Below, piece after piece: positions 1 through 43,821 of a stretch of DNA of 43,821 bases. Below the pieces are notes generated by a model. The model saw only the letters and a program-made list of their open reading frames with translations, had not been told where the DNA came from and searched no databases. The first letter of the stretch is position 1. Each line of letters begins with the position of its first letter. This DNA comes from Pseudoflavonifractor phocaeensis (GTDB taxonomy: Bacteria > Bacillota > Clostridia > Oscillospirales > Oscillospiraceae): positions 1 through 43,821 of the forward strand of contig NZ_JADYTU010000017.1 of the NCBI RefSeq assembly GCF_021531375.1. Reading direction: 5' to 3'. A program made the translations under genes and the position numbers.

Positions 1-60
1 CCAAAAGGGGGAGGGATAAGCCCCCGCCCTACCAAGCCCTCGCCCTACATGAAACGATAA
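1..60. repeat. Edge of a dispersed GC-rich intergenic repeat
   Basis: The first ~60 bases are non-coding. They carry a run at 18-33 (AAGCCCCCGCCCTACC) that recurs exactly, in inverted orientation, at 37380-37395 inside the large intergenic element between fmt and rsmB. A degenerate second unit (AAGCCCTCGCCCTACA) follows at 34-49. I read this as the end of another copy of the same repeat family, cut by the window edge. The shared run is short, so chance cannot be excluded. Confidence 0.45.
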
Positions 61-95
61 ACTAAAATTTATCTCATAGGAAAGGAGGCGGGCCC

Positions 96-3000
96 ATGGC
101 TTTTCCGCTGACAGAGGAACAACGAAAGATCGTCGACGACCGGGGAGGAGAGCTGCTGGTGTCCGCCGCCGCCGGGTCGGGCAAGACCCGGGTGCTGGTG
201 GAGCGTCTACTGGACCGGGTGACCAAGGAGGGGCTGGACATCGACCGTTTCCTGGTCATCACCTATACCAAGGCCGCCGCCGCCGAGCTGCGTACCCGCA
301 TCGCCCAGGAGCTGTCGGCCCGTCTGGCCCAGCGGCCCAATGACCGCCATCTGCGCCGGCAGTCCACTCTGGTCTATCAGGCCCAGATCTCTACCATCCA
401 TTCCTTCTGCTCCGCCCTCCTGCGGGAGAGCGGCCATCTGCTGGACCTGGACCCGGACTTCCGACTGTGTGACGAGGGGGATGCCCAGGTCCTCATGGCC
501 CGCACGCTGGAGGAACTGCTGGATAAGCGGTACGAGGGCCTGGACCCGGACAGCCCCTTTGCCCAGCTGGCCGACACCCTGGCCGCAGGCCGGGACGACA
601 GCCGGCTGGCTCAGATCGTGCTGGACGTCTTCGGCCGGGTCCAGAGCCACCCGGACCCGGAGCGCTGGCTGGAGGAGCAGAAAAGAGTCTGGGACCTGGA
701 AGGAGTGACCGACCTGTCCCAGACCGCCTGGGGCGCTCTGCTGCTGGAAGAGGCCCGACGGACCGGGCGGAGCTGCCGGGACCGGCTGGCCCAGGCATTG
801 GCCCTGACGGTGGGAGACGAGCTGTTGGAGATGAACTACGGTCCCTCGCTCTCTGCCTCTCTGGAGGGCGTGGAGGCCTTCTTGGAGGCGGACGGCTGGG
901 ACGAGGCGGCCGCCCGGCTGCCCATCCTCTTCCCGGCAGCGGGACGAAAGAAAAAACGCTCCCGTGAGGTCAGCCCCATGGAGGAACAGGCGGCCGCCCT
1001 GGCGGGGGAGCGGATGAAGGCCATCCGGACCCGCTGCAAAAAGGCGCTGGACAAGACGGCGGAGCAGATTGCCGGGACCAGCGCCCTGCTGCTGGAGGAA
1101 CTGGCCCTGTCCCGGCCCGCCGTCCAGGCTCTGATGGACCTGGTGGTGGATTTCCAGAGGGCCTATGCCGCCGAGAAGCGCCGCCGGTCTCTGCTGGACT
1201 TCTCCGACCTGGAGCATTTCGCGGTCAAGCTCCTGGTGGACGGGGAGGGGCGGCCCACCACCCTGGCCCAGGCCTGGTCCGCCCGCTTTGAGGAGGTCCA
1301 GGTGGATGAGTACCAGGACACCAACCAGGTCCAGAACGCCATCTTTTCCGCCATCTCCGACGGAGGCAGAAAGCTGTTCCAGGTGGGGGACGTGAAGCAG
1401 TCCATCTACCGCTTCCGTCTGGCCGATCCCACCATCTTCCTGGACAAGTACCGACGCTTCGCCGACGGGGACCGGGCGGGGGAGGGGGAGCCCCGAAAGC
1501 GGGTGCTCTCCCGGAACTTCCGCTCCCGCCCACAGGTGTTGGAGGGGTGCAACGACCTGTTCCGGAACATCATGTCGGCTGAATTTGGAGAGCTGGACTA
1601 TACCGAGGATCAGGCGCTGGTCCCCGGGGCTTCCTTCCCCGGGGGGGAGGACTATGCCTTGGAGCTGGACGCCCTGGACCTGTCCTTCCTGGGGGACCTG
1701 GAGGGAGAGAAGGACAGCAAAGACCTGCTGGAGGCCCGGTTTGCCGCCCGGCGGATCCGGGAGCTGCTGTCCAAGCCCCTGATGATCCGGGGGGAGGAGG
1801 GACTGCGTCCGCTGCGCCCCTCCGACGTCATGATCCTGCTCCGCAGCCCCGGCAGCGTCCTGCACCACTACCTGCGGGCCCTGGGGGAGGAAGGCATCCC
1901 ATGGTCAGCCGACGGGGGCGGGGATTTCTTCGAGACCACCGAGGTCAACGTGGCCCTGGCCATGCTGCGGATCGTGGACAATCCCCGGCAGGACGTGCCC
2001 CTCATCGCCGTGCTGCGCTCCCCGGTGTTCGGGTTTTCCGGGGACAAGCTGGCCCTGCTCCGGGCGGACTGGGAGGGGGACTTCTATTCCGCACTGGTCC
2101 ACGCGGGAGAACAGGGGGACCCGGAGTGCCGGGACTTCCTGGACCAGTTGGCCGAGCTGCGCTTCGGAGCCGGGGACCGGACCTGCCGCCAGCTGATCTG
2201 GCATATCTATGAAAAGACCAACCTGCTGGGCATCTTCGGAGCCATGGAGGGCGGAGGCGAGCGGCAGGACAACCTGCTGTCCCTCTATGCCCTGGCCGGG
2301 CAGCTGGAGGAGTCGGGCTGCCGGACCCTGTTCCAGTTCCTGCTGCGCCTGGACCGGATGCGGGAGACCGGGGCCAAACTGTCTACCGCCGGACCGGGCC
2401 GGGAGGGGGAGGGCGTGTCCATCCTGTCCATCCACCGCTCCAAGGGTTTGGAGAAGCCGGTGGTGCTGGTGTGCGGCCTGAGCCGGAGGCTGAACCGGGA
2501 CGATCTGATGCGCCCGGTGCTGTTCCACCCCGTGCTGGGCGTGGGGCCCAAGGGCCTGGACCGGGAGCGGATGGTGGAGTACCCAACCTTGGCCCGGCAG
2601 GCGGTGGCCAGCCAGCTGGAGCGGGAGATGATGGCCGAGGAGCTGCGGCTGCTCTATGTGGCCATGACCCGGGCCCAGGAGAAGCTGATCCTGACGCTGG
2701 CCCTGCCTGAGGGAGTGCGAGCCCTGGAGCGGCTGGGGGAGGACCTGTCCGCCCCCGTGTCCCCCATGGCTCTGGAGAGCCAGCAGAACGTGGGAGCGTG
2801 GGTGCTGCTCCACGCCCTCACCCGGCCCGAGGCCGCCCCCCTGCGGGCCATGGCCGGCCTGGGGGATGTGGAATGCGGCCAGCTGGGCCCCGCCTGGGAC
2901 ATTCGCTGGGTGGAGGGCCTGCCGCTGAGCCAGGCGCAGGAGCGGCCCGGCCGTTTTGCCGATTTGCCGGCGGAGGAGCCGGAAGGGGAGACAGGGGACC

Positions 3001-3701
3001 TGGCCGCCCGGCTGTCCTGGCGCTATCCCTATCTGGCATGCGCCGACATCCCCTCCAAGCTCACCGCCACCCAGATCAAGGGCCGCCCCCTGGACCGGGA
3101 GGCGGCGGAGGAGGGCGCGCCGGTCCCGGAGCAGCGGGTGGAGCATCCACCCATCCACCGCCCGGATTTCCGGGGCGCGGAGAAGGAACTGAGTCCCTCC
3201 CAGCGGGGCACCGCCCTCCATCTGGCCATGCAGTACCTGCCGCTGACGGAGGATCACAGCCGGGAAGCCATCCGCAGGGAGCTGGAGCGCCTGGTGTCGG
3301 AAGGCTTCCTGACCCCGGCCCAGGGCAGCGCGGTGGAGCCGGAGCGGCTGGCCGCTTTCTTTGCCAGCCAGCTGGGGCGGGAGATGGCTGAGGCCAAGGA
3401 GTGCCGCCGGGAATTCAAATTTTCCCTCCTGGTGCCCGCCCGGGACTACTACCCGGAGGCGGAGGAGGGGGAGGAGGTCCTGCTCCAGGGCGTCATCGAC
3501 GCCTGGTTCGAGGGGGAGGCGGGCGTCACCGTGGTGGACTTCAAAAGCGACCGGGTGCGTCCCGGCGGCGAAGGGGAGCGGGCGGAGGAATACCGCCCCC
3601 AGCTGGAAGCGTACAGCCGGGCGCTGTCCGCAATCCTGGGCCGTCCGGTCCGCAGAAAGGTGCTGTGGTTCTTCGCCACGGACCGGGCCTGGGAGCTGTG
3701 A
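96..3701 (+). CDS. addA: AddA, ATP-dependent helicase/nuclease subunit A
   Basis: Large subunit of the AddAB helicase-nuclease, the Firmicutes counterpart of RecBCD, which resects double-strand breaks for RecA-dependent repair. The 1201-residue product is close to the usual AddA length. Visible motifs are Walker A GSGKT at residues 27-31, DEYQD near 404 (Walker B), GDVKQSIYRFR near 431, an SRNFRS motif, a SIHRSKGLE motif, a YVAMTRA motif, and a C-terminal RecB-type nuclease with a catalytic VVDFKSDR near 1146 followed by Y-x-x-Q-L-x-x-Y. The ATG is preceded by AGGAGG at 83-88 with 7-nt spacing. AddB normally lies just upstream, which here would be outside the window or displaced by the repeat at 1-60. 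It ends 2 bp from the convergent YlmC-like gene. Confidence 0.97.
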   Translation: MAFPLTEEQRKIVDDRGGELLVSAAAGSGKTRVLVERLLDRVTKEGLDIDRFLVITYTKAAAAELRTRIAQELSARLAQRPNDRHLRRQSTLVYQAQISTIHSFCSALLRESGHLLDLDPDFRLCDEGDAQVLMARTLEELLDKRYEGLDPDSPFAQLADTLAAGRDDSRLAQIVLDVFGRVQSHPDPERWLEEQKRVWDLEGVTDLSQTAWGALLLEEARRTGRSCRDRLAQALALTVGDELLEMNYGPSLSASLEGVEAFLEADGWDEAAARLPILFPAAGRKKKRSREVSPMEEQAAALAGERMKAIRTRCKKALDKTAEQIAGTSALLLEELALSRPAVQALMDLVVDFQRAYAAEKRRRSLLDFSDLEHFAVKLLVDGEGRPTTLAQAWSARFEEVQVDEYQDTNQVQNAIFSAISDGGRKLFQVGDVKQSIYRFRLADPTIFLDKYRRFADGDRAGEGEPRKRVLSRNFRSRPQVLEGCNDLFRNIMSAEFGELDYTEDQALVPGASFPGGEDYALELDALDLSFLGDLEGEKDSKDLLEARFAARRIRELLSKPLMIRGEEGLRPLRPSDVMILLRSPGSVLHHYLRALGEEGIPWSADGGGDFFETTEVNVALAMLRIVDNPRQDVPLIAVLRSPVFGFSGDKLALLRADWEGDFYSALVHAGEQGDPECRDFLDQLAELRFGAGDRTCRQLIWHIYEKTNLLGIFGAMEGGGERQDNLLSLYALAGQLEESGCRTLFQFLLRLDRMRETGAKLSTAGPGREGEGVSILSIHRSKGLEKPVVLVCGLSRRLNRDDLMRPVLFHPVLGVGPKGLDRERMVEYPTLARQAVASQLEREMMAEELRLLYVAMTRAQEKLILTLALPEGVRALERLGEDLSAPVSPMALESQQNVGAWVLLHALTRPEAAPLRAMAGLGDVECGQLGPAWDIRWVEGLPLSQAQERPGRFADLPAEEPEGETGDLAARLSWRYPYLACADIPSKLTATQIKGRPLDREAAEEGAPVPEQRVEHPPIHRPDFRGAEKELSPSQRGTALHLAMQYLPLTEDHSREAIRRELERLVSEGFLTPAQGSAVEPERLAAFFASQLGREMAEAKECRREFKFSLLVPARDYYPEAEEGEEVLLQGVIDAWFEGEAGVTVVDFKSDRVRPGGEGERAEEYRPQLEAYSRALSAILGRPVRRKVLWFFATDRAWEL

Positions 3702-3703
3702 GC

Positions 3704-3964
3704 CTATCCCTCGGGCAGGACCCCGGCGGGAGCTGCTTCCACCAGGATGATGTCGTCTCCGAACCGGCGCACCGAGTCCCAGGGAACGCGGCGGTCCGCC
3801 TCCCGGCCCAGCAGGCCGAAGAGTCTGCGCCGGCCGGGGATGATCAGCGTTGTGATCCGTCCGTCCGCAAGGTCCAGCTCCATATCCCCCACATAGCCCA
3901 GACGGCTGCCGTCTGAGACGCTGATGACCTCCTTGTAGCGAAGCTCCTCTACCCGTGTTTCCAT
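3704..3964 (-). CDS. YlmC/YmxH-family PRC-barrel sporulation protein
   Basis: An 86-residue PRC-barrel protein of the YlmC/YmxH family. It shows the typical pattern: an N-terminal RYKEVISVSDGSRLGYVGD strand, a central acidic DLADGRITTLIIPG stretch, and then VPWDSVRRFGDDIILV. The family is widespread in endospore formers and is annotated as sporulation-linked, but its molecular role is not established. The ATG has GGGAGGG upstream on the minus strand. The gene is convergent with addA (2-bp gap, no terminator between them) and sits downstream of the ABC-importer terminator, so it probably has its own promoter, which I could not pinpoint. Confidence 0.85.
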   Translation of the reverse strand: METRVEELRYKEVISVSDGSRLGYVGDMELDLADGRITTLIIPGRRRLFGLLGREADRRVPWDSVRRFGDDIILVEAAPAGVLPEG

Positions 3965-4041
3965 ACTTCACCCTCCCATGCTCAAACTGGTTTCAGCTTA
4001 TGCGGGGAGGGGGACGTCCTATGCGGTCGGGAGAAAATTGA

Positions 4042-4083
4042 GAAAACAGAGCAGGGCCCGCCGGGTGATCCCGGCGGGTCCTG
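4042..4083 (-). terminator. Intrinsic terminator of the betaine-type ABC operon
   Basis: A 14-bp stem (4052-4065 with 4070-4083, one G-T pair, 4-nt loop) lies just after the last importer gene. Read on the minus strand, the stem is followed by CTCTGTTTTC, giving a modest U-run. Confidence 0.8.
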
Positions 4084-4093
4084 TTCGTATGTG

Positions 4094-5626
4094 TCAGTTG
4101 TCCAGTAGGCCCCGTTCCACCAGAAAGTCATGGGCGGTCTGTTCCACGGTCTGCCCCTCCACGTCCACGGCGTAGGTAAGGGCGACCATGGCCTCGTTGT
4201 CCACCTGGCCGGTGAGCAGCTCCAGCACGTCCTCCAGATTGGGGGCGGCCTCATAAAACCGCTCGAACAGGTCGTCCCGGATCAGGAAGGCGCCGTTGTA
4301 CTCGGGGAAGAAGGAGCGGTCGTCCTCCAGAATGGTGAGGTTGGCCCGCTTGTTCAGACCGTCGGTGGCGTAGACCACCATGACCTCGAAGGCTCCCTCC
4401 TCCACGGCGTTGTACTTCAGCGCCGCGTCCAGGGGAATGCATTCCTTGAAGTTCAGTCCGTAGAAGTCCACGAAGGACTGGTACTTCATGCTGCCTTCGG
4501 CTGTGAAAAACTCATGCTCGCCGCCCAGACGCAGCTGGGGAGCGCAGGCGGCCAGATCGCTGATGGTCTTGACTGCGTATTGTTCCACAACCTCCTGGGT
4601 GACCCCCAGGGCGTAGGTGTTGTCCAGACCTACTTTGCCCATGAGGTGCAGTCCCTCCCGGGCGCTGACTTCCCGGTTCACAAAGTCGTACAGACTCTCA
4701 CCCTCCGGCACGTCGGTGACATCCAGCTTCAAGAAGGTGGTCAGCACCGTGCCGTCATAGCTGAACATCAGGTCGCAGCTGGGGGAGTCCCCCCGCAGGG
4801 AATTGTAGTTGTTCACCTGGGTCATCTGGTCCCGGATCTCCACCGTCAGGTCCGTTTTGTCCTCTACCAGCTGTTTGACCATGCTGTGCATCAGCTTGAC
4901 CTCGGAGTAGTCCCCGTCATAGAGGACCAGCTTGCCTTCGGTGCTTGCGGGGACCAGCATGGAGACGATGAGGGCCACCGAGGCGGCGGCCAGGGCCGCG
5001 CCACCGGTCCACTTGGCCCAGTCGGGGAGCTTTTTATGGGTCCGGCTGTTGAGCCGCCGCTCCGTCCAGCCCATAATCAGGTCCAGCACCAGGGCCATGA
5101 CCATAAGGGCCAGGGTGCCCAACAGGATCAGCTCCATGTTCCGGCGGCGGATGCCGCTGTTGATGATGCTGCCGATGCCGCCCCCGCCCACTGAGGCGGC
5201 AAAGACGGCGGTGCCGATGGCGTTGACCACGGCGATTCGGATGCCGGTGAACAGCATGGGCATGGCCAGGGGCAGCTCCACATGGAGCAGGCGGTAGGCC
5301 TGGGTCATCCCCATGCCGGTGGCCGCCTCCTTTAGGTGGGGGGACACCTGAGACAGCCCCAGGCTGGTGTTACGGACGATGGGGAGAAGGGAGTAGAGGG
5401 CCAGACCAATCATGACAGTGGGCTTGCCCGGTCCCATGACTACCATGATGATGCCCAGCAGGGCCAGGGCGGGAGTGGTCTGGATCAGGTCCACCACCCG
5501 CAGGATGACCTTGCCCGCCCGGGGAAACAGGTAGGACAGCAGGCCCAGGGGAACGCCCACCCCAACGGCGATGACCAGGGAGGACAGCACCAGGAGCAGG
5601 TGCTCCCATACCATGGCAAAGGTCAT
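4094..5626 (-). CDS. Glycine betaine/choline-type ABC importer, permease-substrate-binding fusion
   Basis: A 510-residue fusion. The N-terminal ~210 residues form an OpuBB/OpuCB-type permease with several membrane helices and the EAA loop (KEAATGMGM...LP). After one further transmembrane segment near residues 210-235, which tethers the rest to the outer face, the C-terminal ~270 residues form an OpuAC-type substrate-binding domain (starting KLVLYDGDYSEVKLM). Such fusions are known in the OpuF/OpuC-like quaternary-ammonium importers. The start overlaps the end of the preceding permease by 4 bp (ATGA on the minus strand), implying translational coupling. The substrate (glycine betaine, choline or carnitine) cannot be fixed from sequence alone. 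It is the last gene of a three-gene operon. Confidence 0.92.
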   Translation of the reverse strand: MTFAMVWEHLLLVLSSLVIAVGVGVPLGLLSYLFPRAGKVILRVVDLIQTTPALALLGIIMVVMGPGKPTVMIGLALYSLLPIVRNTSLGLSQVSPHLKEAATGMGMTQAYRLLHVELPLAMPMLFTGIRIAVVNAIGTAVFAASVGGGGIGSIINSGIRRRNMELILLGTLALMVMALVLDLIMGWTERRLNSRTHKKLPDWAKWTGGAALAAASVALIVSMLVPASTEGKLVLYDGDYSEVKLMHSMVKQLVEDKTDLTVEIRDQMTQVNNYNSLRGDSPSCDLMFSYDGTVLTTFLKLDVTDVPEGESLYDFVNREVSAREGLHLMGKVGLDNTYALGVTQEVVEQYAVKTISDLAACAPQLRLGGEHEFFTAEGSMKYQSFVDFYGLNFKECIPLDAALKYNAVEEGAFEVMVVYATDGLNKRANLTILEDDRSFFPEYNGAFLIRDDLFERFYEAAPNLEDVLELLTGQVDNEAMVALTYAVDVEGQTVEQTAHDFLVERGLLDN

Positions 5627-6255
5627 CCCTCATCCCCCCTTTTCCGCAGGCCCCGGGGGACCACATGGCGCTGGAGAATATCCACCAGCGTGCCCAGAAT
5701 GAAAGCCAGAAGGGCGGCGGGGATGGCCCCCTGGAGGATCAGGGCATTGTTGTTGGAGCTGACTCCTTTGTAGATAAAATCGCCCAGGCCGCCCAGACCG
5801 ATCATGGCGGCCACCACGGCCCAGCTGACGGTGTAGACGGTGGCGATGCGCAGACCGCCGATGATGGTGGGCATGGCCAGGGGAAGCTCCACCAGCATCA
5901 GCCGCTGGAAGTGGTTCATGCCGCAGCCCCGGGCCGCCTCCTTATACTGGTCGTCTACCTCGTTCAGTCCAGTGAAGGTGTTTTTCAATACCGGGAACAT
6001 GGCGTAGACAGACAGGGCGGTGAGTACGGTGGCGGGCTGCCGGCCCAGATAGAGAAACAGCACGCCGATAAAGACGATGCCGGGAATGGTGTTCAGCACC
6101 GACAGTACCGGCAGGATATATTTGGACAGCTTGGGCGTCCGGGTGAACAGAATGCCCAACGCCACACCCAGGACGAAGCCGATGGAGACAGAGAACAGGG
6201 TATAGCCCAGATGGATGAGTACCGCATGGAGAATGGCGGACAGGTCGATCTTCAT
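5623..6255 (-). CDS. Glycine betaine/choline-type ABC transporter permease
   Basis: A 210-residue inner-membrane permease of the OpuBB/OpuCB family with about five hydrophobic segments and the conserved cytoplasmic loop KEAARGCGMNHFQRLMLVELPLA, which docks on the ATPase. It is a stand-alone permease paired with the permease domain of the next gene, so the complex probably uses two different permease chains. It starts 4 bp after the ATPase stop and ends overlapping the fusion gene by 4 bp, so all three genes form one transcript. Assigned by family recognition; the substrate is inferred. Confidence 0.92.
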   Translation of the reverse strand: MKIDLSAILHAVLIHLGYTLFSVSIGFVLGVALGILFTRTPKLSKYILPVLSVLNTIPGIVFIGVLFLYLGRQPATVLTALSVYAMFPVLKNTFTGLNEVDDQYKEAARGCGMNHFQRLMLVELPLAMPTIIGGLRIATVYTVSWAVVAAMIGLGGLGDFIYKGVSSNNNALILQGAIPAALLAFILGTLVDILQRHVVPRGLRKRGDEG

Positions 6256-6259
6256 CCCA

Positions 6260-7372
6260 TCACCCCCACAAATGCTCCGCCATGGCGGAGGCCATGCTGG
6301 TTTTGGTGATGATGCCGGCCACCGTCTGGTCCTCGTTGAGCACCACCAGATAGGGGAAGCCGCTGGAGACCAGTTGGTCGAAGCAGTCCTTGGCGTTGTC
6401 GCTGGCCATCACGGTGGGGGTGGTGCAGCGGACCAGAGGGCCGATGGTCTTGACTACATGGCCGGTGAGGCGGATGTCGGCGATGGACACGGTGCCCTGG
6501 TACCGCTTCTGGTCGTCCACCACCAGCAGGGTGTCCACGTTGTGGTGCTGCATCCGGCTGACGCACTCGTGGATGCCCCGGTCCTGACCCACGGTGATGA
6601 TGCCGGTGCGCATAAAGTCGGCGGCGGTCATGTCGGCGGGAGCGGAGGCGGGCAGATGCTTGCCCAAAAATTCCCGGACCTGCTCGGTGGCGGGGTGCTC
6701 CAGCATCTCCTCCGGGGGCGCCATCTGGACGATGCGGCCCTTGTCCATGAAGACGATGACGTCGGCCAGATCCAAAGCCTCCTCCATGTCGTGAGTGACG
6801 AAGATGATGGTCTTGTTCAGCCGCTGCTGGAGGTTTTTGACCTCCAGTTGGAGAGAACGCCGGGTCATGGGGTCCAGGGCGCTGAAGGGCTCATCCATCA
6901 GTACGATGGGCGGCGAGGCGGCCAGGGCCCGGAGGATGCCGATGCGCTGCTGCTGGCCGCCGGACAGCTCCGAGGGGTACTTGTGGGCGTACTTCTCATA
7001 GGGCATATCCACCATGGCAAGCATATCCCGTACGAGCTGTTCGTTTTTTTCCTTGGGGTACTTGAGCAGTTTGGGTACCACGCAGATGTTCTGGGCCACC
7101 GTCATGTTGGGGAACAGGCCGATCTGCTGGATCACATAGCCGATGTGGCGGCGCAGCTCATAGCGGTCCGTGGCCGCGATGTCCTGGCCGTTCAGGTAGA
7201 TGTGGCCGCTGTCCGGCTGGATCAGCCGGTTGATCATCTTCAGCGTGGTGGTCTTGCCGCAGCCGGAGGGGCCGATAAAGACGGCGAACTGTCCCTCGTC
7301 AATCTCAAAATTCAGGTCGTGTAAAATGGTCTGGCTGCCGTAGGACATGGATACGTGCTCAAATCGAAGCAA
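6260..7372 (-). CDS. opuCA: Betaine/choline-type ABC transporter ATPase with CBS domains (OpuCA-like)
   Basis: The ATPase of a quaternary-ammonium/betaine importer. It has Walker A GPSGCGKTT, a Q-loop (VIQQIG), signature LSGGQQQR, Walker B IVLMDEPF, and the H-switch FVTHDMEEA. The C-terminal ~120 residues form a pair of CBS domains, which in OpuA-type systems sense ionic strength or nucleotides such as c-di-AMP. I chose the TTG at 7370-7372 because AAAGGAGG stands 5 nt upstream and the protein then begins LRFEHVSMSYG as in homologues, giving 370 residues. A longer in-frame reading to 7447 lacks a ribosome-binding site and runs through the leader hairpins. A c-di-AMP link is plausible (cdaA lies in this window) but unproven. 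Confidence 0.93.
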   Translation of the reverse strand: MLRFEHVSMSYGSQTILHDLNFEIDEGQFAVFIGPSGCGKTTTLKMINRLIQPDSGHIYLNGQDIAATDRYELRRHIGYVIQQIGLFPNMTVAQNICVVPKLLKYPKEKNEQLVRDMLAMVDMPYEKYAHKYPSELSGGQQQRIGILRALAASPPIVLMDEPFSALDPMTRRSLQLEVKNLQQRLNKTIIFVTHDMEEALDLADVIVFMDKGRIVQMAPPEEMLEHPATEQVREFLGKHLPASAPADMTAADFMRTGIITVGQDRGIHECVSRMQHHNVDTLLVVDDQKRYQGTVSIADIRLTGHVVKTIGPLVRCTTPTVMASDNAKDCFDQLVSSGFPYLVVLNEDQTVAGIITKTSMASAMAEHLWG

Positions 7373-7566
7373 AATGACCTCCTTTTCCTGTGGGCGCGGA
7401 GATATGACAGCGCCCGGGGTGAGCGGGGAACCCCGTCCGGACCGCACCCGGACGGGGGGATTTTACTCTCCGGAAAAAAGAGTAAAATATGGCCCGCGGC
7501 AAGTCCGGTCATCCAAAAAATGGATGAAGTTTCCTAACCACGGGTGTGATACATGGTATTATCTGT
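7373..7566 (-). promoter_or_regulatory. Long structured 5' leader of the ABC importer operon
   Basis: About 195 nt separate the predicted transcription start from the TTG start codon, and no small ORF is convincing there. In the minus transcript I see three inverted repeats: CATCCA/TGGATG around 7512-7528, a perfect 10-bp repeat 7479-7488/7460-7469 (loop 10 nt), and a perfect 10-bp GC-rich repeat 7448-7457/7431-7440 (loop 7 nt). None is followed by a U-run, so they are not ordinary terminators. They may control mRNA stability or translation of opuCA, but no known riboswitch class was recognised. Confidence 0.5.
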
Positions 7567-7572
7567 AAAAAT

Positions 7573-7601
7573 AGTATACATTTTACCGGCAATAAAGTCA
7601 A
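7573..7601 (-). promoter_or_regulatory. Sigma-A type promoter for the ABC importer operon
   Basis: On the minus strand TTGACT (7596-7601) and TATACT (7573-7578) are separated by exactly 17 bp. Each hexamer matches consensus at 5 of 6 positions. The rest of the gap, 7602-7755, holds AT-rich sequence leading to the divergent glycosyltransferase gene; no strong plus-strand promoter could be fixed there. Confidence 0.75.
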
Positions 7602-7755
7602 ATAAACAAAATGTGAATAAATGCCGAAGGGCGTCAGACGGGGAGGAACGGAGGGGGGCAAATTTAAAAATCTCTTCATGAAATCTTAATCGTTCTCCCG
7701 ACTTGTCCTTAACAAAGCTCTGGTAGGATTGGGACAAGAACAGGAGGGATGACAT

Positions 7756-9021
7756 ATGGAATGGTTCTATTCCGCCGCCGCGGCGCTGTCCGCTCTGATC
7801 TGCCTGGGGATCACCCTGTGGGGCGGCTGCTATCTGGTCACGGGGGTGATGTCCTGGAAACGGCCGGAGGACTACGGCTGGCACCCCGCCCGGACCCGGT
7901 TCGCCGTCCTCATCGCCGCCCGGAACGAGGAACTGGTCATCGGGCCCCTCATCAACAGTCTGCTGACCCAGGACTACCCGGCGGAATTCTATGACATCTG
8001 GGTCATCCCCAACAACTGCACCGACAACACGGCCCTGGCCGCCGCCGGCTTCGGGGCGAAGGTGCTGGAGTGCACAGTGCCGGTAAAGACCAAGGGGGAG
8101 GTGCTGCGCTTCGCCTATCGCCGGCTCCGGGGCCGGGCCTACGACGCCTACTGTGTCTTTGACGCGGACAATCTGGCGGACCGGCGTTTTCTGGCCGAGA
8201 TGAACAACGCTTTCCAGTCCGGGGCCCGGGTGGCCCAGGGCTACCGGGACAGCAAGAACCCCTACGATTCCCTGATTTCCGGCTGTTACTCCATCTATTA
8301 CTGGATGATGGACCGGTTCCACAACGGCGGAAAGGCGGGGATGGGGCTGTCCGCCATGGTCAACGGCACCGGCTTCATGGTGTCCGGCGAGACTCTGGAG
8401 CGCCTGGGAGGGTGGAACACCGGGACCATCAGCGAGGATCTGGAGCTGACCGCCCAGTGCGTTCTGGCGGGGGAGCGGGTCCATTGGGTCCCTAAGGCTA
8501 TAACCTATGACGAACAGCCCCTGGATTATGCCCAGTCCGTGGTCCAGCGCCGCCGCTGGTCCAGCGGTACGCTCCAGGTGGCGGAGAACTACTTGGGCCG
8601 GGTCGGCGGGGAACTGGGGACGCCCGGGCGGACCCTGGCGCTGACGGACCTGGGGACTACGCTACTCATCCCTGCTTACCAGGTGGCGGCCGCGGCGGGG
8701 CTGGCGGTCTCCCTTCTGGCGGCCTGCCTGGGCTGCCGGGCACTGGAGCAGGTCCCCGCCGCCCTCTGCGGGACGCTGCTGATGAACCTGGCGGCCACCG
8801 CCCTGGGTTCCACTCTGGCGGCGGCCCTGGTGCTGACGGCGGAGAGAAAATGGGACAGGCGGATGGTTGGCAGCCTGCTGGTGTACTGGCTGTTCCTGCT
8901 GTCCTGGCTGCCCATCACCCTGGGCAGCTTTTGGAAAAAGACCACGGTGTGGGAGGAGATCAGGCATACCCGCAACGTGGCTCCCGAGGGCTTTGCACGG
9001 GAACGGGCCGCCGCGCGGTAA
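7756..9021 (+). CDS. Membrane-bound family 2 glycosyltransferase
   Basis: A 421-residue processive-type GT2 enzyme. One transmembrane helix (about residues 5-30) is followed by the catalytic domain: FAVLIAARNEE nucleotide-binding start, FDADN (DxD-like metal site, near 135), GTGFMVSG acceptor region, SEDLELT and the QRRRW (QxxRW) motif near 258. Three or four C-terminal membrane helices follow. This architecture is that of cellulose/hyaluronan/poly-GlcNAc synthases and their relatives, but the donor and polymer cannot be told from sequence. The ATG has AGGAGG at 7742-7747. It is monocistronic, divergent from the ABC operon, and ends at a bidirectional terminator. Confidence 0.9.
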   Translation: MEWFYSAAAALSALICLGITLWGGCYLVTGVMSWKRPEDYGWHPARTRFAVLIAARNEELVIGPLINSLLTQDYPAEFYDIWVIPNNCTDNTALAAAGFGAKVLECTVPVKTKGEVLRFAYRRLRGRAYDAYCVFDADNLADRRFLAEMNNAFQSGARVAQGYRDSKNPYDSLISGCYSIYYWMMDRFHNGGKAGMGLSAMVNGTGFMVSGETLERLGGWNTGTISEDLELTAQCVLAGERVHWVPKAITYDEQPLDYAQSVVQRRRWSSGTLQVAENYLGRVGGELGTPGRTLALTDLGTTLLIPAYQVAAAAGLAVSLLAACLGCRALEQVPAALCGTLLMNLAATALGSTLAAALVLTAERKWDRRMVGSLLVYWLFLLSWLPITLGSFWKKTTVWEEIRHTRNVAPEGFARERAAAR

Positions 9022-9033
9022 TTTAAGACACGA

Positions 9034-9072
9034 AAAAACAGGACCACCCGCTCTGCGGGTGGTCCTGTTTTT
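9034..9072. terminator. Bidirectional intrinsic terminator
   Basis: A near-perfect stem (A-run, CAGGACCACCCGC, 3-nt loop, GCGGGTGGTCCTG, T-run) lies between the convergent glycosyltransferase and rubredoxin genes. The flanking A and T runs make it work in both directions. Confidence 0.92.
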
Positions 9073-9073
9073 G

Positions 9074-9196
9074 TCATTCCTCCTGAAAGTGGCTGCGGTC
9101 CGCGCCGCACAGGGGACAGGCGTAGTCATCGGGCATGGGGCCCCGGACTTCCTCGTCATAGAGAAAGCCGCACAGGTCGCAGTAATACCGCTCCAT
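9074..9196 (-). CDS. 40-residue rubredoxin-like protein
   Basis: A very small protein with two CxxC knuckles (C6/C9 and C27/C30) in the rubredoxin pattern, YYCDLCGFLYDEE...PDDYACPLCGAD. It would bind one iron (or zinc) with four cysteines. It is shorter than standard rubredoxins (about 52-54 residues). AGGAGG precedes the ATG on the minus strand. It lies 24 bp downstream of fprA, whose product already carries its own C-terminal rubredoxin domain, so it is probably cotranscribed and may serve as an extra electron carrier or be a metal-binding paralogue of that domain. Confidence 0.8.
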   Translation of the reverse strand: MERYYCDLCGFLYDEEVRGPMPDDYACPLCGADRSHFQEE

Positions 9197-9220
9197 GGCG
9201 TCCTCCTGAAACAGGCGGGA

Positions 9221-10570
9221 TCAGGCCAGAGGCTCGAAGTCGCTGGCGGGCCGGCGGCAGATAGGGCAGACGAAGTCGTCGGGCAGGGTGTCGGACTCGT
9301 AAATAAAGCCGCAGATCTTGCAGACGAATCCCTTGGGCTTGTCCGCAACCTCCTCCTGCGGGGCGGCGGCCTCACCCCGGACGGAGGCGGCCAGAGTCTG
9401 GGCCAGGGCCTCCAGCTCCCCATCCTGGCCGGGAGCCAGGGCGGACTTCAGGGTGACGGGGGCCTCCAGTATCTCGGTGTTTTTGAGCTCGCCCAGAATC
9501 TGGGCCATAAGCTTGCCGCTGGCGGGGGCCCAGGAGCCGTTCTGGATCAGGGCGATGGTCCGGTTCTGCAGGTTATGGTGGACGACGTCGTGGAGCAGGT
9601 TTTCCATGGTGACAAAGACGCCGTTGTTGTAGGTGGTGGAGGCAAAGACAATGTGGCTGTACTTGAACGCTTCGGACAGCACATAGGAATAGTGGGTGAT
9701 GGACACGTCGTACATCTCCACAGGCACGCCCAGCTCTGCCAGACGGCAGGCCAGGATGTTGGCTGCGGTCTCGGTGCCGCCGTAGACCGAGGCGAAGGGG
9801 ATCAGCACGCCACGGACCTCGGGCTCGTAGGCGGCCCATTTGGCGTACTTGTCCATGATGTAGCCCAGGTCCTTCCGCCACACGGGGCCGTGGAGGGGGC
9901 AGATCATCTGAATGTCCAGGCCGGCGGCCTTGTTCAGCAGAGCGGTGACCTGGGGGCCGTACTTGCCCACGATGTTGGTGTAGTAGCGGCGGGCCTCATC
10001 CAGCCAATCCCGGTCAAAGTCCACTTCGTCGGCGAACAGGATGCCGTTCAGAGCGCCGAAGGTGCCGAAGGCGTCGGCGGAGAAGAGAATTTTGTCCGTG
10101 GAGTCGTAGCTGACCATGACCTCGGGCCAGTGGACCATGGGAGCGTTCACAAAGGTGAAGTGGTGCCGGCCCGTGTCAATGGCGTCCCCCTCCTTGACCA
10201 GAACGGCCCCCTTGGGGTCGGTGCAGTGGAACTGGCGGATCATGTTCACCGCCTTGCCGTTGCATACGATACGGGCCTCGGGATGGCGGAGCATCAGATC
10301 CCCCAGGGTGGCGGCGTGGTCGGGCTCCATGTGGTGGACAAAGATATAGTCCAGCTTCCGGCCTCCCAGGGCGTACTCCAGATTTTCAAAAAACTGGGTC
10401 TGGACCGCCCGGTCCACTGTGTCGAAGAGGACAGTCTTCTCGTCCAGCAGCAGATAGGAGTTGAAGGACATGCCCCGGGGTACGGGATGCGTGGCTTCAA
10501 ACAGAGCGTGCTGACGGTCGTTGGCGCCGATCCAGATCAGATCGTCGGTCACCTTGCGTACACAATACAT
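9221..10570 (-). CDS. fprA: FprA-type flavodiiron protein with C-terminal rubredoxin
   Basis: A flavodiiron protein that reduces O2 to water or NO to N2O in anaerobes. The N-terminal metallo-beta-lactamase-like domain shows the diiron motif H80-x-E82-x-D84-H85 and later SADAFG. A flavodoxin (FMN) domain follows (VYGGTETAAN...ASTTYNNGVF...NGSWAP), and the last ~45 residues are a rubredoxin domain (CKICGF...CPIC). I chose the ATG at 10570 (449 residues) because GAGGT is upstream and MYCVRKVTDDLIWIG matches the family start; an ATG 16 codons earlier looks spurious. It is followed by the small rubredoxin gene. It probably protects against oxygen and is divergently transcribed from trmD. Confidence 0.94.
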   Translation of the reverse strand: MYCVRKVTDDLIWIGANDRQHALFEATHPVPRGMSFNSYLLLDEKTVLFDTVDRAVQTQFFENLEYALGGRKLDYIFVHHMEPDHAATLGDLMLRHPEARIVCNGKAVNMIRQFHCTDPKGAVLVKEGDAIDTGRHHFTFVNAPMVHWPEVMVSYDSTDKILFSADAFGTFGALNGILFADEVDFDRDWLDEARRYYTNIVGKYGPQVTALLNKAAGLDIQMICPLHGPVWRKDLGYIMDKYAKWAAYEPEVRGVLIPFASVYGGTETAANILACRLAELGVPVEMYDVSITHYSYVLSEAFKYSHIVFASTTYNNGVFVTMENLLHDVVHHNLQNRTIALIQNGSWAPASGKLMAQILGELKNTEILEAPVTLKSALAPGQDGELEALAQTLAASVRGEAAAPQEEVADKPKGFVCKICGFIYESDTLPDDFVCPICRRPASDFEPLA

Positions 10571-10695
10571 ATTAAGACCTCGCTTTTTGCAGAATGGGAT
10601 TTTTACAGCGAACAGCATATCATAGTTTCCGAGAAAAATAAAGTGGGTGGCGGCGGTTTTGCGGTGGAAAAGAACGGATTCCGGGGAACAGGCCG

Positions 10696-10724
10696 TTGAA
10701 AAAGCCGGGGAAATCCCGTATAAT
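10696..10724 (+). promoter_or_regulatory. Sigma-A promoter for trmD
   Basis: TTGAAA (10696-10701) and a perfect TATAAT (10719-10724) are spaced 17 bp, 74 bp upstream of the trmD ATG. Confidence 0.85.
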
Positions 10725-10797
10725 AAAGCAAATGCCGGATGGGCCGTTCTTGGGCCGGTCCGAGTGACGACAGAAAAGCAGGAGAGAACTTCCGATC

Positions 10798-11553
10798 ATG
10801 TACCGTATTGACATTATGACCTTGTTCCCCGATGTGGTGGGCGATATGCTGTGCGAGTCCGTCCTGGGCCGCGGCCAGGAGCGGGGCTATATCCGCATCG
10901 AGTGCCACCAGATCCGGGATTATACCCTGAACAAGCAGAAGCAGGTGGACGACTACCCCTACGGCGGCGGCCGGGGCGCGGTAATGCAGGCGGATCCCCT
11001 GTACCAGTGCTGGAAGCACATCTGCGATGAGGCGGGGGAGCGGCTCCACACCATTTATATGTCTCCGGCGGGCAAGACCTTCTGCCAGGCGGACGCCCGG
11101 CGGCTGAAGGAGGACTATGACCGGCTGATCCTGGTCTGCGGACACTATGAGGGCATCGACGAGCGCTTTATTGAGGAGTGCGTGGATGAGGAGATCTCCA
11201 TCGGGGACTTTGTCATGACCGGGGGCGAGATTCCCGCTATGGCGGTGGCCGATGCGGTTTGCCGGCTGGTGCCCGGGGTGCTGTCCGACCCCTCCTGCTA
11301 CGAGAACGAGAGCCACTGGAACGGGATGCTGGAGGCCCCCCAGTACTCCCGGCCCGAGGTGTGGCATGACCGGGCGGTGCCTCCTATCCTTCTGTCCGGC
11401 CACCATGCCAACGTGGAGAAGTGGCGGCGGAAGCAGTCTATCCTGCGCACCCGGCAGCGCCGGCCCGACTTGTATGAGAAGCTGGACCTGTCCTCCAAGG
11501 CTGACAAGAAGCTGCTGAAAGAGCTGGAGCAGGAGACGGGGGAGAAATTTTAA
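10798..11553 (+). CDS. trmD: tRNA (guanine-37-N1)-methyltransferase
   Basis: A SPOUT-class methyltransferase that makes m1G37 in tRNAs reading CNN codons and so prevents +1 frameshifting. The 251-residue length is standard. Conserved segments include YRIDIMTLFPD at the N-terminus, PYGGGRGAVM, the knot loop VCGHYEGIDER, and GDFVMTGGEIPA near residue 140. In most bacteria trmD sits in rpsP-rimM-trmD-rplS; here it stands alone behind its own strong promoter, with none of those partners nearby. The AGGAG upstream is at a rather long spacing of about 11-13 nt. Confidence 0.97.
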   Translation: MYRIDIMTLFPDVVGDMLCESVLGRGQERGYIRIECHQIRDYTLNKQKQVDDYPYGGGRGAVMQADPLYQCWKHICDEAGERLHTIYMSPAGKTFCQADARRLKEDYDRLILVCGHYEGIDERFIEECVDEEISIGDFVMTGGEIPAMAVADAVCRLVPGVLSDPSCYENESHWNGMLEAPQYSRPEVWHDRAVPPILLSGHHANVEKWRRKQSILRTRQRRPDLYEKLDLSSKADKKLLKELEQETGEKF

Positions 11554-11628
11554 GCCCATCGGACCAACAGACCGCCCGTTGCATTCCGTTTTCTCCAACA
11601 TCAGGTCAAGGAGAATGGGCGGCTCCTC

Positions 11629-11657
11629 TTTACAGATAACAAAAAATGTGGTAAACT
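11629..11657 (+). promoter_or_regulatory. Promoter for the degV-family gene
   Basis: TTTACA (11629-11634) and TAAACT (11652-11657) are spaced exactly 17 bp, 46 bp before the DegV start. Just upstream, 11572-11580 pairs with 11614-11622 over a long loop, which could be a weak trmD terminator. Confidence 0.65.
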
Positions 11658-11703
11658 AATTGGCGCAATCTGATTTTCAAAACCATGTTCGGAGATGAAA
11701 CAT

Positions 11704-12540
11704 ATGAGTTTTAAAATTGTCGTGGACAGCTGCTGCGACCTGACCGCGCAGATGCTGAAGGACCCCTGCTTTGTCCGGGTGCCTCTGACGATCCGATCCA
11801 ATGGCAGTACCTTTGTGGATGACGAGAACTTTGACCAGGCCGATCTGCTGTGGTCCATGAAGCAGAGCGAGGACGCTCCCTCCACTTCCTGCCCCGCTCC
11901 CCAGAGCTACCTGGACGCCTACCGCTGCGGGGTGGACGACGTGTATGTGGTCACGCTGTCGGCTCTGCTCAGCGGCTCCCACAACTGCGCGGAGCAGGCC
12001 CGGCTGCTGATGGAGGAGGAAGAGCCCCACGTCAACGTCCATGTGTTCAACTCCTGCTCCGCCGCCTCTGGCGAGGTGCTCATCGCGCTGAAGATCCGGG
12101 AACTGGCCCAGACCGGGATGCCCTTCAAGCATGTGGTCCGGGAAATCGAGCAGTTCATCTATCAGATGCAGACCCTGTTTGTGTTGGAAAACCTGGAGAA
12201 TCTGCGGAAAAATGGCCGGCTGACAAAGATGCAGGCTATTGTCACCGGTGCGCTGAAGATCAAACTTCTCTGCCATGCCACGCCGGAGGGGGAGATCGCC
12301 AAGCTGGGCCAAGCCCTGTCCGTCAAGCAGGCGCTGGGCAAGATGGTCGATAAGATCGCCGCCGATCCCGACCACGAGGGGCGGACCCTGGTCATCAGCC
12401 ACTGCAACTGCCTGGAGCGGGCGTTCCAGGTCAAGGCCCAGGTGGAGGCCAAGTGCAGATTCGCCGAGGTCATCATTGTGGAGGCCAGAGGCATCACCAC
12501 CGTCTACGCCAATGACGGCGGAATCGTAGTGTCCTATTGA
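11704..12540 (+). CDS. DegV family fatty-acid-binding protein
   Basis: A 278-residue DegV-family protein. The family binds one fatty acid between two alpha/beta domains; members related to FakB present it to the fatty-acid kinase FakA for phospholipid synthesis. The N-terminus FKIVVDSCCDLT is the family signature, followed by PLTIR, the STSCPAPQ segment (lipid head-group loop) and a C-terminal domain. The second ATG (11704) is preferred over 11695 because GGAG at 11691-11694 then has 9-nt spacing. No fakA-like gene is adjacent, so the partner kinase would be elsewhere. Confidence 0.92.
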   Translation: MSFKIVVDSCCDLTAQMLKDPCFVRVPLTIRSNGSTFVDDENFDQADLLWSMKQSEDAPSTSCPAPQSYLDAYRCGVDDVYVVTLSALLSGSHNCAEQARLLMEEEEPHVNVHVFNSCSAASGEVLIALKIRELAQTGMPFKHVVREIEQFIYQMQTLFVLENLENLRKNGRLTKMQAIVTGALKIKLLCHATPEGEIAKLGQALSVKQALGKMVDKIAADPDHEGRTLVISHCNCLERAFQVKAQVEAKCRFAEVIIVEARGITTVYANDGGIVVSY

Positions 12541-12563
12541 CAAACGGGAAAATATAGTCTAAA

Positions 12564-12616
12564 AAAGTAGGAGATAGCCGCTTGGCCCTGAGGGGCGGGG
12601 GACTGTCTCCTATTTT
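12564..12616 (+). terminator. Intrinsic terminator after the degV-family gene
   Basis: A 14-bp stem pairs AAAGTAGGAGATAG (12564-12577) with CTGTCTCCTATTTT (12603-12616), with two wobble pairs and a 25-nt loop, ending in a TTTT run. Confidence 0.75.
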
Positions 12617-12637
12617 CCATGAAACGGGGAGGAAACG

Positions 12638-13219
12638 ATGGTGTCTATGACCAGACAGCAGGCATGGGACCTGCTGACCAAGTATAATCAGGAGCCCTTC
12701 CATCTGCGCCACGCCATTACCGTGGAGCATGTGATGGGCTGGTACGCCCGGGAACTGGGCTATGGGGAAGAGGCGGATTTCTGGTCTGTGGTGGGTCTGC
12801 TCCACGACCTGGACTTTGAACGCTGGCCGGAGGAGCACTGCAAAAAGTCTCAGGAGCTGATGCGCCAGGAGGGGGTGGAGGAGTCCATCATCCGGGCCAC
12901 CGCCTGCCACGGCTGGGGCATCTGCGTGGACATCAAGCCGGAGCATGAGATGGAGAAGGTCCTCTTTGCCGCCGACGAGCTCACCGGACTCATCGGCGCC
13001 GCCGCCCTTATGCGCCCGTCCAAAAGTGTGGCCGACATGGAGCTGAAGTCTCTGAAAAAGAAGTTCAAGGACAAGAAGTTCGCCGCCGGCTGCTCCCGGG
13101 AGGTCATTGCCGGCGGCGCGGAGCTGCTGGGCTGGGAGCTGGACAAGCTGCTGGACCTGACGCTGAAGGCCATGCAGGCGGAGGAGGCGGCCATCGAGAC
13201 GGCGGTCGGAGCCATATGA
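12638..13219 (+). CDS. HD-domain phosphohydrolase-like protein
   Basis: A 193-residue HD-superfamily protein. The metal-binding pattern is visible as H24 (FHLRHA), the HD pair in VVGLLHDLDFE near residue 54, and a later ATACHGWG His; an Asp in AADELTGL completes it. The superfamily hydrolyses phosphate esters of nucleotides or signalling molecules, but the substrate here cannot be predicted. GGAGG stands 5 nt before the ATG. It is flanked by the degV-family terminator and the leader of oadB, so it is probably monocistronic. Confidence 0.85.
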   Translation: MVSMTRQQAWDLLTKYNQEPFHLRHAITVEHVMGWYARELGYGEEADFWSVVGLLHDLDFERWPEEHCKKSQELMRQEGVEESIIRATACHGWGICVDIKPEHEMEKVLFAADELTGLIGAAALMRPSKSVADMELKSLKKKFKDKKFAAGCSREVIAGGAELLGWELDKLLDLTLKAMQAEEAAIETAVGAI

Positions 13220-13313
13220 TGGGCCGATACGACGAAAAATACTCGAAAACCTTTTGATGATTCGATTGTTTTTCTAAAAGTGTTCAAATTTGGCAAAGAT
13301 TGCCGCTGCCGTC

Positions 13314-13341
13314 TTGACAAATGTGGAACCACTGTGATAAC
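13314..13341 (+). promoter_or_regulatory. Promoter of the oadB leader
   Basis: A perfect -35 TTGACA (13314-13319) and an extended -10 (TG at 13333-13334, then GATAAC at 13336-13341) are spaced 16 bp. The predicted start near 13348 puts the conserved leader element at the very 5' end of the transcript. The 13220-13313 stretch upstream is AT-rich and holds nothing else that I can identify. Confidence 0.75.
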
Positions 13342-13347
13342 ATCCTC

Positions 13348-13454
13348 AATACAATGACAAAGGGGAGTAGTCAGCGCGCCTCCCCGGCGCGCGGCAGAGC
13401 CAACAAGCATGGCGGGTCTTATGAGCCTGTCCTGGTTTTGCCTTAATTGACCAG
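13348..13454 (+). promoter_or_regulatory. Structured leader resembling the yybP-ykoY (Mn2+) riboswitch
   Basis: The transcript begins with AAAGGGGAGTAG (13359-13370), matching the L1 core (GGGGAGUAG) of the yybP-ykoY Mn2+ riboswitch as I remember it. It is followed by a perfect hairpin GCGCGCC/GGCGCGC (P2-like), then GAGCCAACAA resembling the conserved GUCAA segment, a second hairpin with UUAUGA in its loop (13415-13432 region), and GGTTTTGCCTT, whose CCTT can close P1 with AAGG. It abuts a strong terminator, so it looks like an ON/OFF transcription-attenuating riboswitch. Known class members regulate Mn2+ exporters; a Na+ decarboxylase subunit downstream would be unusual, so either ligand or assignment may differ. 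The match is from memory and was not scored. Confidence 0.5.
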
Positions 13455-13486
13455 ACCTGCGTTCCGGCCGGAACGCAGGTTTTTTT
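13455..13486 (+). terminator. Leader terminator: perfect 26-nt palindrome plus T-run
   Basis: 13455-13480 is a perfect palindrome (13-bp arms, ACCTGCGTTCCGG and its complement) and runs directly into seven Ts. It lies between the structured leader and oadB, in the place of a riboswitch expression platform. 13504-13517 (ACCTGTGTTCGGAC) partly repeats the left arm. Confidence 0.9.
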
Positions 13487-13562
13487 CGTCTGATCACGAA
13501 AAAACCTGTGTTCGGACAGATACTTAATATAGTTCAATGTAGAAGAAAGGAAGCTGGGAACA

Positions 13563-14708
13563 ATGGAATTTTTGTGGGAAGGGCTTCTGTCCATCACCTG
13601 GCAGCAGCTGGTCATGTACGCAGTGGGCGGCCTGCTCATCTGGCTGGCCATTGAGAAGGACTTTGAGCCGGCTCTGCTCATGCCGATGGGCTTCGGCGCT
13701 ATTTTGGTAAACCTGCCGCTGTCCGGCGTCATCAATCAGTTCAGCGAGGGCTTGGGCGAGACCCAGGGCATTATCCAGTGGCTCTTTGAAGTGGGGATCG
13801 AGGCCTCCGAGGCCATGCCAATCCTCCTGTTCATCGGCATCGGCGCTATGATCGACTTCGGCCCCCTGCTGGCCAACCCCAAGCTGTTCCTGTGCGGCGC
13901 GGCAGCTCAGGCGGGCATCTTCCTCACCATCCTCCTTGCCGCCGCCATGGGCTTTGACATGAGGGACGCCGCCTCCATCGGCATCATCGGCGCGGCGGAC
14001 GGCCCCACCTCCATCCTGGTGTCCAAGACCCTGCACTCCCAATATGTGGGCGCCATCGCCGTGGCCGCTTACTCCTATATGGCTCTGGTGCCCATCATCC
14101 AGCCCTTCGCCATCAAGCTGGTCACCACCAAAAAGGACCGGGCCATGCGGATGCCTTACCGGGCCCGGGGCGTCTCCCGCCGGCTGCGGATCCTGTTCCC
14201 CATTATCGTCACTGTCATCGCCGGTCTGGTGGCCCCCTCCTCCGTGGCGCTGGTGGGCTTCCTCATGTTCGGCAACCTGATCCGGGAATGCGGCGTCCTC
14301 GCCACCCTGTCCCAGACCGCCCAGAACGAGCTGGCCAACCTCATCACCCTGCTGCTGGGCATCACCATCTCCTTCTCCATGAAGGCGGATCAGTTTGTCC
14401 GGAAGGAGACGCTGATGATCATGGGCCTGGGTCTGGTGGCCTTTGTGCTGGACTCCGTGGTGGGCGTTCTCTTCGTCAAGGTGCTGAACCTCTTCACCCC
14501 CAAGAACAAGATCAATCCTATGGTGGGCGCCGCCGGGATCTCCGCCTTCCCCATGTCCTCCCGGGTCATTGAGAAGCTGGGCCAGGAGGCCGACCCCCAG
14601 AACCATCTGCTGATGCACGCGGTGGCCGCCAACGTGTCTGGCCAGATCGCGTCCGTAGTTGCCGGCGGCGTGGTGCTCCAGTACTGCGCCACCCACCTGA
14701 TTGGCTGA
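13563..14708 (+). CDS. oadB: Sodium-ion-translocating decarboxylase, beta subunit
   Basis: An integral membrane subunit of the biotin-dependent Na+ decarboxylases (oxaloacetate, methylmalonyl-CoA, glutaconyl-CoA), which couple decarboxylation of the biotin carrier to Na+ export. The 381-residue length fits the family. Hydrophobic segments run throughout, with the family motifs MPMGFGAILVNLP (N-terminus), IGIGAMIDFGPLLANP, IGIIGAADGPTSI (Na+/carboxybiotin region, near 145) and ISAFPMSSRV...HLLMHAVAANVSGQIASV near the C-terminus. The start has AAAGGA about 11 nt upstream. Only beta and a tiny gamma-like subunit are encoded here; the alpha and biotin-carrier subunits must be elsewhere, so the substrate is not determined. 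Confidence 0.95.
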   Translation: MEFLWEGLLSITWQQLVMYAVGGLLIWLAIEKDFEPALLMPMGFGAILVNLPLSGVINQFSEGLGETQGIIQWLFEVGIEASEAMPILLFIGIGAMIDFGPLLANPKLFLCGAAAQAGIFLTILLAAAMGFDMRDAASIGIIGAADGPTSILVSKTLHSQYVGAIAVAAYSYMALVPIIQPFAIKLVTTKKDRAMRMPYRARGVSRRLRILFPIIVTVIAGLVAPSSVALVGFLMFGNLIRECGVLATLSQTAQNELANLITLLLGITISFSMKADQFVRKETLMIMGLGLVAFVLDSVVGVLFVKVLNLFTPKNKINPMVGAAGISAFPMSSRVIEKLGQEADPQNHLLMHAVAANVSGQIASVVAGGVVLQYCATHLIG

Positions 14709-14723
14709 TAAGGAGGATTTGTG

Positions 14724-14852
14724 ATGAATATGGCAAATGTGGCTCAGGCTCTGGAAATGATGGCCCAGGGCATGGCCGGTATCTTCGTGGTGCTGGGCGC
14801 TATCGCGCTGATGGTGGCTTTGATGCAGAAGATCGACAACCGGAAAAAGTGA
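14724..14852 (+). CDS. OadG-related small transporter subunit (42 aa)
   Basis: A 42-residue single-pass membrane protein: an amphipathic N-terminus (VAQALEMMAQGMAG), one transmembrane helix IFVVLGAIALMVALM and a short KIDNRKK tail. The G-M-x-G-I-F-V-V-L pattern is that of the OadG/gamma subunit N-terminal helix. Standard gamma/delta subunits are longer, with a soluble tail; this is the miniature form. AGGAGG (14711-14716) stands 7 nt upstream, 15 bp after oadB. It presumably assembles with OadB and stabilises the membrane complex. Confidence 0.82.
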   Translation: MNMANVAQALEMMAQGMAGIFVVLGAIALMVALMQKIDNRKK

Positions 14853-14877
14853 TCTCAGCGGATGCTGGGAGTTCCGG

Positions 14878-14908
14878 GCGCCGGGCTGTTTTCAGCCCGG
14901 CGCTTTTT
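14878..14908 (+). terminator. Terminator of the oadB operon
   Basis: The stem GCGCCGGGCT / AGCCCGGCGC (14878-14887 / 14894-14903, short loop) is followed by TTTTT. Confidence 0.92.
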
Positions 14909-14913
14909 GCTGC

Positions 14914-15180
14914 TCACAGCCAGTCGGCCACCACGTCGGCCAGACCGGCGGGCCCCACCTGGTGTTCCACCAGCATGGTCATCAGCTCGTCGATCCGCAT
15001 GGCGCTGGTGGTGATGGAGGGGACAGCGGCGCTCTCCCCCCGGTCCTCGGTGATCCGGACCCCGTAGTCCTCGCAGCAGAAACGGTCCGTCTCCACCAGA
15101 TCCACCGTCAGATAGTAGTGGAACCGCCGGGCACGGCCCCGGGCGTCCTCACACTGTCGGGTGGCGATCTTGATCTCCAT
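14914..15180 (-). CDS. DUF6514-like small protein
   Basis: An 88-residue soluble protein of unknown function. The N-terminal half (RRFHYYLTVDLVETD...YGVRITE) and the C-terminal LMTMLVEHQVGPAGLADVVADWL match my memory of DUF6514, a small Clostridia family. The ATG at 15180 has GAGGG upstream; the longer reading to 15369 would cross its promoter. It is monocistronic and convergent with the oadB operon. I propose no function. Confidence 0.7.
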   Translation of the reverse strand: MEIKIATRQCEDARGRARRFHYYLTVDLVETDRFCCEDYGVRITEDRGESAAVPSITTSAMRIDELMTMLVEHQVGPAGLADVVADWL

Positions 15181-15219
15181 GATATTGTGCCCTCTTTCCT
15201 GTGAAAATGATTTGGGCAC

Positions 15220-15248
15220 ATTATATAGTATCCCAAAGTGAGTGGAAA
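15220..15248 (-). promoter_or_regulatory. Promoter for the DUF6514-like gene
   Basis: On the minus strand TTTCCA (15243-15248) is followed after 17 bp by a perfect TATAAT (15220-15225), 40 bp upstream of the ATG. The rest of 15249-15369 holds no feature I can support. Confidence 0.65.
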
Positions 15249-15369
15249 GAGAAATATATCGCAGGGAAAGACGGTGTTCGACCCGGTTCGGGCGCCGGCG
15301 TGGGGGAACGGGGAGAGAGCGGTCGAAGGGAAGGGAAAGGTGGGGAACGGTTCTCCGTCTTGGAAGCAT

Positions 15370-15400
15370 AAAACCGGCTCCGTCCTATGGACGGAGCCGG
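15370..15400 (-). terminator. Terminator after the radical SAM gene
   Basis: A perfect 12-bp stem (15374-15385 / 15389-15400), with TTTTATG following on the minus strand. Confidence 0.88.
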
Positions 15401-15410
15401 CGTCGTGTGT

Positions 15411-16298
15411 TCAGATCCCGCGGTTGAGAGTTTTTCTCAGACGGATCTTGCCCGCCAGAGCCTGGTCGATGAGAGAGAGGAACTTCTCCCGGTCCTCGGG
15501 CAGGCCGCCCTTAAGGGGCAGGTAATTGGAGGCGTGGTTGCTGGTGAAGTGGAGGGGGTCCACGTCCAGGTGTTCAATGAGCATCCGGCACTCCTCCAGG
15601 ATGTGGTCGGGGGAGCAGACGGTAAACCGCCCGGCCAAAACGTCGTCTCCCAGGGGGGTGCCCTTGGCGGGGGCGAAGGTCATGGCGGAGAGGTGCCGGG
15701 GCTTCATCTCGTTGATGATCCGAGCGGTGGACAGAATGTGCTCCTGCCAGTCGCCGCCCTCGCCGTTGGCGCCGGTGATGCCCAGAATGATGGTGACCCA
15801 GAGGTCGATGCCCGCCTCCACCAGCCGCTGGCCCGCCAGCAGCATCTGGTCCGCGTCCACGCCCTTGTGGATGAACCGCAGCACCTGGTCGCTGCCGCTC
15901 TCCACCCCCAAATAGGCCCGGGAGAGGCCAGCTTCATGGAGGATCTTCAGCTCCTCCGGGGACTTGCTCAGGGTGCTGCGGGGGCCGGCGTAGAGCGTTA
16001 CCTTCTCCAGATGGGGGAAGGTGTCGTACAGCTTTCGGAGGATCTTCAGCAGGTCCTCGGTCTTGATGATGATGGCGTCCCCGTCCATGAGAAAGACCCG
16101 CTGAAGGCCGGGGCCGTAATAGGCCCGGGCCATGTCGATGTCCTCCAGGATCTCCTCGGTGGGCCGGATGCGGAAGGTCTTTTCCTTGTACATGCCGCAG
16201 AAGGTACATTTGTTGTTGGAGCACCCGATGGTGCACTGGAGCAGATAGCTCTTCCACTCGCCTGGGGGACGGTACAAAAGATCGCTGTCGTATCGCAT
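15411..16298 (-). CDS. Radical SAM protein (B12-independent, Elp3-like fold)
   Basis: A 295-residue radical SAM enzyme with the cluster motif near residue 24 in a longer-than-usual spacing: C-T-I-G-C-S-N-N-K-C-T-F-C-G-M-Y. The NKCTFCGMYK segment supplies CxxC plus an upstream Cys, typical of the CxxxxxCxxC radical SAM group often annotated 'radical SAM protein' or coproporphyrinogen-oxidase-like. Later motifs are FLMDGDAI, LYAGPRS, YLGVESGSD and VTIILGITG. Function is unknown. I prefer the ATG at 16298 because AAAGGA then sits 8 nt upstream; the ATG at 16319 would overlap it. It lies 34 bp after DUF951 in the same orientation and is probably cotranscribed with it. Confidence 0.88.
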   Translation of the reverse strand: MRYDSDLLYRPPGEWKSYLLQCTIGCSNNKCTFCGMYKEKTFRIRPTEEILEDIDMARAYYGPGLQRVFLMDGDAIIIKTEDLLKILRKLYDTFPHLEKVTLYAGPRSTLSKSPEELKILHEAGLSRAYLGVESGSDQVLRFIHKGVDADQMLLAGQRLVEAGIDLWVTIILGITGANGEGGDWQEHILSTARIINEMKPRHLSAMTFAPAKGTPLGDDVLAGRFTVCSPDHILEECRMLIEHLDVDPLHFTSNHASNYLPLKGGLPEDREKFLSLIDQALAGKIRLRKTLNRGI

Positions 16299-16332
16299 AG
16301 CAGGATTCCTTTCTTCCAAACAGTTCCGTGTG

Positions 16333-16530
16333 TTATACCTCTACGGCCGCTCCGTCCCGGAACACCTTGCGGATGTTCTTCTCCGCCTTGCTCCGGGGCA
16401 GCATGACCTCGTGGCCGCAGCCTTGGCAGCGCAGCTTGAAATCCATCCCTACCCGGAGGACCAGCCACTCCTGGCTGCCGCAGGGGTGGGCTTTTTTCAT
16501 CTTTAAAACGTCATTCAAATGGATGTCCAT
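16333..16530 (-). CDS. DUF951 family zinc-ribbon-like protein
   Basis: A 65-residue protein matching DUF951: MDIHLNDVLKMKKAHPCGS at the N-terminus, a W-x-V-L-R-V-G-x-D core, and CQGCGHEVMLPR. The three cysteines (PCG and CxxC) suggest metal binding. In many Firmicutes the family sits near ychF or parB and its role is unknown. Here it leads a two-gene unit with a radical SAM protein under a perfect consensus promoter. Confidence 0.9.
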   Translation of the reverse strand: MDIHLNDVLKMKKAHPCGSQEWLVLRVGMDFKLRCQGCGHEVMLPRSKAEKNIRKVFRDGAAVEV

Positions 16531-16583
16531 AGCGGGCCTCCTTCTTTACAGCCGGTTCCAGTTTATGATTTGCAATCGGTTTC

Positions 16584-16612
16584 ATTATAGATTTTCGGCG
16601 GAGGATTGTCAA
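16584..16612 (-). promoter_or_regulatory. Perfect consensus sigma-A promoter for DUF951-radical SAM
   Basis: On the minus strand TTGACA (16607-16612), a 17-bp spacer and TATAAT (16584-16589) match consensus at all 12 positions. Confidence 0.93.
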
Positions 16613-16695
16613 CTTCGCGGCCCGGGACCGGAACAGAACGTCAAAGCGGCGGATTGCGGCCAAACCGGCGCGCTGGGGAAAAGGGGATTTCAACC

Positions 16696-16724
16696 TTGTG
16701 TTTTACCCCTCGAACTGATATAAT
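16696..16724 (+). promoter_or_regulatory. Promoter for the scpAB operon
   Basis: TTGTGT (16696-16701) and a perfect TATAAT (16719-16724) with a 17-bp spacer, 39 bp before the scpA start. Confidence 0.7.
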
Positions 16725-16763
16725 ATCTTGAACGAATGCGGGAAAAATCGGGGAGGTGAGCCC

Positions 16764-17564
16764 TTGGAGGCACCCATTTACCACCTGGAAGGGGTGGTGA
16801 AGGCGAAAGAGGAGAACATGGAGGACTTCGTGGGACCCCTGGACCTGATCCTCCATCTGCTGAGCAAGAACAAAATGGAGATCAAGGACATCCAGATCTC
16901 CCTGATCCTGGACCAGTACCTGGAGTGGATGAACAAGCGGAAGGAACTGGATCTGGAGGTGGCCAGTGAATTCATCACCATGGCCTCCCACCTCATTTAT
17001 ATCAAGACCAGGATGCTGCTGTCCATCCACGACGAGGAGGCCCTCAGCGAGATGGAGCAGCTTATCGCCACCCTGGAGGCCCACCAGCGCAACGAAAACT
17101 ATCTGAAGATCAAGGCGGTGGTCCCCGCCCTGGACGACCGGTACCGCTACGGCCGGGACTATCTGACCAAGGTACCCGAGGCCATCCAGCCCGACAGGAC
17201 CTACCGCTATGTCCACCAAAAGGAGGACCTGCTCAAGGCCATGACCGCGGTGCTCAGCCGGACGGACAACAAGCTGCCGCCCCCGGTGGCCGCCTTCCAG
17301 GGCATCGTGGGCCGGGAGCCCTATCCCGTGGCCGACAAGGCGGGGGAGATCCTCCACCGTCTGGTCCAATTTGGCGTCACCCGGTTCCGGTCCCTGTTCC
17401 GGGGCAACCGCAGCCGGTCGGAGGTGGTGGCCACCTTCCTGGCGGTGCTGGAGCTGTGTAAGGCGCGCCGGGTCCGTCTGGCGGGCACCGAGGAGGACTG
17501 TACCGTTACCTGCACCCGGGAGGAGGGCGCGGATGCGGTGGAATTTACCGCTGACAGCTACTGA
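16764..17564 (+). CDS. scpA: Segregation and condensation protein A
   Basis: The kleisin subunit of the Smc-ScpAB condensin, bridging the SMC heads and organising the origin region for chromosome segregation. The 266-residue product has the kleisin N-terminus (MEDFVGPLDLILHLLSKNKMEIKDI) that binds the SMC neck and the C-terminal winged helix (RFRSLF...EVVATFLAVLELCKARRV). The TTG at 16764 is chosen because GGAGG is 7 nt upstream; the in-frame ATG at 16728 has no ribosome-binding site and would put the start close to the -10 box. It leads the operon with scpB in the same reading frame 15 bp after its stop. Confidence 0.96.
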   Translation: MEAPIYHLEGVVKAKEENMEDFVGPLDLILHLLSKNKMEIKDIQISLILDQYLEWMNKRKELDLEVASEFITMASHLIYIKTRMLLSIHDEEALSEMEQLIATLEAHQRNENYLKIKAVVPALDDRYRYGRDYLTKVPEAIQPDRTYRYVHQKEDLLKAMTAVLSRTDNKLPPPVAAFQGIVGREPYPVADKAGEILHRLVQFGVTRFRSLFRGNRSRSEVVATFLAVLELCKARRVRLAGTEEDCTVTCTREEGADAVEFTADSY

Positions 17565-17579
17565 GAGGAGGGGGACACA

Positions 17580-18227
17580 ATCGAGATCAAGGAATTGGAA
17601 TCGGCGCTGGAGGGGGTGCTCTTCGCCTCCGGGGAGCCGGTGCCCGTGGAGCGGCTGTGCCTGGGTCTGGAGGTGGACCGGCCCACTCTGGACGCGGTGG
17701 CCCAGCGGCTGATGGACAAGTACAGCTATGAGCGCCGGGGCATCCGTCTGGTGCGGCTGGACACCAGCTATCAGCTGTGCTCCGCCCCGGAGTTCGCCCC
17801 CTATATCCGAAAGACCCTGGAGAGCCGGAAGCCCGCCCGCCTGTCCCAGCCCGCCCTGGAGGTACTGGCCATCATCGCCTACTACCAGCCGGTGACCCGG
17901 GCCTATGTGGACCAGGTCCGGGGGGTGGACAGCGCCTACACCGTGGGTCTGCTGCTGGAGCGGGAGCTTATTGAGGAGGCGGGCCGTCTGGCGGTGCCCG
18001 GCCGTCCCACCCTGTTCCGCACCACCAAGAATTTCCTGCGCTCCTTCGGTCTGACCAATCTGGAGGAGCTGCCTGAGCTGCCCGACGCCTCCAAAGAGGG
18101 GGAACAGCTGACTCTGGAGCTGGAGGCGGCGGTGGAAAAGCTGAAGACCCGGGAGGAGGAACAGCGGGCCGACAGTCCCGAGGAGCCCTCCCAGCCCCAG
18201 CCGGAGCCCCCGGCGGGTGAGGAATGA
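17580..18227 (+). CDS. scpB: Segregation and condensation protein B (probable ATC start)
   Basis: The winged-helix partner that dimerises on ScpA in condensin. Core motifs are LEGVLFASGEPV at the N-terminus, LSQPALEVLAIIAYYQPVTR in the middle, and PGRPTLFRTTKNFL near residue 145; a Glu/Pro-rich tail ends the 215-residue product. No ATG or GTG lies between the scpA stop and the conserved region. AGGAGG (17566-17571) is 8 nt from an ATC (17580), which gives the family-typical N-terminus [M]EIKELESALEG; the TTG at 17595 is 23 nt from it and has only a weak AAGGA adjacent. I therefore favour ATC, with TTG as the fallback (210 residues). It overlaps the next gene by ATGA. Confidence 0.93.
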   Translation: MEIKELESALEGVLFASGEPVPVERLCLGLEVDRPTLDAVAQRLMDKYSYERRGIRLVRLDTSYQLCSAPEFAPYIRKTLESRKPARLSQPALEVLAIIAYYQPVTRAYVDQVRGVDSAYTVGLLLERELIEEAGRLAVPGRPTLFRTTKNFLRSFGLTNLEELPELPDASKEGEQLTLELEAAVEKLKTREEEQRADSPEEPSQPQPEPPAGEE

Positions 18228-18859
18228 AAGTCTTTTTGATCGTACTGGTCGTGCTGTTTTTCATCGGCCAGATCCGGGTGGGAGGCCTGGCGGAATACAG
18301 CGCCCAGGGCTTTCGGGCCTGGGTCCGGGCGGGGGCGTTGAAGATCCGGGTGTTCCCCCTGAACAAGAAGGACAAGCCCGCCCGAAAGAAGGAGAAAAAG
18401 GCCAAGCCCCCCAAGAAGAAGGAAGAGGCGCCTCCGTCCCCCAAGCCCTTGGCGGAGAAAGCGGGGGGGGCGCTGGACTATGCCCGTGCCCTGCTGCCCG
18501 TGGCTCTGGACGCGGTGGGGACCATGTACGGCAAGCTCCGGATGGACACCCTGGAGCTGGAGCTGACGGTGGGAGCCGCCGACCCGGCGGACGCGGCCAT
18601 GCGCTACGGGCAGGCCTCGGCGGCCCTGGGCGCCCTGTGGGAGCCGCTGACCCGGGCCTTCCATGTGAAGGACGGCCGCGCCAGGGTGCGGGTGGACTTC
18701 GAGGCCGGGGAGATGACCGTGTACGGTCTGGCCTCCCTGTCCATCAAGATCGGCCAGATCCTCTGGCTGGGCGTTTATTTCGGATGTAAGGCCCTGCGGG
18801 GCTTCCTGGCCGTCCGTGGGCGGCAAAAACAAAAACAACAGCAGAGAAAGGCGGCCTGA
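18224..18859 (+). CDS. DUF2953 domain-containing membrane protein
   Basis: A 211-residue protein with an N-terminal membrane helix (residues 3-20). A strongly basic, low-complexity linker (residues 48-75; K, P, E-rich) then leads to a conserved domain with MYGKLRMDTLELELTVGAADPADAAMRYG, the DUF2953 signature. The protein probably faces one side of the membrane. The position between scpB and gerW is conserved in Clostridia, which suggests a link with sporulation, but its function is unknown. Its start overlaps the scpB stop (ATGA). Confidence 0.85.
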   Translation: MKVFLIVLVVLFFIGQIRVGGLAEYSAQGFRAWVRAGALKIRVFPLNKKDKPARKKEKKAKPPKKKEEAPPSPKPLAEKAGGALDYARALLPVALDAVGTMYGKLRMDTLELELTVGAADPADAAMRYGQASAALGALWEPLTRAFHVKDGRARVRVDFEAGEMTVYGLASLSIKIGQILWLGVYFGCKALRGFLAVRGRQKQKQQQRKAA

Positions 18860-18863
18860 CATT

Positions 18864-19295
18864 ATGGAAAAGAACAATTCCCTCAGTGAGCTGATCAGCA
18901 CCACCATGGAGCACGTCCGCACCATGGCCGACGCCAATACCATCATCGGCACCCCCATCCAGGCGGAGGGCGTAACGCTGATCCCGGTGTCCCGGATGTC
19001 CTTCGGCGTGGCCGGGGGCGGCACCGAGTTCTCCACCAAGAAGCAGACCGGACCGGACGGAAGCTTCGGCGGCGGCAGCGGCGCCAGCGCCAAGCTGGAG
19101 CCAGTGGCCTTCCTGGTGGTCCGGGAGGGCAGTGTCAAGCTGCTGCCCGTGGCTCCGCCGCCCGCCACCACCGTGGACCGGGTCATCGACACCGTACCCG
19201 AGGTGGTGGACAAGGTCACCAGCTTCATCGAGAGCCAGCAGGCCAAGAAGGAGCAGAAGGCTGCCCAGGCCGCCGAGAGCGATTTTGCCGAATAA
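18864..19295 (+). CDS. gerW: GerW-family sporulation protein (YtfJ)
   Basis: A 143-residue protein of the GerW/YtfJ family, sporulation proteins linked in Bacillus to spore germination. Characteristic stretches are IIGTPIQAEGVTLIPVSRMSFGVAGGG, a Gly/Ser-rich loop (FGGGSGASAK) and PVAFLVVREGSVKLLPV. The ATG at 18864 follows AAAGGCGG by about 9 nt; the upstream ATG at 18816 lies inside the DUF2953 gene. A short hairpin at 19314-19333 follows without a plus-strand T-run, so the operon probably continues into the carboxypeptidase gene. Confidence 0.93.
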   Translation: MEKNNSLSELISTTMEHVRTMADANTIIGTPIQAEGVTLIPVSRMSFGVAGGGTEFSTKKQTGPDGSFGGGSGASAKLEPVAFLVVREGSVKLLPVAPPPATTVDRVIDTVPEVVDKVTSFIESQQAKKEQKAAQAAESDFAE

Positions 19296-19384
19296 TGGCA
19301 TAACTGCAAAAAGTTCCCCGCCATAACGGGGAAAATTCCGCTTCATACTAAGGCCACGTTCCATCTTCAAGGAAGGTGACAGAT

Positions 19385-20494
19385 ATGAAGCGCCTATTTG
19401 GGGCGTTCCTCGCCCTGACCATCTGGATGATCTCTCTGCCCGCCGCCTGTGCGGTGGGCACCTCCGCGTCCGCCGCCGTTTTGATGGACGCCGGCAGCGG
19501 CCGGGTGCTGTACGAGCAAAACGCCCGCCAGCCCCGGCTTATCGCAAGCACGACCAAGCTGATGACGGCCCTGGTGGCCCTGGAATCGGGCCATGACCTC
19601 AATGAGGAGGTGACGGTCCGGCGGGAGTGGGCGGGAGCGGAGGGTTCCTCCATCTACCTCCAGCCCGGAGAGAAGGTGACGCTGGAGGCCCTGCTCTACG
19701 GGATGCTGCTGCGCTCGGGCAACGACGCGGCCCTGGCGGTGGCCGGCCACTGCGGCGGCACGGTGGAAGAGTTTGTGGTCCGAATGAATGACAAGGCACG
19801 GGAACTGGGCATGGAGAACAGCTCCTTTGCCAACCCCAACGGCCTGGACGCCGAGGGCCACTACTCCAGCGCCTATGATATGGCCCTGCTGGCCCGGGCC
19901 TGTCTGGGGAACGAGACCCTGGCCCAGATGGTATCCACCAGGACCATCACCCTGGGCACCCGCACCTTCACCAACCACAATAAGCTGCTGTGGCGGTACG
20001 CGGGCTGTATCGGCCTAAAAACCGGCTTTACCGAGAAGGCGGGCCGCACCCTGGTGTCGGCGGCGGAGCGGGAGGGGCTGACCCTGATCTGCGTCACGCT
20101 GAACGATCCCAATGATTGGGCGGACCACGCCGCCCTGTTTGACTACGGGTTTTCCGCCTACCGGGCGGAGCCCGCGGCAGAGGAGGGGGAGGTGCTGTGC
20201 CGGGTGCCCACGGCGGGCAGTCTGACTCCGTTCTGCCCCGTGGCGGCAGGGGAGGGTCTCTCCCTGTGTCTGGCCTCCGGGGAGGAGGCCGAAAGGGAAC
20301 TGCGCCTGGACCGGGAGACCCTGGAAGGCCCCCTGCCCGCGGGGACGCAGATCGGGGAAGCGGTGTATTATTTGCAGGACAAGGAGCTGGGCCGGGTCCC
20401 TCTGGTGACCGCACGGCCGGTCTCCGGGGACCGGACAGAGAGCCGGGACCTGCTCAGCCGGCTGCGGGACCGGCTGGACGAGCTGTCAGGCTGA
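19385..20494 (+). CDS. D-alanyl-D-alanine carboxypeptidase (DacF-like, S11 family)
   Basis: A low-molecular-mass penicillin-binding protein that trims the terminal D-Ala from peptidoglycan stem peptides. A signal peptide (about residues 1-23, cleavage after AACA) precedes the catalytic domain with SxxK (STTK, nucleophile Ser), SGN and KTG motifs in the proper order. The C-terminal ~90 residues form the beta-rich domain of S11 enzymes. 369 residues. The ATG at 19385 has GGAAGG 8 nt upstream. In Bacillus the spore-cortex enzyme DacF belongs to this family, and the neighbour gerW suggests a sporulation role here, though a vegetative one is possible. Confidence 0.93.
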   Translation: MKRLFGAFLALTIWMISLPAACAVGTSASAAVLMDAGSGRVLYEQNARQPRLIASTTKLMTALVALESGHDLNEEVTVRREWAGAEGSSIYLQPGEKVTLEALLYGMLLRSGNDAALAVAGHCGGTVEEFVVRMNDKARELGMENSSFANPNGLDAEGHYSSAYDMALLARACLGNETLAQMVSTRTITLGTRTFTNHNKLLWRYAGCIGLKTGFTEKAGRTLVSAAEREGLTLICVTLNDPNDWADHAALFDYGFSAYRAEPAAEEGEVLCRVPTAGSLTPFCPVAAGEGLSLCLASGEEAERELRLDRETLEGPLPAGTQIGEAVYYLQDKELGRVPLVTARPVSGDRTESRDLLSRLRDRLDELSG

Positions 20495-20523
20495 CAGAAC
20501 AAGAGAGAAAGGGGGACGACCCC

Positions 20524-21252
20524 ACGGAAGAACGGCTGCAAAAACTAATCTCATCCTGCGGTCTGGCCTCCCGCCGGACGGCGGAGGAGTGGATCGCCGC
20601 CGGACGGGTGACGGTGAACGGTCAAAGGGCCCGCCTGGGTGACCGGGCCGACCCGGACCGGGACCGGGTGCTGGTGGACGGGAAGCCCCTGGACCCCGGC
20701 GGAGGAAGGACCTATCTGATGCTGAACAAGCCCCGGGGCTATGTGACCACCCTATCAGACGAGAAGGGCCGCCGGACGGTGGCCGATCTGGTGTCCGGCT
20801 GCGGGAGCCGGGTGTGGCCCGTGGGGCGGCTGGACATGGACTCGGAGGGGCTGCTGATCCTCACGGACGACGGAGAGCTGACCCACAGGCTCCTTCACCC
20901 CAGCCACGAGATCGAGAAGGAGTACCTGGTCTGGGTCACCGGGGACGTGAAGCGCGCCCTGCCTATCCTGTCCGCACCCATGGAACTGGATGGGGACCGG
21001 CTGGCTCCGGCCGGGGTGCGCCGGGGGAAGACCAGCGGCGGCGTGTCTCAGCTGTCTATCGTCATCCACCAGGGAAAGAACCGCCAGGTCCGCCGGATGT
21101 GCGCCCAGGCGGGACTGACGGTGCTACGGCTGAAGCGGGTCCGGGAGGGCCACCTCTCTCTGGACCGGACCCTGAAGCCGGGGAGCTGGCGGGAACTGAC
21201 CGGACAGGAGATCCTGCTGCTGACAAACGAGGGGAACGGAGAACCGCTCTGA
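20524..21252 (+). CDS. rluB: RluB/RsuA-family pseudouridine synthase (probable ACG start)
   Basis: An rRNA pseudouridine synthase. The N-terminal S4 RNA-binding domain (ERLQKLISSCGLASRRTAEEWIAAGRVTVNG) is followed by the catalytic domain with GRLDMDSEGLLILT, whose Asp is the nucleophile, and KNRQVRRMC. About 242 residues. No ATG, GTG or TTG occurs in frame between the dacF-like gene and the S4 domain. A purine-rich GGGGG (20511-20515) stands 8 nt before an ACG at 20524 that aligns with the initiator Met of homologues ([M]EERLQKLI). A CTG at 20491 is the only other near-cognate option. It ends at the inverted repeat preceding the RpiR gene. Confidence 0.93.
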   Translation, partial: TEERLQKLISSCGLASRRTAEEWIAAGRVTVNGQRARLGDRADPDRDRVLVDGKPLDPGGGRTYLMLNKPRGYVTTLSDEKGRRTVADLVSGCGSRVWPVGRLDMDSEGLLILTDDGELTHRLLHPSHEIEKEYLVWVTGDVKRALPILSAPMELDGDRLAPAGVRRGKTSGGVSQLSIVIHQGKNRQVRRMCAQAGLTVLRLKRVREGHLSLDRTLKPGSWRELTGQEILLLTNEGNGEPL

Positions 21253-21305
21253 GCGCTTTTTGCAAGAGAAAATGAATTTCTTGCAAAAAGCGCTTGCATT
21301 TTTTG
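21252..21305 (+). terminator. Large perfect inverted repeat, probable terminator
   Basis: Perfect 16-bp arms (21252-21267 and 21279-21294, AGCGCTTTTTGCAAGA and its complement) enclose an 11-nt loop. They start at the last base of the rluB stop. A TGCA-TTTTTT stretch follows, so it can act as a terminator for rluB. The right arm also reaches into the likely promoter of the RpiR-type gene, so an operator role is possible. Confidence 0.65.
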
Positions 21306-21322
21306 GGAGAACAGAGTAAGAT
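21294..21322 (+). promoter_or_regulatory. Possible promoter for the RpiR-type gene
   Basis: TTGCAT (21294-21299) and TAAGAT (21317-21322) with a 17-bp spacer. The hexamers are only moderately close to consensus and the -35 overlaps the end of the inverted repeat. Confidence 0.4.
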
Positions 21323-21374
21323 ATACCCGTGTTGGACCAGATAAGCGCTGAAAAAAGCGGGAGATGAGTGAACG

Positions 21375-22238
21375 ATGAATCATGATATTCTTACATTGAT
21401 TCAAGAAAATATCCATACCTTTTCCAAGGGGCAAAAGCGGATCGCCAACTTTATTTTGGATTCTTACGACAAGGCCGCTTTCATGACGGCCAGCCGTCTG
21501 GGCAAGAGGGTGGGAGTCAGCGAATCCACCGTGGTCCGTTTTGCCGCCGAGTTGGGCTATGACGGATACCCCGATATGCAAAAGTCCTTGCAGAAGATGA
21601 TCCGGAACCGGCTGACCTCGGTCCAGCGCATCGAGGTGACCAACGACCGGATCGGGGACCAGGACCTGCTGTCCATGGTCCTCCAGTCGGATATCGAAAA
21701 GATTCGGATGACGCTGGAGGAGCTGGACCGGGACAGCTTTGAACACGCGGTGGACGCCATCGTGTCCGCCCGGAAGATCTATATCATCGGCGTGCGGTCC
21801 TCCGCTTCCATCGCTACCTTCCTTACTTTCTATTTCAATCTGATCTTCGACAACGTGGTGGAGGTGTCCGCCAACACCGCCAGCGAGGTCTTCGAGCGCC
21901 TGCTGCGGGTGGGCGAGGAGGACGTGGTCATCGGCGTCAGCTTCCCCCGGTACTCCAGCCGCACCGTTCAGGCCATGAGCTTCGCCCGGGACCGGGGCGC
22001 CACCACCGTCGCCATTACCGACAGCGAGGCCTCCCCGCTGGCGCCCATCTGTACCTATACGCTGAAAGCCCGCAGCGACATGGCCTCCTTCGTGGACTCC
22101 CTGGTAGCCCCCCTGTCTCTGGTCAACGCCCTGCTGGTGGCGGTGAGCCGGAAGAAGAACGACGACCTGGCCCATACCTTCCAGACCCTGGAGGGCATTT
22201 GGGACGAGTACGGCGTGTACGAGAAGGTGCAGGAGTGA
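21375..22238 (+). CDS. MurR/RpiR family transcriptional regulator
   Basis: A 287-residue regulator. The N-terminal ~77 residues form the HTH_6 domain (FSKGQKRIANFIL...SASRLGKRVGVSESTVVRFAAELGYDGYPDMQ), and residues ~110-250 form a SIS sugar-phosphate-binding domain (IYIIGVRSSASIATFL). Family members respond to phosphosugars such as MurNAc-6-P, GlcNAc-6-P or pentose phosphates. The downstream genes are not sugar-catabolic, so its targets are probably elsewhere. GGAGA lies about 11 nt before the ATG. It overlaps the flavoprotein gene by GTGA. Confidence 0.92.
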   Translation: MNHDILTLIQENIHTFSKGQKRIANFILDSYDKAAFMTASRLGKRVGVSESTVVRFAAELGYDGYPDMQKSLQKMIRNRLTSVQRIEVTNDRIGDQDLLSMVLQSDIEKIRMTLEELDRDSFEHAVDAIVSARKIYIIGVRSSASIATFLTFYFNLIFDNVVEVSANTASEVFERLLRVGEEDVVIGVSFPRYSSRTVQAMSFARDRGATTVAITDSEASPLAPICTYTLKARSDMASFVDSLVAPLSLVNALLVAVSRKKNDDLAHTFQTLEGIWDEYGVYEKVQE

Positions 22239-23503
22239 GCGGGGCCGTCTATGATCTGGTGGTGGTAGGCGGCGGAGCCGCCGGCATGATGGCTGCCATC
22301 ACCGCGGCCCGTCTGGGCGTCCAGGTCTGTCTGGTGGAGCGCAACCCCAAGGTGGGCCGGAAGCTGTATATCACCGGGAAGGGCCGGTGCAACGTGACCA
22401 ACCACTGCTCTCCGGAGGAGGTGCTGGCCGCTGTTCCCCGGAACGGCCGCTTTTTGTACAGCGCCATGAGCCGCACCACTCCCGCCGATGTGGAGCAGTT
22501 CTTCACGGATCTTGGGGTGGAGCTGAAGGTGGAGCGCGGCAACCGGGTGTTTCCCAAATCGGACAAATCCGCCGACATTATCGACGCCCTTTTCCTGGAG
22601 CTGAAGCGGCTGCGGGTGCCCGTACTTCAGGAACGGGTCTCAGAGATCTGCGTCCGGGACGGGGCGGTACAGGCCGTGGAGATGGGAGAAGGCAAAGCAA
22701 GGACCGGGCTGAACTGTAAAGCGGTGATCCTTGCCACCGGAGGAGCTTCCTATCCCGCCACCGGGTCCACCGGAGACGGCTACCGTCTGGCGGAGGAGCT
22801 GGGCCATACCATCGTGGAGCCCAGGCCGTCCCTGGTGCCGCTGGAGTCTCCGGACGCCTTCTGCGGGGAGATGCAGGGGCTGGCCCTGAAAAACGTAGTC
22901 TTGACGGTGCGGAACCGGAAGGGTAAAATCCTATATCGGGAACAGGGTGAGCTGTTGTTCACCCACTTTGGCCTGTCCGGGCCGTTGGTCCTGTCGGCCA
23001 GCGCCCATATGCGCAATTACGACAAGGAGCAGTACACCTGCTCCATCGACTTAAAGCCCGCTCTGGACGAGCAGACGCTGGACGCCCGCCTGGTGCGGGA
23101 GCTTGGGGAGAACGCCAACAAGGACATGGCCAATCTGATGGGGGCTCTGGTCCCCCGGCTGATGATCCCGGTGCTGCTGGCGCGGGCGGAGATCCCCGGA
23201 GAGAAGAAGGCCCACGACGTGACCAAGGGGGAGCGCCGCCGCCTGCTGGAGCTGCTGAAAGCGTTCACCGTGGCGGTGTCCGGTCCCCGGCCCATCAGCG
23301 AGGCAATTATCACCTCCGGCGGCGTGAAGGTCTCGGAGGTGGACCCCAAGACCATGGCCTCCAAAAAGGTGGAGGGGCTGTACTTTGCCGGGGAGCTGCT
23401 GGACGTGGACGCCTACACCGGCGGCTTCAACCTCCAGATTGCCTGGGCCACCGGCCGGGCGGCGGGGGAGAGTTCCACGGAGTATATACGCGATGCAGAA
23501 TAA
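22235..23503 (+). CDS. BaiN/HI0933-family flavoprotein (FAD-dependent oxidoreductase)
   Basis: A 422-residue FAD-binding oxidoreductase of the HI0933/YhiN/BaiN family. It has the Rossmann GGGAAGMMAA dinucleotide motif at the N-terminus, GRKLYITGKGRCNVTN near 45, LATGGASYPATGSTGDGY near 170 and the C-terminal FAGELLDVDAYTGGFNLQIAWATG. BaiN homologues in gut Clostridia have been proposed to act in bile-acid reduction, but this housekeeping-type context (next to cmk and plsC) is the common one and its substrate is unknown. The GTG at 22235 overlaps the RpiR stop. Confidence 0.9.
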   Translation: MSGAVYDLVVVGGGAAGMMAAITAARLGVQVCLVERNPKVGRKLYITGKGRCNVTNHCSPEEVLAAVPRNGRFLYSAMSRTTPADVEQFFTDLGVELKVERGNRVFPKSDKSADIIDALFLELKRLRVPVLQERVSEICVRDGAVQAVEMGEGKARTGLNCKAVILATGGASYPATGSTGDGYRLAEELGHTIVEPRPSLVPLESPDAFCGEMQGLALKNVVLTVRNRKGKILYREQGELLFTHFGLSGPLVLSASAHMRNYDKEQYTCSIDLKPALDEQTLDARLVRELGENANKDMANLMGALVPRLMIPVLLARAEIPGEKKAHDVTKGERRRLLELLKAFTVAVSGPRPISEAIITSGGVKVSEVDPKTMASKKVEGLYFAGELLDVDAYTGGFNLQIAWATGRAAGESSTEYIRDAE

Positions 23504-23548
23504 CGGGCCGGCCCCGTTCATTAATATCACCATTGGAGCGATTATTTC

Positions 23549-24220
23549 ATGAGAAGTGTTGCCATCGACGGCCCCGCCGGGGCCGGAAAAAGCACTCTGG
23601 CCCGGCAGGCGGCCAGGGAGCTGGGATTTTTATATGTGGACACCGGGGCCATCTACCGCACGGTGGCCCTGAAGACGGTTCGGGCGGGGGCGGACCCCTC
23701 CGACCCGGCCCAGGTGGTCCCCCTGCTGGAGGGGCTGGACATTCGGATGGACTACGGCCCCGACGGAGCGCAGCGGATGTTCCTGGAGGGGGAGGACGTG
23801 TCCTCCGCCATTCGGGAGCACCAAATTTCCGGCCTGGCCTCCAAGGTGTCGGCCATCCCGGAGGTGCGAGCCTTTCTGCTGGACTTCCAGCGGAAGCTGG
23901 CCCGGGAGCACGACGTGCTCATGGACGGCCGGGACATCGGCACCGTGGTGCTGCCCGACGCCGACGTGAAAATTTTCCTTACCGCCGCGCCTGAGTCCCG
24001 GGCCCGCCGCCGTCTGCTGGAATTGGAGCAGAAGGGGCAGAAAACCGACTTTGAGACCATCCTCCGGGACATCATCCTTCGGGATGAGGAGGACCGGAAC
24101 CGGCCCATCGCCCCCCTGCGCCAGGCGGAGGACGCGGTACTGCTGGATACCACCCAGCTGAATCTGGAACAGAGCCTCCAGGCTCTGCTGTCCATCATAA
24201 AGGAGAAGATCAATCTGTGA
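23549..24220 (+). CDS. cmk: Cytidylate kinase
   Basis: Phosphorylates CMP and dCMP with ATP. The 223-residue protein has the P-loop GPAGAGKST (residues 8-16), DTGAIYRT (CMP-binding), the inserted NMP-binding domain, and DGRDIGTVVLPDADVKIFLTA with the conserved GRDIGT. The RARRR stretch forms the lid. The ATG has GGAG 11-12 nt upstream. It overlaps plsC by GTGA. The cmk-plsC-ispH/S1 order is conserved in many Clostridia. Confidence 0.97.
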   Translation: MRSVAIDGPAGAGKSTLARQAARELGFLYVDTGAIYRTVALKTVRAGADPSDPAQVVPLLEGLDIRMDYGPDGAQRMFLEGEDVSSAIREHQISGLASKVSAIPEVRAFLLDFQRKLAREHDVLMDGRDIGTVVLPDADVKIFLTAAPESRARRRLLELEQKGQKTDFETILRDIILRDEEDRNRPIAPLRQAEDAVLLDTTQLNLEQSLQALLSIIKEKINL

Positions 24221-24861
24221 GCACCGAACTTGCTGCCCAGGAGGAGAGCCGCCGGGAGGACCGGCGGCGGGACGCCTGGTTCCATTTCCTCTACGCCGTC
24301 ATCTGGCCCTTTTTTAACCTGTTCCGCCCCCTGCGGGTGGTGGGACGGGAGAACATTCCCGACGGAGCGGCGGTCCTCTGCCCCAACCACACCACCTTGG
24401 GCGACCCCTTCTATGTGGTTTTCGCCTTCGGCCGGAAGTACCCCATGCGGGCCATGGCCAAGATCCAGATCATGCGGGTGCCTGTGATCGGCTGGATTTT
24501 GGGCAAGGCCGGGGTCTTTGGAGTGGACCGGGGCCGCGCGGATATGAAGGCGGTAAAGACCGCTCTGAAATTCCTGAAAGACGGCAACAAGCTGCTCATG
24601 TTCCCCGAGGGCACCCGGGTCCATGAGGGGGAGGACGTGGCGGCCAAGACCGGCGCGGCCATGTTCGCCACCCGGACGGGAGCCCCCCTGCTGCCCATCT
24701 ACATCCAGCGGAAGAAGAAGCTCTTTGCCCGGAACGTGGTGGTCATCGGCCAGCCCTATCACCCCGAGTACGCCGGCAGAAAACCCACCCCGGACGAGCT
24801 GGACGCCATCGCCGGCGATCTGATGGACCGGGTCCGGAAGCTGGGGGAGGGACAGGAATGA
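24217..24861 (+). CDS. plsC: 1-acyl-sn-glycerol-3-phosphate acyltransferase
   Basis: The membrane-associated acyltransferase that makes phosphatidic acid in phospholipid synthesis. The 214-residue product has the catalytic NHTTLGDP (H-x4-D) motif near residue 53, a Val-Phe-Gly-Val-Asp-Arg-Gly block and the FPEGTR motif near 129, in order. A hydrophobic stretch (FHFLYAVIWPFFNLF) near the N-terminus probably anchors it. It starts with GTG overlapping the cmk stop and ends overlapping ispH by ATGA. Confidence 0.94.
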   Translation: MSTELAAQEESRREDRRRDAWFHFLYAVIWPFFNLFRPLRVVGRENIPDGAAVLCPNHTTLGDPFYVVFAFGRKYPMRAMAKIQIMRVPVIGWILGKAGVFGVDRGRADMKAVKTALKFLKDGNKLLMFPEGTRVHEGEDVAAKTGAAMFATRTGAPLLPIYIQRKKKLFARNVVVIGQPYHPEYAGRKPTPDELDAIAGDLMDRVRKLGEGQE

Positions 24862-26810
24862 AGCTGATCCTGGCCCAATCCGCCGGCTTCTGCTACGGCG
24901 TGCGCCGGGCGGTGGAGCTGGCGGAGGAGACCGCCGCCCAGGGTACGCCCTGCGTGATGCTGGGCTCCATCATCCACAACCGGGATGTGATCGACCACCT
25001 GGCAAGCCAGGGCCTGGTGTCGGTGGACCGGCCGGAGCAGGTGCCCGACGGCTCGGCGGTCATCATCCGCTCCCACGGGGAGAGCCGGGCGGTCCATGAG
25101 GGGCTGAAGGCCCGGGGCGTCCGCATCCTGGACGCCACCTGCCCCAACGTCACCCGCATCCATCAAATTGTAGCCCAGGCCGAGGAGCGGGGGAGACAGC
25201 CCGTCATCATCGGCACCCCCGACCACCCGGAGGTGACGGCTATCGCCGGTTGGTGCCGCCATCCGGTGGTGCTGGCGGGGGAGGAAGAACTGGATATTTG
25301 GCTGTCCCAGGCCCCGGAACGCCGGGAATTTCCCCTCACATTTGTGTCCCAAACCACCTCCACCAGGAAAATTTGGGATGGCTGCGTGAAAAAAGCAAAA
25401 AAAGAGTGTACAAACGCAGAATTTTTTGATACAATATGTGGAGCGACGTCCAAACGTCAAGGGGAGGCCCGTCAGCTGGCTGAAAAATGCGGCATGATGG
25501 TGGTCATCGGAGACCGGAAAAGCTCCAATACCAAGCGGCTTGCGGAGCTGTGCAGGGAGGTCTGTCCCGACGTCCGGCTCATCGAGCGGGCGGAGGATCT
25601 TGACCTGACCCATATCCCCCAGACGGAAACGATCGGCATCACGGCGGGCGCGTCCACGCCCGCGTGGATAATAAAGGAGGTCTATAACAAAATGAGCGAT
25701 GAAATCATGGAGATCGAAAAATCCTTCGCGGAGCTGCTGGAGGAGTCGATCAAGCCTATCAATAATGGAGATAAGGTCACCGGCACCGTAGTGGCAATCA
25801 CGCCCACCGAGATCCAGGTTGAGCTGGGCATCAAGTATCCCGGCTACATCCCCCTGTCCGAGCTGAGCGACGATCCCAACGTCAAGCCCGAGGACGTGGT
25901 CAAGGTCGGCGACGAGATCGAGAGCTATGTCATGCTGGTCAGCGACCGCGACTGCCTGGTCAAGCTGTCCAAGAAGCGTCTGGACATGGTCAAGGGCTGG
26001 GAGGAGATCGAGGCCGCCAAGGAGAACGAGACCGTGGTGGAAGGCTTCGTCACCGAGGACAACAAGGGCGGCGTGGTCGTGTCCGTCAAGGGCATCCGCG
26101 TCTTCGTTCCCGCTTCCCAGACCGGCCTGCCCCGCGAGACTCCCATGAGCGAGCTGCTGAAGAAGAAGGTCCGCCTGGTCATCACCGAGGTCAACCGTGC
26201 CCGCCGCCGCGTGGTGGGCTCCATCAGCAAGGTCACCCGTGCCGAGCGGGCCGCCGCCGCTGAGAAGGTCTGGGCCGAGATCGAGGAAGGCAAGCGCTAC
26301 ACCGGCACCGTGAAGTCCCTGACTTCCTACGGCGCTTTCGTGGACATCGGCGGCGTGGACGGCATGGTCCACATCTCCGAGCTGTCCTGGAGCCGCATCA
26401 AGCACCCCTCTGAGGTGGTCAAGGTGGGCGACACCGTTGAGGTGTACGTCATCTCCGCCGACAAGGAGAAGAAGAAGATCTCCCTGGGCATGAAGGACCA
26501 CAGCCAGGAGCCCTGGACTGTGTTCACCAGCACCTACCAGGTGGGCGACGTGGCCAACGTCCGCATCGTCAAGCTGATGACCTTCGGCGCCTTTGCCGAG
26601 GTGGTTCCCGGTGTGGACGGCCTGATCCACATCTCCCAGATCGCCGACCACCGCATCGAGAAGCCCGGCGACGTGCTGGCCGAGGGCGATAAGGTGGACG
26701 TGAAGATCACCGACATCGACATGGAGAACAAGAAGATCTCCCTGTCCATCCGCGCTCTGCTGGAGGCCCCCGCCGCTGAGGAGGAGCCCGAGTCCGAGCC
26801 CCAGGAGTAA
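24858..26810 (+). CDS. ispH: Bifunctional IspH (HMBPP reductase) - ribosomal protein S1
   Basis: A 650-residue fusion known in Clostridia. Residues 1-278 are IspH, the [4Fe-4S] enzyme that reduces HMBPP to IPP/DMAPP in the MEP pathway; its three cluster cysteines are visible in SAGFCYGV (C12), DATCPNV and DTICGATS. Residues ~300-630 are four S1 RNA-binding repeats of the S1 protein that helps mRNA bind the ribosome (e.g. GTVKSLTSYGAFVDIGGVDGMVHISELS), and the end is an acidic tail. Codon use changes at the junction: IspH uses many CGG and AGA/AGG arginines, whereas the S1 part is almost all CGC/CGT, as in highly expressed genes. A separate ribosome-binding site lies at the junction (see the next entry). 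Confidence 0.96.
   Translation: MKLILAQSAGFCYGVRRAVELAEETAAQGTPCVMLGSIIHNRDVIDHLASQGLVSVDRPEQVPDGSAVIIRSHGESRAVHEGLKARGVRILDATCPNVTRIHQIVAQAEERGRQPVIIGTPDHPEVTAIAGWCRHPVVLAGEEELDIWLSQAPERREFPLTFVSQTTSTRKIWDGCVKKAKKECTNAEFFDTICGATSKRQGEARQLAEKCGMMVVIGDRKSSNTKRLAELCREVCPDVRLIERAEDLDLTHIPQTETIGITAGASTPAWIIKEVYNKMSDEIMEIEKSFAELLEESIKPINNGDKVTGTVVAITPTEIQVELGIKYPGYIPLSELSDDPNVKPEDVVKVGDEIESYVMLVSDRDCLVKLSKKRLDMVKGWEEIEAAKENETVVEGFVTEDNKGGVVVSVKGIRVFVPASQTGLPRETPMSELLKKKVRLVITEVNRARRRVVGSISKVTRAERAAAAEKVWAEIEEGKRYTGTVKSLTSYGAFVDIGGVDGMVHISELSWSRIKHPSEVVKVGDTVEVYVISADKEKKKISLGMKDHSQEPWTVFTSTYQVGDVANVRIVKLMTFGAFAEVVPGVDGLIHISQIADHRIEKPGDVLAEGDKVDVKITDIDMENKKISLSIRALLEAPAAEEEPESEPQE
25673..25694 (+). 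promoter_or_regulatory. Internal ribosome-binding site and start for free S1
   Basis: AAAGGAGG (25673-25680) is followed 11 nt later by an in-frame ATG (25692; MSDEIMEIEKS) exactly where the S1 module begins. Initiation here would give a 372-residue stand-alone S1 protein in addition to the fusion. Confidence 0.7.
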
Positions 26811-26824
26811 GTTCATACCCCATC

Positions 26825-26857
26825 ACGGTCCGGCTGTTCCAACAGCCGGACCGTTTT
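26825..26857 (+). terminator. Terminator after ispH-S1
   Basis: The stem CGGTCCGGCTGTT / AACAGCCGGACCG with a 2-base spacer (effective loop 4) is followed by TTTTA. The rest of the 330-bp gap to cdaA holds a promoter at 26977-27005 and a GC-rich leader of about 130 nt with small hairpins; I see no gene there. Confidence 0.88.
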
Positions 26858-26976
26858 ATGTAGGCCACGCTGAGCAGCCAAGGCCATTGCGCCGGTCCAG
26901 GGGCGGACCCCGGCCTGTACCGCCCCAAAGGCTGGAAAATTTCATCAAATTTTCATTTTGCGTTCCCTCTTTCGTG

Positions 26977-27005
26977 TTGCCAATCCAGTCGGAATATCGT
27001 ATAAT
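26977..27005 (+). promoter_or_regulatory. Sigma-A promoter of the cdaA operon
   Basis: TTGCCA (26977-26982), 17 bp, then a perfect TATAAT (27000-27005): 11 of 12 consensus positions. Confidence 0.88.
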
Positions 27006-27140
27006 ATTATCTAATGGATAAAGCGCCAAAGGGGCGATCCCTGCGGCCTTCTGCCGCGCAGCGCGGTCAAAGCGGCTGTCCCGGCCCGGAACTGCCGGAC
27101 CGGACGCCGGCTGAAGCTTCCGATGAAAGAGGTGGCCTCC

Positions 27141-28022
27141 ATGATGGAAACGGTCCAGATGTTTATGCAATACAATCTGCCCATGGTCCGACTGCGCCTG
27201 TGGGACGTCCTGGATATCGCCATCCTCTCCTTTGTGATCTATAAGCTGCTGTGGATGCTGCGTAAAACAAGCTCCGGCCGGGTCCTGCGTGGTATCCTGA
27301 TGCTCATGCTGGCCATGGGATTCTCCTCGGCTACCAAGCTGACCGCCACCAGCTTTTTGCTGAACAAGGTGGTGGAGTGGGGGATCCTGGTGCTGGTGAT
27401 CCTGTTCCAGCCGGAGCTGCGCCGCTTCCTGGAGCGGGTGGGCAGCAGCCGCCTGGGTCTGGTGTTCACCTCCAGCAAGGCCTCTCCCAGGGATCTGGAG
27501 GCCGCCATTACCGAGACCACCGCCGCCTACACCGATATGTCCCGGGACAAGGTGGGGGCTCTGATGGTCTTTGAGCGGCAGAACCTGCTGGACGATGTGA
27601 TCAAGACCGGGACCGCCCTGGACTGCGCCGTGTCCAGCGAGCTTTTGAAAAACATTTTCTGGAACAAGGCTCCCCTCCACGACGGCGCCGTGATCGTCCG
27701 GGACGGCCGGATCGTGGGCGCGGGCTGTATGCTGCCCCTGTCCGGCAACGTGAATCTGAGCCGGGACCTGGGGATGCGCCACCGGGCGGGCATCGGCATG
27801 AGCGAGCATTCTGACGCCGTGGTGGTCATCGTCTCGGAGGAGACGGGCTCCATCTCCGCCGCCGTGGGCGGCATGCTCAAGCGGCATCTGGCCCCCGAGA
27901 CCCTGGAGCGGCTGCTTCGCAACGAACTGCTCAGCGACAGCCAGGAGGAGAAGAAGCCGGGGCAGAACCAGCTGGTCAATCTGATCCTGGGCTGGAACAG
28001 GAAGGACGGTGACCGGACATGA
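27141..28022 (+). CDS. cdaA: Diadenylate cyclase CdaA
   Basis: A membrane-bound enzyme that makes cyclic di-AMP from two ATP, an essential second messenger controlling K+ and osmolyte uptake in Firmicutes. Three N-terminal membrane helices (to about residue 95) precede the DAC domain with the catalytic APLHDGAVIV (DGA) and GMRHRAGIGMSE (RHR) motifs. I chose the ATG at 27141 (293 residues), with AGAGG 8 nt upstream; 27144 or 27123 are possible. It overlaps cdaR by ATGA. The ABC importer in this window, with CBS domains, is the kind of target c-di-AMP controls elsewhere, though no direct evidence exists here. Confidence 0.96.
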   Translation: MMETVQMFMQYNLPMVRLRLWDVLDIAILSFVIYKLLWMLRKTSSGRVLRGILMLMLAMGFSSATKLTATSFLLNKVVEWGILVLVILFQPELRRFLERVGSSRLGLVFTSSKASPRDLEAAITETTAAYTDMSRDKVGALMVFERQNLLDDVIKTGTALDCAVSSELLKNIFWNKAPLHDGAVIVRDGRIVGAGCMLPLSGNVNLSRDLGMRHRAGIGMSEHSDAVVVIVSEETGSISAAVGGMLKRHLAPETLERLLRNELLSDSQEEKKPGQNQLVNLILGWNRKDGDRT

Positions 28023-29251
28023 TGGAACGGCTGAAAGAGAGCAAATGGGTCTATGTGCTGATTTCCGTAGTGCTGGCCCTGACCTTCTGGCTGTACGTCA
28101 GAACGGTGCAGGATCCCCAGGACTCCAGCTGGATTTACAATGTTCCCGTCCAGGTGACGGGGAGCACGGTGCTGACCCGCCAGGGCCTGACGGTGGCCGA
28201 ACTGTCCGCCGAGACGGTGAACCTCCGGGTGGAGGGACCCACCAGCACGCTGGACGATCTGCTGAAGTACCGGAAGGAAATTTATGTGTCGGTGGACGTG
28301 TCCAAGTGCGCCGAGGGGGAGAACCGGCTGGCCTATGTGCCGGTCTACCCCGCCAATGTAAACAAAGATAAACTGATCACCACCGAGCGGAATCCGGATG
28401 CGATTGCTGTCACGGTGGAGAAGCTGTATACCAAGACCTTTGAGGTGGAGTTCCAGCTTAAGGGCAAGGTAGCCAAGGGGTACCAGGCCGGTACCCCCGC
28501 CGTCAATCCCGAGACCGTGGTGGTCAGCGGAGCGGTGGAGCAGGTGAGCCGCGTGGCCAAGGTGGCGGCTATCCTGGAGAACGAAAATCTGAACGAGCGG
28601 TTTGCCGGCGACCTGCCTCTGACCCTGCTGGACGCCTCCGGTGAGGTGTTGGAGGATTTGGAGGTCACTCTGGACACCGAGTCGGTCTATGTGGTCCTGC
28701 CGGTGGTGGTTGTTAAGGAGATCCCCTTAACGGTGAATTTCCTGGCCGGCGGCGGCGCCACAGAGGATGATATCCGGTATAAGATCGAGCCCAAGACCAT
28801 CACCGTCTCCGGAGCGGAAGAGGATCTGCGGGATCTGACCGAGCTGTCTCTGGGCAGCGTGGATCTGGCCAAGGTGGTGGGGACCAACAGTATAACCCGG
28901 CCCATCGACCTGGACCCCCGGCTGGAAAATGTCAGCGGCATTACCCAGGCCACTGTCGAAGTGACAGTCAGCGGGCTGTCCACCCGCAGCTTTGATGTGG
29001 ACAACATCGTCCTGTCCAACACACCGGAGGGGTATACGGTGACCTCCGCCACCCAGGTGCGGACCGTGGTGGTCCGGGGCCGGGAGGAGGATCTGGACGC
29101 CATCGACGCCAGCCAGCTGCGCATTGTGGCTGATATGTCGGAGATCTCCACCGTGGGCACCTACTCGATCCCCGTGAAGGTCTATCTGGACGCCAGCAGC
29201 AAGGTGGGCGTCATCGGAGAATATTCCATCGTGGTCAATATCAGCAGGTAG
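28019..29251 (+). CDS. cdaR: CdaR (YbbR) regulator of diadenylate cyclase
   Basis: A 410-residue protein with one N-terminal membrane helix (about residues 10-27) and an extracellular array of four YbbR repeats, each beginning with a beta-rich segment such as YNVPVQVTG, FEVEFQLKG, IPLTVNFLAGG and RSFDVDNIVLSN. In Bacillus and Listeria it binds CdaA and tunes c-di-AMP production. It is translationally coupled to cdaA (ATGA overlap). An adjacent glmM, often the third gene, is absent; rseC follows instead. Confidence 0.94.
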   Translation: MMERLKESKWVYVLISVVLALTFWLYVRTVQDPQDSSWIYNVPVQVTGSTVLTRQGLTVAELSAETVNLRVEGPTSTLDDLLKYRKEIYVSVDVSKCAEGENRLAYVPVYPANVNKDKLITTERNPDAIAVTVEKLYTKTFEVEFQLKGKVAKGYQAGTPAVNPETVVVSGAVEQVSRVAKVAAILENENLNERFAGDLPLTLLDASGEVLEDLEVTLDTESVYVVLPVVVVKEIPLTVNFLAGGGATEDDIRYKIEPKTITVSGAEEDLRDLTELSLGSVDLAKVVGTNSITRPIDLDPRLENVSGITQATVEVTVSGLSTRSFDVDNIVLSNTPEGYTVTSATQVRTVVVRGREEDLDAIDASQLRIVADMSEISTVGTYSIPVKVYLDASSKVGVIGEYSIVVNISR

Positions 29252-29290
29252 TCCGGCTGCCCGGCGCCTGGATGGAGGAAAACGTTTACT

Positions 29291-29713
29291 ATGGTTCAAA
29301 ACGCGATCGTAAAGAAGCTGGTGGGGGAAGGGGTGGCCCAGGTCTCCCTTCTGCGCCAGATGGAATGCGGGCTCCACTGCGACGGGGCCTGCGCCGGCTG
29401 CGGCCAGAAGCCCAAGGAGGAGATCCTGGCGCTGGCCAGCAACGACGTGGGCGCCGTTCCCGGCAGCGTGGTGGAGGTGGAGCCGGTGGACGGCCACAAT
29501 ATCAGCACCTCCGTGGTCGTCTTTCTGCTGCCCTGTATCGGTCTGGGCCTGGGCTATGTCCTTGGGCAGAGCCTGCTGGGCCTGGGGGAGCTGGCGGCCA
29601 TGGGTACGGCGGCGGTGGGACTGGCGGTGGGCTTTATCCCCGCCTTCCTGGTCAACCGGGCCATCACCCGGAGCAAGGCCCCGGAGTTCCGCATTTTGAA
29701 GCTGCTGGGCTGA
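29291..29713 (+). CDS. RseC/MucC-family SoxR-reducing-system protein
   Basis: A 140-residue membrane protein with a cysteine motif at C26, C30, C34 and C37 (likely an Fe-S or redox site) and two transmembrane helices (about 75-93 and 99-120). This matches RseC, which helps keep SoxR reduced and is often linked to Rnf. No rnf genes are nearby. It starts 39 bp after cdaR and is probably in the same transcript. GGAGG is about 12 nt upstream of the ATG, at the long end of normal spacing. Confidence 0.88.
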   Translation: MVQNAIVKKLVGEGVAQVSLLRQMECGLHCDGACAGCGQKPKEEILALASNDVGAVPGSVVEVEPVDGHNISTSVVVFLLPCIGLGLGYVLGQSLLGLGELAAMGTAAVGLAVGFIPAFLVNRAITRSKAPEFRILKLLG

Positions 29714-29723
29714 GGACGGCTCT

Positions 29724-30590
29724 GTGTTCGGTTATGTACGCCCCCTGCGGCAGGAGCTGAAGTGCCGGGACTTTGACCTGTACCGGGCCACCTACTGCGG
29801 CCTGTGCCGGTGCCTGCGCCGGCGGTACGGAGCCCTTGCCCCCATGTTTCTGAACTTTGATTTTACCTTTCTGGCCCTGCTGCTGTGGCAGCCGGAGCCG
29901 GATTTCTCCCTCTGCCGCGGCCGGTGCCACGCCAACCCCCTGGTGAAAAAGCCTATGTGCCCCGACAGCCCCGCCCTGGAGCTGGCGGCGGACGAGAGCA
30001 TCATCCTGGCCTGGTGGAAGCTGAAGGACTCGGTCCAGGACGAGTCGTTGCTGGAGGGGATGCCTGCCCGTTCCCTGTCGGTCCTGCTCTACCCCGCCTA
30101 CCGGAAGGCGGCGGGCCTGAGGCCGGAGTTTGACCGGGCTGTGCGGAGCAGTCTGGAGGAGCTGGCGGCGCTGGAGGAAGAGCGGTGCCCTTCTCTGGAC
30201 CGGACGGCGGACACCTTTGCCCGTCTGCTCCGGTCTGCGGCCCCGGAGGAGGAATCCCGGAGCCGGGTGCTGGCCCAGCTGCTCTACCACTTGGGCCGGT
30301 GGATCTACCTCATCGACGCCAGGGACGACCTGGCGGAGGACCGGGAGGCGGGTCGGTACAACCCGGTGGCCGCCCGGTACGGACCGGAGGGGGACGACGA
30401 AGCCCTGAAGCTGACCCTGGACCACTCCCTGGGACTGATGGGGGCGGCGTTTCAACTGGGGGATTTCGGCTGCCGGGCGCCTATTTTGGAGAATATCCTG
30501 TACCTGGGTCTCCCGCTGGTGCAGCGGGCTGTCTTTGACGGCAGCTGGTCCCAGATCAAAAAACAAAAGATATGGAGTAACCGCCAATGA
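29724..30590 (+). CDS. DUF5685 family protein with Asp-rich motifs
   Basis: A 288-residue, mostly helical protein matching my memory of DUF5685 (N-terminus MFGYVRP...[17 protein letters not shown]). Cysteines cluster at C25, C28 and C30 and again at C64, C68 and C79. Two acidic motifs stand out: KDSVQDE (101-107) and D198[16 protein letters not shown] (to 214). The second resembles the DxxED...GR motif of squalene/phytoene synthases. No function is established. The start is GTG at 29724, 10 bp after rseC. The stop overlaps the J-protein gene (ATGA), so the two are translationally coupled. Confidence 0.82.
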
Positions 30591-31189
30591 AAGATCCTTA
30601 CAGCGTCCTGGGCGTAAGCCCGAGCGCCAGCGACGAGGAAGTGAAGAAGGCCTATCGTGAGCTGGCCCGGAAGTACCATCCGGACAACTACCAGAACAAT
30701 CCCCTGGCCGATCTGGCCGAGGAGAAGATGAAGGAGATCAACGAGGCCTACGACACCGTCACCAAGCAGCGGGCCGGGGGCGGCGGCTATAGCCAGCAGC
30801 CCTCCGGGAGCTACGGCGGCTACAGCCAGCAGCGAAGCTATGCCTCATCCAACCCCACCTACGCCCGGGTGCGGAACCTTATCAACGCCGGGGACCTGGG
30901 AACGGCGGAGCGGCTGCTTTACGAGGTGGGACAGAAGGATGGGGAGTGGTACTTCCTGTCCGGCAGCATCGCCTACCGGAAGGGCTGGCTGGACGAGGCC
31001 ATGCAGAACTACACCATGGCCGTCCGAATGGAGCCGAACAACATGGAGTACCGTCAGGCCCTGGCCATGATGCAGCAGCGGGGCGGCTACCGGCCCGCGG
31101 GCAGCTATGACAGTTCCGCCCAGTGCGACCCCTGTTCGGCCTATCTTTGCTGCAGCTGTCTGACCCCCTGGGGCGGGATGTGCTGCTAA
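30587..31189 (+). CDS. J-domain protein with cysteine-rich tail
   Basis: A 200-residue co-chaperone-like protein. An N-terminal J domain (residues 1-65) has the HPD tripeptide at 31-33 that stimulates DnaK. A Gly/Ser/Tyr/Gln-rich linker (about 66-88) and a short TPR-like helical region (about 95-160) follow. The last 22 residues carry seven cysteines in CxxC/CC patterns and end in CC. Unlike DnaJ it lacks the zinc-finger and peptide-binding domains. It overlaps DUF5685 by 4 bp, and this pairing seems to be conserved in Clostridia. It may recruit DnaK to a metal-cluster or membrane client; that is inference. Confidence 0.88.
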
Positions 31190-31231
31190 GCCCACAGGTT
31201 CTATGATTGATGACAAAGGAGAGTGACCGCA

Positions 31232-32110
31232 TTGGTCAAGAGTATGACAGGCTACGGTCGGGCGGAGGAGACCGTCAATGGCTGTACCATCACCGTGGAG
31301 CTGCGCTCCGTCAACAACCGCTATCTGGACTGTAACGTCCGTATCCCCAGATTGTACCTCTTTGCTGAGGACGCCATCAAGGCCCGGGTCCAGAACACCA
31401 TTTCCCGGGGAAAGGTGGACGTGTTCGTTACCCTGGACAACGCCGGGGCGGACAAGGTCCAGGTCTCGGTGAACAAGCCGGTGGCCGACGGCTATTACGC
31501 CGCCCTGAAGAGTCTGGCGGAGGAGTACCGCCTGTCTGACGACATTTCCGTCTCCCTGCTGTCCCGGTTCCCCGAGGTGCTGCTGGCCGAGAAGGCAGAG
31601 GAGGACGTGGAGCAGATGGCCAAGGACATCTGCTCCGTTCTGGACCGGGCCCTGTCCGACTTCGACCAGATGCGGACCCGGGAGGGAGAGCGGCTGAGGG
31701 ACGACATCCTGTCCCGGGCTGAAACCATCGCGGCCAAGGTGGCCCTGGTGGAGGAGCGGTCCCCCCAGACCGTGTCCGAGTACCGGGCCCGTCTGGAGGC
31801 CAAGATGAACGAGGTGCTGGCCAATACCCAGCTGGACCCCGCCCGCATCCTCACCGAGGCGGCCATCTTTGCCGACAAGATCGCCGTGGACGAGGAGACC
31901 GTCCGCCTCCGCAGCCACATCGGCCAGCTCCGGGAGATGCTGGCCAAGGGGGGCGCCATCGGCCGGAAGCTGGATTTCCTGATCCAGGAATTCAACCGGG
32001 AGGCCAACACCATCGGCTCCAAGTGCAGCGACATTGAGATCGCCCGCCATGTGGTGGACGTGAAGGCTGAGATCGAGAAGATCCGGGAACAGGTCCAGAA
32101 CATTGAGTAA
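31232..32110 (+). CDS. yicC: YicC/YloC-family endoribonuclease
   Basis: A 292-residue endoribonuclease of the YicC/YloC family, implicated in RNA decay. The N-terminus KSMTGYGRAE and ELRSVNNRYLD, and the C-terminal KLDFLIQEFNREANTIGSK...IEKIREQVQN are diagnostic. The start is a TTG at 31232, preferred because AAAGGAGAG ends 8 nt upstream and it gives the family N-terminus [M]VKSMTGYGR; the GTG at 31223 overlaps that site. It leads the conserved yicC-remA-gmk-rpoZ-priA series. Confidence 0.93.
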   Translation: MVKSMTGYGRAEETVNGCTITVELRSVNNRYLDCNVRIPRLYLFAEDAIKARVQNTISRGKVDVFVTLDNAGADKVQVSVNKPVADGYYAALKSLAEEYRLSDDISVSLLSRFPEVLLAEKAEEDVEQMAKDICSVLDRALSDFDQMRTREGERLRDDILSRAETIAAKVALVEERSPQTVSEYRARLEAKMNEVLANTQLDPARILTEAAIFADKIAVDEETVRLRSHIGQLREMLAKGGAIGRKLDFLIQEFNREANTIGSKCSDIEIARHVVDVKAEIEKIREQVQNIE

Positions 32111-32122
32111 GGGGGCGCGCCC

Positions 32123-32392
32123 ATGAAGCTCATTAACATTGGGTTTGGAAATCTGGTCTCTCCCCAGCGGCTGATCGCCGTGGTCAGCCCGGATTCCGCC
32201 CCCATCAAGCGTATGGTCCAGGAGGCCCGGGACCGGGGCACCCTCATCGACGCCACTTACGGGCGGCGCACCCGCGCCGTGCTGGTCATGGACAACGACC
32301 ATCTGGTGCTGTCCGCCCTGCAGCCGGAGACGGTGTCCAACCGTCTGTCCGGGGAGCCGGCGGATGGAGAGGAGGAAGAAGAATGGCAGTAA
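32123..32392 (+). CDS. remA: RemA, extracellular matrix regulator (DUF370)
   Basis: An 89-residue DNA-binding protein of the RemA family, which in Bacillus activates matrix and osmoprotectant genes. The conserved core [13 protein letters not shown]...[20 protein letters not shown]...[29 protein letters not shown] is intact; an acidic tail replaces the usual end. It overlaps gmk by 10 bp. GGGGG precedes the ATG. Its Bacillus homologue controls the betaine transporter opuA, which makes the ABC operon in this window a possible target. Confidence 0.95.
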
Positions 32393-32994
32393 AAAAAGAA
32401 AAAGGTCAGCTGATCGTCCTCTCCGGGCCCTCCGGCGTGGGGAAGAGCACCGTTATCGCCGAGCTCATGAGCCAGCGGCGCAACCTGTATTTCTCCGTCT
32501 CCTACACCACACGGAAGCCCCGGGTGGGGGAGCAGGACGGAGTCAACTACAACTTTGTGGACCGGCAGGAATTTGAGCGGATGATCGCCGACAACGAGCT
32601 ACTGGAGTACGCAGAGTATGTGGAAAACTATTACGGCACCTCCCTGAAGGCCATCCAGGACCGTCTGGACGCGGGCTGCGACGTGCTGCTGGACATCGAG
32701 GTTCAGGGGGCGGCCAAGGTGAAGGCCCGGTGTCCCGAGGCCCTGTTCATCTTTATCATCCCGCCCTCTTTCGAGGAACTGTCCCGCCGCCTCCACGGCC
32801 GGAATACAGACAGCGAGGACGTGATCACAGGCCGTCTGGAGAAGGCCAGGGTGGAGTTCCGACAGATCCCCAACTACGACTATCTGGTCATCAACGACAA
32901 GGTGTCCAACGCCGTCCAGGAGATCGAGGCCATCCTCACCGCCGCGGAGTGCAGGGTGGAGAACCGGCGGCATATTCTGTCCCAGTTCACCTGA
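32383..32994 (+). CDS. gmk: Guanylate kinase
   Basis: Phosphorylates GMP and dGMP. 203 residues with the P-loop GPSGVGKST (about residues 15-23), the GMP-binding region [20 protein letters not shown], and [23 protein letters not shown] (lid). It begins 10 bp before the remA stop and so shares its ribosome-binding region with the remA end. Confidence 0.97.
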
Positions 32995-33052
32995 ACCGGG
33001 GACGTTCCATAGATCTATCCCATATTTCGTATCAAAAAAGGAGTTTTGCGTT

Positions 33053-33244
33053 ATGATGCTCTATCCCGCCATGAAAGATCTGCTGAAGAAGGTGCCCAGC
33101 CGCTATGAGCTGGTAAACGTGGTGGCCTGCCGGGCCCGCCAGATCGCCACTGAGGCCGAGGCCGCCGGCGAGCCCCTGGATGACAAGCCCGTCAGCATCG
33201 CCATCCGCGAGGTGGCCGAAGGCAAGCTGGACGAAGAGGCGTAA
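33053..33244 (+). CDS. rpoZ: RNA polymerase omega subunit
   Basis: A 63-residue omega subunit that helps assemble RNA polymerase. Motifs are RYELVNVVACRARQI and KPVSIAIREVAEGKL. AAGGAG stands 9 nt before the first of two ATG codons (33053; 33056 is also possible). In Bacillus coaBC follows; here it is missing and a hairpin and priA come next. Confidence 0.94.
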   Translation: MMLYPAMKDLLKKVPSRYELVNVVACRARQIATEAEAAGEPLDDKPVSIAIREVAEGKLDEEA

Positions 33245-33256
33245 TAAAGTACAAGG

Positions 33257-33305
33257 CAAGCGAAGGGAGCACCCGGGAGCAAAGGGAAGTCCCTGCGCTT
33301 GTTTT
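33257..33305 (+). terminator. Hairpin between rpoZ and priA
   Basis: A 12-bp stem with one mismatch (33257-33268 / 33290-33301) and a ~21-nt loop is followed by TTTT. It could be a partial terminator or attenuator before priA, or just an mRNA hairpin. Confidence 0.45.
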
Positions 33306-33324
33306 GGTTTTCGGAACATGAGGG

Positions 33325-35802
33325 GTGATTGGAAAATTGGGGCGGAAGGTGGCGAAAGTCGCGGTATCCAAGGCAATCTACGCCATTGACAAACCATATG
33401 ATTACCAGATCCCCCGGGAGCTGGAGGACAGCCTCCAGCCCGGGATGCGGGTGCTGGTCCCCTTCGGCTCGGGCAACCGGGGCTCCGACGGCATCGTCCT
33501 CTCCGTTCGGGAGGAACCCAGCGCCGGCACGGCGCTGAAGGAGATCCGGGCCCAGCTGGACCAGACCCCGGTGCTGGACCACAGAGCCATCCAGCTGGCC
33601 CTTTGGATGCGGGAGCGCTATTTCTGCACCCTCTACGACTGCGTGAAGGCCATGCTGCCTGCCGGGCTGTATTTCTCCCTGCGGGACTGCGTCTGTCTGG
33701 TCCGCCCCCAGGATCGGGAGGGAAACTACGCCGCCGCCGACGGGGTCTCCGGCGGGAGCGGGCTTCTGGACCTGCTGTACAGCTGGGGCGGCCGGGGGGA
33801 TATGGAGCAGATCCGTCTGGCCTTCGGCACCCGGGACCCCAACCCCATGATCCGCAAGCTGACGGACCGGGGCGTTCTGACGCTGGAGACCAGCACCCAG
33901 CGGGGGGTGGGGGACAAGACGGAGAAGGTGGCTGTGCTGGCCATCCCTGCGGAGGATGCCATGGCAATGGTGACGCCCCGGCGGAAGTCCGCCCCCCTGC
34001 GCTACGCCGTGACCGAGCTGCTGTGTACCCTGGGGGCCGCCTCCGTCAAGGAGCTGTGCTACTTTACCGGGGCATCCATGCCTACTGTCAAGTCGCTGGA
34101 GAAAAGCGGGATTCTGACGCTGGAAAAGCAGGAGGTTTTTCGCCGCCTTTCCGAAGAGACAGTGGAGACCGCCCCTCCGCCGGTGCTGAACCGGGAGCAG
34201 CAGGAGGCCTTTGAGGGGCTTGCGGCCCTGACCCGGACCGGGAAGCCCGCCGCCGCCCTGCTCTACGGCGTCACCGGAAGCGGCAAGACCCAGGTCTACA
34301 TCCGTCTGATCCAGGAGGTGCTGGCTCAGGGGCGAAAGACCCTGGTGCTGGTACCGGAGATCGTTCTGACGCCGCAGCTGTTAAGGATATTTACTTCCCA
34401 CTTTGGAGACCGGATCGCCGTCCTCCACAGCTCCCTCCGGGCGGGGGAGCGGTACGACGAGTGGAAGCGGGCCCGGAGCGGCGCCGCCCCGGTGGTCATC
34501 GGCACCCGGTCGGCGGTTTTTGCCCCCCTGGACGATCTGGGACTCATCATTCTGGACGAGGAGCAGGAGAGCAGCTACAAGTCGGAGAACGTCCCCCGCT
34601 ACCACGCCCGGGACGTGGCCAAGTACCGCTGCGTGCAGCACAACGCCCTGCTGGTGTTGGGGTCGGCCACCCCCTCGGTGGAGACCATGTACCAGGCCGG
34701 GCAGGGGACGTTCCACCTGTTCCAGCTGAAGCACCGGTACAACCAGAAGGCGTTGCCCCAGGTCTTGATCGCCGACATGAAGGAGGAACTGCGCCGGGGG
34801 AACGACACCTCCATCAGTTCCTGCCTTCGGGAGGAACTGGAGGCCAACCTGGACCGGGGGGAGCAGTCCATCCTGTTCCTCAACCGCCGGGGAGCCAGCC
34901 GCATGGTGTCCTGCGGGGAGTGCGGCTCTGTGCCCGAGTGCCCCCGGTGCTCCGTCAAGCTGACCTATCACTCGGCCAACGGGCGGCTCATGTGCCACCA
35001 CTGCGGCCACTCCCAGCCCCTGCCCCGCGCCTGTCCCGTCTGCGGAGGGCTGCTGAACTTCATCGGCGTGGGCACCCAGCGGGTCCAGGAGGAGCTGGAG
35101 GCGCTCTTTCCCGGGGTGGAGGTGCTGCGGATGGACACGGACACCGTCTCCGCCGCCCATCCCCATGAGCAGCTGCTGGACCACTTCCGGAAGGACCGGG
35201 TGCCCATTCTGGTGGGGACCCAGATGGTGGCCAAGGGGCTGGACTTTGAAAATGTGACGCTGGTGGGGGTCATCGCCCCCGACCTGTCTTTGTATGTGGA
35301 CGACTTCCGGGCCGGAGAGCGGACGTTCTCCCTGCTCACCCAGGTGGTGGGACGGGCGGGCCGGGGAGAGAAGCAGGGGAGGGCGGTCATCCAGACCTAC
35401 ACCCCGGATAACGACGTCATCCGGTTTGCCGCCCGCCAGGATTACGGCCGGTTTTACGAGACGGAGATCCAGCTCCGGCGGCTGCGGGGCTATCCGCCCT
35501 TTGCCGACGTGGTGGTGGTCACCGCCTCGGGCCCGGAGGAGGGGGCGGTGCTCCGGTGCTGCGTCCGCCTGCGGCAGGCCCTGGACGCCGGTTTGGGCCG
35601 GCGGGGGGACTGGAGCATCCTGGGTCCCGCCCCGGCGGCGGTGGCCCGGGTGAACAACCGCTACCGCTACCGGCTGACCCTCAGCGGGAAAAACGACCGG
35701 GAGGCCCGGGCCGTGATCGCCCATCTGCTCCGGGCGGCCCATCAGGATAAGGAAAATCGGGGCGTGTCCGTCTACGCGGACCTGGACCCCTATCAAAGCT
35801 GA
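33325..35802 (+). CDS. priA: Primosomal protein N' (PriA helicase)
   Basis: The 3'-5' DNA helicase that restarts collapsed replication forks. The N-terminal DNA-binding domain (IDKPYDYQIP, RVLVPFGSGNR) precedes the helicase core: Walker A GVTGSGKTQ, ILDEEQESSYKSE (motif II, DEEQ rather than the common DEEH), LGSATPS. Next come the zinc-binding cysteines (CGECGSVPECPRC, CHHCG, CPVCGG) and GTQMVAKGLDFENVTLVG. 825 residues from the GTG at 33325; the start is uncertain, since TTG 33337 and GTG 33349 are also possible and no site stands out. Confidence 0.95.
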   Translation: MIGKLGRKVAKVAVSKAIYAIDKPYDYQIPRELEDSLQPGMRVLVPFGSGNRGSDGIVLSVREEPSAGTALKEIRAQLDQTPVLDHRAIQLALWMRERYFCTLYDCVKAMLPAGLYFSLRDCVCLVRPQDREGNYAAADGVSGGSGLLDLLYSWGGRGDMEQIRLAFGTRDPNPMIRKLTDRGVLTLETSTQRGVGDKTEKVAVLAIPAEDAMAMVTPRRKSAPLRYAVTELLCTLGAASVKELCYFTGASMPTVKSLEKSGILTLEKQEVFRRLSEETVETAPPPVLNREQQEAFEGLAALTRTGKPAAALLYGVTGSGKTQVYIRLIQEVLAQGRKTLVLVPEIVLTPQLLRIFTSHFGDRIAVLHSSLRAGERYDEWKRARSGAAPVVIGTRSAVFAPLDDLGLIILDEEQESSYKSENVPRYHARDVAKYRCVQHNALLVLGSATPSVETMYQAGQGTFHLFQLKHRYNQKALPQVLIADMKEELRRGNDTSISSCLREELEANLDRGEQSILFLNRRGASRMVSCGECGSVPECPRCSVKLTYHSANGRLMCHHCGHSQPLPRACPVCGGLLNFIGVGTQRVQEELEALFPGVEVLRMDTDTVSAAHPHEQLLDHFRKDRVPILVGTQMVAKGLDFENVTLVGVIAPDLSLYVDDFRAGERTFSLLTQVVGRAGRGEKQGRAVIQTYTPDNDVIRFAARQDYGRFYETEIQLRRLRGYPPFADVVVVTASGPEEGAVLRCCVRLRQALDAGLGRRGDWSILGPAPAAVARVNNRYRYRLTLSGKNDREARAVIAHLLRAAHQDKENRGVSVYADLDPYQS

Positions 35803-35828
35803 ATTTTACCACATGAAGGAGAATGATT

Positions 35829-36326
35829 ATGGCGATTCGTACGATTATTACCGGGGACGACCCGGTGCTGAGTAAGGTGTGTCACCCGGTCACCAAGTTT
35901 GACGGCAAGCTGTCCGACCTGCTGGACGACATGCGGGAAACTCTGACCCAGGCCAACGGCGTGGGTCTGGCTGCCCCCCAGGTGGGCATTCTCCGCCGGG
36001 TCGTGCTGGTGGTCAACGACGCGGGGGAAATGCTGGAGCTGGTCAACCCCGAGATCCTGGCCCAGAGTGGAGAGCAGGAGGGCCTGGAGGGCTGCCTCTC
36101 CGTCCCCGGCATGTGGGGCTATGTGAAGCGTCCCGACTGGGTGCGGGTGAAGGCCCAGGACCGGAACGGGAACTGGTTTGAGACGGAAGGCACCGGCCTC
36201 ACCGCCCGCTGCTTCTGCCATGAGCTGGCCCATCTGGACGGCCACCTGTACACCGAGCTGTGCGAAAAGCTCTACACCAGCGACGAGTTGGACCAGATGC
36301 TGGAGGAGCAGGAGGACGGCCAATGA
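35829..36326 (+). CDS. def: Peptide deformylase
   Basis: Removes the formyl group from nascent polypeptides. The 165-residue protein has the three deformylase motifs: GVGLAAPQ, EGCLS and HELAHLDG. The last contains HExxH, but with Ala where HELDHLDG is more usual; the metal ligands are intact. The second ATG at 35829 (7 nt from AAGGAG) is preferred over 35823. It overlaps fmt by ATGA. Confidence 0.96.
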   Translation: MAIRTIITGDDPVLSKVCHPVTKFDGKLSDLLDDMRETLTQANGVGLAAPQVGILRRVVLVVNDAGEMLELVNPEILAQSGEQEGLEGCLSVPGMWGYVKRPDWVRVKAQDRNGNWFETEGTGLTARCFCHELAHLDGHLYTELCEKLYTSDELDQMLEEQEDGQ

Positions 36327-37243
36327 GGATCGTCTTCATGGGGACGCCCGACTTTGCCGTCCCCTCTCTGGAGGCGCTGATCGCCGCCGGGCATGAGGTC
36401 TGCGGGGTGTTCAGCCAGCCGGACAAGCCCGTGGGCCGGCACCAGAACAAGCTGAAGCCCACTCCGGTGAAGGAGTGCGCCCTGGCCCATGACATTCCCG
36501 TGTTCCAGCCCGCCGGCCTGCGGGACGGGGAGGCCCTGGCTCAGCTGAAGGAACTGGCGCCCGAGCTGATCGTGGTGGCGGCCTACGGCCGCCTTCTTCC
36601 CGACGAAATTTTGGCTCTGCCCCCCAAGGGCTGCATCAACGTCCACTCGTCCCTGCTGCCCAAGTACCGGGGCTCCGCCCCCATCCACTGGGCGGTGGTC
36701 AACGGGGACAAGGAGACGGGCGTGACCATCATGGATGTGGTGGCTGAACTGGACGGCGGCGACATCTTGGCTCAGGTCAGCACCCCCATCGACCCCGACG
36801 AGACGGTGGAGACCGTCCATGACCGTCTGGCCGCCCTGGGCGGAGAGCTGCTGGTAAAGACCGTGGCCCAGATCGGAGACGGGACCGTCAAGCGCGTTCC
36901 CCAGGACCCGGTCCAGGTCACTTACGCTCCCATGCTGTCCCGGGCCTTGTCTCCCATCGACTGGACCCAGAGCGCCCGGGCCATCCATAACAAGGTCCGG
37001 GGACTGAACCCCTGGCCCGCCACCTCCACCGACGTGATCTCCGGGGACACGGTGAAGATCTACCGCTCCGCCGTGTTGGACAAGACCGTCTCCGCCCAGC
37101 CCGGGACCATCGTGGCCGCCGGCAAGGAGGGCATCGACATCGCCTGCGGAGACGGACAGGTCCTTCGGGTTCTGGAGCTCCAGGCCCCTGGCAGCCGCCG
37201 CATGGCCGCCGCCGACTACCTCCGTGGCCACCCGCTTTCTTGA
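36323..37243 (+). CDS. fmt: Methionyl-tRNA formyltransferase
   Basis: Formylates initiator Met-tRNA using 10-formyl-THF. 306 residues starting MRIVFMGTPDFAVPSLEAL; catalytic features are INVHSSLLPKYRG (with Asn and His) and NGDKETGVTIM, plus a C-terminal OB-like domain. An ATG 63 bp upstream is inside def and is not the start. It overlaps def (ATGA), so formylation and deformylation are coupled. It is followed by the repeat element, not by the usual metalloprotease or rsmB immediately. Confidence 0.97.
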   Translation: MRIVFMGTPDFAVPSLEALIAAGHEVCGVFSQPDKPVGRHQNKLKPTPVKECALAHDIPVFQPAGLRDGEALAQLKELAPELIVVAAYGRLLPDEILALPPKGCINVHSSLLPKYRGSAPIHWAVVNGDKETGVTIMDVVAELDGGDILAQVSTPIDPDETVETVHDRLAALGGELLVKTVAQIGDGTVKRVPQDPVQVTYAPMLSRALSPIDWTQSARAIHNKVRGLNPWPATSTDVISGDTVKIYRSAVLDKTVSAQPGTIVAAGKEGIDIACGDGQVLRVLELQAPGSRRMAAADYLRGHPLS

Positions 37244-37640
37244 ACGAACGCGGGGCAAAGAACTTTGTGCGAAGCTGCGTTTCGCCTCTGGTCGTGGATG
37301 GAGGGAGGATTCTTTCTGCAGGGCATAGGAACACGACTTGTTGTGTTGGGGTTCCCAGTGCAAGTCGGGCTTTTCAGCAGGTAGGGCGGGGGCTTGCCCC
37401 CGCCGCATAGGGCAGTACTTTTTGATTCCCCGGTTAGCGGCCCGGTAAGGGCGTCGTGCCCTGCGTGTGTATAGATTTGGAAGTGGGGCGCAGGGGCGCA
37501 TCACGATGTGCCCAAAGGACGGCCTTCTCCACAGGACACGGTTCGTTGTGTCCGCAGGTCGATCCAACGGTGGAGCAAAACGAAGTTTTGCGCCCAATTC
37601 TTTTTGATTCTTTTTCTTTTTAAGAAAAAGAATCCACAAC
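37244..37640. repeat. Multi-hairpin intergenic repeat element
   Basis: A ~400-bp non-coding stretch built from small palindromes. These include GCAAAG-AA-CTTTG (37253 on), GGCGGGGGC / GCCCCCGCC (37385-37393 / 37396-37404), AGGGC-GTCGT-GCCCT (37448 on), GGACAC / GTGTCC (37534-37551), GCAAAAC / GTTTTGC (37575-37591) and a 13-bp perfect hairpin with an A/T-rich stem (37606-37618 / 37622-37634). 37380-37395 repeats the sequence at 18-33 in inverse orientation. It lies within a transcription unit between fmt and rsmB. No ORF here is convincing; minus-strand readings are basic-residue-rich and look spurious. I regard it as an intergenic repeat of the REP/BIME kind, not an insertion sequence. Confidence 0.6.
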
Positions 37641-37661
37641 AATCACAAGGAGGCAGAAGGT

Positions 37662-38999
37662 ATGGACGCGCGGGAAGTGGCGATGCTGACGCTGAACGCC
37701 TGCCAGCGGCAGGGAGGATGGTCCGACGGGGTGCTGAAAAAGCAGCTGGCCGCCGCGGGACTGGACAGCCGGGACGCGGCCCTGGCCACCCAGCTGTGCT
37801 TCGGCGTGCTCCAAAACCAGCTGCTGCTGGACTTCTACCTGTCCAAATTCTCCAATATCCCCTTGAAGCGCATGGAGGGAAAGGTGATCCAGGTCCTGCG
37901 CCTGGGGGCTTACCAGATGCTGTTTCTGGATAAAATTCCTCACAGCGCCGCGGTAAACAGCGCTGTGGCCATGACAAAGGCCAACTGCAAGAATCCGCGG
38001 GCGGCGGGGATGGTCAACGGCATCCTCCGCAGTTTGGAGCGGAGTCTGAAGGACCTGCCCGTAATCCCTCAGAAGGACCCCATCTCCTACCTGTCCACCC
38101 TGTACTCCCATCCGGAGTGGCTTGTAAAGGAATTTTCCCTTGCGATCGGGACGGGGGAGACGGCCTCCCTGCTGGCCGCGGACAACAGCCAGCCCCCCAC
38201 CGCCGTTATGGTGAACACCACCCGGACCACCGGGGCGGAGCTGACGGCCCGGCTGGCGGAGGAAAAGGTGGAAGTCACGCCCCACCCCTGGTTGGAGGAC
38301 TGTCTCTATCTGGGCCGCACCGGAGACCTGGAGCGGCTGGCCGCCTTCCAGGAGGGCCTGTTCTACGTCCAGGACCCGGCCTCCCGCCTGGCTATCCGGG
38401 CGGCGGACCCCAAACCGGGGATGCGGGTGCTGGACTGCTGCGCCGCCCCCGGGGGCAAATCCTTTGCCGCCGCCATCGCCATGGAAAACAGGGGAGAGGT
38501 AATCTCCTGTGACCTCCACCCCCATAAGAAAAAACTCATCCGGGCCGGGGCCGACCGGCTGGGTCTGGATATCATTACTCCCATGACCGCCGACGGAAAG
38601 GTGTTCCGCCCGGAGTGGGAGAATTCCTTCGACCTGGTGCTGGTGGACGCTCCCTGCTCCGGTCTGGGGGTCATCCGGAAGAAGCCGGACATCCGCTATA
38701 AGGACCCGGAACCCCTGGCAGAGCTGCCCGCCATCCAGTCGGCCATCCTGGCCAACGCCGCCCGGTACGTCCGGCCCGGCGGAGCGCTGCTCTACTCCAC
38801 CTGCACCCTCCTGCGCCGGGAGAACGAGGCGGTGGTCCAGGACTTCCTACGGGAACATAATGATTACAAGCCAGAAGCCTTTACACTTCCTGGGGACATA
38901 GGCGCTGTGCCCTCTGGAATGGTGACCCTGTGGCCCCACCGCCACGGGACGGACGGCTTCTTTATCTGCAAAATGAGAAAAGGGGAGGGAACCCTTTGA
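37662..38999 (+). CDS. rsmB: 16S rRNA (cytosine-967-C5)-methyltransferase
   Basis: Makes m5C967 in 16S rRNA. An N-terminal NusB-like helical domain (RNA binding) covers about 1-140; the C-terminal Rossmann methyltransferase has VLDCCAAPGGKSF (SAM site), the catalytic DAPCSGLGVIRK and YSTCTLLRREN (both conserved cysteines present). 445 residues. The ATG has AGGAGG upstream just after the repeat element. It overlaps rlmN by TTGA. Confidence 0.96.
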   Translation: MDAREVAMLTLNACQRQGGWSDGVLKKQLAAAGLDSRDAALATQLCFGVLQNQLLLDFYLSKFSNIPLKRMEGKVIQVLRLGAYQMLFLDKIPHSAAVNSAVAMTKANCKNPRAAGMVNGILRSLERSLKDLPVIPQKDPISYLSTLYSHPEWLVKEFSLAIGTGETASLLAADNSQPPTAVMVNTTRTTGAELTARLAEEKVEVTPHPWLEDCLYLGRTGDLERLAAFQEGLFYVQDPASRLAIRAADPKPGMRVLDCCAAPGGKSFAAAIAMENRGEVISCDLHPHKKKLIRAGADRLGLDIITPMTADGKVFRPEWENSFDLVLVDAPCSGLGVIRKKPDIRYKDPEPLAELPAIQSAILANAARYVRPGGALLYSTCTLLRRENEAVVQDFLREHNDYKPEAFTLPGDIGAVPSGMVTLWPHRHGTDGFFICKMRKGEGTL

Positions 39000-40030
39000 C
39001 CGATATCAAATCCATGACTCTGGAGGAGTTGACCGCCTGGTTCAAGGACCAGGGCGAGCCCGCCTTCCGTGCCAAACAGGTCTTCCGCTGGCTGTACCGC
39101 GGCGTTACCTCCTTCGAGGAGATGAGCGACCTGTCCAAGGCCCTGCGCCAAAAGCTGAGCGAGAACTGCTTCATCACCGCCCCCCAGGTGGCCCGGAAGC
39201 AGGTGTCCCGGCTGGACGGGACCATCAAGTACCTGTGGCAGCTGGCCGACGGCAACTGCATCGAGACGGTGCTCATGCGCTATAAGCACGGGAACACGGT
39301 GTGCATCTCCAGCCAGGTGGGCTGCCGCATGGGCTGCGCTTTCTGTGCCTCTACCCTGGCGGGAAAGGTCCGGAACCTGACCCCGGCCGAGATGATCGAC
39401 CAGGTTCTCTTTACCCAGGCGGACAGCGGAGAGACCGTCTCCAACATTGTCCTTATGGGCATCGGGGAGCCGCTGGACAACTTCGACACGGTGATGAAGT
39501 TTCTCACGCTGGTGAACCACCCCGACGGCTTGAACATCGGGATGCGTCATATTTCCCTGTCCACCTGCGGTCTGGTGGACCAAATTGACAAACTGGCCCA
39601 GCGTGGGTTACAATTAACGTTGTCCGTCTCCCTCCATGCCCCCGATGACGAGACTCGGTCCAAGATCATGCCGGTGAACCGCGCGGTGGGAGTGGAGAAG
39701 CTGATGGATACCTGCCGCCGGTATTTCCAGACCACCGGCCGGCGGATCTCTTATGAGTACGCCATGATCGACGGGGTCAATGACTCGGATTGGCAGGCGG
39801 ACCTGCTGGCCGGCCTGCTGAAGGGGACTCCCGGTCATGTGAATTTGATCCCCCTGAACGATGTGGAGGAGAGCCCGTTGAAGCCCAGCCGCCGGGTGGC
39901 GGCCTTCCAGAAGCGGCTGGAGGGCCATGGGGTCACTGTTACCGTCCGGCGGAAGCTGGGGGGCGACATCGACGCCTCCTGCGGCCAGCTGCGCCGAAAG
40001 GCCATGCAGAGCCGGCAGGAGGAGCGCTGA
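38996..40030 (+). CDS. rlmN: 23S rRNA (adenine-2503-C2)-methyltransferase
   Basis: A radical SAM enzyme that methylates A2503 of 23S rRNA (and tRNA A37). 344 residues with the cluster motif CRMGCAFCA and FRAKQVFRWLY at the N-terminus; GIGEPLDNFD and ISLSTCGLV are present. The TTG at 38996 overlaps the rsmB stop as TTGA, with GGGAGGG 6 nt upstream. The longer ATG at 38930 lies within rsmB and lacks a ribosome-binding site. Confidence 0.96.
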   Translation: MTDIKSMTLEELTAWFKDQGEPAFRAKQVFRWLYRGVTSFEEMSDLSKALRQKLSENCFITAPQVARKQVSRLDGTIKYLWQLADGNCIETVLMRYKHGNTVCISSQVGCRMGCAFCASTLAGKVRNLTPAEMIDQVLFTQADSGETVSNIVLMGIGEPLDNFDTVMKFLTLVNHPDGLNIGMRHISLSTCGLVDQIDKLAQRGLQLTLSVSLHAPDDETRSKIMPVNRAVGVEKLMDTCRRYFQTTGRRISYEYAMIDGVNDSDWQADLLAGLLKGTPGHVNLIPLNDVEESPLKPSRRVAAFQKRLEGHGVTVTVRRKLGGDIDASCGQLRRKAMQSRQEER

Positions 40031-40082
40031 ATCTCAAATTCCAGTCTCGCCGGTATTCCGGCAGAAAAGAGGAAGATGTTTC

Positions 40083-40802
40083 ATGGAGATATGGGGTGTC
40101 ACCCATCGCGGTGCGGTCCGACAGCAAAATCAGGATTCCTTCGCTTCCCAGCGTCTGGAGGATGGGCGGATCATCGCCCTGGTCTGCGACGGCATGGGGG
40201 GTGCCCGGGCGGGCAACGTAGCCAGCACCATGGCAGTGGACCTGTTCATGCGCCGGTTCCTGGAGCAGGACGGCGAGTCCAACGACCAGGAGCGGATGCA
40301 GGTCTCGGCGGCCATGGCCAACCAGGAGGTATTCCAGCGGGCGGCCACCGATCCCGACTGCGCCGGCATGGGGACCACGCTGGTGGCGGCTCTGGCCGGA
40401 CCGGGGGAGGCGGTCATCCTTAACGAGGGGGACAGCCGCGCCTATCATGTCAATCAGGAGGGGATCGTCCTGGTCACCCGGGACCACTCCCTGGTGGAGG
40501 ACATGGTGGAGCGGGGAGAGCTGACCCGGGAACAGGCCCGCACCCACCCGCACAAGAACCTCATCACCCGGGCCCTTGGGGCGGAGCCGGTGCTGTTGGC
40601 CGACTGCTTCCGCCAGTCCATGGCCCCCGGGGACTATCTGCTGCTGTGCAGTGACGGACTGAGCAACGTGGTCACCGAACAGGAGATGCTCTATGAGGTC
40701 ATCCACGGCGGCGAGGACGAGAGCTGCTGCCAGCGGCTGTTGGACATTGCCCTGCACCGGGGCGCGCCCGACAACGTGACGGCGGTGCTCATCCGCCGCT
40801 GA
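40083..40802 (+). CDS. prpC: PP2C-type Ser/Thr phosphatase (PrpC/Stp)
   Basis: A 239-residue PPM/PP2C phosphatase, the partner of the adjacent PASTA kinase. Metal-site motifs are RQQNQDSF, VCDGMGGARAGN, GMGTTLV, LNEGDSRAYHV, CSDGLSN and the C-terminal GAPDNVT. The ATG at 40083 follows GAGGAAG by about 10 nt. A longer reading from 39927 lies in rlmN. It is 39 bp ahead of prkC. Confidence 0.95.
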   Translation: MEIWGVTHRGAVRQQNQDSFASQRLEDGRIIALVCDGMGGARAGNVASTMAVDLFMRRFLEQDGESNDQERMQVSAAMANQEVFQRAATDPDCAGMGTTLVAALAGPGEAVILNEGDSRAYHVNQEGIVLVTRDHSLVEDMVERGELTREQARTHPHKNLITRALGAEPVLLADCFRQSMAPGDYLLLCSDGLSNVVTEQEMLYEVIHGGEDESCCQRLLDIALHRGAPDNVTAVLIRR

Positions 40803-40840
40803 GGGCGGAACGACCCTGAGAAAGAAGGAGGATATTTACC

Positions 40841-42835
40841 ATGGATCAATACATCGGTAAATTACTCGACAACCGATATGAGATTTTGGAGGTCATCGGC
40901 ACCGGCGGCATGGCCCGGGTCTATAAGGCCCGCTGCCACCGGCTGAACCGGCTGGTGGCCGTCAAGATCCTGCGGGAGGACCTGGCCCAGGACGCCGAGT
41001 TCCGCCGCCGCTTCCACGACGAGTCCCAGGCCGTTGCCATGCTGTCCCACCCCAATATCGTGGCGGTGTACGACGTGAGCCGGTCCTCGGAGCTGGAGTA
41101 TATCGTCATGGAGCTGATTGACGGCATCACCCTGAAGCAGTACATGCAGAAGAAGGGGAACAAGCTCAACTGGCGGGAGGCCCTCCATTTTATCACCCAG
41201 ATCGTCAAGGCCCTGGGCCACGCCCACAGCCGGGGCATTATCCACCGGGACATCAAACCCCACAATGTGATGGTCCTCCGGGACGGCAGCGTGAAGGTGG
41301 CCGACTTCGGCATTGCCCGGGTGGCCTCCGGCGGCCACAGTACCCTGACCCAGGAGGCCCTGGGCTCCGTCCACTATATTTCCCCGGAGCAGGCCCGGGG
41401 CAGCCATATCGACGCCCGGTCCGACCTGTACTCCGCCGGTGTGGTCCTCTATGAGATGATCACCGGCCGCCTGCCCTTTGAGGGGGACACCCCTGTGTCC
41501 GTGGCCATCCAGCACATCAACTCCATTCCCCTGTCTCCCCGGGAAATCGACCCATCCATTCCCGAGGCGCTGGAGGAGATCACCATGCGGGCCATGGCCC
41601 CCAACCCGGACAACCGGTACTCCTCCGCCGACGAGATGCTGGCTGATCTGGAGGAGTTCCGCAAGAACCCCAACATCAACTTTGACTATGACCTCAACGA
41701 GTTCCTGCCCGAGGAGGAGCCCGATGAGGATAAGACCCGCATCCGCCCGGCGGCGCATATCCACGCTGCCGGCGAGACCCCGGACCGGTCCCGGGGCGCC
41801 CGTCCCAGCGCCGGCAGACATGTCCAGCGCTATGAGCCGGAGGAAGAGGAGGAGCGACGGGGCGGTTCTCCCTGGGTCATCGTGGCCTGTGTGGCGGCGG
41901 TGCTGCTCTTTGTGGTCGGGGTGTTCTATTTCCTGTTCCACACCTTCTTCTCCGGTATCTTCGCTCCGATGGAGACCTATCCCGTGCCGGACCTGTTGGG
42001 CAAGAGCTATGAGCAGGTCCAACAGGATACAGACCTGCTGGGCCGGTTTACCTTGGTGTTGGGAGAGACGGTGGAGGACGACGCTGAGGCGGGCACCATC
42101 CTGAAGCAGGACCCGGCCGGAGGCAGCAATGTGGGCGGCTCCGTCACCAAGATCACCGTCACCGTCAGCGGCGGACCCAATGTGGTCCATATGCCTGACC
42201 TGTACAACAAGGAATACCGCGACGCCTTCATCACCCTGGACAAGCTGAAGCTGAAATATTCCACATCCTATGAGAACCATGAGGAGATCGCCGCCAACCA
42301 CGTCATCTCCTTCACCCCCCTGGCGGACACCCCCGTGGCCCCGGGCACCGAGGTGCAGCTGGTCATCAGCCTGGGTCCGGAGAAGAAGACCTTCCCCATG
42401 CCCAGTCTGTTGAATCAGACCTTGGAGAAGGCCTTGAGCGACATTCGGACTCTGAACCTGGAGCAGGGCGCTGTGGACGAGGTCTATGACGACACGGTGG
42501 AGGCCGGCAAGGTGGTGGGCCAGTATCCCGTTCCCACCACCGAGGTGGAGGAGGGCACCAAGGTCAACCTCCAGGTCAGCAAGGGGCCCGATCCCTCCAG
42601 CCAGCAGCCCCAGAATGTCACCAAGATCGTGGATATCGCCTTGCCCGACTCGGGCGGCCCGGTCAATGTCCAGGTCATGATGGACGGCCAGGTCGTCTAC
42701 GCCAAGGACGTGGACACCGCCATGGAGCTGTACGTCTCCGTCACGGTCACCGCTCCGGCGGGGGAGACCAAGACTCTGTCCGTCTATTTTGACGGCGTCC
42801 TGGCCAGCAGCCCCACCGTGGAGTTTACGCCATGA
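40841..42835 (+). CDS. prkC: PASTA-domain Ser/Thr protein kinase (PrkC/Stk1)
   Basis: A membrane kinase that senses muropeptides and controls growth, division and, in Bacillus, spore germination. Residues ~10-270 are the kinase domain (GTGGMARVYKA glycine loop, VAVKIL lysine, HRDIKPHN catalytic loop, VADFGIA). A basic/acidic linker leads to a transmembrane helix at about 345-365, then three extracellular PASTA repeats (each ending in a V-x-V/S-x-GP type motif) and a C-terminal Ig-like beta domain of about 60 residues. 664 residues; the site GGAGG is 10 nt from the ATG. It overlaps rsgA by ATGA. Confidence 0.97.
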   Translation: MDQYIGKLLDNRYEILEVIGTGGMARVYKARCHRLNRLVAVKILREDLAQDAEFRRRFHDESQAVAMLSHPNIVAVYDVSRSSELEYIVMELIDGITLKQYMQKKGNKLNWREALHFITQIVKALGHAHSRGIIHRDIKPHNVMVLRDGSVKVADFGIARVASGGHSTLTQEALGSVHYISPEQARGSHIDARSDLYSAGVVLYEMITGRLPFEGDTPVSVAIQHINSIPLSPREIDPSIPEALEEITMRAMAPNPDNRYSSADEMLADLEEFRKNPNINFDYDLNEFLPEEEPDEDKTRIRPAAHIHAAGETPDRSRGARPSAGRHVQRYEPEEEEERRGGSPWVIVACVAAVLLFVVGVFYFLFHTFFSGIFAPMETYPVPDLLGKSYEQVQQDTDLLGRFTLVLGETVEDDAEAGTILKQDPAGGSNVGGSVTKITVTVSGGPNVVHMPDLYNKEYRDAFITLDKLKLKYSTSYENHEEIAANHVISFTPLADTPVAPGTEVQLVISLGPEKKTFPMPSLLNQTLEKALSDIRTLNLEQGAVDEVYDDTVEAGKVVGQYPVPTTEVEEGTKVNLQVSKGPDPSSQQPQNVTKIVDIALPDSGGPVNVQVMMDGQVVYAKDVDTAMELYVSVTVTAPAGETKTLSVYFDGVLASSPTVEFTP

Positions 42836-43725
42836 GCAGGGAAGGGACCATCATGAAAGCCCTCAGCGGCTTCTACTATGTGGACGACGGCCAGAGCATG
42901 ACGGCCTGCCGGGGCCGGGGCAAGCTGCGCCATGAGAAGGTCACCCCTCTGGTGGGCGACCGGGTGCGCTTCACCCCCCAAGGGGACGGCAGCGGCAGCC
43001 TGGACGAGATCCTGCCCCGGAAGAACCAGTTTTTCCGGCCGGCGGTGGCCAACATCGACCAGCTGGTCATCATCGCCTCTGAGGCCATCCCTGTCACCGA
43101 CCCGTTCCTCATTGACCGGGTGGCGGCCATCGCTGAGAGCCGCGGCTGTGACTGCATCATCTGCGTCAACAAGTGCGACCTGGCCGACGGGGAGTCTCTG
43201 GCCGCCATCTACCGGGCGGCGGGCTTTCGCACCCTGCGGGTCAGCGCCGAGACCGGGGAGGGTATCGACAGCCTGCGGGAACTGATATCCGAAAAGGTAT
43301 CCGCCTTTACGGGGAACTCCGGCGTAGGGAAATCCAGCATTTTGAATGCCCTGGACCCCCGGTTTTCCCTGGCTACCGGAGACGTGAGCCAGAAGCTGGG
43401 CCGGGGCCGGCACACCACCCGCCATGTGGAGCTGCTTCGGCTGTCCTGCGGGGCCCTGGTGGCCGACACCCCCGGTTTTTCCTCCTTCGATGTGGACCGG
43501 ATGGAGCTGGCCCGGGCAGAGGAACTGCAGCATGCCTTCCGGGAGTTTGGACCCTATCTGGATCAATGCCGTTTTCAGGACTGCGCCCATGTGAAGGAGA
43601 AGGGCTGCGCCGTGCTGGAGGCTCTGGCCCAGGGAAAAATCCAGCCCACCCGGCACCAGAGCTATGTCCGCCTGTATGAGCAGGCCAAGGCCATTCCCGA
43701 CTGGGAGCGGCGGAAAGGTCAATAA
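42832..43725 (+). CDS. rsgA: Ribosome small subunit GTPase RsgA
   Basis: A circularly permuted GTPase that helps 30S subunit maturation. The N-terminal OB fold (residues 1-65), then G4 CVNKCD, G5 VSAETGEG, G1 GNSGVGKSS, G2 (RGRHTTRHV) and G3 DTPGF, and a C-terminal zinc site (C-x5-C-x-H-x5-C, from CRFQDCAHVKEKGC). 297 residues. The gene ends the conserved cluster here. The last 96 bp (43726-43821) hold no identifiable gene; a purine-rich AGCGGAGAG at the very end may be the ribosome-binding site of the next gene (rpe is typical). Confidence 0.96.
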   Translation: MSREGTIMKALSGFYYVDDGQSMTACRGRGKLRHEKVTPLVGDRVRFTPQGDGSGSLDEILPRKNQFFRPAVANIDQLVIIASEAIPVTDPFLIDRVAAIAESRGCDCIICVNKCDLADGESLAAIYRAAGFRTLRVSAETGEGIDSLRELISEKVSAFTGNSGVGKSSILNALDPRFSLATGDVSQKLGRGRHTTRHVELLRLSCGALVADTPGFSSFDVDRMELARAEELQHAFREFGPYLDQCRFQDCAHVKEKGCAVLEALAQGKIQPTRHQSYVRLYEQAKAIPDWERRKGQ

Positions 43726-43821
43726 AAGCACCCCAAATTCCCGAACCGTGAACAGCCCCAGATTGTGCGGACAGCACAAAAAGATCCCCTGGTAGGAAAA
43801 GATTAAGTTTTAAGCGGAGAG

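Follow-up and report, generated by a model that had tools for sequence, protein, structure and literature searches.

The window analysed here, a stretch of 43,821 nucleotides from Pseudoflavonifractor phocaeensis (contig NZ_JADYTU010000017.1), carries on its forward strand a gene for an OadB-type membrane protein of 381 aa (13563-14708) followed by a gene for a 42-aa single-helix protein related to OadG (14724-14852). The former belongs to the OAD_beta family (PF03977, 492 bits; also TIGR01109) and matches the solved beta subunit from Salmonella (6iva/6iww) with an E-value of 4.5e-95, and the latter passes NF040909 (31.3 bits, cut-off 25) and stays under the cut-off of PF04277 (24.1 bits against 27). 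Probable ribosome-binding sites, recognized by eye, precede both (AAAGGAAG at 13546-13553 and AAGGAGGA, respectively), and the two genes are likely to lie on one transcript. The promoter with an extended -10 that an earlier note on this DNA had described, a consensus match only, is found at 13314-13343 (TTGACA-18-TAACAT, with TG before the -10) and agrees with the consensus at 10 of 12 positions, against 0.5 expected from shuffles. The transcript would be expected to start near 13348-13350, and of 200 shuffled versions of the leader none folds as well (z -3.7).

Within this leader an aptamer of the Mn2+ (yybP-ykoY-like) type with a three-way junction was assigned to 13358-13458, by its match to our model R1 and by covariation in 31 sequences (see below). 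Its short switch helix P1.1 is formed by AGG (13361-13363) and CCU (13456-13458), and the core of loop L1, GGGGAGUAG, occupies 13362-13370 (the same stretch is read as GGGGAGTAG in descriptions of the leader). P1.2 pairs 13370-13373 with 13448-13451, and two hairpins follow the core, as the earlier note had seen: P2 at 13374-13392 (13374-13380 pairing with 13386-13392) and P3 at 13393-13442, the latter with a lower stem of 13393-13401 paired to 13434-13442 and an upper stem within 13411-13431. The core of loop L3, CAACA (13401-13405), is invariant in 31 of 31 aligned rows. An intrinsic terminator, recognized by folding, by its palindrome and by conservation, spans 13453-13486 with a 13-bp stem and a T run; the 26-nt perfect palindrome previously noted ahead of oadB is exact at 13455-13480 and enters seven Ts at 13480-13486. 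On the closing of P1 the earlier note was mistaken, since the CCTT that it had proposed (13441-13444) supplies, with its CC, the last two letters of P3 on the 3' side and reads CCTG in 27 of the 31 aligned rows; the true partner is CCT at 13456-13458, inside the terminator stem. Because this 3' strand of P1.1 sits in the terminator stem, the aptamer helix and the terminator are mutually exclusive. A second inverted repeat (GAACGCAGGTTTTTTTCGT / ACGAAAAAACCTGTGTTC, 13471-13513) overlaps the 3' half of the terminator and the T run, and something similar is visible by eye in L005.

A protein search of 99 related genomes yielded 30 oadB loci, i.e. the window gene and 29 close homologues, and in all 30 a leader with GGGAGTAG and CAACA lies 171-277 nt ahead of the start codon, a fourth G standing alongside GGGAGTAG in every case. 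When these 30 leaders were aligned together with one leader of an mntP gene, P1.1, P1.2, P2 and P3 were paired in 97.4% of cells, and double changes were found at 16 of 29 pairs, a number reached by none of 500 shuffles; the covarying stems for which the earlier note had looked to leaders of oadB homologues are thus present. Changes on both sides occur at five of the seven pairs of P2, at five of nine in the lower stem of P3 and at five of six in its upper stem. P1.1 pairs in all 31 sequences and hardly varies, and P1.2 likewise pairs in all 31, with changes on one side only, so that these two helices, being mostly invariant, draw weaker support from covariation than do P2 and P3. In the same alignment the terminator follows the aptamer and its changes preserve pairing. 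Since the leader is found in all 30 fetched loci, with covariation, it cannot be put down to chance. Obviously, one may also consider a constitutive terminator or attenuator that responds to no ligand, and a strong terminator together with an Rfam score below the cut-off would fit that explanation; a conserved, covarying aptamer that has its P1.1 strand in common with the terminator makes it scarcely credible.

As to that Rfam score, no family reached its gathering score anywhere in the window. RF00080 (yybP-ykoY) gives 11.7 bits on the window leader, against a cut-off of 45, about as much as the third match in the genome, which reaches 11.3 bits at a long, unrelated reading frame and was rejected as noise; the best match in this genome, at 20.5 bits, is an mntP leader, and even the sister locus L018, at 38.3 bits, remains under the cut-off. 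The covariance-model check suggested in the earlier note therefore returned nothing above threshold. This failure says little, because the mntP leader of E. coli K-12 fails as well (41.6 bits; L284:5462-5569), and the alx leader of the same strain (L285:5376-5497) is unreported at E 0.01, both leaders being described as Mn-sensing riboswitches in passages of PMC9603457. It seems that the RF00080 model in Rfam 15 is too narrow, its present cut-off missing reported Mn2+ riboswitches. None of 16 distant oadB loci had an RF00080 match at the cut-off either, which speaks against a simple Rfam-based claim. Matches to OmrA-B, microRNA, viral and plastid families were rejected as near chance (E about 1 or more). 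Another Rfam family, RF02617 (SSRC10, "Streptococcus sRNA 10"), matches leaders of the Mn2+ type at L001:1516-1631, L024:2764-2893 and L215:4175-4290 with 25.9-40.9 bits, below its cut-off of 56, and may be the Mn2+ riboswitch under another name.

We used two models of our own, R1, built from the 31 aligned leaders, and R2, built from 89 sites. With R1 the window aptamer scores 91.3 bits in its own genome, the sequence being part of the training set. R1 matches 68 of the 99 relatives, with 104 sites listed, and 60 of these sites were read, namely 55 that are unlike the close oadB leaders and five similar ones chosen on purpose. Behind them we found 39 mntP genes, nine P-type ATPase genes and eight oadB genes (including the five chosen on purpose); of the remaining four sites, two have poor E-values (0.27 and 0.91) and the other two stand before genes of TetR-like appearance, judged by eye. 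The second R1 site in the window genome itself, at which RF00080 also has its best match, precedes mntP (PF02659). The E. coli mntP leader was found by R2 at E 2.7e-6 and by R1 at 0.008, and the alx leader by R1 at 0.06, with no match by R2. The resemblance to yybP-ykoY that the earlier note had pointed out is borne out by the same core letters before mntP in the same genome, and by the mntP and P-type ATPase genes in relatives. Beyond these, the window leader retains the letters of L1 and L3 that surround Mn2+ in the structure from X. oryzae (the correspondence is our own), and we take the last A of CAACA as the probable counterpart of A48 in L3, which contacts Mn2+ there according to PMC6754395. 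We regard it as very probable that the window leader is a riboswitch of the Mn2+ (yybP-ykoY) type.

The two sites before TetR-looking genes (L063 and L073, i.e. G006:C8 and G012:C1) have the same kind of leader, again by eye, and a TetR-like gene also adjoins mntP in L153 (7343-7867); such genes may also belong to the Mn2+ regulon. In G105:C60, R2 matches 4835-4922 and, after a gap of 56 nt on the same strand, 4979-5062, which would make a possible tandem Mn2+ riboswitch.

Compared with known yybP-ykoY riboswitches (RF00080; E. coli mntP, L. lactis), the window leader has the same L1, the same L3 CAACA with its discriminating A, and the same P1.1, P1.2, P2 and P3. As in the Mn2+ riboswitch of L. 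lactis, the 3' strand of P1.1 is common to the terminator; there, as sections of PMC11087558 describe, this segment goes to the terminator when Mn2+ is lacking, and two G:C pairs nucleate P1.1, both of which are kept in the window leader. In the crystal structures of the class a helix P4 closes a four-way junction, whereas folding and alignment reveal no hairpin between P3 and GACCAGACC in the window leader, which we therefore class as a three-way variant rather than a plain member; by eye, P4 is also absent from the mntP leaders of this genus. The genus further differs from the class in its target, the OadB-type gene, in the 3' half of L3, mostly CAACA(A)GCAUG, and in a P1.1 that measures exactly 3 bp in each of the 30 oadB leaders, where 33 of the 36 mntP leaders tested have 5 bp (36 of the 39 mntP sites were used, three more distant ones being left out).

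The short P1.1 and the altered L3 are what one might expect if the scaffold had been retuned to another cation, and the earlier note had offered Na+ as a guess. L1 and the Mn2+-contacting A are unchanged, however, a long P1.1 of the usual kind occurs in several oadB leaders beyond the genus, and the core is common to the mntP leader of the same genome; moreover, the solved example contacts Mn2+ through five oxygens of phosphates and the N7 of one A (PMC6754395). Neither Na+ nor Li+ riboswitch families are among the seven Rfam matches to E 10 in 13200-13600, a result that presupposes models of these families in the library. The Na+-I (DUF1646) riboswitch, which also stands before some oxaloacetate decarboxylase genes, has two helices, P1 and P2, according to excerpts of PMC9337991, and it is not among the matches to E 10 of the window leader. 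Since the design is that of an mntP leader and no Na+ riboswitch was matched, we set Na+ sensing aside, and a change of ligand of any kind appears very unlikely. The control of an oadB-family gene, in contrast, is indeed the unusual association for yybP-ykoY that the earlier note took it to be.

This association recurs well beyond the window. Among the best 80 of 147 named loci, 78 have upstream sequence, and in 58 of these 78 R2 places a leader no more than 700 nt ahead of oadB. This count leaves aside two matches that do not precede oadB and one about 1.1 kb away (L154, apparently the same site in L187). Of the 58, 38 come from the close group and are for the most part the training sequences again; among the other loci the figure is 20 of 40. 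The named loci (again the best 80 of 147) include Pseudoflavonifractor, Flavonifractor, Flintibacter, Lawsonibacter, Acutalibacter, Neglectibacter, Mobilisporobacter and other Lachnospiraceae. In a class sample of 60 orphan-type loci of 57-76% identity, chosen among the matches listed, the leader lies no further than about 320 nt away in 14. In one more of them, L204, the leader precedes an mntP gene that itself precedes oadB on the same strand, and in L136 it lies 665 nt upstream, where R2 found it and a motif test limited to 450 nt missed it.

The protein to which the leader is attached belongs to a distinct part of its family. We compared 189 distinct OadB proteins and built a quick tree from 153 (proteins of at least 84% identity being thinned to every fifth); some of its branches are long, and it separates 33 canonical from 120 orphan proteins at a branch with an SH-aLRT of 100. 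When all 189 are assigned by this split, alpha-subunit (OadA, GcdA) or biotin carrier genes are found near 29 of 33 canonical genes and only one of 156 orphans, with flanks that differ between the sets from 0.15 to 6 kb and canonical biotin carriers that sit within a few hundred bases. The sole orphan with a biotin carrier is L229, and the four canonical loci without a counted neighbour are L246 (on a 4.7-kb contig), L283 (a cut-off carrier fragment at the edge), and L250 and L251 (none). The riboswitch motif divides along the same lines: of the 154 orphan loci for which 200 nt or more of preceding sequence exist, 83 have it upstream (39 of 110 among orphans below 84% identity) and 71 do not, while it is present in none of 32 canonical loci, and R2 finds no leader at any of 33 canonical beta loci. 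Fisher tests on these counts are extreme but ignore relatedness. On the tree the motif label changes 20 times, at least nine of the changes being forced by well-supported branches, and thus the link between leader and gene was gained or lost many times.

In the enzyme to which the beta subunit of 6iva/6iww belongs (StOAD), three residues have been linked with the binding of sodium (D203, S382 and N412), one with decarboxylation (E40) and two with activity (R304 and N311), according to passages of PMC7274780, and we mapped these positions by alignment to the solved structure. The window proteins resemble the beta and gamma subunits of the oxaloacetate and glutaconyl-CoA decarboxylases in family (PF03977), in ion-site residues and in having a small OadG-like partner. 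In the orphans the sodium site is kept (D203 in 120/120, S382 in 120/120, N412 in 119/119), as is Glu40, critical for decarboxylation in StOAD (118/118). In contrast, R304 is R in 33 of 120 orphans and N311 is N in 71 of 120, both being invariant in the 33 canonical proteins, while V416 has become Q in 119 of 119 and G201 has become A in 120 of 120; T148 -> I and Ala -> Met at window residue 273 are further clade-fixed changes around the ion site. Since D203, S382, N412 and E40 are kept and R304, N311, V416 and G201 differ, we read the ion site as one that has probably been preserved but retuned. The orphan also departs from StOAD in its own clade, in the lack of a nearby alpha or biotin gene (none was found in the 1.5 kb that flank the window gene in each direction) and in a partner of only 42 aa. 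It is not an ordinary decarboxylase subunit. The earlier note had the target as a subunit of a Na+-pumping decarboxylase, which is right as to family (OAD_beta), although "decarboxylase" is probably misleading with no alpha subunit near the window gene; NCBIfam, too, names the orphan OadB-OadG proteins sodium ion-translocating decarboxylase subunits.

For a protein of this kind one may also consider that it is a genuine beta subunit borrowing an alpha subunit encoded elsewhere, in which case Mn2+, sensed by the riboswitch, would tune a Na+ pump or a Mn-dependent carboxyltransferase. The conserved sodium-site residues and Glu40 are consistent with this, and the window genome does hold an OadA-type and a GcdA-type gene elsewhere. 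The family PF02436 also covers pyruvate carboxylase; it is present in 13 of the 14 class genomes that have leader and orphan (328 of 391 overall), and thus an alpha subunit supplied from elsewhere is conceivable in most species. The near absence of alpha and biotin genes beside orphans, the variable R304 and N311, and the fact that the window genome already has a second, canonical beta subunit with a biotin carrier ahead of it all argue against it. So does G456, a genome labelled 100% complete, where a leader (37.9 bits) is present and the only OadB is an orphan; there we found no PF02436, and PF01039 matches only in part-length form, the kind given by acetyl-CoA carboxylase subunits in this genome set, so that a known decarboxylase pump looks unlikely and no alpha candidate is left. 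The case is weak, however, since the G456 leader reads GGGAGUAA and has an odd L3. Taken together, we consider a borrowed alpha subunit unlikely, though deserving of attention.

The neighbours of the orphans offer some further hints of function. Genes for mntP adjoin orphans in L148/L184 (one contig) and L153 and lie upstream of the orphan in L204; P-type ATPase genes are near orphans in L153, L173, L234 and L265; and DtxR/MntR-family genes lie directly downstream of orphans in three spirochaete loci (L159, L161 and L162). The L159 regulator, the only one scanned, passes PF01325 and PF02742 but does not reach the thresholds that NCBIfam sets for its MntR models. Independent cases of such neighbours are few, and genes for P-type ATPases are common; we also discounted a fragment of a P-type ATPase in L174, which has 125 aa and 30% identity and sits where the locus ends.

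We favour, as the explanation that is probably correct, a leader acting as a Mn2+ ON switch and an orphan OadB-OadG pair acting as a stand-alone transporter that relieves Mn2+ excess. With little Mn2+, the palindromic terminator would form and transcription would stop. As Mn2+ rises, L1 would dock on CAACA of L3, and the docking would hold the short P1.1 (AGG/CCU) and withhold its 3' strand from the terminator, so that RNA polymerase could read through into the orphan gene and that of its 42-aa partner. The two proteins would then constitute an elevator-type cation transporter in their own right, rather than part of a biotin-dependent decarboxylase, and would relieve the excess most likely by exporting Mn2+. 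Alternatively, the transporter could move Na+ or H+ and help only indirectly, e.g. by restoring a gradient that drives Mn2+ exporters, as its fold, that of the cation:proton antiporter group, its conserved sodium-site residues and the competition of Na+ and H+ in StOAD (described in sections of PMC7274780) might suggest; yet the changes at G201, V416, T148 and residue 273 hint at a changed specificity, and genes controlled by a yybP-ykoY switch usually serve direct export, which makes the indirect route rather improbable. Of the favoured explanation, the part in which the orphan OadB itself exports Mn2+ falls a little short of an even chance. Marginally more tentative is the fullest version, in which the orphan OadB-OadG proteins would be a new family of Mn2+ exporters, kin to the beta subunit of Na+ pumps, governed by a three-way Mn2+ riboswitch whose shortened P1.1 would give it, in this genus, a higher Mn2+ threshold than the mntP switch of the same cell, and in some lineages by MntR-like proteins instead. 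The higher threshold would follow from a P1.1 of 3 bp where most mntP leaders have 5 bp.

The association of a Mn2+ riboswitch with orphan oadB was not found in the open-licence literature that we searched: oadB and riboswitch did not occur together (a gene table in a supplement could already name the gene), nor did manganese exporter and oxaloacetate decarboxylase, and the sole match for sodium ion-translocating decarboxylase with manganese concerns hemin, to judge from the title and the opening lines of the abstract. According to a 2026 paper (PMC13274385), Mn2+ efflux systems are of four main types (CDF, MntP, UPF0016 and P-type ATPase), with growing evidence for TerC. In many bacteria the leader stands before a solitary relative of a sodium-pump subunit, which suggests a role of this protein in coping with manganese. 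If so, many Oscillospiraceae and Lachnospiraceae would possess a further Mn2+ efflux family that its sodium-pump name has concealed, genes at present assigned to energy metabolism would have their annotation corrected, a well-studied riboswitch would gain a regulon member, and the orphans would represent a natural case of a pump subunit turned lone transporter.

Two minor observations may be added. Ordinary TPP and purine riboswitches, above their cut-offs, occur near orphan oadB (L164:5457-5565 and L271:12849-12915). In G000, the stretch G000:C14:1518-5484 and both ends of G000:C3 contain a GcdA-type gene, a frame that by eye resembles HgdA, and a canonical beta subunit with a biotin carrier ahead of it, a gene set that perhaps serves glutamate fermentation via glutaconyl-CoA.
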